Assembly: GCA_024280015.1 (NCBI GenBank)
Contig: JAJRQY010000041.1
Span: forward strand, 1 to 47,697
Direction: 5' to 3'
Length of the DNA stretch: 47,697 nt
From: Actinomycetes bacterium
Lineage (GTDB): Bacteria; Actinomycetota; Acidimicrobiia; Acidimicrobiales; SZUA-35
Each line of letters opens with the position of its first letter. Within the stretch, counting starts at the first letter, position 1. Made by a program: the position numbers and the translations under genes. The notes under the pieces are model-generated. The model saw only the letters and a list, made by a program, of their open reading frames with translations, made no database searches and was not told the DNA's origin. This document shows positions 1 through 47,697 of this stretch, one piece after another.

Positions 1-234
1 AGCTATGTCTCACAGCTGCATCAACAAGGCGTGCATTACAAGATGGACGAATGCCGACAGGACTATGCCCTTGGGGCTCTACACGGGGTTCGTATCGCGG
101 TGACAGCAACCACCATGGCGAACCAGACAGAGCGTGGCGATGCCCTGTTCACTCTGATGCTGAACCGCCACGGCAGTCATGCGTTAGATCTTGGTTCTCT
201 GGATGTTGTCGCCCGCTTGGACGGGCAGCCCTGA
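1..234 (+). CDS. C-terminal end of a kinase-like phosphotransferase (5' truncated)
   Basis: The frame is open from the first base of the window and ends at TGA 232-234, leaving 77 residues of a gene that starts outside. The residues include a segment YKMDECRQDYALGALHG, then TERGDALFTLMLNRH near the end. This pattern resembles the C-terminal helical part of ecdysteroid-kinase-like / aminoglycoside-phosphotransferase-superfamily proteins common in actinobacteria. The nucleotide-binding and catalytic parts (Brenner HxD loop, DFG-like motif) would lie upstream and cannot be checked. That it is the end of a real gene is fairly secure; the family call rests on remembered family pattern only. The next gene is convergent and starts its stop codon 66 bases downstream. 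Confidence 0.6.
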   Translation, partial: SYVSQLHQQGVHYKMDECRQDYALGALHGVRIAVTATTMANQTERGDALFTLMLNRHGSHALDLGSLDVVARLDGQP

Positions 235-300
235 GACTCCGTCAGGTACGCAATGGGCCTCAGGATCGATGATGAGCCGGCGGAAGGCCTGGGCCTCTAG

Positions 301-2067
301 TCACGAGAGTGCTTGATCGCAATCGACGTAGGTGCTGAAGTCGGTGCCATATTTCGCCTTGGTTCGGTACCTCACTGATGTTCCCCTTGGCGGATCCACG
401 AAGTTGTCACTGGGTTTGATTCGGCCGCGCCAGTACCAAGGGCCACTGTCGACTGAGCGTTCAATGATTAGGTGATCTGCTTCCGAAGCGCCATTCCAGG
501 TGACTCCATATCCAGAGGTCGGCTCGAATGTCGCACTGCATGAATTGACCGGAATCGCCGCGAGAGCGCTGTCATTGGTGGTGCAAGTCCTTGGGTCTGT
601 CCTCTGAATGCCTTCAATGGCAATGATCTGATAGGTGAGCTTTCCTGACCGATTTGAGTCACTGAACAACTCACTGCCTGATTGGACCTTGGCCCGCCAG
701 TAGAACGTTCCCGTGCCTACCGAACGAGACACAATATAGGCGTCTCCTAGGACCGTATCGGTCCACGTGACTCGGACGGTTTCGCCGTCTCGGACAATCG
801 AGCAGGTCGCGGGAGCGCTCGGCAAAACTCCTCCACCGGCGACGGAACGAAACGTCACAATGCCTCCCGATCCTGAGATGCCGGAAGCACTGAAGTACTC
901 GTTGCCAGCAGCGACAATTTCAGTGCCCAGGTCGATGCTGCGAAATGAACGGGAAGTCCATTTTTGGGAAAGCTGATACGTTCGGTCAACTCGATAACCC
1001 TGTCCGGTCTCGGCAAGGACAACGATCCCAACCGGTGAGACCACGCCTATTTCTCCAATGGAATTGACATCGAGCAGGAAAGTCACCCAGTTTGTGCCGA
1101 TGGCATTGGAGACATCGATTGCTAGAGGAGCCTCACCCAGAGCGTCGACATTGTGGCGATACACAATGCCAGTATCGCGGCTGGCGATATAGAGATTTCC
1201 CAGACTGTCGAAATCCATTCCAGTACCAAAATAGGTGTCGCCGACTAGTGGGGCCACCAGTCGTGTGACCCGATAACCGCTGGATGAATCCGTAAGAACG
1301 CTAACGGCACCGATTCTGCCGTCGGGATCTCGCTGATATGGAGTGGCGACTGCTATGACTCCGTTGGCGATGGCAAGGCTGGTGATACCGGGCCGAGCGA
1401 GTTCGATCGTTGAACTAAGGTAGTAGGTCCCCGCTGAGTTTGGCTTGTGAATGAGTACGGCACAGTTGTTTTGGCCCGGTTGATTGATACATCGAATCTA
1501 CGCGATGGTGCCTTCCTCATCAATCACAGGTTGCCGGCCAAAGTACAGATTCTCCTGGTCGCCCAGCTGTCCGTTTCCATCGTCGACCAAGACTTGGCGT
1601 CGGTACCCTTGCTCGTTGGGTGTGAATACAACGATGGCTCCGTGACGCCTGAGTGAAACGTCGTAGTACGGATCACCGGACACAATCACGCCCGCCTTGT
1701 TGATGTCTACTGTCCAGCCAAGCCATTGTTGAGCCTGGTCGCCCCCTGAGGTCAGCTTGGTTTCGCTGTATGAGCCGTCGGCCTCGGCCCGATAGACGTA
1801 GACGGCGCCGCCCGTTTCGTCGCCGGTAGTGCTCTGGTGTGCGCCAACCACAACCGTTCCGCCTTCCGCAACCCGAACATTTCTTCCAAATCCGACGCGT
1901 TGTGACCCAGCCGAATCCTTGATTTGCAGCGAGGCATCGGAGGCAACGAGAAGGGACTCGTCGTATGTCACGGATGCTTCACCAGGTTGGCTACTCACGA
2001 GGGTCGGCGCGAGTACTGCTAGCGCAGCGACCGCTGTTAGCGCAGCAACAACTGTTCTGATCTTCAT
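301..2067 (-). pseudogene. Secreted beta-rich protein with FN3-like repeats, split by one in-frame TAG
   Basis: ATG 2067 follows an AAGAAGCGAG ribosome site and begins a clear Sec signal peptide (MKIRTVVAALTAVAALAVL). The N-terminal 189 residues resemble an FG-GAP/propeller-like secreted protein (GGTVVVGAHQS, GGAVYVYRAE, GAIVVFTPNE). A TAG at 1498-1500 stops this frame. The same frame then stays open for another 398 codons to TGA 301-303, continuing with propeller-like text (GITSLAIANGVIAVATPY, YIASRDTGIVYRHN). It ends in two FN3-like units, roughly 540-805 and 301-540, that share the signatures FYWRAKV and WYWRGRI. No frameshift is needed: a single base change would restore one protein of about 588 residues. 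It may be a recent nonsense mutation, a sequencing or assembly error, or two products with reinitiation. An in-frame GTG at 1255-1257 could start the downstream part but has no signal peptide. Confidence 0.7.
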
Positions 2068-2328
2068 TCGGTGCTCGCTTCTTTCGGCCTCAGCAGCAGC
2101 GGTCGCACTGCCAGCGGCGAGGTGTAGTGAGTGGGCGAACGCCCCCTTGGAGCCATCATCTCGACCAGCTTGAGCCAACCCACGCTACGTCGCCCCAGCC
2201 GTGGCCAGCCATGGTTCCAACGGACGTTCTATTCAGTCGAATCACCGAGCTAAATCGCCCAGTCGAATCACTCGGCGCAATTGAGGTCCGAGTTGTCTCC
2301 GGTCTTACCATCGTGTGAGAATTGACAA

Positions 2329-2817
2329 ATGGACGCTATCGAGCTCCGACGGGCAACTCCCGGTGACGCTAACGCAGTGGCGGATTATCACCACCGATGC
2401 TTCACCAAGACGTTTTCTTCACAGCTGCTGGCTGGCGAGTTCGAAGCGCCAGATCCAGAAGGCACGAGATTGCAACTTCTCGATTGGTTCCGGCCTGAGT
2501 CTTCTTTCCAGACGTGGGTGGCGGCAACTGACGGAGACCCGATCGGTCACTTCACGGTCAGTGGTCAGCAGCTCGTTCACCTCTTCGTCGATCCGGACCA
2601 CCAGGGTGTTGGCCTTGGCCGGAACTTGCTCAGAACGGGCGAGGCGACGCTCGCCGCCAGCGGTCACACGGATTTTGAGTTGCATGCGAGAGTCGACAAC
2701 CTCGCTGCTATCGCCTTCTATGCGAATGCGGGGTGGACCGTGACCGACAGACTGATTCACACGGTGGAGCACGGCATCAGCTACGACGAATGTGTTCTCA
2801 TCAAGCGACATCCGTAG
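2329..2817 (+). CDS. GNAT-family N-acetyltransferase
   Basis: This 162-residue protein is the usual length of a single-domain GNAT enzyme, which moves an acetyl group from acetyl-CoA to an amine. The acetyl-CoA pyrophosphate loop (motif A) is visible as LFVDPDHQGVGLGRNLL around residues 85-101, with the Q/R-x-x-G-x-G signature. The C-terminal part has the N-x-x-A-I-A-F-Y-x-x-x-G-W pattern (NLAAIAFYANAGW), typical of motif B. The substrate cannot be inferred. The ATG is preceded only by a weak GTGAGAA site. It is convergent with the RelA/SpoT-domain gene, 56 bases away, and stands alone. Confidence 0.85.
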   Translation: MDAIELRRATPGDANAVADYHHRCFTKTFSSQLLAGEFEAPDPEGTRLQLLDWFRPESSFQTWVAATDGDPIGHFTVSGQQLVHLFVDPDHQGVGLGRNLLRTGEATLAASGHTDFELHARVDNLAAIAFYANAGWTVTDRLIHTVEHGISYDECVLIKRHP

Positions 2818-2873
2818 CGGCAGCCAAGGCACTAGGCATACATCTCGACTCAATCTGTGCTGCTGCGAACCGG

Positions 2874-4346
2874 CTACGGATCGAGCGCATCTGTGATCCA
2901 GTTTGTGACCTGGGCGGCAGCCTTCGATTTTGACCCTTCGATAATCCGGAGTTCGACCATCCTCTGGACGGTCTGTTCGGCGAATCGGTTGGCCAGGACC
3001 GGGGCCTTTGGTGCCAGCGTGGGGTTCGGAGCAGCCTCATTTGCCGCCAGAAGAGACTTGACGACGTAATTGAGAGTCCGCCGCGACAACGATATGCCAG
3101 CGCCGCGGGCAAGATCTCGGGCCGAGCGTGTGAGACGGTTGGATGTGTTAACCGACGTATCGGCTGGCTTCACTCGTCGCCATGATTCGGCGAGATGCTC
3201 GAACAGTACCGGCCAGTCCGATGCCGCCAATGAGGGGAACTCGGGGTCGATCCGTCGAAGCTGACGAGCCGCCCCAGGGGCGGCGTGGCGACTATTCTCA
3301 TCGAGGAGACCAACACCGTCTTCATCGCTCTCGGTGCTCCTGCCGTCATCCGTCGGGAGCAGGTAGGCCTGTCGCCCCGTGCTGATCTCACCCTCTGGAA
3401 CAGCGTGGCGAAGGAACCGCTTGAAGCTGCCGTGCCCGAACCAGTTGTCGCTGATCTCCGCCCCGAATTCTCGTTGGAGGGCCCAAGCGAGACCCGCTAG
3501 ATCGGTCGGACGATTGATGGACATCCAGCGGCTACGGAGCAATGCCGCGGCATCAGCGGCCTGACCGGCGAGGGCATCAGCGGCTTCGACCAGCGGGTCA
3601 TCGTGCCCGGCGACGACTTCCTGGTCGATGCGGTCCAACTCGGTGCGGAGATCCTCCGCTATGTCATCAAGGATCGACAACAAGCCAGCCATCCGGGTGC
3701 TCAATATGTCAACCAGCGGTGGTAGTTCGCCGTCTTTGCTGTAGGTCTCTTCGTGAGTGAGTTCACCCCAGCTGTCCTGAAGCAGGGTTCGTACTTGGAG
3801 TTCACATACGACTGGGGTCCCGTCGACCTCGATGCCCAAGTTCACATGCCATCCCCGGTAGCCCGACTCCTTTGGATAAGCAACATAATCGCGCTCCGAT
3901 GTTGGATCGAGCCAAAGACCGTCGCCGCTTGTCCGGGGCAAGGCTTCGAGCGCGGTTTGAATCATCTCAATATCTCGCAAGTTGATGCACGTCATGCGTA
4001 GTCCGACCAGATCGTCTATTGCCGCAGCGACATCGTCCAGAGTCGCTATCTGGTTTTCGTAGCGGGGTTGATGGATCTTTCGCCATGTCCGGCGAGTGGA
4101 TTTGACTCGACCAGTTGTGCTTCGGATCCGCGCCAGGTCGCGGTCGCTGAGGTGCTCTGCCAGCGAGCGGTCCAGCGCGAGCTCGGCCTCCTCAAGTGCT
4201 GGCTTCAGCAGCCGCGCCCGTATGTTGTCATACCATTCACCGAATGCGGCGTAGCCGATTTCGGTGTCGGGGTTTGGTGCTTTCACAGCTGGGTTGCGGA
4301 TTCTGTCGAGAGAGACTCGTGTGCAAAGCGTCGCACTGGGTGCCAT
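2874..4346 (-). CDS. RelA/SpoT-domain (alarmone synthetase-like) protein with LOTUS-like C-terminal half
   Basis: Read from ATG 4346 the protein has 490 residues. Residues about 36-205 match the (p)ppGpp synthetase fold: GRVKSTRRTWRKI (79-91, substrate loop), DDLVGLRMTC (111-120, metal Asp), YVAYPKESGYRGWH (154-167) and ELQVRTLLQDSWGELTHEETY (182-202). The key charged and aromatic residues look intact, so activity is plausible. No HD hydrolase, TGS or ACT domain is present. Residues about 270-330 (GLAWALQREFG, FGHGSFKRFL) and 370-490 resemble the OST-HTH/LOTUS and winged-helix region usually attached to NYN RNases; this part is inference. The start is uncertain: the frame is open to 4700, GGAGG abuts ATG 4346 too closely for a normal ribosome site, and a GTG lies 20 codons inside. 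No antitoxin-like neighbour is visible. Confidence 0.75.
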   Translation of the reverse strand: MAPSATLCTRVSLDRIRNPAVKAPNPDTEIGYAAFGEWYDNIRARLLKPALEEAELALDRSLAEHLSDRDLARIRSTTGRVKSTRRTWRKIHQPRYENQIATLDDVAAAIDDLVGLRMTCINLRDIEMIQTALEALPRTSGDGLWLDPTSERDYVAYPKESGYRGWHVNLGIEVDGTPVVCELQVRTLLQDSWGELTHEETYSKDGELPPLVDILSTRMAGLLSILDDIAEDLRTELDRIDQEVVAGHDDPLVEAADALAGQAADAAALLRSRWMSINRPTDLAGLAWALQREFGAEISDNWFGHGSFKRFLRHAVPEGEISTGRQAYLLPTDDGRSTESDEDGVGLLDENSRHAAPGAARQLRRIDPEFPSLAASDWPVLFEHLAESWRRVKPADTSVNTSNRLTRSARDLARGAGISLSRRTLNYVVKSLLAANEAAPNPTLAPKAPVLANRFAEQTVQRMVELRIIEGSKSKAAAQVTNWITDALDP

Positions 4347-4655
4347 CCTCCGTGACGAATGATTACCGTCGAATTCAAGGCACTGAGGGCTGATTTCAAG
4401 GCACTGAGGGCCGTGCGCTCTGTTGGCATCTCTCGACGCTACCGGCAATGACCGGTGTTCGACGAACAGACCGAGCACAGGTCGACTTTCCTTCTTTGAG
4501 GTGGCTTGTTGGAACGAATGAAGATGCGGATCATCCCAAGTGATGATGCTGCCGGGGCTGCCAGCTGCCCCGAGCCAAAGGGGAAAGAAGGTGTGACCCT
4601 TCGGAAATCCGCGAATCAAGTGGAATGAAACTACATCTTGTAGCAGCTTGCCCTC
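4347..4655. other. Divergent intergenic region between the RelA/SpoT-domain gene and ctaC
   Basis: This stretch of about 309 bases must hold the promoters of both flanking transcripts, but no convincing -35/-10 pair stands out. It contains a 17-bp direct repeat, TTCAAGGCACTGAGGGC, at 4374-4390 and 4395-4411 (21-bp period). The minus-strand frame upstream of 4346 stays open across the whole region and slightly into ctaC, so part of it could encode an N-terminal extension. I consider it mainly regulatory. Confidence 0.5.
4374..4411. repeat. 17-bp direct repeat, 21-bp period
   Basis: Two exact copies of TTCAAGGCACTGAGGGC lie at 4374-4390 and 4395-4411. The 21-bp spacing is two helical turns, which suits a tandem regulator-binding site. 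It is also exactly seven codons, so it could be a small duplication in a coding extension (PQCLEIS/PQCLEFD). Confidence 0.7.
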
Positions 4656-5399
4656 GTGGCTCATGCAGACTCGAATTCCAATCGGAGCAGGATTCTCCAA
4701 GTTGGTCTTGCTTGGATCGTCATTACTGCCTTGGCTGAGCTGGCCGCTCTTGCTATTTCCTGGCAGCCATTTGGCAACTCTCGCGAGGCACGAATTTCTG
4801 ATGAGGCATTCGAGCTCCTCGTCTATATGTCCGTACCGGTCATGACCTTCGTATTGATTATGGGCGGGTTCTCGGTTCTGGTGGATCGTGACAAGGGAGA
4901 TGACCTCGACGGCGCGCCTGTCCGCACGAACTCGCTCTTTATCGGAGGTTGGATGGTCATAACCACCGTCCTTGCCGTCGTCGCCATCATCACACCTGGC
5001 TTCTCTGGCTTAGACGAACTAGCAGCCGAGCCAAACCCCGACCTGATTATTGATGTCCGGGGGGAGAGGTGGAACTGGACCTATTCCTATCCCGAGAGCG
5101 GCGTTGAGACCCAAGGTGTGCTGATGATTCCCGTGGATACCCGCATCATGTTCCGCATTACTTCCACCGATGTGATCCATTCATTCTGGATTCCGGCGTT
5201 TCGAATCAAGCAGGATGCAGTACCCGGTCAGGTGACCTCGACCATGGTTACCGCCGAAGAGATCGGCAGTTTCGGTGACGCCGACGAATTGCGGGTGCAG
5301 TGCGCGGAAATGTGCGGCGTTGGTCACGCCAGAATGTCGACCGGAGTGGATGTAGTCAGCGAAGCAGAGTTTGCTGCTTGGATTGAGGCACGGAAGTGA
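4656..5399 (+). CDS. ctaC: Cytochrome c oxidase subunit II
   Basis: Subunit II of the aa3-type oxidase takes electrons from cytochrome c through its binuclear CuA centre on the outer face of the membrane. The 247-residue protein has hydrophobic segments at about 13-35, 52-76 and 93-113, followed by a cupredoxin domain. The CuA ligands are all visible: H175 (DVIHSFW), then C216, E218, C220, H224 and M227 in VQCAEMCGVGHARM. The aromatic electron-entry patch is present as RGERWNWTYSYP. There is no C-terminal cytochrome c domain, so this is not a caa3 fusion. GTG 4656 is used as start, with no strong ribosome site. It is the first gene of the oxidase operon and overlaps ctaD by 4 bases (GTGA). 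Confidence 0.96.
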   Translation: MAHADSNSNRSRILQVGLAWIVITALAELAALAISWQPFGNSREARISDEAFELLVYMSVPVMTFVLIMGGFSVLVDRDKGDDLDGAPVRTNSLFIGGWMVITTVLAVVAIITPGFSGLDELAAEPNPDLIIDVRGERWNWTYSYPESGVETQGVLMIPVDTRIMFRITSTDVIHSFWIPAFRIKQDAVPGQVTSTMVTAEEIGSFGDADELRVQCAEMCGVGHARMSTGVDVVSEAEFAAWIEARK

Positions 5400-7249
5400 G
5401 CGTCGTGAATCAAGTAGGTCCGATAGCAATTGTCCGGGGAGCGGTTGGGGGAACCATTGGATATGTCCTCGGAGCGGCGGGCATCATGGCCATTCGAGCC
5501 GCTGTTGGCGCTCGGGCTTGGGAAGTCGAGTCCGTCACTGCCGGCGCTTGGCTCGTCGCCCTGTCAGGATGGCTCCTTGGTGTCGGAGTATGGCAGTACT
5601 GGGCTCGGCCCTGGTTTGGCAAACCCCTCTCGCCCTACACAACCTCTGGTTGGCGCCGATATTTCGATTTTGACACCGACCACAAGGTCATCGGGATCCA
5701 GTACTTGGTCACCTTCTTGACCATGTTCTTCATGGCAGGCCTGTTTGCCATGGTGATGCGCTATGAGTTGATGAATACCGGTGAGGATCTTGTCAACTCA
5801 GGCCAGTACAACTCGATCATGAGTCTGCACGGCACCATGATGGTCTTCGTTGCCGTCGCCGCAACCGTCGGTGCGTTCGGGAACTATGTCGTTCCAATCA
5901 TGATTGGGGCCGACGACATGGCGTTTCCGAGGCTCAATGCTCTGTCGTACTGGTTGGTTCCTCCGGTTTTAGTGGCCCTGACCACCTCGTTCGCTTTCGG
6001 TGGCTACGACACGGGCTGGACTGGCTATGCGCCGCTCTCGGTTCAAAGTGACGTTGGAGGTTTGTTCTACAATCTCGCGTTCTTCACCCTCGGCTTGTCC
6101 TCCATCGTCGGTGCCATCAACATCATCGTGACGGTGGTAACGATGAGAGCGCAAGGGATGACCTGGGGTCGGTTGCCGATCTTCGTCTGGTCTATTTTCA
6201 CCACCGCCATCATGTCGCTCATCTTCACTCAATTCGTGGCCCTGGCGATGCTCATGGTCATTCTCGACCGCACGGCGGGAATGGTCTTCTTTGATCCAGC
6301 ATCAGGCGGGAAGCCGCTTCTGTATCAGCACATCTTCTGGTTCTATTCGCATCCTGCGGTCTACATCATGATTTTGCCAGCCTTCGGCATCACTCTTGAA
6401 TTGGTGTCGCACTTCAGCCGAAAACCTCTCTTTGCCTATAAGTGGGCTGTCGGTGCGCTGCTGGGGATCATGGGGATGAGCTCGGTTGTTTGGGCCCACC
6501 ACATGTTCACCAGCGGGATGGCCGATTCGCTGCGCAAGCCTTTCTTGGTCAGTACGGAGTTGATCTCGATCCCGACAGGCGTCATCTTCCTTTCGGCCCT
6601 CGGGACCTTGTGGCTTGGAAAGATCAAGTTCGCCGTTCCGATGCTTTTTGCGCTTGGTGTCTTGTTTAACTTCCTTATGGGCGGAATCACTGGGGTCTTC
6701 TTGGCCGACGTTCCCGTCGATATCCAGCTTCAGGACACGTACTTTGTGGTGGCTCATTTCCACTATGTAATTCTTGGCGGAGGGATATTTGGCCTATTCG
6801 GAGGGATCTACTATTGGTTCCCGAAGATGACAGGCCGAATGATGAATAGCCGGCTGGGTAAAGCTCATTTCTGGACGATGATGCTCGGATTCAATGCGAC
6901 GTTCTTGCCCATGTTCGCCCTAGGGCTCCAAGGAATGAATCGCCGAGTCGCCGACTACACGCCCGACTTGGAGTCATGGAACAAGATTGTCTCGATGGGC
7001 GGCTTCTTCCTAGGAAGTAGCTTCCTGATCTTCATCTACAACTTCATCTTTAGTTGGGTGCGCGGTCCAAAGGCTCCCGCAAATCCTTGGGGCGCTCGTA
7101 CCCTTGAGTGGCAGATTCCGTCTCCGCCACCTCACGAGAACTTTGAGGTTCCGCCAATAATCTTGGCCGACCCATATGGGTACGGAGAGGTGGATTCAGT
7201 TCACGCCGACATGGGTTCAGGCTTGCTTGTGGATCAGGAGCAACTATGA
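5396..7249 (+). CDS. ctaD: Cytochrome c oxidase subunit I, A2-type
   Basis: This is the catalytic subunit, which reduces O2 at the heme a3-CuB site and pumps protons. At 617 residues it is longer than usual because two extra hydrophobic segments (about 10-35 and 46-66) precede the canonical DHKVIGIQY start near residue 95. Ligands visible are heme a H145 (SLHGTMMVF), CuB H319 with cross-link Y323, CuB H368/H369 (WAHHMFT), and H454/H456 (VVAHFHYV). The D-channel glutamate of A1 enzymes (GHPEVY) is replaced by YSHPAVY at 317-323, the hallmark of A2-type oxidases, where a Tyr-Ser pair serves instead. The GTG start overlaps ctaC by 4 bases, and the stop overlaps the next ATG. Confidence 0.97.
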   Translation: MSVVNQVGPIAIVRGAVGGTIGYVLGAAGIMAIRAAVGARAWEVESVTAGAWLVALSGWLLGVGVWQYWARPWFGKPLSPYTTSGWRRYFDFDTDHKVIGIQYLVTFLTMFFMAGLFAMVMRYELMNTGEDLVNSGQYNSIMSLHGTMMVFVAVAATVGAFGNYVVPIMIGADDMAFPRLNALSYWLVPPVLVALTTSFAFGGYDTGWTGYAPLSVQSDVGGLFYNLAFFTLGLSSIVGAINIIVTVVTMRAQGMTWGRLPIFVWSIFTTAIMSLIFTQFVALAMLMVILDRTAGMVFFDPASGGKPLLYQHIFWFYSHPAVYIMILPAFGITLELVSHFSRKPLFAYKWAVGALLGIMGMSSVVWAHHMFTSGMADSLRKPFLVSTELISIPTGVIFLSALGTLWLGKIKFAVPMLFALGVLFNFLMGGITGVFLADVPVDIQLQDTYFVVAHFHYVILGGGIFGLFGGIYYWFPKMTGRMMNSRLGKAHFWTMMLGFNATFLPMFALGLQGMNRRVADYTPDLESWNKIVSMGGFFLGSSFLIFIYNFIFSWVRGPKAPANPWGARTLEWQIPSPPPHENFEVPPIILADPYGYGEVDSVHADMGSGLLVDQEQL

Positions 7250-7449
7250 CTCCCTTCCAGATAGCTCAGAGGTCGCCTGGCCTGACCGCGATCGGTGTCC
7301 TGGCAGCACTGACACTCATCGAGTACATCGTCAGCGTGACTGATGTAGTTGGTGCCTTTACCTTGCTCGCTGTCATCGCTGTGGCGAAAGCGGTCATCAT
7401 TCTCATCTCGTTCATGCATCTGAAGAATCTGTGGGAGAAAGAGGCCTGA
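7246..7449 (+). CDS. Cytochrome c oxidase subunit IV-like small membrane protein
   Basis: This 67-residue protein has two membrane helices (about 14-32 and 35-57) separated by a short turn. Its ending, ISFMHLKNLWEKEA, resembles the prokaryotic subunit IV (COX4_pro) family, where a helix ends in F-M-H-L/x-K. It sits exactly where such subunits occur, between ctaD and ctaE. ATG 7246 overlaps the ctaD stop (ATGA), and its own stop overlaps ctaE as TGATG, so the three genes are translationally coupled. The role is structural or in assembly; the family assignment combines pattern and position. Confidence 0.85.
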   Translation: MTPFQIAQRSPGLTAIGVLAALTLIEYIVSVTDVVGAFTLLAVIAVAKAVIILISFMHLKNLWEKEA

Positions 7450-8012
7450 TGACTTCCATCGATGTCATTCCAATGGAGCACGGCACACCGAGGGTCACAA
7501 TCAATCGCTTCGGTCTTTGGCTGTTCTTCCTGAGCGAAGCGATGATCTTCGCTGGCCTTCTCATGACGCGTTTCAGCCTGCTCGGCAAGACGGTCGATGA
7601 TGAAGTCTCACAGACAATTGGGTTGGTAATCACCATAATCCTGTTGGCATCCAGCTACAGCGCGTTCCGTGCCGAACACGCGGCCACGACTGGGGATCAA
7701 GCAGGGCTCGTTCGATATCTCTCCATTACTCTCGCGCTCGGTGTGATTTTCCTCGGCGGTGTTGCCTATGAGTGGGTAGAGGCCTTTTCCGCCTTTCCCA
7801 CTGGAACTGTTTTCGGAACGGTGTTCTTCACGATGACGGGTGTGTACGCGTTTCACGTCATTACAGGTCTGGTGCTGTTGGCTGTCCTCTTGTACAACGC
7901 GAGGGCGGGTAAGTATGCGGACAACTCGTGGCCGGTCGAAGGTGGAATTAAGTATTGGCACTTCGTTGACTTGGTGTGGGTCTTTTTCTATCCGGCTCTA
8001 TATCTGATCTAG
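7449..8012 (+). CDS. ctaE: Cytochrome c oxidase subunit III
   Basis: Subunit III stabilises the oxidase core and its proton uptake. The 187-residue protein has about five membrane helices, fewer than the seven of the mitochondrial form, as in many bacterial oxidases. Diagnostic stretches are GLWLFFLSEAMIFAGLL near the N-terminus, TGVYAFHVITGLVLL (the TGxHxxHV-like helix) and KYWHFVDLVWVFFYPALYL at the end. ATG 7449 is chosen because it overlaps the previous stop as TGATG and follows GGGAGAAAGAGG, an excellent ribosome site. A GTG at 7431 in the same frame would extend into the upstream gene. Confidence 0.96.
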   Translation: MTSIDVIPMEHGTPRVTINRFGLWLFFLSEAMIFAGLLMTRFSLLGKTVDDEVSQTIGLVITIILLASSYSAFRAEHAATTGDQAGLVRYLSITLALGVIFLGGVAYEWVEAFSAFPTGTVFGTVFFTMTGVYAFHVITGLVLLAVLLYNARAGKYADNSWPVEGGIKYWHFVDLVWVFFYPALYLI

Positions 8013-8057
8013 AAATGCTCTTAAGAGTGGTTTGGTTCTCCAAAAAGAGGTAAACAG

Positions 8058-8681
8058 ATGGCTAAGGTCCTAGTAGGCGCTGTCACGTTTGGTTTGATTG
8101 CTTCGAGCTGTGGCTTCGCCGAGTCCGAGGTCGTCCTTCAGCCGGACGCGAATCGCGAGATCGTGCTGGATATGGGTGAGTTCACGTTTGGTGCCGACGT
8201 AATCGAAGTCACCGCGGGCGAGACCGTCACCTTCGTTTTGGTCAACGAGGGAAGCAATGAACACGAATTCATGATTGGGCGAAACGTACAAGAGACCTCA
8301 CTCGGGTATCCAAACGGGTTCGAGCACGACTTCTTCGAAGACGGCATACCAATGGTTGAACCTCCCTCAGCTGGCATGGACATGGCTGCGATGGCTGCAG
8401 GTGAGATGGATGGGATGGACATGTCAGATGATGGGGTGATGTCTGATGATGAGATGGATGCCATGGATGGGATGGAGTCTTCGGGAGACGCCGCACTCGA
8501 GGGTGAGGAGGACGGTGTTCATGCTGGCTTCATGGTGCAGCGCCGACCGGGAGAGGTTGCTCGGCTAACGATGACCGTTCCCGAGGATGCCGTCGGGGAA
8601 TGGGACATTGGATGCTTCCGGGGCCTCGGTTCACATTGGGATGCGGGAATGCGGGCGACTCTGATCGTCAAGGCGGCATAG
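8058..8681 (+). CDS. Cupredoxin-like lipoprotein with Met/Asp-rich insertion
   Basis: ATG 8058 follows AAAGAGG at good spacing, 45 bases after ctaE. The N-terminus is a short lipoprotein signal ending at C18 (LIASSCGF), placing the protein on the outer membrane face. The rest is a plastocyanin/azurin-like fold: ITAGETVTF-type strand, H69 (NEHEFMIG), then C186, H193 and M198 in WDIGCFRGLGSHWDAGM, a complete type-1 copper set. Between the first His and the Cys-His-Met cluster lies an insertion (about 99-145) with 11 Met and many Asp/Glu, like copper-chaperone Met motifs. Possible roles are electron donor to CuA or copper delivery to the oxidase. The position at the end of the oxidase operon supports a link, but the exact role is inference. 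Confidence 0.85.
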   Translation: MAKVLVGAVTFGLIASSCGFAESEVVLQPDANREIVLDMGEFTFGADVIEVTAGETVTFVLVNEGSNEHEFMIGRNVQETSLGYPNGFEHDFFEDGIPMVEPPSAGMDMAAMAAGEMDGMDMSDDGVMSDDEMDAMDGMESSGDAALEGEEDGVHAGFMVQRRPGEVARLTMTVPEDAVGEWDIGCFRGLGSHWDAGMRATLIVKAA

Positions 8682-8831
8682 CGGGCACACCGAGCCAGTC
8701 GGCAAGGTTTGAACTTGGTGGCGAGCCGTTTCGTAAGCGGCCCCGCTGCTGTAGCTCGGGTGGCTGCTGCGCGGTAGAGGGAAAGCGCCGTCTTCCTTTG
8801 CTGTCCTCAGCAACTACCACGGTCTAAGGGC

Positions 8832-8865
8832 GTCGTGTTGGGGGTGCCTGCACCCCCAACACGAC
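8832..8865. terminator. Perfect 15-bp hairpin after the oxidase operon
   Basis: GTCGTGTTGGGGGTG (8832-8846), loop CCTG, then the exact complement CACCCCCAACACGAC (8851-8865). No T-run follows, so it is an L-shaped terminator or RNA-stabilising hairpin of the kind common in GC-rich bacteria, not a classical intrinsic terminator. It lies 150 bases past the cupredoxin gene and before the DUF4214 gene. The 8682-8831 stretch before it has no supportable gene. Confidence 0.75.
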
Positions 8866-8941
8866 ACTGTCTCGCACCATTGAATGGGACCTATCGGTGG
8901 GAGATGATCTTCAATGACCACGAGTTGAGGACGGGATCATC

Positions 8942-10123
8942 ATGGGAACTGGGCGAGAGATAGTCGCGAACAAGATGCAGACGAGCGAAGAATATCGCGT
9001 CATCAATAGGCTGAATCGGCTCGCCGCCTTGGTGTCGGCCATCGCGGTCATGGCGGTCACGTTGTCCATGGCGCCGACTCCGGTCGCAGCTCAAACCGAA
9101 ACCGAAGCTGGTGTATTTCGGCTGTATTGTGCCTACTTCTTGCGGCAGCCGGATGCCGGTGGTTTCCAGTACTGGCTATCGCTCCGTGAAGAAGGTCTGC
9201 CACTTGAGGCCGTAGCAGAGAACTTCGCTCTTTCGACCGAGTTTCGAAATACCTACGGTAAGCAAGTATCGACCGCTGATTTTGTGACCCTGATCTATTC
9301 GAACCTCTTTGAGCGGGCGCCAGACGCCGACGGGTTTCAGTACTGGATTGGCATCATCGACGATGGTCTAGCACGTGGCCGCGTGATGACCTACTTCAGT
9401 GAGTCACAGGAGTATAAGACCCGGATTGAGACTGTTGGCTGCGAAGGGGGAGGCGCCGGCGGTGGCGGTGGTGAACTGATCAACACCGACAAGATCCATG
9501 TTCTGCGTGCTCGTAGTGGCACCGGTGGTTCGTCCTCAGACACGCTGGTGCGCGCAGCCTTCTCTTCATGGAATCCGACAACTGGTCGACTGACGGCGAG
9601 GACAGTCTTCGGGTTCGGCGCGGTGGCCGAGCAGATCAACGCCTGGGCTAAGCTTGAGTCGGGACTCAAACCGCATCGACCGACCGCATCCTTGTCGATA
9701 AACGTGGATTGGAACGGACGTTTGTCCGCCTTCAACAGTATTGATAGTCATGCCAATGCTGAGGTCGTTGTCCGAGTTCGAGAGCGAGATAGCGGCAGGG
9801 TGGTGTGGGAGCAGTCGCTGCTCGAAGACGGAGTTGGAGCTGGCTATCAGGGCATTACTGCCCTACAGGTTGATGGGGAGGCCAACCGCACGTTCCAACT
9901 GCCGACCTTGGACACGGCGGTGATCTACCGGGCCGAGGTTGAACTCCGATGTACCGCCAACGTCACGGTCAGCCTGGGCACCACGGTCTGTGACATGAGT
10001 CCAGGGTTGCTCGTCGCGGGTTCGAATCCCGACTACGGGGTGACCTTGATCAGCTGGTCCTTAGAATACGACAAGGGACTTTGTCCTCCGGAGCTGCAGC
10101 GAGACGGCTGTATCTATCGATAG
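8942..10123 (+). CDS. Secreted DUF4214-domain protein
   Basis: The 393-residue protein has an N-terminal signal peptide (hydrophobic about 28-42, likely cleavage after VAA at 50). Two DUF4214-type repeats follow: YFLRQPDAGGFQYWLSL (about 65-81) and LFERAPDADGFQYWIGI (122-138), each with the P-D-A-x-G-F-x-Y-W core. DUF4214 is found in secreted and surface proteins, often with adhesion or matrix domains, and has no firm biochemical role. A Gly-rich linker (about 168-177) leads to a C-terminal domain of about 210 residues that looks beta-rich and carries paired cysteines near its end; I do not recognise it. GAGG 11 bases before ATG 8942 is a reasonable ribosome site; ATG 8975 is an alternative. 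Confidence 0.85.
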   Translation: MGTGREIVANKMQTSEEYRVINRLNRLAALVSAIAVMAVTLSMAPTPVAAQTETEAGVFRLYCAYFLRQPDAGGFQYWLSLREEGLPLEAVAENFALSTEFRNTYGKQVSTADFVTLIYSNLFERAPDADGFQYWIGIIDDGLARGRVMTYFSESQEYKTRIETVGCEGGGAGGGGGELINTDKIHVLRARSGTGGSSSDTLVRAAFSSWNPTTGRLTARTVFGFGAVAEQINAWAKLESGLKPHRPTASLSINVDWNGRLSAFNSIDSHANAEVVVRVRERDSGRVVWEQSLLEDGVGAGYQGITALQVDGEANRTFQLPTLDTAVIYRAEVELRCTANVTVSLGTTVCDMSPGLLVAGSNPDYGVTLISWSLEYDKGLCPPELQRDGCIYR

Positions 10124-10129
10124 TGGTCC

Positions 10130-10444
10130 CTAGCGCACTGGCTTCTTCTTGGGTGGAGCCTTGAACGGAGCCTCGAGTAGCATCTCGAATCGGGCATCGT
10201 CTGGCTGTTTTGGCTCATTGAGTTGTCGCAAAAAATTCTTCAGGGCGGCCCGGGCGGGTGGCACATGGTCGCCCTTGATCCCAGCGGAACGAGTGATTGC
10301 GTCCTTGGCCTTGGCTACCCGCTCCTTTCGCATGGCCTTCTCTTCGTCGGAAAACGTGCGAGTCACCTTGTTCTTGCGGGCCTCCTCGGTGGCTTTCCGG
10401 CGAGCCTCTGATTCTTGGAGCGGTGTGAGTTTGTTGCGTGGCAT
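10130..10444 (-). CDS. Small basic hypothetical protein
   Basis: The protein has 104 residues, is very rich in Lys/Arg/Ala and Glu, and begins MPRNKLTPLQESEARRKATE. The first two thirds are predicted as charged helix; the C-terminus is PPKKKPVR. AGGAGATCAAATCATC before the ATG is a good ribosome site, which supports a real gene. I do not recognise a family; a nucleic-acid-associated role is only suggested by the charge. It is convergent with the DUF4214 gene (6 bases apart) and downstream of, and co-directional with, the glutamate-synthase-like gene but with its own start site. Confidence 0.7.
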   Translation of the reverse strand: MPRNKLTPLQESEARRKATEEARKNKVTRTFSDEEKAMRKERVAKAKDAITRSAGIKGDHVPPARAALKNFLRQLNEPKQPDDARFEMLLEAPFKAPPKKKPVR

Positions 10445-10521
10445 GATGATTTGATCTCCTGATGGCGACTGGTGAGCCTAGCGGTGACGACAGCATGCAT
10501 CACCGACCAGGCGTTTCTCCT

Positions 10522-12090
10522 CTATGGCGTCAGAAGACCCGAGTAGGCGACTCCGCTCAGCTTGGCCATCTTGTCGTCCCATGTGGCCAGGTCGTTGGCG
10601 TTGAGTTTGCCGATGTGGTCGTGGCCACAAGCTCGTGCCATGACAGAAATGAGTTCGGTTGATGCCTGAAAAAAGGTGGCCAGTCGCTGGCTGGCTGCTT
10701 CACCGTCGAGGCGTGCCCGGAGCTCGGGTTTCTGGGTCGCAATGCCAGAGGGGCAATTGTTTGAGTTGCACATGCGGGCCGCGATGCACCCAATGGCCTG
10801 CATGGCCGAGTTCGAGATCGCGACCCCGTCGGCTCCGAGAGCAAGCGCCTTGACGAAGTCAACCGGCACGCGAAGTCCACCGGTGATGATGAGGGTGACA
10901 CGGCCGCTGGCCCCGCGTTCGTCGAGATAGCGGCGGGCGCGCGCCAGTGCAGGAATGGTTGGCACACTGATGTGGTCACGGAACATCTCCGGGGCTGCGC
11001 CAGTACCTCCACCGCGGCCGTCGAGAATGATGTAGTCGACGCCAGAATCGAGAGCGAATCCGATGTCGGCCTCAATATGGTTGGCGCTGAGTTTCATGCC
11101 GATCGGGATTCCACCGCTGATCTCTCGCACCCGGTCTGAGAATCGCCGGAAATCCTCGGCGGTGTGCAGGTCCGGAAATGCTGCCGGCGAGATCGCTGCC
11201 TCGCCCTCAGGAATCTGGCGAACTTGTGAGATCTTGCCGATGTTCTTGGAGCCAGGAAGATGGCCACCGGTTCCGGTCTTGGCCCCTTGTCCTCCCTTGA
11301 AATGAAAGGCCTGCACGAGGGGGATGAGCTCTTCACGGTACCCAAATTGTGCACTGGCCAACTCGTAGAAGTAGCGACTATTGGCCTGCTGTTCTTCCGG
11401 AAGCATTCCGCCCTCACCTGAGCAGATTCCGGTGCCAGCCAATTCGGCTCCAGTGGCCAATGCCACTTTTGCTTCCTCGGAGAGGGCCCCAAAACTCATG
11501 TCAGATACGAAGAGCGGGATCTTGAGGCGGAGCGGCTTTTCTGCCTGAGGGCCGATCACGAGTTCGGTTCCGACGGCCACCTCATCCAATAGGGGTTTGG
11601 TTGCCATTTGGGCCGCCATGATCTGGAGGTCATTCCAGTGCGGGAGATCCTTGCGGGGCACGCCCATCGAGGTCATCGGCCCGTGGTGGCCAAGCTTGGT
11701 CAGTCCATCCCGTGCGAGTTCGTGAATATAGGCAACCGTTGGCTCTTCGGGCGTTGCCCTCGCAAGCGGGGCACCGGAGTCGCCGAGTGAGACTGGCGTT
11801 TCCGTCGTGGTCTCGTCGCCGCTCGTTCCGTCGGTGCCGACCATGTCATCGGAGAATTGGGCGTGGGTGCCGTCGCAGTATGGGGCGCTGCCTGAGTGTT
11901 TGCAGGCACACAAATAGACTTCGCCATCAGCGTCAGGGGCAAAGGCGACAGGCGAGAATTCCGTGCCAACGTGTGAACCATCGCAGAAAGGCTGGTTCAG
12001 TGATCGACCGCAAGCACACCAGTGGTACTCCTCGCCAGCCGTGACATTGACTGGCTTTGGTGTGTTGTCGGCAATGATCGGTTCAGACAT
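10522..12090 (-). CDS. Double CDGSH iron-sulfur domain fused to FMN-dependent glutamate synthase-like domain
   Basis: Read from ATG 12090 the protein has 522 residues. Two CDGSH motifs open it: C25, C27, C36, H40 ([16 protein letters not shown]) and C61, C63, C72, H76 ([16 protein letters not shown]), each a three-Cys-one-His [2Fe-2S] site. After an acidic linker (about 80-115) comes a ferredoxin-type glutamate synthase alpha-subunit-like barrel with FMN/active-site patterns [16 protein letters not shown] (196-211), [12 protein letters not shown] (265-276), [11 protein letters not shown] (357-367) and a [3Fe-4S] cluster at C435, C441, C446. The glutaminase domain is absent, so it probably acts as a flavin/Fe-S oxidoreductase whose substrate need not be glutamate. 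It is divergent from the BFD/FAD unit, 54 bases away, with a shared inverted repeat. Confidence 0.9.
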
Positions 12091-12118
12091 TGGAGGTGGT
12101 GTCCCCTTGGTTTGACAA

Positions 12119-12139
12119 TGCCGACTCGGATTGTCGGCA
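12119..12139. promoter_or_regulatory. 21-bp inverted repeat in the divergent redox intergenic region
   Basis: TGCCGAC (12119-12125), 7-base spacer TCGGATT, GTCGGCA (12133-12139). The arms are exact complements, and the site sits between two divergent redox genes only 54 bases apart, just after a TTGACA at 12112-12117 on the plus strand. This placement suits an operator controlling both directions. No regulator is encoded beside it; the nearest is the MarR gene 3 kb away. Confidence 0.5.
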
Positions 12140-12144
12140 GAGTT

Positions 12145-12387
12145 ATGATCGACGCTGACCCCGGCTACGGGCGCATTGTTTGCCACTGCGAGAAGGTGTC
12201 GCACAGCGAGATCGTCGACTCCTTGAGTTCGCCGATTCCAGCTACCTCACTCGACGGGGTCCGTCGCAGGACGCGTGCGTTACAGGGACGGTGCCAAGGC
12301 TTCAACTGCATGGCTGAAGTCGTGTCGCTCGTGTCAACATCAACCGGTCAGTCACCATCGAACGTCATGGGCCTATCCAATGATTGA
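12145..12387 (+). CDS. Stand-alone BFD-like [2Fe-2S] domain protein
   Basis: This 80-residue protein consists almost entirely of a BFD-like (bacterioferritin-associated ferredoxin) domain. It has C13-x-C15 (IVCHCEKVSHSEI), the PxPATSLDGVRRRTRA helix region, and C50-x4-C55 (GRCQGFNC). This domain normally forms the C-terminus of GlpA-type glycerol-3-phosphate or opine dehydrogenases. Here it is a separate gene without the FAD domain that usually precedes it, since nothing upstream in frame encodes one. ATG 12145 lies just after CGGCAGAG. It overlaps the next gene's ATG by 8 bases, so it is likely an electron-transfer subunit of the following FAD oxidoreductase. Confidence 0.8.
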   Translation: MIDADPGYGRIVCHCEKVSHSEIVDSLSSPIPATSLDGVRRRTRALQGRCQGFNCMAEVVSLVSTSTGQSPSNVMGLSND

Positions 12388-13408
12388 CCATGATCAACGA
12401 CGCACAAGCCATGTTGACGTCGCCATTGTCGGAGCCGGACCAGCTGGCCTGAGCGCGGCGATCAAGCTCAAGAGTCTCGGAATCGATCGCGTCCTTGTGC
12501 TCGAGAGATCAGGGAGCGCTGGTGGAGTACCCCAGTTTTGTCACCATCTCGGATTTGGGGTTCGAGACCGACACCGCGTGCAAACGGGACCGACTTATGC
12601 CAGATCCCTCGTATCCAGGGCGGAGTCGGTCGGGGTCGACCTCCGACTCAACGCCACAGTCACCGGTTGGCATGAAGACAAGTCCCTTCTCGTGAGTTCG
12701 GAGGAAGGGTTGAGCCTGATCGAGGCCGACGCGGTACTCATCGCTACTGGGGCACGAGAAGGTAGCAGGGCATCAGCCCTGGTATCAGGTAGCCGGGCCA
12801 GCGGTGTGCTCACTACCGGATCCTTGCAGCGGTTGGTCTATGAGCATGGATTTCGGGTCGGCAATCGAGCGGTGATTGTTGGGGCCGAACTGGTGTCGTT
12901 CTCGGCCTTGCTGACGCTCCGGTCAGCTGGCGTGAAAGTGGTGGCCATGGTGACGCCGGAGACTGAGATTCAGCTGTATTCGGTACTGTCGCCGCTTCGT
13001 CGAGTTCTCAATCGGTGGAGTCGACGTTTTCCCCTTGTTCCGATTCATCTATCGAGCGAGGTGATGTCAATCGAAGGAACCGGCCGCGTCGCTGGAGTTC
13101 AGGTTCGTGATAATCGCACGGGTAGCGAGCGAAGAATTGATTGTGACACCGTTGTGTTCACCGGACAGTGGCGCCCTGAGCGAGAGGTGGCGGTGGCAGC
13201 CGGTGTTCGTCTCAATAGCGGATCACGCGGCCCCGGTATCGATGAGAGCTACATGACGTCGATACCCGGTGTCTTCGCAGCCGGCAATGTTCTTCGAGGA
13301 ATCGAGCAAGCAGATTTCGCCTCCTTGGAGGGAAGGAGAGCAGCTGCCTCCATTGGAAACTATCTAGCGGCGGCCCCGGGATCGTCTGAAATGGGATGCC
13401 CGATTTGA
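12380..13408 (+). CDS. FAD/NAD(P)-dependent oxidoreductase (Thermotoga GlpA-operon partner type)
   Basis: The 342-residue protein has an N-terminal Rossmann FAD motif (VAIVGAGPAGLSAA, 14-27), then GGVPQFCHHLGFG (48-60). This corresponds to the GG-x-L-x-Q-C-I-H-x-GFG pattern of pyridine-nucleotide-disulphide-type subunits that partner GlpA-like dehydrogenases. A second dinucleotide-binding region lies near NRAVIVGAELVSFSALL, where the usual GxGxxG is eroded, and the FAD-closing motif GVFAAGNVLRG is near the C-terminus. ATG 12380 overlaps the BFD gene. With the BFD protein it forms a split version of a multi-subunit dehydrogenase; the substrate-oxidising DAO-type subunit is not encoded here. 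Confidence 0.85.
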   Translation: MIDHDQRRTSHVDVAIVGAGPAGLSAAIKLKSLGIDRVLVLERSGSAGGVPQFCHHLGFGVRDRHRVQTGPTYARSLVSRAESVGVDLRLNATVTGWHEDKSLLVSSEEGLSLIEADAVLIATGAREGSRASALVSGSRASGVLTTGSLQRLVYEHGFRVGNRAVIVGAELVSFSALLTLRSAGVKVVAMVTPETEIQLYSVLSPLRRVLNRWSRRFPLVPIHLSSEVMSIEGTGRVAGVQVRDNRTGSERRIDCDTVVFTGQWRPEREVAVAAGVRLNSGSRGPGIDESYMTSIPGVFAAGNVLRGIEQADFASLEGRRAAASIGNYLAAAPGSSEMGCPI

Positions 13409-13420
13409 GCTGGGGCGGGT

Positions 13421-13660
13421 GTGGATTGGGTTGTGCCGGACCGTTGGTCAGGGGACGGCTGGTCCACGAGTCCAATCCTGTTGCGGGCAATCGAACCTGG
13501 ACCCAAAGCCCAACTCACGGTACGGCTCGATGGCAGCATTGTGTACTCCCGCACCATCCGAAGAGTCCCCGTCCATCACACCATTCACATTCCCGCTGAC
13601 TGGGCGGATTCAGTGAATCTTGGGAGCGGTGGCAGTTTGGAAATCTCGATAGAACGGTAG
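13421..13660 (+). CDS. Small hypothetical protein following the FAD oxidoreductase
   Basis: A 79-residue frame starts at GTG 13421 after GGGGCGG and lies in the same reading frame as the oxidoreductase, 12 bases past its stop. The sequence looks like a small beta protein (QLTVRLDGSIVYSRTI, HHTIHIPADWADS) and lacks cysteines. In related operons this slot often holds a Cys-rich DUF1667 subunit, so this would be an atypical third subunit or an unrelated protein. It is supported by position and codon-like texture only. Confidence 0.5.
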   Translation: MDWVVPDRWSGDGWSTSPILLRAIEPGPKAQLTVRLDGSIVYSRTIRRVPVHHTIHIPADWADSVNLGSGGSLEISIER

Positions 13661-13728
13661 CGGAAGTCGTGGAGTAAGGGCGGCCTTGGCTTGACCAGCG
13701 CGCTTATTCACCGGTACCTGTACATGAT

Positions 13729-13749
13729 ATCATTCGGCTACCGAACGAT
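13729..13749. promoter_or_regulatory. 21-bp palindrome upstream of the DyP peroxidase-marR operon
   Basis: ATCATTCGG (13729-13737), CTA, CCGAACGAT (13741-13749). The arms match at 8 of 9 positions. It ends 16 bases before the GTG start of the peroxidase gene. The length and symmetry suit a MarR-family dimer, and a MarR gene is the second gene of this transcript, so autoregulation through this site is the simplest reading (inference). Confidence 0.6.
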
Positions 13750-13765
13750 TCTGGAGTGTGTACAA

Positions 13766-15022
13766 GTGGTTGATCGTCGACAATTCCTGACCGGAAGTGC
13801 TGCGGGTCTAGCTGGAGTAGCTGGGGGTGTTCTGCTCGGAGGAGAGCTACTCGGCTCGGACAGTGAGTCAGCATCGAATGAGACTGCGATGTCAGGCCAG
13901 AGCATCCCGTTCCGCGGCAAGAGGCAAGCCGGAATCACCAATCCCGCTCCGACCTATGCCACCTTCGCCGCCTTTGACCTGACCAATCGCGAACAATCCG
14001 CCACTCGTGCACTGTTGGAATCCTGGACCAATGTGGCCGAACAGCTCTCGGTTGGGACAGCAATCCAAGGTGACTCAGGAGAGGCAACAGGGATGGGACC
14101 GTCAGGGCTGACAGTCACCTTTGGCTTCGGCGAAACCCTGTTTGATGATCAGTGTGCCCCGGCTTCGGCCCGGCCAGCAGGCTTGGTGACTCTCCCGGAG
14201 TTTCCTGGTGATCAGCTGGACCCAGCATGGGGAGGCGGGGACTTGCTGGTACAGGTGTGTGCCGGGGACCCCACCGTTGTATCCCATGCAGTGCGTCAGC
14301 TCCGCCGTGTTGGGCAGGGCACCGCAAGGCTCCGTTGGTCTCAAGCTGGCTTCTTGCCTCAAGTGCCGGGCGAGACACCTCGGAACCTCTTTGGTCAGGT
14401 GGACGGGACTGCAAACCCCGCTGCGGACTCGGCTGAGCTGGATGAACTGGTGTGGGTTACCGACGGCCCGGCCTGGATGACCGGTGGAACCTTCCTAGCG
14501 ACTCGACGAATTCGCATGATCATGACCGCTTGGGACCGGATGAGCCTTGACGTACAGGAGGCAACGGTTGGTCGTGATCGGGAAACCGGCGCCCCCCTTT
14601 CGGGAGGTGATGAGTTCACCGAACTCGACCTTGATGCCGTCAGCGATGGAGTTCCACTAATTGCCGCCGATGCTCATGTCCGTATCGCCAAGGCCAACGG
14701 GCCGGGAATGCTTCGCCGTGGTTATAGCTACGACAGCGGACCATTGGTAGTTGGAGCGGCAGCGGACGTTCCCGACGAGATGAATCATGATGAGCATGGG
14801 CAGCAAGATCATCGGCCGATGATGGCCGCCATGGATGACCATGACGCAGGCCTCTTCTTTGCTGCCTTCATGCGAGATCCGGCCGAGCAGTTCGTGCCAA
14901 TGCAGCAAGCCCTCAGTGCCACAGATGCGTTGAGTCACTTCTTGGCCTATACCTCTGCCGATCTGTGGGCAATCCCGGCGGGTGCAACCACGGGATCGAT
15001 CGCCGCTGATCTGTTCGCATGA
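13766..15022 (+). CDS. Tat-exported DyP-type heme peroxidase with His/Met-rich insertion
   Basis: GTG 13766 with GGAG 8 bases upstream gives a 418-residue protein beginning with a Tat signal (DRRQFLTGSAAG). DyP peroxidases use heme and H2O2 to oxidise bulky substrates. The family GxxDG motif is at 210-214 (FGQVDGTANP), the proximal heme His is H304 (AHVRIAKAN), and the distal Arg is R318 in LRRGYSYD. The ending DAGLFFAAFMRDPAEQFVP is also typical. Between GYSYD and GLFF lies an unusual insertion (about 334-360) rich in His, Met and Asp (NHDEHGQQDHRPMM), which could bind metal. The stop overlaps the MarR gene by 4 bases. An upstream in-frame TTG at 13691 is disfavoured because it would bury the Tat motif. 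Confidence 0.9.
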   Translation: MVDRRQFLTGSAAGLAGVAGGVLLGGELLGSDSESASNETAMSGQSIPFRGKRQAGITNPAPTYATFAAFDLTNREQSATRALLESWTNVAEQLSVGTAIQGDSGEATGMGPSGLTVTFGFGETLFDDQCAPASARPAGLVTLPEFPGDQLDPAWGGGDLLVQVCAGDPTVVSHAVRQLRRVGQGTARLRWSQAGFLPQVPGETPRNLFGQVDGTANPAADSAELDELVWVTDGPAWMTGGTFLATRRIRMIMTAWDRMSLDVQEATVGRDRETGAPLSGGDEFTELDLDAVSDGVPLIAADAHVRIAKANGPGMLRRGYSYDSGPLVVGAAADVPDEMNHDEHGQQDHRPMMAAMDDHDAGLFFAAFMRDPAEQFVPMQQALSATDALSHFLAYTSADLWAIPAGATTGSIAADLFA

Positions 15023-15513
15023 GCACCAGCACGGCCTGGGATTACGTCTCGCCCGTATTGGATGAGGTCGACCAACTTTCAGATGCCGTGGTGTCCTTTG
15101 TCCGCAATTTTGGTCTGTTGCAGTCTGATCAAACCCCATGCGGGCAGCCGTTGACCGTGTCTCAGGCTCATGCGTTGGGTGAGATAGAAGCTCGACCAGG
15201 GATCACCCAGCGAGACCTGGCACTAGCCTTAGGCCTGGCGAGGGCCACCGTGAGCGAACTGATTGGTGAGCTCATCGATCGAGACTGGGTTGAACAAGAG
15301 CCGTCTGTGACCGACCGTCGACAACGCTGTCTGACCGTCACTGTGCTTGGCCGCGAAGCGGCAGGGGATGTGGCTGAGGCCAGACGCACGCTTGTGCTCG
15401 AGATTGTCGAGTCTCTTACTCCTGATCAGCGCGCGCTCGTTGTCGCTGGGACTCTGCTGCTGGCCGATGGTGCCAAGCAGCGGCGAGACAAGATGAGTTC
15501 AACAGCCCCATAG
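15019..15513 (+). CDS. MarR-family transcriptional regulator
   Basis: The 164-residue protein has the MarR winged-helix layout: dimerising helices, then LTVSQAHALGEIEARPGITQ, recognition-helix region LALGLARATVSELIGELIDR, and wing SVTDRRQRCLTVTVLGRE with the D-x-R signature of MarR proteins. Two cysteines (C41 near QTPCGQ and C104 in RRQRCL) could sense oxidants, which would fit control of a peroxidase, but this is inference. ATG overlaps the peroxidase stop (ATGA), so the two are translationally coupled. The palindrome at 13729-13749 is its likely target. Confidence 0.88.
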   Translation: MSTSTAWDYVSPVLDEVDQLSDAVVSFVRNFGLLQSDQTPCGQPLTVSQAHALGEIEARPGITQRDLALALGLARATVSELIGELIDRDWVEQEPSVTDRRQRCLTVTVLGREAAGDVAEARRTLVLEIVESLTPDQRALVVAGTLLLADGAKQRRDKMSSTAP

Positions 15514-15523
15514 GCGAGAGTAT

Positions 15524-15548
15524 CTTGATCTGCCCAACAACGATCAAG
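15524..15548. terminator. Weak hairpin between convergent marR and permease genes
   Basis: CTTGATC (15524-15530) and GATCAAG (15542-15548) are exact complements around an 11-base loop, followed at once by a small GGCCG-ATCA-CGGCC hairpin (15549-15562). Lying between convergent genes, they could end transcription in both directions. There is no T-run, so confidence is low. Confidence 0.35.
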
Positions 15549-15576
15549 GGCCGATCACGGCCGAGACACCGGCAGG

Positions 15577-16824
15577 CTACGCCCCCGACCGCAGGGCGGC
15601 GATTGGCTCGGTTGCTGAGGCTTTCCAAGCCGGATAAGTACCAGCCAATAGGCCGATAACGGCCCCAAGAATTGGTGCCGCCAGTGGCAACCATGAATCC
15701 AATACCGGGCTCCAGTCCCGGGTTACCGACACTGCTACCACGGTCAGGATTCCCAGGCTGGTGCCAAGCAATCCGGCCAGGGCCCCAAGGGCCGCTGACT
15801 CAAACAGGAACTGGGTGGCAATATGGCGACGAGAGGCACCAAGCGCTCGACGTAAGCCAATTTCGCCGGTTCGCTCCATGACGGAAACGAGGGTGACGTT
15901 GGCGATACCAATGGCGCCGACCAACAAGGAGACGCCGCCGAGAATCAAGAATAGGGCATTCACATCGTTCTCTACCGATGACCGAACGCCTGCCGGCGAC
16001 GGAGGAAGAGAAACACGAAGCTGGTCTGGTTGGTTTGGAGCCAGGGCAATGGCTGCCTGGGTCCCGATCAGTTCGGCTGCCCCAACATCAACTTCGATAT
16101 GGACCTCGGATGGGGCGATTAGACCCATCCGTTCGGCCGCGTAGCCATTGGGCACAATGATGGCGTTCAACAGATCTGACTGTCGGGCGACGTCATGCAG
16201 GATGCCAATCACCGCCAACGGCTCTTCTCCAATGAATATGGCTGGGCTGTTATCAACCCTGGTCACATTCAGGCGCCGGGCAGCACCTGGCCCAAGGATG
16301 GCGACAGCATCACCGCGCTTGTCATGCCCTTCATCGAAGGTGCGGCCGGTAGCCATCTGCGCTCGGACGGCATCAAAGAGGCCGGGGCTAACGGCAATGA
16401 CGGGGATCTGGAACTCGGTTTGTCCGAGAGGATCAACAACAGGTACCGAGCGGGCCAAGGCTCCATTCACGTCAACATCGCTCTTGGTGCCGGCGGCGAC
16501 GACGCCATTGAGTCGTTCTAGGCGATCCCCAGAATCCCAGGGGATAACGTTGACCGTTCGGTTGCGGCTGTTGCCGCGATCCCTGGGCGGCTTGACCGTT
16601 ACTTGGGTTGCCTCAAGCTCATCAAAGCGGGAAACGATCTGGCTTCCTGCGGTCTTGGCCAAACCAAGAGTCGCGACCAGCGCAGCCACTCCGAGAACCG
16701 TGCCGAGGGCAGTCATGATGGTTCGGGCCGGGCGGGCGGTTAGCGCAATTGTTGCTTCATTAAGAAGGTCTCGGACCGACAGAACCGACCTTGGGATGTC
16801 TCGAACCCGAGCTGGTTGGTTCAT
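15577..16824 (-). CDS. MacB/FtsX-type ABC transporter permease
   Basis: The 415-residue permease has a first membrane helix at about 36-60 (IMTALGTVLGVAALVATLG), a large extracytoplasmic MacB core domain (about 65-280), and three C-terminal helices after ALFLILGGVSLLVGAIGI. It also has the family signature VMERTGEIGLRRALGASRRH in the loop between helices. Proteins of this type do not move substrates through the membrane as classical pumps; they transmit ATP-driven conformational work to periplasmic or extracellular partners. ATG 16824 overlaps the stop of the ATPase gene (ATGA). It is the last gene of a five-gene unit. Confidence 0.93.
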   Translation of the reverse strand: MNQPARVRDIPRSVLSVRDLLNEATIALTARPARTIMTALGTVLGVAALVATLGLAKTAGSQIVSRFDELEATQVTVKPPRDRGNSRNRTVNVIPWDSGDRLERLNGVVAAGTKSDVDVNGALARSVPVVDPLGQTEFQIPVIAVSPGLFDAVRAQMATGRTFDEGHDKRGDAVAILGPGAARRLNVTRVDNSPAIFIGEEPLAVIGILHDVARQSDLLNAIIVPNGYAAERMGLIAPSEVHIEVDVGAAELIGTQAAIALAPNQPDQLRVSLPPSPAGVRSSVENDVNALFLILGGVSLLVGAIGIANVTLVSVMERTGEIGLRRALGASRRHIATQFLFESAALGALAGLLGTSLGILTVVAVSVTRDWSPVLDSWLPLAAPILGAVIGLLAGTYPAWKASATEPIAALRSGA

Positions 16825-17597
16825 GATTCTTCCGCGGCCCAGATGCTGTCGGTCTGGCTTTCTCCGACCTCCTCGCCTTCCTCGGTGAGGACCCCATCTC
16901 GAATGTAGATCCGTCGCTCGGCGCGCTCGGACACGTCGTCATCATGGGTGATGACGGCCAAGGTGATGCCGAGTCGGTGCAGGTCATCGAACATGTCCAG
17001 TATCTGGGCTGAGGTCACTGAGTCGAGGTTGCCTGTTGGTTCGTCCGCCAACAGCAGGCTTGGTTCACCGACGAGGGCGCGGGCTACGGCGACTCGCTGT
17101 TTCTCGCCCCCAGACAAGGTGGTTGGGAACGCCTCGATCCGATGACCGAGACCAACCTGTACCAGCGCAGCAGTGGCTCGTTCCTTGCGTTTGGAAGAAT
17201 CGCCTGGTCGATAGACCTCGGCCAGCATGACGTTCTCCAGTGTGCTGCGGTGATTCAGAAGATGGAAGGACTGGAACACAAAGCCGATGCCAACCGAACG
17301 AACACCGGCTCGTTCTGGCTCGCTCAGACTGCCGGTGTCGATTCCGTCAAGGTAGTAGGTCCCGCTGGTTGGATAGTCCAACAAGCCCAAGAGGTGGAGC
17401 AGGGTGGACTTGCCAGAACCGGAGGGGCCAACGATGGCAACATAGTCGCCCTTGTCAATGCGAAGGTTGGCTGACTTCAATGCTTCTACCGGAGGTGTGC
17501 CGGGGAAGGAGCGAGTCACGTTTACCAGGTCGACAACTGCTGGTGTGGTTTCGGACAAGGGTGGCGGCAGATCGATAGCCGGAGGGACGAGGCTCAT
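16821..17597 (-). CDS. ABC transporter ATP-binding protein, LolD/MacB type
   Basis: The 258-residue ATPase partners the FtsX-like permease. Walker A is GPSGSGKSTLLHLLG, the Q-loop is VFQSFHLLNHRSTLENV, the signature is LSGGEKQRVAVARALV, Walker B is LLLADEPTGNLDS, and the H-switch is AVITHDDDV. The LLDYPTSGTYYLDG stretch after Walker A is typical of the LolD/MacB/SalX subfamily. Both ends overlap the neighbouring genes by 4 bases, giving fixed stoichiometry through translational coupling. Confidence 0.96.
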   Translation of the reverse strand: MSLVPPAIDLPPPLSETTPAVVDLVNVTRSFPGTPPVEALKSANLRIDKGDYVAIVGPSGSGKSTLLHLLGLLDYPTSGTYYLDGIDTGSLSEPERAGVRSVGIGFVFQSFHLLNHRSTLENVMLAEVYRPGDSSKRKERATAALVQVGLGHRIEAFPTTLSGGEKQRVAVARALVGEPSLLLADEPTGNLDSVTSAQILDMFDDLHRLGITLAVITHDDDVSERAERRIYIRDGVLTEEGEEVGESQTDSIWAAEES

Positions 17598-19450
17598 CCG
17601 TCGGTCTCTTCTGCGGGAGCTTCGGTGCTGTCTGTTGAATCAGTGCCTGATTCGGTATCCGCGTCAGTGTCGGAGCCTTCGTCCGATGAATCAGTGCTGT
17701 CTGAATCTGTGCTGTCTGGGTCAGTGCTGTCTGAATCAGTGACGCTGAAGTTGGAGTCGCGGCCGACAACAACTCGGTCACCGGCCGCAAGCGTGCCTTC
17801 GAGGGCAGTGATCTCCACGAAGCCTTGCGAGCTCAGGCCAGTCTTAACCTTGATGATGTCGGTCTGACCTGGAGATCGTTCGATCTCGACCCTGGCGGTG
17901 CCATCTGCGCCAGCCGATAGGGCGGCCAACGGCACTACCAAGACATCGCCACTGGTGGATTCGATCGGAATGGTGACCCGATAGTTCTGGTCGAAGCCTT
18001 CTTCGGGAAGGGGGTCAACCGGCTCCAGTCGGATGGCGTAACGGTCGGCCGACGCGTTGGGCCCACCCGGTGTTGTGGCAACGAAGGTGACGGTGGCTGG
18101 CACGGAAATACCCAGATCGTCATTGGCCATGACAGCCTCGGCCCCTTCCTTGATGAGGGGGCGGTCTGTGGCGGACACGGCAGATCGAATGACAACACCC
18201 GAACCAGTGACCCGCATGACGGACCCTTGGGGCGTGTCGCCAATGGCCACATTCACTCGTTGGATTTCGCGGGGGAGTGAGGGAAGGAAGAGGAGCTCAG
18301 AAGCGGGGAACTCGATCCCGACCTCAGCATCAGCCTTGGCCAGGTCAGATTGTGCTTCGGCCAGAGATTTTTGGGCATCGGATAGTTGTGATCGGGCATC
18401 GCCAGCTCCGCTCTGGGCCAGTGTTTCCTTGCGGCTGGCGATCTGGATGGCCAGATCGGTGTTGGCATCGGCCCACATCCGGTCTTGTTCCAAAGAGACC
18501 GCGGCTTGGGCCGCAGTGGCCTCATCCAACCCGGCTTGGGCGGACGCCTCATTGGCTACGGCATCAGACTTAGCTGATCGCAAGGTGTCCAGTTCTGCTG
18601 GGGTTGGGGCGACACCGGTGTCGGGGTGGGTGCCAGCTTCCGCCTGGTTGAGACGTTCGGTAGCCAGAGCCACCGCAGCCCATGCGTTGTCATGAGCGGA
18701 CTTGGCTGTTGCGGTGACACCGGCGGCTTCGGCTTTCGCTCCGTTGGCGATTGTGGTTGCGTCATCCAATGCGTTTTGTGCGGTTCGGACTGCTTGATCC
18801 AACTGAAGTTTGGTCGACTCAGATACTCCGGACTGGTTGACTTGTTGTTGAGCCGAGCGAACTGCTGATCGTGCTCCGTCAACTCGTTGTCGTGCCGACT
18901 CAACTTGAGCCAGTTCTTCGGTGGTTGGTTCGTCCGGGGAGTACCCGGCCTTGCGGTAGAGCTCGGCTACCGCGGCTTCGGTATTTGCGTCATAGACCTT
19001 GTCAACCGTGCCGGGATTGAAACCCTGGCGAGCCAGCGCCTCCTCCAGTTGGAGAACATCTGGGCCTTCCAAACCTGGGGTGAGGGATCGGAATATGGGC
19101 AGCTGGCCTTCGAGCACGATGAGGGGGCGTCCGGCGACCTCGATAACGACGTCGCCTTCCTCCAGCTTCTGGTTGGCCTCCTTGGTGAGCCGGGTAATGA
19201 TGGATGCACCGCTGGCTGAGCCAGAAACACTGATGTCAGTGGCATCATCAAATTCGGCTTGGCCACGAATGACGACGTTGGATGACAAGGCCCGTTGTTC
19301 GACCGGGACCGTGATGAGTGAGGGTTCGGGGGCTTCGGTTTGGGCGGCGATCTCTGCTGGTGACTTGATTTGTTGTCCAGCAACCCAACCAATGCCTGCG
19401 GAGAGTACGGCCACCGCCGCCACGATGGCCAGTAGTACTCGTCGATTCAT
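17594..19450 (-). CDS. HlyD/MacA-like adaptor with peptidoglycan-binding domain and acidic tail
   Basis: This 618-residue protein starts with a signal anchor (about 4-22) and a short lipoyl/barrel stretch. A PG_binding_1 domain follows at about 120-170 (LEGPDVLQLEEALARQGF, DANTEAAVAELYRKAGY). Then comes a long Ala/Gln-rich coiled coil (about 175-390) and the returning barrel domains. The last 50 residues are a low-complexity Ser/Asp/Thr/Glu tail (DSDSTDPDSTDSDSTDSSDE). In monoderms such adaptors cannot meet an outer-membrane TolC; the peptidoglycan-binding domain instead suggests anchoring in the wall while linking lipoproteins to the MacB-like permease (inference). It overlaps its neighbours by 4 bases on both sides. 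Confidence 0.9.
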   Translation of the reverse strand: MNRRVLLAIVAAVAVLSAGIGWVAGQQIKSPAEIAAQTEAPEPSLITVPVEQRALSSNVVIRGQAEFDDATDISVSGSASGASIITRLTKEANQKLEEGDVVIEVAGRPLIVLEGQLPIFRSLTPGLEGPDVLQLEEALARQGFNPGTVDKVYDANTEAAVAELYRKAGYSPDEPTTEELAQVESARQRVDGARSAVRSAQQQVNQSGVSESTKLQLDQAVRTAQNALDDATTIANGAKAEAAGVTATAKSAHDNAWAAVALATERLNQAEAGTHPDTGVAPTPAELDTLRSAKSDAVANEASAQAGLDEATAAQAAVSLEQDRMWADANTDLAIQIASRKETLAQSGAGDARSQLSDAQKSLAEAQSDLAKADAEVGIEFPASELLFLPSLPREIQRVNVAIGDTPQGSVMRVTGSGVVIRSAVSATDRPLIKEGAEAVMANDDLGISVPATVTFVATTPGGPNASADRYAIRLEPVDPLPEEGFDQNYRVTIPIESTSGDVLVVPLAALSAGADGTARVEIERSPGQTDIIKVKTGLSSQGFVEITALEGTLAAGDRVVVGRDSNFSVTDSDSTDPDSTDSDSTDSSDEGSDTDADTESGTDSTDSTEAPAEETDG

Positions 19451-20595
19451 CCTGATGTTCCCTTGAATTGGGCTAGTCGGTCCTGGTTAGCATCCAAGAA
19501 CTCTTGTTCCATATCGATCCGGATCTTGCTCAGTTCGGGATTCGACGAGTCATCCAGTGAGTTGCCAGAGCACTCGTAGACGGCCAAGGCCAAACCAAGC
19601 TCGTACTCCTGGGCTGTTGCCAGCTTGGTCAGGTCGTCTTCACTGAGCTTGTTTTGTTCGAAGAATTGCTGCTCGATCTGTTCATCGGTGAGATCGCCAT
19701 CGGACCCCGAGCTGTCATCGAAGAGGACACCACCACCACCGCCATCGCCGATGTCGCTGATCCGCCCCTGGAGGTCGTTGAACGCGTCCTCCTGGTTGGT
19801 GTAGTCATATCCCTTGTCGCTCACACAGGTCTTGATCTTGGAGCGAGCCTCGGCCACCCGAGGATCTGCCTCGAAACGTTGCTCAAGCTCGTCCATCTCG
19901 TCGGCGAACTCCTCGAAGAAGGCATTGATGTTGCCGAACTGGTCCCCAAAGGAGCTGCTGAAACAGCCGGTTGGCTGGTAGTCGGGCCCGTAGTACTCAT
20001 TCAGGATGGCCTCGTTCTCTTCCTCGCTGAGACTGGCGTCATATTCGGGTCCGTCATCGGCACCATAAAGGGCGGCATAGTAGGCCTCTTGCTCGCCGGG
20101 CGAAAGCGAATCGACATAGACCTGATTGGGGTCGGTGCTGTCTGGTGCTCCGAGAAAGTCACCAAAGTTATGGCCAACCAGATCGGGCCCGACCTGTTCT
20201 TGAGAGAAAGCTTGAGTGGACACCCCAAACCCGTACTTGTCAATCCAGGCCTTGGAGCCGTATTCCAAGCCATCTTCGCCTCCGGTGAAGGCTTGGAAGG
20301 TTGAGTCGTCAGTCGGTGTGTATTCAAACCCTTCGGCCCGCATACAGGCGGTGATCTTTTCCTGAGCGTCGCGCTCAGCCTGAGCTTGCTTGGCCTTGGC
20401 TTCGTCGCTGCCGAAATTGGTGTCAAAGCCGAGGAAATCGAACAGGGGCGACTCGTAGTCAGCCGCAGCCTCGTTGTCGCTGCTGCTCTGTGCTCCATCA
20501 GATGACGGATCACCGGACGACGAACTGCTGCAGGCGCCACCGATAAGGACGAGGCTGGTCAGTAAACTCAGAGCGAGTTTCGGCTTGTTGGACAT
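19447..20595 (-). CDS. Lipoprotein, paralogue B of a tandem pair
   Basis: ATG 20595 follows GGGAGAAGATCC, a strong ribosome site. The 382-residue protein has a lipoprotein signal ending at C22 (LIGGAC), then a Ser/Asp linker and an acidic globular part. It shares with the next gene the blocks ESPLFDFLGF, CMRAEGFEYTP, FGVSTQAFSQEQVGPDLVGH, PTGCFSS, CVSDKGYDYTN and LATAQEYELGLALAVYEC. The C-x3-x-G-F/Y-E/D-Y-T motif occurs twice within the protein, suggesting an internal repeat. No known family is recognised. The stop overlaps the adaptor gene by 4 bases, tying it to the exporter. A further in-frame start at 20670 is less likely because it would displace the lipobox. Confidence 0.88.
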   Translation of the reverse strand: MSNKPKLALSLLTSLVLIGGACSSSSSGDPSSDGAQSSSDNEAAADYESPLFDFLGFDTNFGSDEAKAKQAQAERDAQEKITACMRAEGFEYTPTDDSTFQAFTGGEDGLEYGSKAWIDKYGFGVSTQAFSQEQVGPDLVGHNFGDFLGAPDSTDPNQVYVDSLSPGEQEAYYAALYGADDGPEYDASLSEEENEAILNEYYGPDYQPTGCFSSSFGDQFGNINAFFEEFADEMDELEQRFEADPRVAEARSKIKTCVSDKGYDYTNQEDAFNDLQGRISDIGDGGGGGVLFDDSSGSDGDLTDEQIEQQFFEQNKLSEDDLTKLATAQEYELGLALAVYECSGNSLDDSSNPELSKIRIDMEQEFLDANQDRLAQFKGTSG

Positions 20596-20705
20596 GGATC
20601 TTCTCCCAGATCTTGAACCCGACATTTCAGGCACTTCATCAAGTTTGTCGAATGAACCTAAGAGACTCATGAGAGGTCTTGAGAGCGTTCTTATGAACGG
20701 TCTGG

Positions 20706-21854
20706 TCAGCCGCCCATCGTTCCCTTGAACCGCGCCAGTTCGTCAGCATTAGCATCCAAGAAGTCCTGCTCCAATTCGACTCGGATTTTCACCAGAACTG
20801 GATCGACGTAGGACGAGAGGGCACCATTGGAGCAGTCCATGACCGCGGCTGCGAGGCCGAGCTCGTACTCCTGGACCACTGCCAGCTTGACCTTGTCATC
20901 TTCGCTGAGGGTATTCATACCAGCGAAGATGGCATCGATCTCTTCGTCGGTGAGAGTTTCGGGGTCAACACCATTGAACGGATCCCCCATTGGGCCGTTG
21001 CCAAGGTCACCCATTCGCTCCTCGAGGTCCTGATAGACCGATTCTTCGTCGGTGTAGTCAAAGCCTTTCTCTGACACACAGCTGGAGACTTCGGCGCGCC
21101 GGGCGGCGACTCGTGGATCTGACTCGAAGCGGTCTTCCATTTCTTGCAACAGGTCACCGAATTCCTTGTCGAACTCTTGGTAGGAGTCTTCGCCACTGGA
21201 TTCTTGGTAGGCAGTACTCATGCAGCCGGTCGGTTCGTAGTTCTCGTCGTAGTACTCCTCCATGACCGCATTGTTCTCCTCGTCACTGAGGCTGTCATCC
21301 CACTCGGGGCCGTCCTCCTTGCCATAGAGGGTTTCGTAGTAGACCTCTTGTTCTGCCTCAGGCAGAGATTGCGCGTACTCTTCGTTGGGGTCGACGAAGG
21401 CCTGCTCCGCCTCGTCGCCGCCATAGTTGTGGCCGACCAGATCTGGTCCGACATCCTCCTGAGAGAACCGCTGGGTCGAGATACCAAATCCGTATTTCTC
21501 ACCCCAGGCGCTGGTACCCCACTCGATGCCTTCTTCTTCACCGGTGAAGTTCTCGAATTGGCTCGAGTCGATGGGGGTGTATTCGAAGCCTTCGGCCTTC
21601 ATGCAGACCGCAATAGCCTCCTGAGCTTTTCGTTCGATCTCTTGGTACTTCGCCTGTTGGTCTTCATTGTTGAAGTCGGTGGTCCAGCCAAGGAAGTCGC
21701 CCAGAGGCGACTCAAATTCGGCCGCCGCGGCCTCAACCGATTCTTCGGAGCCGGCACCGCAAGCGCTCGCTCCGAGGGCCAAGGCCACAATGATGCTCGT
21801 TGCCACTCGTGAGCGCGTTGAAACTGGACGTGAGAATACAGATGTTCTCTGCAT
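20706..21854 (-). CDS. Lipoprotein, paralogue A of a tandem pair
   Basis: This is the first gene of the exporter unit, with AAGGAAG before ATG 21854. It has 382 residues, exactly the length of its downstream paralogue, with lipid Cys C32 (LGASAC). The pair are similar along their whole length, differing mainly in the linkers: compare GFGISTQRFSQEDVGPDLVGH here with the matching block in paralogue B. Four cysteines outside the signal are conserved between them (in CMKAEGFEY, PTGCMS, CVSEKGFDY and VMDCSNG), compatible with two disulphides. The function is unknown; the position suggests a substrate or partner of the MacAB-like machine. 110 bases separate it from paralogue B. Confidence 0.88.
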   Translation of the reverse strand: MQRTSVFSRPVSTRSRVATSIIVALALGASACGAGSEESVEAAAAEFESPLGDFLGWTTDFNNEDQQAKYQEIERKAQEAIAVCMKAEGFEYTPIDSSQFENFTGEEEGIEWGTSAWGEKYGFGISTQRFSQEDVGPDLVGHNYGGDEAEQAFVDPNEEYAQSLPEAEQEVYYETLYGKEDGPEWDDSLSDEENNAVMEEYYDENYEPTGCMSTAYQESSGEDSYQEFDKEFGDLLQEMEDRFESDPRVAARRAEVSSCVSEKGFDYTDEESVYQDLEERMGDLGNGPMGDPFNGVDPETLTDEEIDAIFAGMNTLSEDDKVKLAVVQEYELGLAAAVMDCSNGALSSYVDPVLVKIRVELEQDFLDANADELARFKGTMGG

Positions 21855-22007
21855 GAGGGACTTCCTTTGCCGCTAGGTCTCCCATGATTGCAGATCGGGT
21901 CGGTGTTGGCGCGTCGGCACGGAAATTCGTCCGTTTGGTTGCGGAACCAGCGGCGTCGAGGGGTTTGAGCTAGCCGGATCTCATTGGTCTGAAGCTCCTC
22001 GACTAGC

Positions 22008-22046
22008 TGTCATTGGGCTGTGTCATTGGGTTGTGTCATTGGGCTG
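22008..22046. repeat. Three 13-bp tandem repeats at the SDR stop codon
   Basis: Three head-to-tail copies of TGTCATTGGGCTG (the second with TTG in place of CTG) lie at 22008-22020, 22021-22033 and 22034-22046. The last copy contains the TGA stop of the SDR gene read on the minus strand. The copies beyond the stop look like slippage duplications of the gene's last codons. Confidence 0.85.
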
Positions 22047-22809
22047 TATAGCCAGCGTCTACAGGGACGATCGCTCCGGTCATATAGCTGGCAGCGTCGG
22101 AAGACAAAAACACCACGACCTCCGCAATCTCGTCCGGTTCAGCCAGGCGTTTCATGGGGATGGTGGCGTCAGCAAGTGCTTGCAAGTCGGCCTCAGTTGG
22201 GGGAGTGGTCCGGCCCGATGACAGCATTGGAGTGTCGACCTCGCCGGGCGCGACCGCGTTGATGCGGATCCCGTCGGTGGCGTGCTCAAGGGCCATGGCC
22301 CGAGTGACCTGGTGAACAGCTCCCTTGGAGGCGCAATAGGCCAATACGCCGCTGGCTCCGATACCTCCCCAGATTGACCCAAAGTTGACGATCGTACCCG
22401 AACCTGCTTCAAGCATTGGCCGAATAGCGGCCCGGGACATGAAGAACAGTCCGTCAACGTTCACCGACATCACCCGGCGCCAGTTGTCGTCGTCGGTGTC
22501 AAGGCCACTAGCTCGATGGATGATCCCAGCGGCGTTTACCAACACATCAAGCTTGCCGTGCTGTTCCAGTACAGAAGCGACAGCCCGGTCACAAAAGGCC
22601 GAGTCGGAGACGTCACCAACAATGGCTGTCCCCGACACATCATCTGCTACTGCCCGGGCGCGATCATCATCGCGATCAACGATCACAATGACCTCGCCCA
22701 GGTCACGAAACTTTCGCGCTGTCGCTGCACCCATGCCCGAGCCACCACCGGTGATGACAACGACTCGAGGGGTCGCAGGTTTCTCAGACGTCTCGGGGTG
22801 CTCAGACAT
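22036..22809 (-). CDS. SDR-family oxidoreductase (3-oxoacyl reductase-like)
   Basis: ATG 22809 is preceded by GGGAGGGCCCG, a strong ribosome site. The 257-residue protein is a classical short-chain dehydrogenase/reductase with the NAD(P) loop TGGGSGMGAATA, NNAG-equivalent NAAGI, the catalytic Ser region VNFGSIWG, and Tyr-x3-Lys as YCASK. An acidic residue follows beta-2 (VDRDD), which favours NAD(H) over NADP(H). The FabG-like ending (EVVVFLSSDAASYMTGAIV) suggests a hydroxy/keto substrate, but it is not identifiable. It overlaps the stop of the upstream SDR gene by 8 bases. Confidence 0.92.
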   Translation of the reverse strand: MSEHPETSEKPATPRVVVITGGGSGMGAATARKFRDLGEVIVIVDRDDDRARAVADDVSGTAIVGDVSDSAFCDRAVASVLEQHGKLDVLVNAAGIIHRASGLDTDDDNWRRVMSVNVDGLFFMSRAAIRPMLEAGSGTIVNFGSIWGGIGASGVLAYCASKGAVHQVTRAMALEHATDGIRINAVAPGEVDTPMLSSGRTTPPTEADLQALADATIPMKRLAEPDEIAEVVVFLSSDAASYMTGAIVPVDAGYTAQ

Positions 22810-23560
22810 CGGGCCCTCCCTGGGTCTTGGCCGTGAACTGACTTCCTCCATAGGTTTGCTCGGCTGGCTGTAGCTCGATGCGATTGATGTTCACATGCGA
22901 AGGAGCCTCGATGGCGTACATGATGGCGTTGGCAATGTCGTTGGGACTCAGCTCGGTGATACCAGAGTCCTTGACCTTGGCACTCAGGTCAGGGTCGTCA
23001 ATAGCGGCGTCGTAGAACTCTGTTGCTACTCGACCGGGCGCAATTTCGGTGATCCGTACTCCGCTACCAGCGAGCTCTAGGCGAAGGTTGGCAGACAGGA
23101 GGTGGACCGCAGCCTTTGATGCTCCATACAAAGCCGCTGGCAACTGATGATGTCCGGCCATCGAGCCGACATTGACAATGTGCCCTTCGCCTCGTTCGAT
23201 CATGGCCGGGAGCACGGCTCGGATGATGTGGAGAACCGAAGTGACATTGGTGTCGATGGTGCGGTCAATGTCATCTGCCGAAGCGGTCGCCAGTGATCCC
23301 ATCGCTCGCCCCAGCCCCGCATTGTTGACCACCAGACTAAATGGTCGGGAGGCGCCAAGTTCGAGGACACCGTCCCGGTCCTGGATGTCCAGCACCTGGA
23401 TCTCACACCCAGTCTCATCGGCCAAGGCGGCCAGCCGGTCCGAGCGTCGAGCAACGGCAACAACCCGAACGTCGCGCTGTCGCAGAGCCCGCACCACTGC
23501 GGCTCCGATGCCACTCGATGCGCCGGTGACCAATGCTGGGCCAGCTATGTGAGTTTCCAT
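22802..23560 (-). CDS. SDR-family oxidoreductase (YdfG/serine-dehydrogenase-like)
   Basis: ATG 23560 has GGAG 7 bases upstream; a TTG 12 bases earlier is possible but weaker. The 252-residue protein shows TGASSGIGAAVVRAL (cofactor loop), VARRSDRL after beta-2 (the basic residues favour NADP(H)), NNAGLG, the catalytic VGSMAG and YGASK. The C-terminal SPNDIANAIMYAIEAPSHVNINRIELQP is typical of the YdfG/3-hydroxy-acid dehydrogenase branch. It forms a two-gene unit with the following SDR gene, so the two may act in sequence on one compound (inference). Confidence 0.92.
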   Translation of the reverse strand: METHIAGPALVTGASSGIGAAVVRALRQRDVRVVAVARRSDRLAALADETGCEIQVLDIQDRDGVLELGASRPFSLVVNNAGLGRAMGSLATASADDIDRTIDTNVTSVLHIIRAVLPAMIERGEGHIVNVGSMAGHHQLPAALYGASKAAVHLLSANLRLELAGSGVRITEIAPGRVATEFYDAAIDDPDLSAKVKDSGITELSPNDIANAIMYAIEAPSHVNINRIELQPAEQTYGGSQFTAKTQGGPDV

Positions 23561-23631
23561 CAGGTGCTCCAAGGTGTGGTGAGTGGAGCCGACTATTGCA
23601 GAAAGCGTTCGTCCGACACAAGGTGAGAGTG

Positions 23632-23660
23632 TTGACCAAGTCTGGTCTAGTTAGTAAACT
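23632..23660 (+). promoter_or_regulatory. Sigma-70-like promoter of the Phd/VapC pair, near-leaderless
   Basis: TTGACC (23632-23637), a 17-base spacer and TAAACT (23655-23660). The antitoxin ATG at 23667 lies only 6 bases after the -10 box, so transcription would start at or very near the start codon. No ribosome site is present, consistent with a leaderless mRNA, which is common in actinobacteria. Confidence 0.65.
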
Positions 23661-23666
23661 CATCTC

Positions 23667-23900
23667 ATGATAATCAATGTCTATGAAGCGAAGACTCAGC
23701 TTTCAAAGCTGCTGGATCGCGCCGCCAGTGGCGAGGAAATCATTCTTGGTAAATCAGGCAAACCGCTGGCTCGTCTTGTGCCATATCGAGAGACGAAACA
23801 ACCACGAGTTCCCGGTCGTCTTGCCGGAAAGATCAAGATTGCCGACGATTTCGATGAAACACCAAGCTGGCTCATTGATGATTTCGAATCTGCCCCATGA
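23667..23900 (+). CDS. Phd/YefM-family antitoxin
   Basis: This 77-residue antitoxin has the typical N-terminal DNA-binding Phd domain: MIINVYEAKTQLSKLLDRAA, then GEEIILGKSGKPLARLVPY. The C-terminal part (about 50-77: KIKIADDFDETPSWLIDDFE) is the toxin-neutralising tail, matching antitoxins that partner PIN toxins. It probably represses its own promoter. The stop overlaps the toxin ATG by 4 bases. Confidence 0.93.
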   Translation: MIINVYEAKTQLSKLLDRAASGEEIILGKSGKPLARLVPYRETKQPRVPGRLAGKIKIADDFDETPSWLIDDFESAP

Positions 23901-24268
23901 ACCTGCTTCTGGATACTCATGTACTGCTGTGGTGGGCGTCGGGTGTTGGGCTGGACGATGGGGCAGTTGATGTCATCTCCGATACCGACAACCTTGTGTT
24001 TGTGAGCGCGGTGTCGATCTGGGAGATCAGCATCAAGCAAGCGCTTGGCAAGCTGTCGATCGATGGCGACCTGGATGCTATTGCGCCTGAAGACTTTGAG
24101 ACTCTAGACATAGGGCTCGCTCATGCCCGCTTGGCTGGTGAACTGCCTGTCCACCATCGTGATCCATTCGATCGAATCTTGATAGCCCAAGCGAAGGTCG
24201 AAGGCTTGACGATCATGACTCGCGATCGAGAGTTCTCAAGCTATGGCGTTCCCTTGATTGGTGCATGA
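23897..24268 (+). CDS. vapC: PIN-domain toxin, VapC type
   Basis: This 123-residue PIN ribonuclease carries the acidic catalytic set: D6 (LLLDTHVLLWW), E43 (SIWEISIK), D92 (RDPFDRILIAQA) and D110 (MTRDREF). The motif order and length match VapC toxins, which cut RNA (tRNA or rRNA sites) when the antitoxin is lost. The residues look intact, so the module is probably functional. It is translationally coupled to the antitoxin. Confidence 0.94.
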   Translation: MNLLLDTHVLLWWASGVGLDDGAVDVISDTDNLVFVSAVSIWEISIKQALGKLSIDGDLDAIAPEDFETLDIGLAHARLAGELPVHHRDPFDRILIAQAKVEGLTIMTRDREFSSYGVPLIGA

Positions 24269-24344
24269 ATGAAGCGATCATCAAACGCGCGGGGCAACGC
24301 GCATGCATTGGTCTGGGATTGTCTTCCTGCGCTAGCTTGCGGAG

Positions 24345-25856
24345 ATGGCCCAGCTCACCCTCCAGAATAGATACTTGATAGGGGCTGATGACCCAGAAGC
24401 GCTGGCTGTGCTTGCCCCGGAGCGTTCGCTAACGTGGGACGAGCTGGAGCGCCGGTCACGTCAACTGGCCAATGCCCTTGAAGGCTCAGACATTGGCCCC
24501 GGTGAGGTGTGGGGAGTCCTCGCCAACAACCGTGCGGAGTGGCCCGAGTTCTATCTCGGCAATGCCCGCGCCGGGGCCCGCCTCGTCACGCTCAACTGGC
24601 ATCTCACTCCCTCAGAATTGGCTGACCTCATTGTTGACAGCCAAACCAAACTCGTCGTGGTTGAGCCCGAACTCATTGAGCAGGTTCGTGAAGTTGCCCA
24701 GCACAACAATGTGCAACTGATGGTGCTCGGCCCAGCCTATGAGGCCTGGCTGGATAAGGCGGGAGACGAACCGCCAAGCGAGCGTCGTGTCGGGTCAGCA
24801 ATGCTGTTCACCGGTGGAACAACCGGAAAATCCAAGGGCGTGAATCGCTCTGACCAGAAGGGCAACGCTAGTGACTGGTCCAAGCTTTGGCAGGGCTGGG
24901 GAGCACTGGTCCGCATGCCGCCCGAAGGCCCGATGCTGCTTAGCACACCCCTGTATCACGCCTTTGGCATGGCGGCAGCAGCCGCTGCCCTTGCGGTGGG
25001 CAAGAAGCTGGTCTTGGCCCCCAAGTTCGATCCCGAACAGACCCTGGCCCTGATCGAGGAACACCGGATCACTTGTGCCCCAATGGTCCCGACCCAGTTC
25101 GTACGCCTCCTCAAGCTCGATCAGGGACAACAAAGCAAATGCGATCTGACCTCGCTGAGGTGGGTGATTCACACCGCGGCACCGTGCCCTCCTTGGGTAA
25201 AGCGGGCGATGATTGACTGGTTCGGGCCAGTGATTTATGAGTTCTACGGATCTTCCGAGGGAACCGGTCCAGCAGTATGCGACAGTCATGAATGGTTGGC
25301 TCATCCAGGCACCGTTGGTCGGGCGACGAGCAAGATCGAATACAGCATCGTCGATGAGGCGGGCAACGATCTTGGGGTTGGCGAAACCGGAACCATCTAC
25401 TGCAAACGAAGCGACGGCACTCCGGAATATCAGGGCGATCCGGAGAAGACCTCGGCCATGATCCTGCCTGATGGACGATTCACCGTTGGTGACTTGGGCT
25501 GGTTGGACGAGGACGGCTACCTCTTTCTGGCCGATCGCAGAGTTGACCTGATCATCACCGGCGGCGCCAACGTCTACCCCGCAGAAGTGGAGGGTGTTCT
25601 GACTGAACACCCGCTGGTTGCTGATGCCGCGGTCTTTGGAATCCCGGATCCCGAATGGGGCCAACAAATCAAAGCCGTCATCGAGCCCATCAGCGGAGCC
25701 GACCTTGACACCGATGGCCTTCGAACGTTCGCGGCCGAGCGGCTGGCGTCGTTCAAGTTGCCCAAGACGTTCGACATGATGGACGCCCTGCCGAGAGAGG
25801 CCCACGGCAAGTTGAAGAAGCGAGTGCTTCGCGATCCCTATTGGGTCGACTCGTGA
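24345..25856 (+). CDS. Acyl-CoA synthetase (AMP-binding)
   Basis: The 503-residue adenylate-forming enzyme activates a carboxylic acid with ATP and CoA. Motifs seen are the P-loop LFTGGTTGKSKGV (154-166), YEFYGSSEGTG (about 295), GDLGWLDEDGYLFLADR with the hinge Asp/Arg, IITGGANVYPAEVE, and the catalytic Lys near the end (REAHGKLKKRVL). It looks like the FadD3/FadD13-like actinobacterial group, but the acyl substrate is unknown. ATG 24345 directly follows GCGGAG, too close for a normal ribosome site, so a leaderless start is possible. The sulfatase gene starts 58 bases downstream. Confidence 0.94.
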   Translation: MAQLTLQNRYLIGADDPEALAVLAPERSLTWDELERRSRQLANALEGSDIGPGEVWGVLANNRAEWPEFYLGNARAGARLVTLNWHLTPSELADLIVDSQTKLVVVEPELIEQVREVAQHNNVQLMVLGPAYEAWLDKAGDEPPSERRVGSAMLFTGGTTGKSKGVNRSDQKGNASDWSKLWQGWGALVRMPPEGPMLLSTPLYHAFGMAAAAAALAVGKKLVLAPKFDPEQTLALIEEHRITCAPMVPTQFVRLLKLDQGQQSKCDLTSLRWVIHTAAPCPPWVKRAMIDWFGPVIYEFYGSSEGTGPAVCDSHEWLAHPGTVGRATSKIEYSIVDEAGNDLGVGETGTIYCKRSDGTPEYQGDPEKTSAMILPDGRFTVGDLGWLDEDGYLFLADRRVDLIITGGANVYPAEVEGVLTEHPLVADAAVFGIPDPEWGQQIKAVIEPISGADLDTDGLRTFAAERLASFKLPKTFDMMDALPREAHGKLKKRVLRDPYWVDS

Positions 25857-25914
25857 GAAAGCAAGCGCCAAGTACAGCAAATACCGAAGTCAAGTACCGA
25901 AGTAAGGAACGAAG

Positions 25915-28200
25915 ATGACCACAGCACATGACGGTTTCGGAGGCAAGATCGGTCGCACCGTTGCTGAGTCCGAGCCATGGTGGCCCGAGCCAGTACTTCC
26001 TCCGCCGGGGACACCAAATATTGTGATGATCCTTCTTGATGACACTGGGGTCGGTCACCTCGGCTGCTTTGGATCACCGATCAAGACTGACAACTTCGAT
26101 CGGCTGGCCAACCAAGGCCTTCGGTTCTCGAACTTTCACACCACGGCCTTGTGCTCACCGTCAAGGTCATCCCTCCTCACGGGACGAAATCATCACGCCG
26201 TTGGTATGCGGGCCATCTCCAACTTCGACACCGGCTTCCCCAATATGCGCGGTTCAATTGCGCCCTCGGCCGGCACGATCTCCGAAATGCTCAATCCAAT
26301 GGGCTGGTCGACGTTTTGTGTCGGCAAGTGGCACCTGGCACCGATCATGGAAGCCTCGGCGGCGGGCCCGTTCCACAACTGGCCACTTCAGAAGGGCTTC
26401 GATCGGTTCTACGGATTCATGCAGGGCGAAACCGATCACTTCCATCCGGATCTTTGTGTCGACAATCATCCCATCGACGCTCCGGCCCGACCCGAGGATG
26501 GCTATCACCTGAGCGAGGATCTGGTCGACCAAGCCATCTCCATGATCCGAAACCAGCAATCATTGGTACCCGAAAAGCCGTTCTTTCTCTACCTGCCTTT
26601 TGGGGCAACCCATGCACCGCACCAAGCCCCCGATGATTACTTGGCCAAGTACCGGGGCTTCTTCGACGAGGGTTGGGATGTTTGGCGAGAGCGGGTCTAT
26701 CGCCGCCAGTTGGAGCTTGGCACTATCCCAGAAGGCACCGAGTTGGCGCCACGAAACCCTGGAGTCAAGGCGTGGGACACGATGTCTTCGCTCGAGCAGG
26801 AGTTCGCCTGTCGACTGCAAGAAGCGTTTGCCGCTTTTCTTGAACACACCGATGTGCAGGTCGGTCGCTTGATGGACGCGCTGGAGCGCCTCGGGATTGC
26901 TGATGACACGTTGATCTTCACCATGGCCGACAATGGGGCATCCCAAGAAGGAAATGACACCGGACTTTTCGATGAGTTCCGTTACTTCAATGGACTGACC
27001 GAAGATATGGATTCTGTGGCCGGACGCCTTGATGACATCGGCACCCGTCGGAGCCATTCCAACTATCCGTGGGGCTGGGCCCAGGTCGGCAACACGCCAG
27101 CCAAACGGTACAAACAGAACACCCACGGTGGCGGCGTTCGCGACCCGTTGATTGTTTCCTGGCCAGCACAACTGGATGAGTCGGTGCAAGGTCAGATCCG
27201 GCACCAGTTTCACCACATCACCGACATCGTGCCCACCGTGCTTGACATCTGTGGCTATGAACCACCCGACTCAATCAAGGGGGTTGAGCAACAGCCAATT
27301 GACGGCACCAGTATGGCCTATGCCTTTGACCTCGAAGCCAACGATCTGGCCAAGGTTCCGACCCGCAAGACCCATCAGTACTTTGAGATGCTTGGCCATC
27401 GCGGCATTTGGTCCAACGGCTGGAAGGCCGTCACCTATCACCAGTCTGGCACGTCACTTGACCAGGATCAGTGGGAGCTGTACCACCTTGATGATGACTA
27501 CTCCGAGTGTCACGATCTGGCGTTGACCGAGCCGGAGAAGCTCGCTGAACTCATCGAACTCTTCTGGTCCGAAGCCGAGATTCACGGGGTGCTACCAATT
27601 GACGATGGCGAGCTGGGCGGCATGTTTGCTGGTCATCCGGTAGCCGGAACCCCACGAGGACGCGACCGGTTCATCTACCATCCGCCGCTGCTTCGAGTCG
27701 ATGCCGACTCGGCTCCGTCCTGGGGGGCTCGTTCGTGGAGCGTTCGGGCCGAGATCGATAGGGGAGCCGAGGCGGCTGATGGGGTGTTGTTAGCCGTTGG
27801 AACCATCAACAATGGCCTCGTGATCTATATCCAGGATGGACACCTGGTATACGAACACAACAACTTCACCGTCCACACAATCCTGCGTTCTCCTCAGCCC
27901 CTGCCCGCTGGGGAGGTGATCATCGGAGTGGTGCAAGAGCGAGTTCGACGTGGGCCAGCTGCCACCAAGCTCTTGGTCGATGATGTCCTGGTGGCCACCG
28001 GTGCGATACCCGAGGTCTCGGTCATGATCAGTTCCATGGGGATGACCTTTGGATCGAACCCAACAGGGGTGAGCGACAGCTATGCCGCTCCGTTCCCTTT
28101 TGCTGGGGTGATCAACCGTGTGGTGGTGGAAACAAAACGTTCGCTGCGCCCCGATGACGAGGCCGCAGCCGAGATCCGGGCGGCACTGGGCACCCAATAG
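25915..28200 (+). CDS. Arylsulfatase-like sulfatase
   Basis: The 761-residue enzyme belongs to the alkaline-phosphatase-superfamily sulfatases. The metal-binding start is MILLDDTGVGHLG (D42, D43), and the formylglycine site is C80 in CSPSRSSLLTGR, so activation requires a formylglycine-generating enzyme not encoded here. FCVGKWHL and MADNGAS supply further active-site residues. The last 170 residues are a beta-sandwich-like domain (GLVIYIQDGHLVYEHN), as in the roughly 760-residue arylsulfatase subfamily. No signal peptide is visible, so it is probably cytosolic. AAGGAACGAAG precedes the ATG. It follows an acyl-CoA ligase in the same direction; joint use of a sulfated, later CoA-activated compound is only a suggestion. 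Confidence 0.93.
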   Translation: MTTAHDGFGGKIGRTVAESEPWWPEPVLPPPGTPNIVMILLDDTGVGHLGCFGSPIKTDNFDRLANQGLRFSNFHTTALCSPSRSSLLTGRNHHAVGMRAISNFDTGFPNMRGSIAPSAGTISEMLNPMGWSTFCVGKWHLAPIMEASAAGPFHNWPLQKGFDRFYGFMQGETDHFHPDLCVDNHPIDAPARPEDGYHLSEDLVDQAISMIRNQQSLVPEKPFFLYLPFGATHAPHQAPDDYLAKYRGFFDEGWDVWRERVYRRQLELGTIPEGTELAPRNPGVKAWDTMSSLEQEFACRLQEAFAAFLEHTDVQVGRLMDALERLGIADDTLIFTMADNGASQEGNDTGLFDEFRYFNGLTEDMDSVAGRLDDIGTRRSHSNYPWGWAQVGNTPAKRYKQNTHGGGVRDPLIVSWPAQLDESVQGQIRHQFHHITDIVPTVLDICGYEPPDSIKGVEQQPIDGTSMAYAFDLEANDLAKVPTRKTHQYFEMLGHRGIWSNGWKAVTYHQSGTSLDQDQWELYHLDDDYSECHDLALTEPEKLAELIELFWSEAEIHGVLPIDDGELGGMFAGHPVAGTPRGRDRFIYHPPLLRVDADSAPSWGARSWSVRAEIDRGAEAADGVLLAVGTINNGLVIYIQDGHLVYEHNNFTVHTILRSPQPLPAGEVIIGVVQERVRRGPAATKLLVDDVLVATGAIPEVSVMISSMGMTFGSNPTGVSDSYAAPFPFAGVINRVVVETKRSLRPDDEAAAEIRAALGTQ

Positions 28201-28244
28201 CTGGCGCGACTGACAAGCTGGAGCCGTGCTGGGTTGGTTATTGC

Positions 28245-29564
28245 CTAAGCCTGTCCCAGGTGGGCCAGGATTCGTTCATACAGAGCAGTCGAGCGTTCGA
28301 CTGACTCGACGGAAATGCGTTCATCGTGTCCGTGGAAGCGGGACAGTAGGTCGGAGAAGCTGGTTTCGGTGTCATACAGTCCGACTCCGTAGGCTGCCGT
28401 TCCCTTACGTCGCCAATAGCGGCCGTCCGTCGCAACCGGCATCAGTGCCGGTACAAGATTGCTGTGACCATCAAGGTCCTGAACACTGTTGGCAATGGCT
28501 CGCCACAGGGCAGTATCTGTCGGACTGATGCTGGCTGGATTGTTCCCAACCCGCACGATTTCTACCGCTTCTCCCGGGCGTCCCATGGCGTTGCGGAGGT
28601 GGCGTTCGACAATCTTGCGATCCATGTCTGGCAAGGAGCGGATGTCCAGCACCGTCGAAGCCTTATCAGCAATGATATTTGACTTCATTCCCGCCTGCAT
28701 CTGATTGGGAGAAACGGTGAGGTGGGTGACGGCATGGATATAGCCGGCAAGGCCCGGGTCGTCGCGAGCGATGGTGTCGATGGCTTGATCAATCCGCTTG
28801 GGATCCTTGAGCGCCTCGGTCAATTCGGACTCCATCTCAATGCCGTCAACAAACTGGACCCATTGCTCCCCAATGACTACCGGAGACGGTGAGGCCGACA
28901 AGCCGTGAAGCGCACCGACCATCTTGTTGAGGGCATTGTCTGAGGCATAAGGAACAGAACCATGCGCTGGCGTTCCTGTGGTCTTGAGTCGAGAGAAGTA
29001 GCTGCCCTTCTCGCCGATGGCAACGGGGATGGCCGTGCTGGTACCAACACTGGGATAGGCCACTTCGGTAAGGAGGAAGTCGGCCCCAACCAGATCCCAG
29101 TGATTTTTCACCAAGGGGTAGGAACCGTGGCTTCCGCCCGCTTCTTCGTCCGCCACTGCGGCGAAGATCAGATCGCCACGAGGCTGGATCTGACCCCGAA
29201 CGTAGGGGCGAATGGCAACGGCGAAGGCGGCAACCATATTGAGCATGTCGACCGCGCCACGGCCGTACACGAACCCGTCAACGATGTCAGCGCTAAATGG
29301 ATCTTGGGTCCAGCCGTCAGCATCGACGGGAACCACATCAATGTGGGGCACGAGGGCCAGGGACGGGGCGGTGGGATCGGTTCCCTTAACCCGACACACC
29401 AAGGACTGCCGACCGGGTTTTGGTTCGAAGACCTGACCCTGAACGCCAAAGAAGTCCTGCAGGGTGGAAACGGAGCGGTATTCGTCTCCGCTGTCTACTG
29501 CTCCGGTATTGACGCAGGCGTTTCTGATCAACGTCTGCAGAAGCTCAATGACTTCAGAACTCAT
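28245..29564 (-). CDS. M20-family metallopeptidase
   Basis: This 439-residue zinc peptidase/deacylase has its metal ligands in place: H74 and catalytic D76 (PHIDVVPVD), bridging D106 (GRGAVDMLN), and E140/E141 (VADEEAGG). A dimerisation lid domain occupies the middle (about 190-310, starting FSRLKTTGTPAHGSVP). It matches the M20 branch that includes ArgE/DapE and dipeptidases; it hydrolyses N-acyl or peptide bonds of small substrates. ATG 29564 overlaps the upstream aminotransferase stop by 4 bases, indicating coordinated production. It is convergent with the sulfatase gene. Confidence 0.92.
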   Translation of the reverse strand: MSSEVIELLQTLIRNACVNTGAVDSGDEYRSVSTLQDFFGVQGQVFEPKPGRQSLVCRVKGTDPTAPSLALVPHIDVVPVDADGWTQDPFSADIVDGFVYGRGAVDMLNMVAAFAVAIRPYVRGQIQPRGDLIFAAVADEEAGGSHGSYPLVKNHWDLVGADFLLTEVAYPSVGTSTAIPVAIGEKGSYFSRLKTTGTPAHGSVPYASDNALNKMVGALHGLSASPSPVVIGEQWVQFVDGIEMESELTEALKDPKRIDQAIDTIARDDPGLAGYIHAVTHLTVSPNQMQAGMKSNIIADKASTVLDIRSLPDMDRKIVERHLRNAMGRPGEAVEIVRVGNNPASISPTDTALWRAIANSVQDLDGHSNLVPALMPVATDGRYWRRKGTAAYGVGLYDTETSFSDLLSRFHGHDERISVESVERSTALYERILAHLGQA

Positions 29565-30811
29565 GACCCTGCTCTCTTGGGGGCAGCAGTTTTCTTGATG
29601 GCACCGGTTTTCTTGGTGGCACTGGTTCTGTTAACGGCACTGGTTCTGTTAATGGCACTGTTAAGACGACTGGCGGCCTCTTCGATCAGGGCGGTGGGAG
29701 CGGCAATCGTCATTCTGGCAAATCCTGCACCTTCGCGCCCAAACCAGTGACCGGGACTCAGTCCAAGACGAGCGCTCGTTGCCAGCCAGTCGGCCAGTTC
29801 GGGAACGTCCAGGTTAAGCTGGCGAAAGTCCAGCCACGCCAGATAGGTGCCTTCAAGGTCCACCAGTTCAATACCTTCGGGAAGGTGCTCGCGCAACACC
29901 GATGCGTTGGTCTCGATGAGCTTGAGCATGTCGTCGAACCACGCGGCACCTTGGCTGTATGCGGCCTCAAAGGCGGCCAGGCCAAAGACATTGTTGCGGG
30001 TGAGATGAAGCTGCGAACTCACCGTGTCAAACTGGTCCATTACTTCTTGGTCGTTGGAAATGACCAGGGTGTCGCAAACCCCGGCCAAGCCGAAGGTTTT
30101 GATTGGTCCATGGAGAGCGGCCCAGCTCACATCTATTCCCGCTGCTGCTTTGGCGAACGGAGTAAAAGTGTGAGAGCCAAGAACAATGTCAGCGTGGATC
30201 TCATCGGCGATGACAAAGACATTGTGCGCAGCGCAGATTCTGGCCAAGGCTGTTAGCTCGGCTGCTATCCAGACTCGGCCGACTGGGTTGTGGGGATTGC
30301 AAAGAACCAGCGCCGTTGTTGTTGGGTTGGCCGCCTTGGCTTCCAGATCCTCAAGGTCCATCTGGTAGCCATCATCGGTCATCGCTAGAGCGTTGCGAAC
30401 CACGGTTCGCCCAGCCGTTGTCACCAAGGGCTTGAAGTCGGTGAAGACTGGTGGCTGCAAGATCACCCCGTCACCGGACTTGGTCCGTTTGTGGATCAGG
30501 ACTCCAAGAGAGGTGCCGACACTGGGGCTCACGATGGTCTTCAGATCCCCTTCATCCCAATCGTGGCGACCCGACATCCAGGTCCAAAAGCTCTTGGCAA
30601 GATTCTCACTCCGGGTCTCATAGCCGTACCAGCCTGCACTCGCCCGCGACGTTAGCGATTTGACCACCGGGGGAGGAAGATCCAGGTATGGCTCAGCAAT
30701 CCAGAGGGGTAGAAGCCCGTCGGGGCCTCCGAAGTGGCGATCCATGCTGGGCGGATCGATGGCCTGTGCCGAGGAGGAGACCAGTGAGTGCAGAGAGAAG
30801 GGGACGACCAT
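29561..30811 (-). CDS. MalY/PatB-type PLP aminotransferase or C-S lyase with repeat tail
   Basis: The 416-residue fold-type I PLP enzyme has LWIAEPYLDLPPP (the MalY/PatB LWVAD-like start), LCNPHNPVGRVW, IADEIHADIV (D203 binds the PLP nitrogen) and the PLP lysine K238 in GPIKTFGLAG. This family includes cystathionine beta-lyases and related C-S lyases as well as aminotransferases. The C-terminus carries an odd basic tail of five imperfect hexapeptides (INRTSA, VNRTSA, TKKTGA, IKKTAA, PKRAGS) encoded by 18-bp DNA repeats. The ATG start lies beside a divergent promoter region. It is coupled to the downstream M20 gene. Confidence 0.9.
   Translation of the reverse strand: MVVPFSLHSLVSSSAQAIDPPSMDRHFGGPDGLLPLWIAEPYLDLPPPVVKSLTSRASAGWYGYETRSENLAKSFWTWMSGRHDWDEGDLKTIVSPSVGTSLGVLIHKRTKSGDGVILQPPVFTDFKPLVTTAGRTVVRNALAMTDDGYQMDLEDLEAKAANPTTTALVLCNPHNPVGRVWIAAELTALARICAAHNVFVIADEIHADIVLGSHTFTPFAKAAAGIDVSWAALHGPIKTFGLAGVCDTLVISNDQEVMDQFDTVSSQLHLTRNNVFGLAAFEAAYSQGAAWFDDMLKLIETNASVLREHLPEGIELVDLEGTYLAWLDFRQLNLDVPELADWLATSARLGLSPGHWFGREGAGFARMTIAAPTALIEEAASRLNSAINRTSAVNRTSATKKTGAIKKTAAPKRAGS
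29579..29662. repeat. 18-bp tandem repeats encoding a basic hexapeptide tail
   Basis: Units of 18 bp run 29579-29596, 29597-29614, 29615-29632 and 29633-29650, with a 12-bp partial at 29651-29662. The central units share GGCACTGGTTCTGTT. They stay in frame and encode the C-terminal six-residue repeats of the PLP enzyme, so copy-number changes would alter only tail length. Confidence 0.85.
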
Positions 30812-30832
30812 GCCAGCACCATACAGAACATA

Positions 30833-30861
30833 TTGACGTTTGTCGATCTGAACGATAGGAT
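30833..30861 (+). promoter_or_regulatory. Sigma-70-like promoter of the AhpD-like gene
   Basis: TTGACG (30833-30838), a 17-base spacer and TAGGAT (30856-30861), 39 bases before the ATG at 30901. On the other strand of the same region, TCGACA-17 bp-TATGGT lies just before the aminotransferase ATG, so the two divergent promoters would overlap and could interfere with each other. Confidence 0.55.
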
Positions 30862-30900
30862 GATGAAGTCGAAACGACTAGCCCCGCAAAAGGACCCAAG

Positions 30901-31305
30901 ATGACAACCATTAGCTCACCCGTCGAAACATGTGCCACCAGTGAAGATGGTGCCACTAGCGGGCCATGTGGTCAGGGGTTTCTTGCCACCCACATGTCTT
31001 CGTTCACCTCGGCGTTGAGCCAGCTGGACGAGGTCCTTGACGCGGCCCGCACCGTTGACAAGAAGACCGATGAGCTTATCCGCTTTGCTCTTTCCATCAA
31101 GGCTCGGTCCGAGCCTTGTGTACGCAAGCACTATGTCGGTTCACTGGCCGCTGGCGCCTCCGAGGAAGAGATCGGCTATGTGTTTGCACTAACCATGCGT
31201 GAGTCCGCTGGTTCTGATGATTGTTGGACCCATGGAATCATCGCCTCTCTCGAAGCTGATTCTTCAGCTGAGGAAGAGGAAGAACTCACCGGTTGCTGCG
31301 GCTAA
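30901..31305 (+). CDS. Carboxymuconolactone-decarboxylase/AhpD-like protein with Cys-rich ends
   Basis: The 134-residue protein has the CMD core in KTDELIRFALSIKARSEPCVRKHYVGSL (split here: E71, C73, H77) followed by AAGASEEEIGYV. In AhpD peroxidase reductases the site is C-x-x-C-x3-H; here the first Cys position is Ser (S70), leaving a single active-site Cys. Extra cysteines lie at the N-terminus (C11, C23), at C108 and in the terminal TGCCG. AAAGGA precedes the ATG. It may be a thiol redox protein acting on peroxides, but the altered motif leaves the reaction open. Confidence 0.85.
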   Translation: MTTISSPVETCATSEDGATSGPCGQGFLATHMSSFTSALSQLDEVLDAARTVDKKTDELIRFALSIKARSEPCVRKHYVGSLAAGASEEEIGYVFALTMRESAGSDDCWTHGIIASLEADSSAEEEEELTGCCG

Positions 31306-31356
31306 CCAGCCTGAGCCGCGTGCCAATGGCGTTGTCGAGCGTCTAGGGTCGGAGCT

Positions 31357-32805
31357 GTGGCACGGCGGAGGAGTTGGTTCGGTAGGAAGAGCGGCAATCG
31401 GCAGCAATGGGTGCGGACGAACATGGGTCGAGGAGCGCCGCTCAAGCTTGGTGTCAGCCTGGCCATCGGCGTCTTGCTGGTGCCTGCTTGCACTGGCTCT
31501 GAGGTTGATCCGACTGTAGCCAGACCGGCGAGCACGACGCCCTTAGCCGAGCCGGAGTCTGGTCTGTCAACAGACCAGACTGGGGCAAGCCGAGCAACGA
31601 CTCCGGCACGCTCAACAATAGAGCGGGAGCCGCTTGACATTGATGCCCTTCGTCCTCTGGATGCTGCTATCTCGTTGGGTCAATTTAGAGAGGCGGAAGG
31701 GTTGGCTCGGGCTCTTGAAGCCGCGACCGAACCAGATGAGCGTTTGCAGCAACGATTGCGAGCAATCGAGGTGTATCAAGCTCAGATGGACACAGCCATT
31801 CCTTGGCACGGAACGGTTGCTCACCTGTTCACCCACAGCCTGATCTTCCATGCCGAGGATGCCTTTGACGGGGACCCTCAGGAGCCTGGCTATCAGGAGA
31901 ACATGCTGACCGCCACCGAATTCGAACGCATCATTGAGGCCATGTACGAGGGTGGCTGGATCCTGGTTGACATCCATGATCTCTTTAATGAACGAGCCGA
32001 TGGGACCTTGGTTGCTACCCCGCTCATGGTGCCGCCGGGACGAAAACCATTTGTGTTGTCGATCGATGATGTCAGCTACTACGACTACATGACCGGAAAC
32101 GGATTCGCCGAACGGCTGGACATTGACTCAGACCTCAACGTGGCCACCGTCTTCCGACAAGACGACGACAGCGAAACCTGGTCCCTTGATGGTGACGTGG
32201 TTCCGGTCCTGGACCAGTTCATCTGGAAGCACCCTGAATTCTCCCTCCTCGGGGCGAAGGGAATACTGGCGTTGACTGGTTATGAGGGGATCCTTGGCTA
32301 TGACGTGAGCCGTGACCAGGTTGATGAACCGGACTTCGCTGAGCGCCAAGCCAAGGCCAGGCAGGTTGCGGATCGACTCCATGAGTTGGGATGGCAATTC
32401 GCTAGCCATAGCTATACCCATCACGGTGACATGCGGGATCGCACCATGAGCTTCTCCCGCTTCCAGTTCGATGCAGAAAACTGGCGGAAAGAGGTCGGAA
32501 GCTATGTTGGCGAAACTGACCTCTACATCTCTCCCTATGGCTATCACATGAGCGACAACGACTCCTTCTATCGTTTCTTGGTAGAAGACGAAGGCTTCAA
32601 TGTGTACTGCCCTATCAGCGACGGAACAACGATCGTGATGAACGCCGACAATATGGTCTCGGAGCGTCGCTCGCTCGATGGCTACGCCCTTCTTCACTAC
32701 GGAGACGCCCTGCGGCCCTATTTTGATGTCGCTGCTATCTGGGACGAATCAAGGGGTCGGAGCTACCCCGTCAGACTAAACGGTCACCCAAGTCAGTCGG
32801 GCTAG
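31357..32805 (+). CDS. Lipoprotein with polysaccharide-deacetylase (NodB-like) domain
   Basis: GTG 31357 with GGAG 5 bases upstream gives 482 residues; ATG 31423 (residue 23) is an alternative that leaves a cleaner signal. The lipid Cys is C45 (LLVPACTG). After a Pro/Thr-rich linker and a short helical part, the NodB-like core shows the Asp pair D237/D238 (FVLSIDDVSYYDY) and the zinc His pair H351/H355 in FASHSYTHHGD. Such enzymes remove acetyl groups from cell-wall or extracellular polysaccharides. The divergence from classical TFDD (here SIDD) and the long spacing suggest a remote branch, so the substrate is uncertain. Confidence 0.82.
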   Translation: MARRRSWFGRKSGNRQQWVRTNMGRGAPLKLGVSLAIGVLLVPACTGSEVDPTVARPASTTPLAEPESGLSTDQTGASRATTPARSTIEREPLDIDALRPLDAAISLGQFREAEGLARALEAATEPDERLQQRLRAIEVYQAQMDTAIPWHGTVAHLFTHSLIFHAEDAFDGDPQEPGYQENMLTATEFERIIEAMYEGGWILVDIHDLFNERADGTLVATPLMVPPGRKPFVLSIDDVSYYDYMTGNGFAERLDIDSDLNVATVFRQDDDSETWSLDGDVVPVLDQFIWKHPEFSLLGAKGILALTGYEGILGYDVSRDQVDEPDFAERQAKARQVADRLHELGWQFASHSYTHHGDMRDRTMSFSRFQFDAENWRKEVGSYVGETDLYISPYGYHMSDNDSFYRFLVEDEGFNVYCPISDGTTIVMNADNMVSERRSLDGYALLHYGDALRPYFDVAAIWDESRGRSYPVRLNGHPSQSG

Positions 32806-32917
32806 ATGGCGTTGCGCCATGTTGGCAGGTTTCTGCCTTGGAACCCCGATTTGGCACGCCCCGTGTTCTAGCATCCGAGCTGGTCGCCTGACCAATGATG
32901 CGAAAGGCAGTTCTTGC

Positions 32918-33988
32918 ATGAGCGGTGCTGGGAATCCTCCCGCCGGTTGGTATCCGGATCCAACTCAATCTGGCTCGGAGCGATGGTGGGACGGCGTTGC
33001 CTGGGGACAGCAGACGCGGATGCCTCCTGTTTCCGCTCCAATGGTTGCGCCGCCAGCTGCACCGAGTGCTCCGGCTCCTGCGCCAGCCATGGCAAACTCG
33101 TTACCTCCAACACCCGGAGCCACTGGCAGTCCCAAGCCGAAGTCTGGCTGTCTGGGACTTTCCAGCGCGGCAATGTTGGCCATGATTGCCGGGCTTGGGT
33201 TGGTGGCGCTGCTCGCTGGTGGAGTGTTCCTTGGCCTGCTTGCCGGCAAGGACGAAAACACGGTGGAGGCCACCAAGACAACAGCGCCAGGGTCGGAAAC
33301 GACCTCATCTTCCGGCAGCGGGGATGCAACCTCTGAAACCACAACCCCCTCCGATACTGGGTCTGAGGGGCAGAGCGATGGTGAGAGCGGTGGTGAGATC
33401 GAGGACGGTTCAGGAGAAGGAACCTCTGGCCTAACTGGTGATGGATCTGACGATGTTGTCTCTTGCACTCGGATTGATGAGGACACCATCATCCTGCAAA
33501 TGGTGAACAATGGTGACGAGACATCGTCCTATTGGCTCACCGTTGGCTTCTTCGATGAAGCTGGCACCCGACTGGCCGACGAGTCCAGCTTCGTCAATTT
33601 CCTTCGCCCCGGCGAGCGTTCCATCGAGGAACACTTCGTATTCGAGGAAGCGGGAACCGTGTGTGAGGTCCTTGACGTCGACCGCTTCCCGGGGGTGAGT
33701 TCGGCCGAAGAACTTGCTGACGCTGGTGAATGCGTGATTGCGGCCGAACCTGATTCCTTCGATGACTTCGCCGCCAGTCTCTCGGTCACCAACAGTACGG
33801 CGACGACCAGCGACTATTCCGTGGAGGTGGCCTTTGTCGACCCCGACGGCATCCGTCGAGGGACTGGCTCGGTCTATATCGAAGCAGTCCGCGCCGCAGA
33901 GACAGCCCCCGGGGACATCTTCTCGTCGACCGATTTTGTCGAGGGCTATTCCTGCCAGATAGTGGGTGTAACCCGCACCGATTCCTAG
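32918..33988 (+). CDS. DUF2510 membrane protein
   Basis: Starting at ATG 32918 the protein has 356 residues. A DUF2510 motif opens it (PPAGWYPDP, then RWWDGVAWGQQT), a short actinobacterial domain of unknown role. A Pro/Ala linker leads to one membrane helix (about 90-112), then a Ser/Thr/Glu/Gly-rich stretch and a C-terminal extracytoplasmic region. That region contains two similar beta-domain halves (VSCTRIDEDTIILQMVNNGD and CVIAAEPDSFDDFAASLSVTN), each starting with a Cys. The ribosome site is weak. No function can be assigned; it is likely displayed outside the membrane. Confidence 0.85.
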   Translation: MSGAGNPPAGWYPDPTQSGSERWWDGVAWGQQTRMPPVSAPMVAPPAAPSAPAPAPAMANSLPPTPGATGSPKPKSGCLGLSSAAMLAMIAGLGLVALLAGGVFLGLLAGKDENTVEATKTTAPGSETTSSSGSGDATSETTTPSDTGSEGQSDGESGGEIEDGSGEGTSGLTGDGSDDVVSCTRIDEDTIILQMVNNGDETSSYWLTVGFFDEAGTRLADESSFVNFLRPGERSIEEHFVFEEAGTVCEVLDVDRFPGVSSAEELADAGECVIAAEPDSFDDFAASLSVTNSTATTSDYSVEVAFVDPDGIRRGTGSVYIEAVRAAETAPGDIFSSTDFVEGYSCQIVGVTRTDS

Positions 33989-34008
33989 TGCACCGCACAA
34001 GCTGATCT

Positions 34009-34028
34009 CAGTCGGTTGCGACCGACTG
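34009..34028. promoter_or_regulatory. Palindrome upstream of the peptide-importer operon
   Basis: CAGTCGGT-TGCG-ACCGACTG: 8-bp perfect arms, 7 bases before the GTG of the first ATPase gene. Its core CGGTTGCGACCG (34013-34024) matches 11 of 12 bases of a second palindrome (36203-36214) before the binding-protein gene. It could also act as a hairpin ending the DUF2510 transcript, but the shared core favours an operator. Confidence 0.55.
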
Positions 34029-34035
34029 GACTTGT

Positions 34036-35085
34036 GTGGCTAGTATCAACCGCCATGATGACTCCCGCGATCAGAATGGTTTTGGCTTGAGTAAGGACAA
34101 ACCAGTTCTCGAAGTAATTGGCCTGACTACCCAATTCAGAACCCAAGATGGCATCGTCCACGCAGTCAATGGGGTGAGCTTTGAACTCCGGGAGGGCGAA
34201 TTTCTCGGTGTTGTTGGTGAGAGCGGTTCGGGCAAGAGCGTCTCAATGATGTCCTTGTTGAAACTGATCCCAATGCCACCGGGCGAAATTGTTGCTGGCG
34301 AGGTCAAGTTCGGAGGTCAAGACCTCCTCCGGATCAGCCCAAGCGAACTTCGTCATGTTCGTGGCGGTGAAATCGGTTTCATCTTCCAAGATCCGATGAC
34401 CTCACTCAATCCGGTCATCAGGATTGGGAAACAGATCACCGAGTCGCTCGACCTGCATACCGACTTGTCGAAGAAGGAGTCCGAAGCCAGGGCGCTTGAG
34501 CTGATGGAGCTTGTCGGTCTGCCTGACGCCGCCCAACGGTTGAAGTCCTATCCTCACGAGCTTTCCGGAGGTATGCGCCAACGAATCATGATCGCCATGG
34601 CCCTGGCTTGCTCGCCGGGAATGCTCATCGCTGATGAGCCAACCACGGCCCTTGATGTGACTATCCAGGCCCAGATCATCGAGCTGGTGAAGGATCTTCG
34701 TCAAAAGCTCGGCACTGCCCTTATCTGGATCACCCATGATCTCGGGGTCGTTGCCGGCTTAGCCGACCGAGTGCTAGTTATGTATGGCGGCCAGATTGTG
34801 GAGGAGTCTCCGGTGAAGGAGCTTTACGCCAATCCGCAGCACCCCTACACCCAAGGGTTGCTGGAGTCGCTGCCCCGAGCCGATCAGAAGGGCGAGGAGC
34901 TCAACAGTATCGAGGGTCAGCCTCCGAGCATGTACAGCGCCCCAACCTCGTGCAGCTTCGCCCCACGCTGTCCCTTTGTTTTTGATCGCTGTCGTGAAGA
35001 ACTTCCAGTTCTGAGGCTGGTCGCGCCTGATCGCAAGACTGCCTGCTTCTATGACATGAACAATGGGGAGCCCTTCCGTGACTGA
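34036..35085 (+). CDS. Opp/Dpp peptide ABC importer ATPase (OppD-like)
   Basis: This 349-residue ATPase is one of two that power a peptide/nickel-type importer. Motifs: Walker A GESGSGKS (61-68), Q-loop [12 protein letters not shown], signature [16 protein letters not shown], Walker [14 protein letters not shown] and H-switch WITHDLGVV. The C-terminal oligopeptide extension ([14 protein letters not shown]) with its Cys-rich pattern is typical of OppD/DppD and often binds an Fe-S cluster. GTG 34036 is the best in-frame start, although no ribosome site is visible; TTG 34087 is an alternative. It heads the five-gene importer operon. Confidence 0.94.
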
Positions 35086-36091
35086 TACCGCAACCGAGCT
35101 CGAATCGCTGGATACCGACCGCGAGGTACTCCTCAGCGTCAAGGGGCTAAAGAAACACTTCCCCATCATGAAGGGCGTCTTTCGTAAACAGGTCGGTGCC
35201 GTACGCGCGGTCGACGGTGTTGACTTTGTCATCTACAAGGGAGAGACCCTTGGCCTGGTCGGTGAAAGCGGATCGGGTAAGTCCACAACTGGGCGAGTCA
35301 TCCTCCAGCTTGACAACGCAACGGAAGGATCAGTCACCTTCGATGGAATTGAGCTGACACAAATCTCCTCCAAGGACATGCGGAAACTTCGGCGGCGCAT
35401 GCAGATGATCTTTCAGGATCCGCATGCCTGCTTGAATCCTCGAATGACCGTGGCCTCAATCATCGGTGAACCCTTGGTTGAGAACTCTGACATGTCCAAG
35501 GCCGAGCGTCGCTCCAGGATCGAAGAGCTTCTGCAGTCAGTTGGTCTTGATCCGACCCACGCCAATCGTTACCCTCATGAGTTCTCTGGCGGTCAGCGAC
35601 AACGAATCGGCATCGCCCGAGCTATTGCCCTGCATCCTGAGTTCATTGTTTGTGACGAACCTATTGCTGCGTTGGATGTCTCGATCCAGGCCCAAGTCGT
35701 CAACCTCCTAAAGAAGTTGCAGAAGGAACTGGACCTCACCTACTTCTTCATCTCCCATGACCTCAGCATGGTTCGCCATATCGCCGACCGCGTCGCCGTC
35801 ATGTACCTGGGACACATCGTCGAGCTCGCGCCGGTAGATGTGGTCTATGACGATCCAAAGCACCCCTATACCCAAGCGCTAAATTCAGCGGTTCCGGTGC
35901 CCGATCCCCTCATAGAGGAGACCAGGCAACGGGTGATCTTGGAGGGCGACGTTCCCAGCCCAGCCAACCCACCGCCAGGATGCGTCTTCAGTACCCGCTG
36001 TCCAATTGCCACCGAACGTTGTTCAAGTGAGGTTCCGGAGTGGCGCAGTCTAGGGAATGAGCATTGGGTGGCTTGCCACTTCGCTGAGTGA
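35078..36091 (+). CDS. Opp/Dpp peptide ABC importer ATPase (OppF-like)
   Basis: GTG 35078 is preferred because GGGGAG lies 8 bases upstream and the start overlaps the previous gene's stop region; ATG 35063 would add five residues. The 337-residue ATPase has KHFPIMKGVFRKQVG (typical OppF opening), Walker [55 protein letters not shown] and FFISHDLSMVRH. The C-terminal FSTRCPIATERC is the matching oligopeptide extension. It pairs with the OppD-like ATPase as a heterodimer on the cytoplasmic face. Confidence 0.95.
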   Translation: MTDTATELESLDTDREVLLSVKGLKKHFPIMKGVFRKQVGAVRAVDGVDFVIYKGETLGLVGESGSGKSTTGRVILQLDNATEGSVTFDGIELTQISSKDMRKLRRRMQMIFQDPHACLNPRMTVASIIGEPLVENSDMSKAERRSRIEELLQSVGLDPTHANRYPHEFSGGQRQRIGIARAIALHPEFIVCDEPIAALDVSIQAQVVNLLKKLQKELDLTYFFISHDLSMVRHIADRVAVMYLGHIVELAPVDVVYDDPKHPYTQALNSAVPVPDPLIEETRQRVILEGDVPSPANPPPGCVFSTRCPIATERCSSEVPEWRSLGNEHWVACHFAE

Positions 36092-36200
36092 TGTAGCAGT
36101 TCGGGGCGGCTTGAAGAGTAACCAACGTGACAATCTGACCGCAAGGTTGTGACGGTGGCTGGGATCTTGAGCGGCGTTGCTGTTAAGGTCCTTGCGTTAT

Positions 36201-36216
36201 GCCGGTTCCGACCGGC
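36201..36216. promoter_or_regulatory. Palindrome upstream of the peptide-binding protein gene
   Basis: GCCGGT-TCCG-ACCGGC, with 6-bp perfect arms, ends 26 bases before the binding-protein ATG. Its core CGGTTCCGACCG (36203-36214) is almost identical to the core of the palindrome before the first importer gene. Finding the pair in one operon suggests one regulator and a second internal promoter for the binding protein. Confidence 0.55.
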
Positions 36217-36242
36217 TCTGACCAATTTAGGGAGAGAATTCC

Positions 36243-38051
36243 ATGAAGAGACTCATTGCGCTGCTAGCAGCGCTTGCGATGGTGGCAGCCGCTTGTGGCG
36301 GCTCCAGCAGCGACAGCGCCGGTGGTGGTGGTACCGACGAAGAAGCCGGGACCACAACCGCCCCTACCGTTGAGGAACAGACGCCTCCTCCAACCGAGGA
36401 AGCACCTACTGAGGCCGAAGCCGGTTCCGGTGGAAACCTTGTTCTTCTCCAGTGGCAGGCGCCTTCGCAGGCCAATGCCCTGCTTTCCAGCGGAACCAAG
36501 GACATCTTGGCCGCATCGATCGTGATCGAGCCTCTGGCCGAGATCGCTCCTGATGGAACCTTTATTCCCACGCTGGCGACCGAGATTCCAACCGCCAGCA
36601 ATGGTGGAATCTCCGATGACCTGACCCAGATCACCTGGACCTTGCGCGATGACATCTTGTGGTCTGACGGCACGCCGTTCACCGCGGCTGACGTGGTCTT
36701 CACCTTCGACTACTGCGAAGACGAAGCAACTGGTTGTTCGACCGAGGCCTTCGCTGCTGTTGATACGGTTGTCGCTGATGATGACCACACGGTCACCATC
36801 ACCTTCGATGAGGCCAAGCCATACCCGTTTGAGCCATTCGTCGGTGCGATCAGCCCCGTCATCCAGAAGGCTCAATTCGAGAGCTGCGTTGGCGAAGCCG
36901 CCAAGGCATGTTCGGATGAGAACTTCATGCCGGTTGGAACTGGTCCCTACGTAGTGACCGAGCTTCGTCCAGAGGACACCGTCCTCTATGAGATGAACTC
37001 GAACTACCGTGGCATCGCCGAAGGCAAGCCGTTCTTTGGCACCGTTGAGATCAAGGGCGGCGGCGACGCCGAAGCCTCAGCTCGTTCGGTCCTCGAAGTT
37101 GGCGAAGCTGACTACGCCTGGAACCTTCAGGTTGCTCCCGAAATCATTGCTCCCATGGTGGACGCAGGATTTGGTCGTACCGCATCGGCATTCGCTGCCA
37201 ATGTTGAGCACATCAACCTGAACCAGACTGATCCAAACGCTGCTACTCCTTCGGAGGGCACCCCGCACCCATTGTTCGTCGATAACCCCGACCTGCATCG
37301 TGCACTTTCCATCGCCATCAACCGCGATGAGCTGGTAGCCGTTGGCTACGGCCCGGCCGGTAACCCGACCTGTAACATGTGGCCGGTAGGCGCCGAGAAC
37401 TCCACCAACAACGACTGGTGCCTGACCCAGGACCTCGACGGTGCTAACGCACTGCTTGATGGCCTTGGCTACATGGACACTGACGGTGACGGAGTACGTG
37501 AGGCCGACGGCTACGGACCACTGGAATTTGACTATGTCACTTCCACCAACGCCGTGCGTCAGAGCAACCAGGAACTGATCGCGTCCTACTGGGCCGAGAT
37601 TGGTGTTGTTGCCAACATGCAGAACGAAGACGCCAGCCTGTTCTTCGATGGCACCTGTGCCAGCGATGCTTGCATCTGGAAGTTCTTCACTCCAATGGAG
37701 ATGTTCACCAACGGATCCTCCGGCCCAGACGCCGGTAGCTATCTCAATGGTTGGATCAGCTCCAAGATCCCGACCTCGGCCACTGCCTGGGGCGGCGACA
37801 ACATCTCTCGTCTCAATAGCGCCGAGTACGATGCTCTTGAGGCTGAGTTGTCCAGCACCGCTTTGGACGATCCAAAGCGCACTGACCTGATCATTCAAAT
37901 GAATGACATCTTGTCAACCAGCGCCGTCATCCCGTTGATCCACCGTGCCAATGCGTCGGCGTTCGCCAACAGCATTGGTGGTACCGGTGAGCTCAACGGT
38001 TGGGACAGCGAGTACTACAACATCGAAGAATGGTTCCGCATCGCTGAGTAA
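36243..38051 (+). CDS. Peptide-binding lipoprotein (SBP family 5) of the importer
   Basis: GGGAGAG lies at ideal distance before ATG 36243. The 602-residue lipoprotein has a signal ending at C18 (MVAAACGG), a long Thr/Glu/Pro linker, and the SBP_bac_5 fold: SIVIEPLAEIAPDGTFIPTLA, WTLRDDILWSDGTPFTAADVVFTF (read in parts), the FMPVGTGPYVV stretch and HRALSIAINRDELVA. This is the extracellular receptor that captures oligopeptides and delivers them to the permease pair. Its length and conserved blocks are normal. It has its own upstream palindrome and a hairpin after it, suggesting separate and higher expression. Confidence 0.95.
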   Translation: MKRLIALLAALAMVAAACGGSSSDSAGGGGTDEEAGTTTAPTVEEQTPPPTEEAPTEAEAGSGGNLVLLQWQAPSQANALLSSGTKDILAASIVIEPLAEIAPDGTFIPTLATEIPTASNGGISDDLTQITWTLRDDILWSDGTPFTAADVVFTFDYCEDEATGCSTEAFAAVDTVVADDDHTVTITFDEAKPYPFEPFVGAISPVIQKAQFESCVGEAAKACSDENFMPVGTGPYVVTELRPEDTVLYEMNSNYRGIAEGKPFFGTVEIKGGGDAEASARSVLEVGEADYAWNLQVAPEIIAPMVDAGFGRTASAFAANVEHINLNQTDPNAATPSEGTPHPLFVDNPDLHRALSIAINRDELVAVGYGPAGNPTCNMWPVGAENSTNNDWCLTQDLDGANALLDGLGYMDTDGDGVREADGYGPLEFDYVTSTNAVRQSNQELIASYWAEIGVVANMQNEDASLFFDGTCASDACIWKFFTPMEMFTNGSSGPDAGSYLNGWISSKIPTSATAWGGDNISRLNSAEYDALEAELSSTALDDPKRTDLIIQMNDILSTSAVIPLIHRANASAFANSIGGTGELNGWDSEYYNIEEWFRIAE

Positions 38052-38074
38052 GCGATAGGAGCGTCCGTGGAATC

Positions 38075-38107
38075 CTGGGTGCCGTCTAAGAAGTAGGCGG
38101 CACCCAG
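38075..38107. terminator. 14-bp hairpin between binding-protein and permease genes
   Basis: CTGGGTGCCGTCTA (38075-38088), loop AGAAG, TAGGCGGCACCCAG (38094-38107), with one G-U pair in an otherwise perfect 14-bp stem. There is no T-run. Located inside the operon right after the receptor gene, it would act as a partial terminator or 3' end stabiliser that leaves more receptor than permease mRNA. Confidence 0.7.
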
Positions 38108-38188
38108 ATCCGCAATGCAAGTCTGTTAGGTAAGGCAAGTCCATCTCGTGGCCAGGAGTTCCGGCCAAGCAAGCAGGGGAGTACGTGA

Positions 38189-39208
38189 GTGGGTAGGTAC
38201 ATCATCAGGCGAACCTTGATCGCTATTCCCACCCTTCTGGCTATCAGCCTGATTATCTTCACCATTCTTGACAAGGCCCCCGGGGACCCAACATCGAACC
38301 TTCCCCTGACCATTCCGGCCGAGGTTCGTGAGCCGATTCGTGATTCTCTCGGGTTGAATGACCCGTTCTTCTTTCGCTGGTTCCAATGGAACAAGTTGAT
38401 GCTGGTCAACGAGCCGCTTCATCTCTTCAACGAGACGTTTGGGACCTGTATCGGCAACTGCGAGAGTCCTGACCGCATCATCTCCTGGTCATCCCGCTCT
38501 CCAGCGATGGACACCATCTATGAGCGTCTCCCCCAGACCCTTTGGGTCCTCGGTCTCTCTCTGGTCCTTGGCGTCATCGTCGCCATCCCGATCGGTACCT
38601 TGCAGGCAGTCAAGCAGTACTCCTGGTTCGACAACTTTGGCACCTTCTTCACCATGATTGGCTACTCGGTTCCGACCTTCGTGACCGGCCTGATGACCAT
38701 CGTCTTCTTCAGCGTCAAGCTTCGATGGTTGCCGACCTTCTATCGGACTACCCACGATGTGAGCATTACCGATTGGAGCAGTATCTGGTTCCAGTTCAAG
38801 CAGCTGGTGATGCCCGTAGGTGTGCTCACCCTGTTCAATATGGCGGTCTTTGGCCGTTTCACTCGTGCATCCGTATTGGAGAACCTCAACCAGGGCTACG
38901 TCCGAACCGCTCGCTCCAAGGGACTCAGCGAGTTCCCGGTCATCGTCCGTCACGTGCTGCGAAATAGTCTGATCCCGGTGGTCACCCTGTTCGCATTGAG
39001 CATCCCCGGCATCTTCGGGGGTGCGATTATTACCGAGCAGATTTTCCGGATCAATGGACTTGGTCAGCTGCTGATCGCCTCCATTGCCCAGTCTGATCTT
39101 CCCATGGTGCAGTCGCTGACGTTCATTTTCGCTTTCCTGACCGTCTTGTTCAACCTGGTGGCCGATGTGCTCTACGGTTTCCTCGATCCACGAATCCGGT
39201 ACGACTGA
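38189..39208 (+). CDS. Peptide ABC importer permease (OppB/DppB-like)
   Basis: The 339-residue membrane protein begins GRYIIRRTLIAIPTLLAISL, the standard DppB N-terminal helix. It continues with a periplasmic loop, five further helices and the EAA coupling motif in YVRTARSKGLSEFPVIVRHV. GTG 38189 follows AGGGGAG. The stop overlaps the second permease as TGATG. It forms the inner-membrane channel with the OppC-like subunit. Confidence 0.95.
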   Translation: MGRYIIRRTLIAIPTLLAISLIIFTILDKAPGDPTSNLPLTIPAEVREPIRDSLGLNDPFFFRWFQWNKLMLVNEPLHLFNETFGTCIGNCESPDRIISWSSRSPAMDTIYERLPQTLWVLGLSLVLGVIVAIPIGTLQAVKQYSWFDNFGTFFTMIGYSVPTFVTGLMTIVFFSVKLRWLPTFYRTTHDVSITDWSSIWFQFKQLVMPVGVLTLFNMAVFGRFTRASVLENLNQGYVRTARSKGLSEFPVIVRHVLRNSLIPVVTLFALSIPGIFGGAIITEQIFRINGLGQLLIASIAQSDLPMVQSLTFIFAFLTVLFNLVADVLYGFLDPRIRYD

Positions 39209-40182
39209 TGGGGGACAATATGTCATCGTCTGAAGAAATGTCCACCGCTCAGCGGGACCAGGTAGCGGCCAGCGCCCTGGAAGAGGCAAACGAGCTTGGT
39301 GAATTCCGGTCGCTGCGTTCTGACGTCTGGCGGCAGTTTCGCAAGCACCGTGGCGCCCTGGTCGGGACCGTCATCATCTCACTCATTGTCTTCGGCGCCG
39401 TTATGGGCCCAATCGTCTATCCGTTTGATCCCTTTGAGATCGACGTTCCGTCGGCCAATCAGGGAGCCGGTTGGCCTCATATTCTTGGGACCGACAATCT
39501 TGGTCGTGATGTCGCCGCTCGAAGCTTGATTGGCGGTCGAATCTCACTGGCTGTTGGTTTTGCTGCCATGGTATTCTCCATCATTATTGGCACTCTGGTC
39601 GGAGTGGTTGCCGGATACTTCAAGCGGCTGGACGGCATCCTCATGCGGTTCACCGACCTGTTCTTGTCCTTGCCCTTGCTGCCCGTTCTCTTGTTGGTCA
39701 TCGTGCTCTTCCGGGATCAGCTGAAGGACGCATTTGGTGAGACCTTTGGCATCTTCATCCTGGTAGTTGGCATTATTGGCTTGACCAGCTGGATGCAAAC
39801 GGCTCGAATTGTGCGGGGCGAGGTGTTGTCCATCAAGGAACAGGAATTCATCCTGGCTAGCCGGAGTGTTGGTACCAGACCACATCGAATCATCTCTCAA
39901 CACATTCTTCCCAACGTGCTCAGCTCGGTCATCGTCGCCGCGTCACTGGGAATTGCCACCTCGATCCTCACCGAATCGGCGCTGTCGTTCCTGGGTCTTG
40001 GCTTCCCGGCATCGTTCCCAACCTGGGGTCGTTTGCTCTTTGATGCCAAGGACGCCTACGCCATCAACTTCATGCGTATTGTTGCCCCCAGCGTCTTGTT
40101 GTCGCTGACGGTGATGAGTGTGAACTTCATCGGTGATGGCTTACGTGACGCCCTGGATCCTCAGGCCCGTAGCCAGGGCTAA
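39208..40182 (+). CDS. Peptide ABC importer permease (OppC/DppC-like)
   Basis: The 324-residue permease has the N-terminal helix after WRQFRKHRGALVGTVIISL, then HILGTDNLGRDVAARSLIGG, the DppC hallmark. The EAA loop is EFILASRSVGTRPHRIISQH, and the end is the usual INFIGDGLRDALDP pattern. A hydrophilic N-terminal extension of about 40 residues is slightly long for the family. It closes the importer operon; the aldehyde dehydrogenase starts 50 bases on. Confidence 0.95.
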   Translation: MGDNMSSSEEMSTAQRDQVAASALEEANELGEFRSLRSDVWRQFRKHRGALVGTVIISLIVFGAVMGPIVYPFDPFEIDVPSANQGAGWPHILGTDNLGRDVAARSLIGGRISLAVGFAAMVFSIIIGTLVGVVAGYFKRLDGILMRFTDLFLSLPLLPVLLLVIVLFRDQLKDAFGETFGIFILVVGIIGLTSWMQTARIVRGEVLSIKEQEFILASRSVGTRPHRIISQHILPNVLSSVIVAASLGIATSILTESALSFLGLGFPASFPTWGRLLFDAKDAYAINFMRIVAPSVLLSLTVMSVNFIGDGLRDALDPQARSQG

Positions 40183-40232
40183 ATCCAATCCGCGACAAGT
40201 TGCCAGAAGCGCTTTGTTGGTAGCGTGAGCTG

Positions 40233-41642
40233 ATGTCAACCGCCGCCACTGTCAAGATTATTAGCCCAGTCGACGACTCAGTGTTTGCCGAGCGCGAGAT
40301 CGCCAACAGCAAAATGATCAAGTCAGCAATCGCTGGAGCCCGAATGGCCCAAGCGGAGTGGCGTTCCGTTCCGGTGGCCAAACGTGCTGAACTCTTGACG
40401 GCCTTGGTCGACAAGATGATGGCAATGAGCGATGAGATCGTGCCTGAACTGGCCTGGCAGATGGGACGGCCGGTCGCCTATGGGGCTGGTGAGCTCGCCG
40501 GATTCGAGCAACGAGCTCGCCACATGATTGCCATCGCCGAACCATCGCTCGCTGACCTGCGGCCCGAGCCTGAAGAGGGATTCGACCGGTTCATTGTGCA
40601 CGAACCCCTTGGGCTCGTGCTGGTCGTAGCTCCGTGGAACTATCCGTTTCTCACCGCGGTCAACACGGTTGTGCCTGCACTCATGGCCGGCAACGCTGTC
40701 CTGCTCAAGCATTCGTCTCAGACCTTGCTTGTCGGCGAACGTTTCCAGCTGGCCGCAGATCGGGCTGGCCTGCCTCAGGGACTTTTCCAGAACCTTGTCC
40801 TGACTCACAATCAGACCGACGAGATATTGTCATCGGGACTCGTTGACCGGGTCAACTTCACCGGATCGGTTGGGGCCGGACGCTCTATCGAACAGTCAGT
40901 CGCTGGAACGTTCACTGGAGTCGGCCTGGAGCTAGGAGGCAAGGATCCTGCCTATGTTCGCCCCGATGCCGATCTCCAATTTGCGGTGGAGAACATCGTC
41001 GATGGGGCATTCTTCAACTCCGGTCAGTCGTGTTGCGGAATCGAGCGGGTCTATGTTCATAGCTCACTCTTTGATGAGTTCGTCGCTCAAGCCGCGGAAA
41101 TCGCCTCGGGTTATCAGTTGGGTGACCCGCTTGAGGAGGCAACGACCCTCGGACCAATGGTGCATGGCCGGGCCGCCGACATTGTCCGTCGACAAACGGC
41201 TGCCGCGCTTGATGCTGGTGCCACTGCTCTGGTGGACATGTCCGGCTTCGAACGGGATTCGGAGGGCTCACCCTACCTGGCTCCCCAAGTCCTGGTCGGA
41301 GTCGATCACACCATGTCGGTGATGAAGGATGAGAGCTTTGGTCCGGTCTTGGGAATCATGCCCGTCGACTCCGATGATGAAGCGGTCCAGCTGATGAATG
41401 ACAGTGACTTTGGCCTCACCGCCTCGATCTGGACCCAGGATTCCGATGCTGTTCGTCTGCTTGGTCCTCGCATTGAGACCGGAACCGTGTTCATGAATCG
41501 GGCCGACTACCTGGATCCTGGACTGGCCTGGACCGGTGTGAAAGACACCGGTCGCGGCATTACCTTGTCCTCCTTGGGGTACTCGACACTGACCCGAGCA
41601 AAGTCATACCACCTTAGGTTGCCTTCCTTGAATGAATCCTGA
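40233..41642 (+). CDS. Aldehyde dehydrogenase (NAD(P)-dependent)
   Basis: The 469-residue ALDH has the cofactor-pocket PWNYP (N136), GSVGAGRSIE, the general base E234 (LELGGKDPAYV) and the nucleophile C267 (NSGQSCCGIERVYV). It ends with the usual ESFGPVLGIMPV and FGLTASIWT stretches. It oxidises an aldehyde to an acid, with similarity to the succinate-semialdehyde/aminoaldehyde branch, but the substrate is not certain. It lies directly after the peptide importer and could be co-transcribed, linking it loosely to amino-compound breakdown. Confidence 0.94.
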   Translation: MSTAATVKIISPVDDSVFAEREIANSKMIKSAIAGARMAQAEWRSVPVAKRAELLTALVDKMMAMSDEIVPELAWQMGRPVAYGAGELAGFEQRARHMIAIAEPSLADLRPEPEEGFDRFIVHEPLGLVLVVAPWNYPFLTAVNTVVPALMAGNAVLLKHSSQTLLVGERFQLAADRAGLPQGLFQNLVLTHNQTDEILSSGLVDRVNFTGSVGAGRSIEQSVAGTFTGVGLELGGKDPAYVRPDADLQFAVENIVDGAFFNSGQSCCGIERVYVHSSLFDEFVAQAAEIASGYQLGDPLEEATTLGPMVHGRAADIVRRQTAAALDAGATALVDMSGFERDSEGSPYLAPQVLVGVDHTMSVMKDESFGPVLGIMPVDSDDEAVQLMNDSDFGLTASIWTQDSDAVRLLGPRIETGTVFMNRADYLDPGLAWTGVKDTGRGITLSSLGYSTLTRAKSYHLRLPSLNES

Positions 41643-41728
41643 GGTCACACAACTGCAAGGCTAGGTCAGGACCTGCTTGGCTCTGGGTTATGGCCTAGCG
41701 GCCAAGTGTTGGACGTTAGGCTTGGGCA

Positions 41729-42547
41729 ATGGGTCATCGAGAAGGCACAAGATACGTCGTCACAAATGAGGAGCAAGAAGCATTCGGACAGGTGGGGTAT
41801 GTCCATCTGCCCGGAGTACTGAACGAGGATGAACTTGCCGCTATTGATGTGGTGTATGACACCTTCATGCGCGGCGAGATCCCAGTCCCGGGCAAAGATC
41901 TCTATGACATGGTGTCCGGTGAGTACGGAACTGACCCACCTCACTACGCCATCTTCAATGTGATGCTGCCCCGCCGCTATTACCCTGGCTGGCAGAGCAA
42001 TATCTTTGAACAGGTCGGCCACACTATTGCCGAGCAGCTTTGCGGAGAAGGCATGGTGCTTGACTTTGATCAACTGCTGGCCAAGCAGCCAGGTCGCGAA
42101 GATGCAGTTTTTGCATGGCATCAAGATCAGGCCTATTGGATCAATACCGATGACCGACGGACGGCAACCTGCTGGCTAGCGGTTGATGACTCAACCCTAG
42201 AAAGCGGTTGTATGCAGTTCCTCCCCGGCAGCCACCTAACTCCGGTGCGTCCTCACCGTCCGATCACCGGAAACCGACAAGACCAACACACCCTGATCAC
42301 TGACCTAAGACCAGAAGACGTGTTGGTGCCCGTTGAGATCAAGCGGGGGGACGTCACAGTGCACAATGAGGGAGTTCTCCATGGTTCCGGTGGGAACACG
42401 TCGAGAAACAATCGGCGTCGGGCGTACATCAATGCCTACCGGTCGGTTGAAACAGTCCGGCAGGAGCGTTCACTGGGCTTCACCCATTCGCACAATGATG
42501 ACCCAACGCTGCTTGCCGCGGTTGATGGCCTACAGACGAGCTGCTAG
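41729..42547 (+). CDS. Phytanoyl-CoA dioxygenase (PhyH)-family Fe(II)/2-oxoglutarate oxygenase
   Basis: This 272-residue enzyme carries the facial triad: H131-x-D133 (FAWHQDQAYW) and distal H218 (VLHGSGGNTS), with R229/R230 a few residues later as a likely 2-oxoglutarate anchor. The flanking text (CWLAVDDSTLESGCMQFLPG) is typical of PhyH-like hydroxylases acting on small molecules. It probably hydroxylates an aliphatic or amino-acid-derived compound using O2 and 2-oxoglutarate; the substrate is unknown. It starts at ATG 41729 without a clear ribosome site. Confidence 0.92.
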   Translation: MGHREGTRYVVTNEEQEAFGQVGYVHLPGVLNEDELAAIDVVYDTFMRGEIPVPGKDLYDMVSGEYGTDPPHYAIFNVMLPRRYYPGWQSNIFEQVGHTIAEQLCGEGMVLDFDQLLAKQPGREDAVFAWHQDQAYWINTDDRRTATCWLAVDDSTLESGCMQFLPGSHLTPVRPHRPITGNRQDQHTLITDLRPEDVLVPVEIKRGDVTVHNEGVLHGSGGNTSRNNRRRAYINAYRSVETVRQERSLGFTHSHNDDPTLLAAVDGLQTSC

Positions 42548-42568
42548 GAGCAGGTCGGCCTGGGCCGC

Positions 42569-43816
42569 TTATGGCTGAAATTCAAGCGTGAATAGACCAG
42601 CCTCGTTGGTATTGGAGTCGCTTCGGAAGAACTTTGCCAGGTCTTGTGATTGGTCTGAGTCGCCGGGCCGTTCGAAGTAGAGGCGGAACTGTATTGAGGC
42701 CTGCTGGTTGTTCATTGCCTCTACGGTCGAGCCGGTCACATCGCAGCTAATGGTGTGCTCGGAGGGACGAAGGCATTCCGTTGTGACCCCGACGGCATCA
42801 AGGTCAAAGAGGTGGGGTCCAAAGGTCTCATAGCGAACTGGCTCGATGAGAAGTGGCCCCAGGTCTTCAAACGGCGTTCCGTCGACCTGGAGGGCCTCGG
42901 AGGTCAGGAAGACTTGGCTTGGTTCCAGGAGGTCTGAAGATAGATCGAACGTGAGAAACACCTGAACCCCATCACCGTCGGGGAACCCCGGATTCAGATT
43001 GTCGCCAACAAAGAGGCCAATACCGCTGCCAGCGAATCCCCGCGGAGTGTGCCCCTCCATGGAACCGCCCTGATTGTGAACTTGAACCACTCCTGAGGTG
43101 GGTTCTTCTACTGAAGACTCCGTTGTTGACCTGCCACCAAGGGACAAGGCGGCGGACCTGGCAGTTTCGATCTCTTGGGTAGTCAGGTCCATTCCGTTGG
43201 TTCCGGAAAACATGAGTCGGTTCTGATCTTGGCTAGCGTGGTCGAGTCCGAGGATATGCCCAATCTCGTGACTGGATACTCGTTCGTCATGGACACTGGG
43301 CTCGTCAGTGACAAAGAAAACATTGGTAGAACGCGGAGTAAATCCGTTCACTGGTCCAAGATCGGCCAGGTAGAAGCCGTTGATCTGCGCTGTGTCAGGA
43401 ATGTCGAACTCTTGGCCGGCCAGCTGGAGAAATGGTTGGCAGTCCAGTTCTCTGAGGGAGACAACAACGTCGGATGGGACCTCGATGGTCCGCACGGTGA
43501 CTGGCTCAAAGACAATTCCAGCATTCTTCCAAATCTCTTGGATGCTTTGCGCCAAGAGAGTCAGCTCATCCTCTGTACGAATCGAGGAGAACCTTTCTTG
43601 CGGAGGAGATCCGGTTCCGCCGGCTTGGGGTTGTTGATGGACCACATAGAGAGACAGGGACAGCTCGATGGCGTTGACACTTGACGGTTCACCAACCGGA
43701 GCTGCGGAGGCTTCCGGCCGGGTGGTGGGTCCCGAAGATGGGGTCGCGCCTTGCCTGGAGCCATAAATAGCAAGAACCAGGGCAACAATGACAATTGGCA
43801 ACAGACTCCAGCGCAT
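42569..43816 (-). CDS. Membrane-anchored matrixin-like metalloprotease
   Basis: The 415-residue protein starts with a signal anchor (about 4-18) and a Pro/Ser-rich linker. A metzincin catalytic domain follows with the zinc motif H183, E184, H187, H193 (SSHEIGHILGLDHAS) and a Met-turn at about 201 (RLMFSG), as in matrixin/archaemetzincin-like proteases. The C-terminal 180 residues form an unrecognised beta-rich domain after DEPTSGV-like linker text. It is likely active outside the cell membrane. No propeptide cysteine switch is evident, though C126 lies upstream of the zinc site. It is convergent with the PhyH gene and divergent from the M20 gene. Confidence 0.88.
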   Translation of the reverse strand: MRWSLLPIVIVALVLAIYGSRQGATPSSGPTTRPEASAAPVGEPSSVNAIELSLSLYVVHQQPQAGGTGSPPQERFSSIRTEDELTLLAQSIQEIWKNAGIVFEPVTVRTIEVPSDVVVSLRELDCQPFLQLAGQEFDIPDTAQINGFYLADLGPVNGFTPRSTNVFFVTDEPSVHDERVSSHEIGHILGLDHASQDQNRLMFSGTNGMDLTTQEIETARSAALSLGGRSTTESSVEEPTSGVVQVHNQGGSMEGHTPRGFAGSGIGLFVGDNLNPGFPDGDGVQVFLTFDLSSDLLEPSQVFLTSEALQVDGTPFEDLGPLLIEPVRYETFGPHLFDLDAVGVTTECLRPSEHTISCDVTGSTVEAMNNQQASIQFRLYFERPGDSDQSQDLAKFFRSDSNTNEAGLFTLEFQP

Positions 43817-43983
43817 CCGTAGCTAACCGTTGGAGAAGTCAGGAACTTCCCGGTCAACGATGCCGAATCAGTGGAGTGACACGGTAGGGGGATTCGCGGC
43901 TGGGCCAAGAACTCGCCTTCTCAACCGAGTAAGTCCTTTGTTAGGGTCTGGCTACACCGTCCGTCTAGTCGAATCGAGCCGAA

Positions 43984-45129
43984 ATGAAGGATCTCAAAGA
44001 CCGAGCCGAAGCCAAGCTGGCACAGGTTGAGCCACAGTTGTTTGAGTTATCTCAGTGGATGTATGACAATCCAGAGCTGGGTTTGAAGGAGTTTCAAGCA
44101 TCGGAGCGGATCTCGTCGCTGCTGGCTGACAACGGGTTCAAAGTTGAGTACCCGGCATACGGAATGGAGACATCGTTTGTCGCTCGGGCCGGGTCCTCGG
44201 GCCCGGAGCTGATTGTTTGCGCCGAGTATGACGCCCTGCCCGCCATTGGTCATGCTTGTGGCCATAACATCATCGCCGCATCGGCGGTGGGAGCAGGCAT
44301 TGCTCTGGCCAACATGGCCGATGAACTTGGTTGTCGGATTACCGTTCTCGGCACGCCAGCCGAAGAGGGGTATGGCGGCAAGGTTGATCTGATCGAGGCC
44401 GGCGCATTCGATGGGGCGTCAGCTGCAATGATGATCCATCCGACCCCTCATGACGAGTTGGTCCCCAATATCTTGGCTGTCCAACACTTCGATATCGAGT
44501 TCAACGGCAAGGATTCCCATGCTGCCTTCGCTCCCCATCTTGGCCGCAACGCGCTGGACGCCTTTGTTCAGGCCTATGTGAGTATTTCGACCCTTCGCCA
44601 ACACATTCTTCCCACGGAACGCATCCACGGCATCATCACTCACGGCGGCGATGCCGCCAACATCGTGCCCCACCACACCCGATCAACCTGGTACGTTCGG
44701 TCTCAGACCCAGGAAGGTCTGGATGCACTTTCTGAGCGGGTCATGAAGTGTTTTGAGGCCGCAGCATTGTCGACAGGTTGCACCTGGGAGCACATCGTTA
44801 CCGGTAACGCCTATTCCGATATGCAAACCAGTGGAATGATGGCCGAGCTCTATGCCGCCAACTCGGCCGCCCTGGGGCGACCGATGCCGGCCGGTGATGC
44901 CAGCGCTCCAAGCGGAAGCACCGATATGGGCAATGTCAGTCACCTGGTGCCGACGATTCATCCCATGCTCGGAATCGACTGTGGCGAGGCCGTCAATCAT
45001 CAGCCAGAGTTCGCCGCAGCAACGGTGACTCCCTCGGGCCAAAAGGCCATTCATGACGGTGCTCTCAGCATGGCTTGGACAATGATCGATCTGGCAAGCA
45101 GCGGTCAGCTTGGGGCAAAGGACCAATGA
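43984..45129 (+). CDS. M20-family amidohydrolase (AbgB/IAA-amidohydrolase-like)
   Basis: This 381-residue metal enzyme is of the M20D branch, which hydrolyses N-acyl amino acids or aminobenzoyl-glutamate-type amides. Key features are LSQWMYDNPELGLKEFQAS near the start, AEYDALPAIGHACGHN with the metal Cys/His pattern, GTPAEEGYGGK with the catalytic Glu, and the ending SGSTDMGNVSHLVP. This ending is shared by amidohydrolases rather than by the ArgE type. It is the second M20 enzyme of the window and distinct from the first. The ribosome site is weak. Confidence 0.93.
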   Translation: MKDLKDRAEAKLAQVEPQLFELSQWMYDNPELGLKEFQASERISSLLADNGFKVEYPAYGMETSFVARAGSSGPELIVCAEYDALPAIGHACGHNIIAASAVGAGIALANMADELGCRITVLGTPAEEGYGGKVDLIEAGAFDGASAAMMIHPTPHDELVPNILAVQHFDIEFNGKDSHAAFAPHLGRNALDAFVQAYVSISTLRQHILPTERIHGIITHGGDAANIVPHHTRSTWYVRSQTQEGLDALSERVMKCFEAAALSTGCTWEHIVTGNAYSDMQTSGMMAELYAANSAALGRPMPAGDASAPSGSTDMGNVSHLVPTIHPMLGIDCGEAVNHQPEFAAATVTPSGQKAIHDGALSMAWTMIDLASSGQLGAKDQ

Positions 45130-45147
45130 CGCCACACCGGGTGACCA

Positions 45148-45567
45148 ATGACTCTTGAGGGATCGGGGCAAGCCCTGTCTACTGGAATCATGTTGGAGAA
45201 TGCGGTAGTCCAGTCAACAGTCCAGAGCCTGATGTCGCCAGATCTGATTGCGCTCCAGCCATCCGATCGCGTTCGTCGGTCGAGGGACCTCATTTTGAGC
45301 ATCGGCATTCATGCCTTACCAGTCATGGACGGGAACTCTGTCGTCGGAATCGTGACCAGTTCTGACCTCGTTGACAACTGGCCAGAGGATGAACTGGTCG
45401 AGACGATCATGACGAAGTCGCCCGTCTCTGTCGATGCTGCAGCCAGTCTGCAGGAGGCGGCTGAGGCGATGGTGGATGGAAGAATGCACCACCTTCTTGT
45501 CGAGTCAGATGGGGAAACCGTCGGAATCCTGAGCAGCCTCGATCTACTCCGGGCACTTTTTACCTAG
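45148..45567 (+). CDS. Two-CBS-domain protein
   Basis: The 139-residue protein consists almost entirely of a CBS pair: VQSLMSPDLIALQPSDRV with LPVMDGNSVVGIVTSSDL, then IMTKSPVSVDAAASLQEA with HLLVESDGETVGILSSLDLL. CBS pairs bind adenine nucleotides and sense energy state. It has no attached enzyme domain, so it probably modulates a partner. ATG 45148 starts 18 bases past the M20 gene; a second ATG at 45190 would still precede the first CBS motif. Confidence 0.92.
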   Translation: MTLEGSGQALSTGIMLENAVVQSTVQSLMSPDLIALQPSDRVRRSRDLILSIGIHALPVMDGNSVVGIVTSSDLVDNWPEDELVETIMTKSPVSVDAAASLQEAAEAMVDGRMHHLLVESDGETVGILSSLDLLRALFT

Positions 45568-45657
45568 ACCGGGAGGTGAGCGTGATGTTCGGTAAGGAAT
45601 GGTCAGGCGTCGCGGGTCACATGCCCGTCCTCAAGCTCGCAAGCTAGGCTGAGGAGC

Positions 45658-46254
45658 ATGACTGAAGAGGCCGAAGCTGGAGCTGGACTAGGGGAGATCG
45701 CTGCGGAGAAGACCGTGCCCCGTACCCTGGTTGGCATCTCTTTTGAGGACACATTCAGGGCCCGAGAGTTCTTGACCGCGGCATCTCGTTTGGAGTCGAA
45801 GAAGCTCCTTGTCCTGGAGGATGCTGTCCTGATCATCAAGGACAAGGCCGGGAAAACGACCGTCACCGAAACCAAGGACCTTCAGCCAGGACAGAGTGCG
45901 CTTTCTGGGGCGATGTGGGCTGGTCTGTTTGGCCTCATGCTCGGAGGACCGGTCGGATGGGTGGCAGGTATGGCCGCTGGTGCCGGCGCCGGAGCGGTGG
46001 CCGCGAAAGTCATCGACATCGGAATCTCCGACGATTGGGTCGCTTGGTTCCGAGGTGCGGTAGCTCCTGGTTCGGCAACAGTCGCTCTCCTGGTGAGCGA
46101 GATTCAGGGAGACGCACTTCTGACCGAAGCGAAACGCTTCACTGGGTCTCATCTTGTCTACGCAAACCTGGATGATCAGATGATTGAACGACTCACCGAT
46201 GCTCTTGGGGACTCAACTGGCCCCGACCTGAGACAAGACCCGGCCGATAGTTAG
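45658..46254 (+). CDS. DUF1269-family membrane-associated protein
   Basis: The 198-residue protein has the DUF1269 layout: a soluble N-terminal part (VGISFEDTFRAREFLTAASR, VLEDAVLIIKDKAGK) and a Gly/Ala-rich hydrophobic hairpin (about 82-120: GLFGLMLGGPVGWVAGMAAG). A C-terminal half follows with GISDDWVAWFRGAVAPGSAT and LLVSEIQGDALLTE. The family is found in stress-linked operons, but the role is unknown. A two-domain universal stress protein is the convergent neighbour, which fits a stress context. Confidence 0.88.
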   Translation: MTEEAEAGAGLGEIAAEKTVPRTLVGISFEDTFRAREFLTAASRLESKKLLVLEDAVLIIKDKAGKTTVTETKDLQPGQSALSGAMWAGLFGLMLGGPVGWVAGMAAGAGAGAVAAKVIDIGISDDWVAWFRGAVAPGSATVALLVSEIQGDALLTEAKRFTGSHLVYANLDDQMIERLTDALGDSTGPDLRQDPADS

Positions 46255-46307
46255 TAGACCACAGGCTGACTCAGGGACGGACGCTGGGAGCTGTCCAGCC
46301 GCGAGCT

Positions 46308-47168
46308 CTAGTGGATTGGCAGGTGTGGCGGCCGGAGGGCGAGTACGGGAACTGGAGAACTCCGCAGCACTTCGGCCATGACGCTGCCAGTGGTGACCCG
46401 TGCTAAGCCGGTGACTCCGTGAGTCGCCATGGCAATGAGGCTGATCCGTCCGTCGTCGGGTTCGCCGATTGCGGCCGTTGGACCTTGGACGTATTGGACG
46501 ATGGACTGTGCCGGGTGGCTGCCATGCAGGGCATCGAAGTTGACATTTCGGTCAAGGTCCCGTACCATATTGTCGGCCAGGCTGCGGACGTAAGACGTTT
46601 CGTACAGATCACTATTGCTTGACTCTGCGACCCGGGTCGAGGCGGGATCCAGAACTGTTACCACTGTGGCTGGACTGTGATTGACGATGGCCCAAGCGGT
46701 AGCGACAGGAATGATGGTCTCGGAGTGATCGCTTCCATCGACCGCGATGACAATGGGTCCCTCGGATCGAAACCGATCAGCCTCGCACTCCGGCCCAACA
46801 AGGAGAACAGGACTGGTGGTCTTTCGTAGGATCTCGTTGGCGACACTACCGGCAAGTAGCGCGGATCGACCGCGACCATGGGTTGACATGCAAAGCAAGG
46901 TTCCTGGCTTGGCGTAGAGCTGTTCGAGCAGCTCTTCGGGAATGTCTTTTCCCGGGACCTCGACGGTGACGTCGATGTCTATATCCTCAGCCTCCAAGCG
47001 CTCAACGGCCAAGACGACATCATGGTTGAGTTGAGAAAGATCGGCCAGGTTGGCGTAGGAAACCACACGAAGCTGAGAGCCCAGATGGCGACAAAGTGGT
47101 ACGGCAATTTGGAGGGCGCGTTCGGCTAGCGCCGATCCGTCAAGTGGTACGAGAATGTCTCCAAACAT
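46308..47168 (-). CDS. Universal stress protein with two USP domains
   Basis: ATG 47168 follows GGAAGGAGAATC, a near-perfect ribosome site, giving 286 residues. Domain 1 (about 1-140) has ILVPLDGSALAERAL and the nucleotide loop STHGRGRSALLAGSVA. Domain 2 (about 148-286) has IVIAVDGSDHSETIIP and MATHGVTGLARVTTGSV. Both keep the G-x2-G-x9-G-S/T ATP-binding pattern, so nucleotide binding by both is likely. Tandem USPs are common in actinobacteria during dormancy or oxygen limitation. Confidence 0.94.
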   Translation of the reverse strand: MFGDILVPLDGSALAERALQIAVPLCRHLGSQLRVVSYANLADLSQLNHDVVLAVERLEAEDIDIDVTVEVPGKDIPEELLEQLYAKPGTLLCMSTHGRGRSALLAGSVANEILRKTTSPVLLVGPECEADRFRSEGPIVIAVDGSDHSETIIPVATAWAIVNHSPATVVTVLDPASTRVAESSNSDLYETSYVRSLADNMVRDLDRNVNFDALHGSHPAQSIVQYVQGPTAAIGEPDDGRISLIAMATHGVTGLARVTTGSVMAEVLRSSPVPVLALRPPHLPIH

Positions 47169-47279
47169 GATTCTCCTTCCAGCCCGACCGACCTGGCCGA
47201 GCCCGAGTCGTATCCTGAGTTTGCACCCACGTGCGACTGGAGACAAGGGCCCGAAGTCATGCCTTTCTAGCAACGACGG

Positions 47280-47697
47280 CTATGGCTGGGTTTGGATTGT
47301 GATTGGGGTTGATTCGGGTGAGAGGGTGCCGTCGGCGAAGATTGCTTGCACGGTGTAGGTGTAGGTGGTGCCGGGTGTGAGGTTGCGGTCGGTGTGCCAG
47401 GTGTTGTTGCTGGTTCCGACGTTTGTTCCGTCGCGGTTGATTTGGTAGGTGGTTGCTCCGTCGAGGCGTTGCCAGTTGAGGACGATGCGTTCTCGGGTTT
47501 GGGTGGTTGTGCGTAGCCCGGTCGGTCCGATGGCGGGGTTGCCGACGGTGGTTGTGGCGATTGGGGTTGATTCGGGTGAGAGGGTGCCGTCGGCGAAGAT
47601 TGCTTGCACGGTGTAGGTGTAGGTGGTGCCGGGTGTGAGGTTGCGGTCGGTGTGCCAGGTGTTGTTGCTGGTTCCGACGTTTGTTCCGTCGCGGTTG
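47280..47697 (-). CDS. C-terminal part of an FN3-repeat protein (5' truncated)
   Basis: On the minus strand the frame is open from the window end to TAG 47280-47282. It encodes fibronectin type III-like units with IVLNWQRLDGATTYQINRDG, TDRNLTPGTTYTYTVQAIFA and DGTLSPESTP. One full repeat is 86 residues (258 bp), and the next copy begins before the window ends. The last residues (ITIQTQP) look like a protein terminus with no sorting motif or anchor. It is likely a large secreted or surface protein; the rest lies outside. Confidence 0.85.
   Translation of the reverse strand, partial: NRDGTNVGTSNNTWHTDRNLTPGTTYTYTVQAIFADGTLSPESTPIATTTVGNPAIGPTGLRTTTQTRERIVLNWQRLDGATTYQINRDGTNVGTSNNTWHTDRNLTPGTTYTYTVQAIFADGTLSPESTPITIQTQP
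47301..47697. repeat. 258-bp tandem FN3 DNA repeat, 139 bp identical
   Basis: By eye, bases 47301-47439 and 47559-47697 are identical over 139 bases, the second copy running into the window end. The period is 258 bp, one FN3 domain. Identity of this degree implies recent duplication or gene conversion, and may be why the sequence stops here. Confidence 0.9.

What the first reader, a model, noticed from the sequence alone, without database searches (positions are those of the whole stretch)
15577..21854. Twin 382-residue lipoproteins coupled to a MacAB-like machine with a wall-binding adaptor
Two tandem paralogues of identical length, each with a lipobox, four conserved Cys and an internal C-x4-GF/Y-E/D-Y-T repeat, precede an adaptor with a PG_binding_1 domain and a MacB-type ATPase/permease. 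Overlapping stops and starts link the second lipoprotein to the rest. In a cell without a TolC-type outer membrane this could be a mechanotransmission complex acting on lipoproteins, the wall or secreted peptides. The lipoprotein family is not one I recognise.
Basis: partly seen in the sequence, partly recalled or inferred. Interest (0 to 1): 0.63.

Follow-up and report, generated by a model that had tools for sequence, protein, structure and literature searches.

The report
Four-cysteine lipoprotein of MacB-type transporters
Two sister surface lipoproteins in this bacterium belong to an unnamed protein family that travels with a wall-anchored transport machine, and elsewhere often with small secreted proteins, so they are probably the part of the machine that catches what it pushes out.

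Summary
Confirmed exactly: five minus-strand genes encode two tandem 382-residue lipoproteins (49% identical), a PG_binding_1 adaptor, an ATPase and a MacB/FtsX permease; the last four overlap by 4 bp. The lipoproteins match nothing in Pfam, NCBIfam or the PDB.

Lipoprotein then adaptor is conserved in 24 of 26 relative genomes examined; only this genus has the pair. The signature, a lipobox plus four cysteines, also marks the shorter lipoproteins that start this genome's four other such operons, and lies upstream of 15 of 18 adaptors read in other genomes. I take it as a standing fourth subunit of many actinobacterial MacB-type machines.

Elsewhere, long-form members often follow a small secreted protein gene: 63 of 157 against 79 of 736 control genes. 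22 of these 63 proteins match Inhibitor_I36. In eight loci, secreted protein, lipoprotein and machine lie in a row. None lies beside the window operon.

Best reading: the lipoprotein catches small secreted proteins and the machine drives them outward, most likely for self-protection. The partnership is well supported; the mechanism is inferred.

The parts
20706..21854 (-). LP1: four-cysteine lipoprotein, 382 aa; lipobox Cys32, conserved Cys84, 211, 259, 341
19447..20595 (-). LP2: tandem paralogue of LP1, 382 aa (alternative start at 20670 gives 407 aa); stop overlaps adaptor start by 4 bp
17594..19450 (-). Adaptor (MacA/HlyD-like by position and alignment), 618 aa, hydrophobic N-terminus
18935..19066 (-). 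PG_binding_1 domain inside the adaptor (residues 129-172)
   Evidence: E=1.8e-7, 31.7 bits, cut-off 23
18323..18922 (-). Predicted long helical hairpin of the adaptor (helices 177-204, 211-271, 284-345, 350-376)
   Evidence: AlphaFold2, block means pLDDT 85-93 over residues 241-310, whole model poor (mean 47.5); the stretch is absent from the four short adaptors of the same genome
16821..17597 (-). ABC ATPase, MacB/LolD class, 258 aa
15577..16824 (-). MacB-type permease, 415 aa, MacB_PCD and FtsX domains

Best explanation
The operon encodes a wall-anchored MacAB-like machine with a dedicated lipoprotein subunit. Shown: the four-cysteine lipoprotein is a recurrent genetic partner of PG_binding-adaptor MacB machines in Actinomycetota, and its long-form relatives are also genetic partners of small secreted proteins. 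Inferred: (1) the lipoprotein sits on the outer face of the cytoplasmic membrane, its two repeats probably held by disulfides between the four cysteines; (2) it binds a small exported protein or peptide there; (3) it hands the ligand to the adaptor, which the PG_binding domain ties to the wall; (4) ATP-driven movement of the MacB-type permease drives the ligand outward. The most likely purpose is self-protection: lipoprotein plus secreted protein is a toxin-and-immunity-like pair, lipoprotein plus machine is a stand-alone defence like YknXYZ, and the three together are the full set. The two tandem lipoproteins of the window would be two receptors of different specificity on one machine.
For: Partnership with the machine: 24 of 26 relative genomes examined have lipoprotein then adaptor; 21 show the four-gene row and the other 3 run off the contig. 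All 5 adaptor-MacB operons found in this genome start with a lipobox-plus-four-cysteine protein. In 12 other genomes 15 of 18 adaptors with upstream room have one directly upstream, each with a MacB-type permease downstream. Adjacency of an adaptor changes 17 times on the lipoprotein tree, at least 12 forced by supported branches, against a mean of 38 in shuffles, so it is clustered yet recurrent. Partnership with secreted proteins: 63 of 157 lipoproteins against 79 of 736 control genes and 35 of 361 exported controls, Fisher p=1e-16 for the first; Streptomycetaceae-type loci 52 of 82 against 46 of 454, p=3e-24. At E<=0.01, 22 of 63 secreted proteins match Inhibitor_I36 and 2 of 63 Crystall_2, against at most 1 of 77 control ORFs for I36 (it is not among the 25 listed of 60 families). 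Lipoprotein and secreted-protein similarities co-vary (Spearman 0.465 over 63 pairs, 0 of 999 permutations as high). Eight loci carry secreted-LP-ADP-ATP-PRM. Precedent: YknXYZ and AS-48EFGH protect against the cell's own secreted toxin or bacteriocin, and YknX binds peptidoglycan (PMC5985334, section 13).
Against: By the strict test 0 of 23 Acidimicrobiales lipoprotein-adaptor pairs have a small secreted gene upstream, and none was seen upstream of LP1. No secreted protein of the set was shown to be toxic; I36 proteins are named as protease inhibitors. Binding, handover and direction of movement are untested. The control used heuristic ORF and signal calls; many control 'small ORFs' are pieces of other genes, so its base rate is rough. 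Co-variation of similarities can partly reflect shared ancestry of genomes. Long and short lipoproteins match only over 26-30 columns in profile comparison (probability 25%, E=8e-4; 73%, E=3e-5).
Confidence: 0.42

Rival explanations
1. Secretion or release chaperone: the lipoprotein helps the small secreted protein fold (disulfides) and passes it to the machine for passage through the thick wall. Purpose is delivery, not protection.
For: Secreted gene and lipoprotein are co-directional and adjacent, 52 of 82 in streptomycete-type loci; more than one kind of neighbour goes with one lipoprotein family (I36; phospholipase A2 beside two lipobox-less relatives), which is odder for immunity proteins; four cysteines after the lipobox in 130 of 136 members.
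Against: Most lipoprotein-secreted pairs have no adaptor directly downstream: 43 of 48 in the Streptomycetaceae sample. Machine operons such as the window's have no such gene upstream.
Confidence: 0.25
2. Envelope sensor or wall regulator: the lipoprotein senses antibiotics or wall stress and the MacB-type permease transmits movement to wall enzymes, as FtsEX does, or detoxifies cell-wall antibiotics.
For: The three Streptomyces plasmid copies of the row sit beside a two-component system or a SigE-type sigma factor gene; two ABC transporters of S. coelicolor (SCO3089-3090, SCO3110-3111) are induced by wall antibiotics and contribute to bacitracin resistance (PMC3123327 section 19), though I did not test that these are the same type.
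Against: Does not explain the secreted-protein linkage. The window operon holds no wall-enzyme gene; whether one recurs in relatives was not tested.
Confidence: 0.18
3. Lipoprotein trafficking: the lipoproteins are the substrates, extracted from the membrane by a LolCDE-like machine.
For: Best NCBIfam match of the ATPase is LolD (210.2 bits); the lipoprotein is in the same operon.
Against: LolD and lolCE matches are below curated cut-offs (210.2 v 307.75 and 28.5 v 362.45); LolCDE works without an adaptor, and one is present here; 122 of 166 lipoproteins have no adaptor directly downstream.
Confidence: 0.1

Closest known systems
YknWXYZ (Bacillus), self-protection against the SDP toxin
   Same: Separate adaptor, ATPase and MacB-type permease in a cell without outer membrane; adaptor binds peptidoglycan (PMC5985334 section 13)
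   Different: Fourth component YknW is a co-transcribed membrane protein, not described as a lipoprotein; the window adaptor carries a PG_binding_1 domain, and that YknX lacks one is recalled, not checked
AS-48EFGH (Enterococcus)
   Same: MacB-type transporter with cognate adaptor protecting against the cell's own bacteriocin
   Different: AS-48E is predicted to have four membrane helices; the section read names no lipoprotein there
LanI lipoprotein plus LanFEG transporter (lantibiotic immunity; recalled, not tested)
   Same: Lipoprotein and ABC transporter together guard against a secreted antimicrobial
   Different: LanFEG is recalled as a different transporter type without adaptor; no family at all matched LP1 or LP2 in Pfam or NCBIfam
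MacAB-TolC
   Same: Adaptor, MacB_PCD and FtsX domains, same ATPase class
   Different: ATPase and permease are separate proteins; no TolC partner in the operon; NCBIfam MacB model far below cut-off (202.3 v 966 bits)
LolCDE
   Same: MacB-type architecture, lipoprotein involved
   Different: LolD and lolCE models below cut-off; an adaptor is present here

Membership tests
MacB-type ABC machine with adaptor | Permease with MacB_PCD and FtsX domains | tested here: met
   62.2 and 68.4 bits, both above gathering score
MacB-type ABC machine with adaptor | Dedicated ABC ATPase of the MacB/LolD class | tested here: met
   ABC_tran 106.5 bits; best matches LolD, MacB, FtsE, all below equivalog cut-offs
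MacB-type ABC machine with adaptor | MacA-like adaptor with helical hairpin | tested here: inconclusive
   No adaptor family of Pfam reached its cut-off, only PG_binding_1; hairpin helices predicted, whole model poor (mean pLDDT 47.5); CzcB/NccB adaptor model E=6.9e-5, below cut-off
MacAB-TolC | Outer-membrane TolC duct | not tested
   No search for TolC was made; absence of an outer membrane in this group is recalled
YknWXYZ | Co-transcribed YknW membrane protein | tested here: inconclusive
   The ORF list around the operon shows lipoproteins upstream of the adaptor, an SDR-like gene upstream of LP1 and a MarR gene beyond the permease; no YknW profile was run
LolCDE | LolD and LolC/E equivalog scores | tested here: not met
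   210.2 v 307.75 and 28.5 v 362.45 bits
Lactococcin 972 type bacteriocin exporter | L_ocin_972_ABC ATPase | tested here: not met
   182.9 v 254.85 bits
Any named lipoprotein family | Match in Pfam, NCBIfam or PDB | tested here: not met
   LP1 and LP2; LP1 and 36-member profile against the PDB; 36 long members against Pfam: nine families, one weak member each, best E 0.0039; 16 short members against Pfam and NCBIfam: none

The most novel reading that the evidence does not exclude
Actinomycetota carry a large unnamed system built on one four-cysteine lipoprotein superfamily: dispersed cassettes of a small secreted protein (often of the I36/crystallin type, perhaps sometimes phospholipase A2) with its own lipoprotein, served by shared or cassette-borne wall-anchored MacB machines. 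The lipoprotein is the receptor that decides what the machine expels, in the way solute-binding proteins decide what importers take up, and the cassettes are a widespread class of secreted toxins with lipoprotein immunity.
Probability: 0.28. Interest if true: 0.82.

Novelty: new variant of a known kind. Interest (0 to 1): 0.64.

Why it matters
The 2018 review I read asks what MacA-like adaptors do in cells without an outer membrane and leaves it open (PMC5985334 section 13). A recurrent lipoprotein subunit with a simple signature gives that question a handle: it turns up in several actinobacterial groups, it points to candidate substrates, and in several genomes substrate, receptor and machine lie in one gene row that can be cloned and tested as a unit. 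If the secreted partners are toxins, streptomycetes hold many uncatalogued pairs.

Tried and rejected
I do not use the fold. The adaptor model is used only for its hairpin helices.

Family identification failed in Pfam, NCBIfam and the PDB. A lactococcin 972 link, suggested by the ATPase, was dropped (below cut-off; none of the small secreted neighbours scanned matched it). A viral scan found no relative; a genome-contig scan found one.

Results against my reading: 0 of 23 Acidimicrobiales lipoprotein-adaptor pairs have a small secreted gene upstream; one of the 9 positive among 20 pairs outside that group, L140, I regard as a spurious ORF; of the six machine-free lipoproteins of this genome only L053 passes the strict test; L265 has an adaptor without lipoprotein, and L259 and L266 each hold a second adaptor without its own. 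The cysteine-count control found only 10 other lipoprotein-like ORFs (0-3 cysteines), too few to weigh. The lipoprotein tree is FastTree only, with many long branches.

Rows and choices: L064 (same DNA as L049) and L221 (10 bases) were left out from then on; the window itself is not among the 166 lipoproteins; 9 of 166 with under 700 bases upstream were dropped; 6 of 166 short or weak rows were dropped from the tree. One search saw 27 adaptor matches in 25 loci (recounted). I set aside L264, L269, L270 and L273 by eye as having too little sequence upstream, leaving 23: 4 of this genome (all with lipoprotein), L136 (lipoprotein present but on the other strand, counted as a miss) and 18 from 12 other genomes (15 with). 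The stretches were chosen by me from the stronger matches, and the five loci L056-L059 and L136 are also rows of the search profile. In L058 the cysteine count starts from its second lipobox-like site.

Literature: ten searches gave no paper on this lipoprotein family by title or start of abstract; five of them returned no paper at all, so the term sets were narrow. Read: passages and section 13 of PMC5985334; passages and section 19 of PMC3123327. This covers only the held open-access library.
Full report
WHAT IS THERE. The window is contig C71 of a 4.8-Mb, 175-contig genome; the one named relative found is an uncultured Acidimicrobiales bacterium. LP1 and LP2 are 49% identical over 385 alignment columns. 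The adaptor has a PG_binding_1 domain, and the permease MacB_PCD and FtsX domains, all above Pfam cut-offs. LP2, adaptor, ATPase and permease overlap by 4 bp at each joint; LP1 lies 110 bp upstream of LP2.

THE LIPOPROTEIN FAMILY. Neither lipoprotein matches Pfam or NCBIfam, and the 36-member profile finds nothing convincing in the PDB. In 36 family members the lipobox cysteine, four more cysteines and several glycines are invariant. A set of 29 more distant members, from this genome and from other groups including Streptomyces, keeps the same four cysteines and three glycines. Of 136 members with a recognised lipobox, 130 have exactly four further cysteines.

COUPLING TO THE MACHINE IN RELATIVES. 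LP1 finds relatives in 31 of 61 genomes searched, this one included. I fetched neighbourhoods for 26 of the 30 other genomes with a match; 24 have lipoprotein followed by adaptor, 21 with the whole four-gene row and 3 cut by the contig end. G027 and G052 gave only lipoproteins without adaptor. G011, G024, G035 and G036 were not examined. The tandem pair occurs in this genome and in G001 of the same genus only. Best matches (LP1 to the first copy 51%, LP2 to the second 54%; crosswise 48% and 50%) weakly suggest that the duplication precedes the split.

A GENERAL FOURTH SUBUNIT. This genome has five adaptor matches at E<=1e-10. All five operons begin with a lipobox protein with four further cysteines, the other four being shorter. 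I took the adaptor profile to 119 genomes of the phylum (matches in 64, many of them covering only a small part of the profile), fetched 20 stretches around stronger matches and read what lies upstream. Of 18 adaptors with enough sequence, in 12 other genomes, 15 have such a lipoprotein directly upstream, and all 15 have a MacB-type permease downstream. The three misses are L265 and the second adaptors of L259 and L266. Counting this genome's other four and L136, where the lipoprotein is on the opposite strand, the figure is 19 of 23. Sixteen of the short lipoproteins aligned together keep five cysteines and one glycine invariant. Profile comparison with the long family is suggestive, not strong, so common descent of long and short forms is likely but not proven. 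The short forms match nothing in Pfam or NCBIfam either. In three of the five Streptomyces plasmid stretches read, the row is annotated 'hypothetical protein, peptidoglycan-binding protein, ABC transporter ATP-binding protein, ABC transporter permease'; in the other two the relative stands without the machine.

SMALL SECRETED PARTNERS. Six further long lipoproteins of this genome lie away from the machine. Three of them (L053, L054, L055) have a small secreted protein gene upstream, with a second lipoprotein gene between in L054; only L053 passes the stricter test used next. In a wider sample, 63 of 157 lipoproteins have a small secreted ORF directly upstream, against 79 of 736 other coding ORFs and 35 of 361 exported ones in the same loci. 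In streptomycete-type loci the figures are 52 of 82 against 46 of 454. The test is heuristic. Many control positives are pieces of other genes, so the contrast is probably understated. Of the 63 secreted proteins, at E<=0.01, 22 match Inhibitor_I36 and 2 match Crystall_2; their joint profile finds protein S and other beta/gamma crystallins in the PDB weakly (E=0.0041 for protein S, beside unrelated hits of similar strength that are probably signal-peptide matches). Lipoprotein and partner similarities co-vary (Spearman 0.465 over 63 pairs and 0.342 over 49 streptomycete pairs, 0 of 999 permutations as high in each), which shared ancestry of the genomes can partly explain. Two lipobox-less relatives (L132, L133) are followed by a prokaryotic phospholipase A2 gene.

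ALL TOGETHER. In L131, L164, L166, L176, L184, L192, L205 and L206 the row is secreted protein, lipoprotein, adaptor, ATPase, permease (in L184 the adaptor starts 658 bp after the lipoprotein). The secreted proteins of L176 and L205 pass the I36 cut-off; L206 is just under it, and L164 has no match. On a tree of 160 lipoproteins, presence of an adjacent adaptor changes 17 times, at least 12 forced by supported branches, against a mean of 38 in shuffles. The association is therefore clustered but has been made or lost many times.

MECHANISM. A protein family that recurs beside a wall-anchored outward-facing ABC machine, and beside small secreted proteins, is most simply a receptor that links the two. 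Self-protection fits all three arrangements and has precedent in YknXYZ and AS-48EFGH (PMC5985334 section 13). Export through the wall is the main rival and shares the same steps with another purpose. None of the physical steps was tested here. In the window itself the ligand is unknown.

LIMITS. No reliable lipoprotein structure. Adaptor model usable only for its hairpin. The sample was drawn by similarity to this family. Phylum searches scored at most four or six candidates per genome, so presence counts (22 and 42 of 396 genomes at E<=1e-4, the weaker matches covering only part of the profile) are rough. 40 of 61 Streptomycetaceae genomes have a match.

Noticed in passing
window 13691-15022 (+) and 15019-15513 (+): A protein that looks like an exported Dyp-type peroxidase (recalled, not searched), overlapping by 4 bp with a MarR-type regulator that converges on the permease gene.
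   Followed up: no
window 34036-36088 (+) and 36243-38048 (+): Two ABC ATPase-like genes in tandem followed by a large ORF; my guess is an oligopeptide importer with its binding protein, not searched. The ORF's weak match to the lipoprotein profile (E=7e-4) is probably chance.
   Followed up: no
L132:1008-2869 and L133:5253-7126: A four-cysteine relative without recognised lipobox, with an extra C-terminal part, followed at once by a prokaryotic phospholipase A2 gene.
   Followed up: partly
L050:2-340 and L062:1363-2274: Proteins with a 'YPxVADP' stretch upstream of machine-free lipoproteins; no Pfam match. In L050 another gene, transposase-like by eye, lies between. A possible further kind of partner.
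   Followed up: partly
L123, L129, L209, L210 (genome G310): One 2.6-Mb genome of the same order has runs of these lipoproteins (five in the 14.7-kb contig L123), several of them with their own small secreted gene.
   Followed up: partly
L267 and L214 (genome G098): In one genome a lipoprotein-adaptor-ATPase/permease row is followed by three more tandem lipoproteins of the family.
   Followed up: no
window 17594-19450 against L056-L059: The window adaptor carries about 200 residues of predicted helical hairpin that the four other adaptors of the same genome lack; in this genome the long lipoproteins go with the long adaptor and the short ones with the short adaptors.
   Followed up: partly
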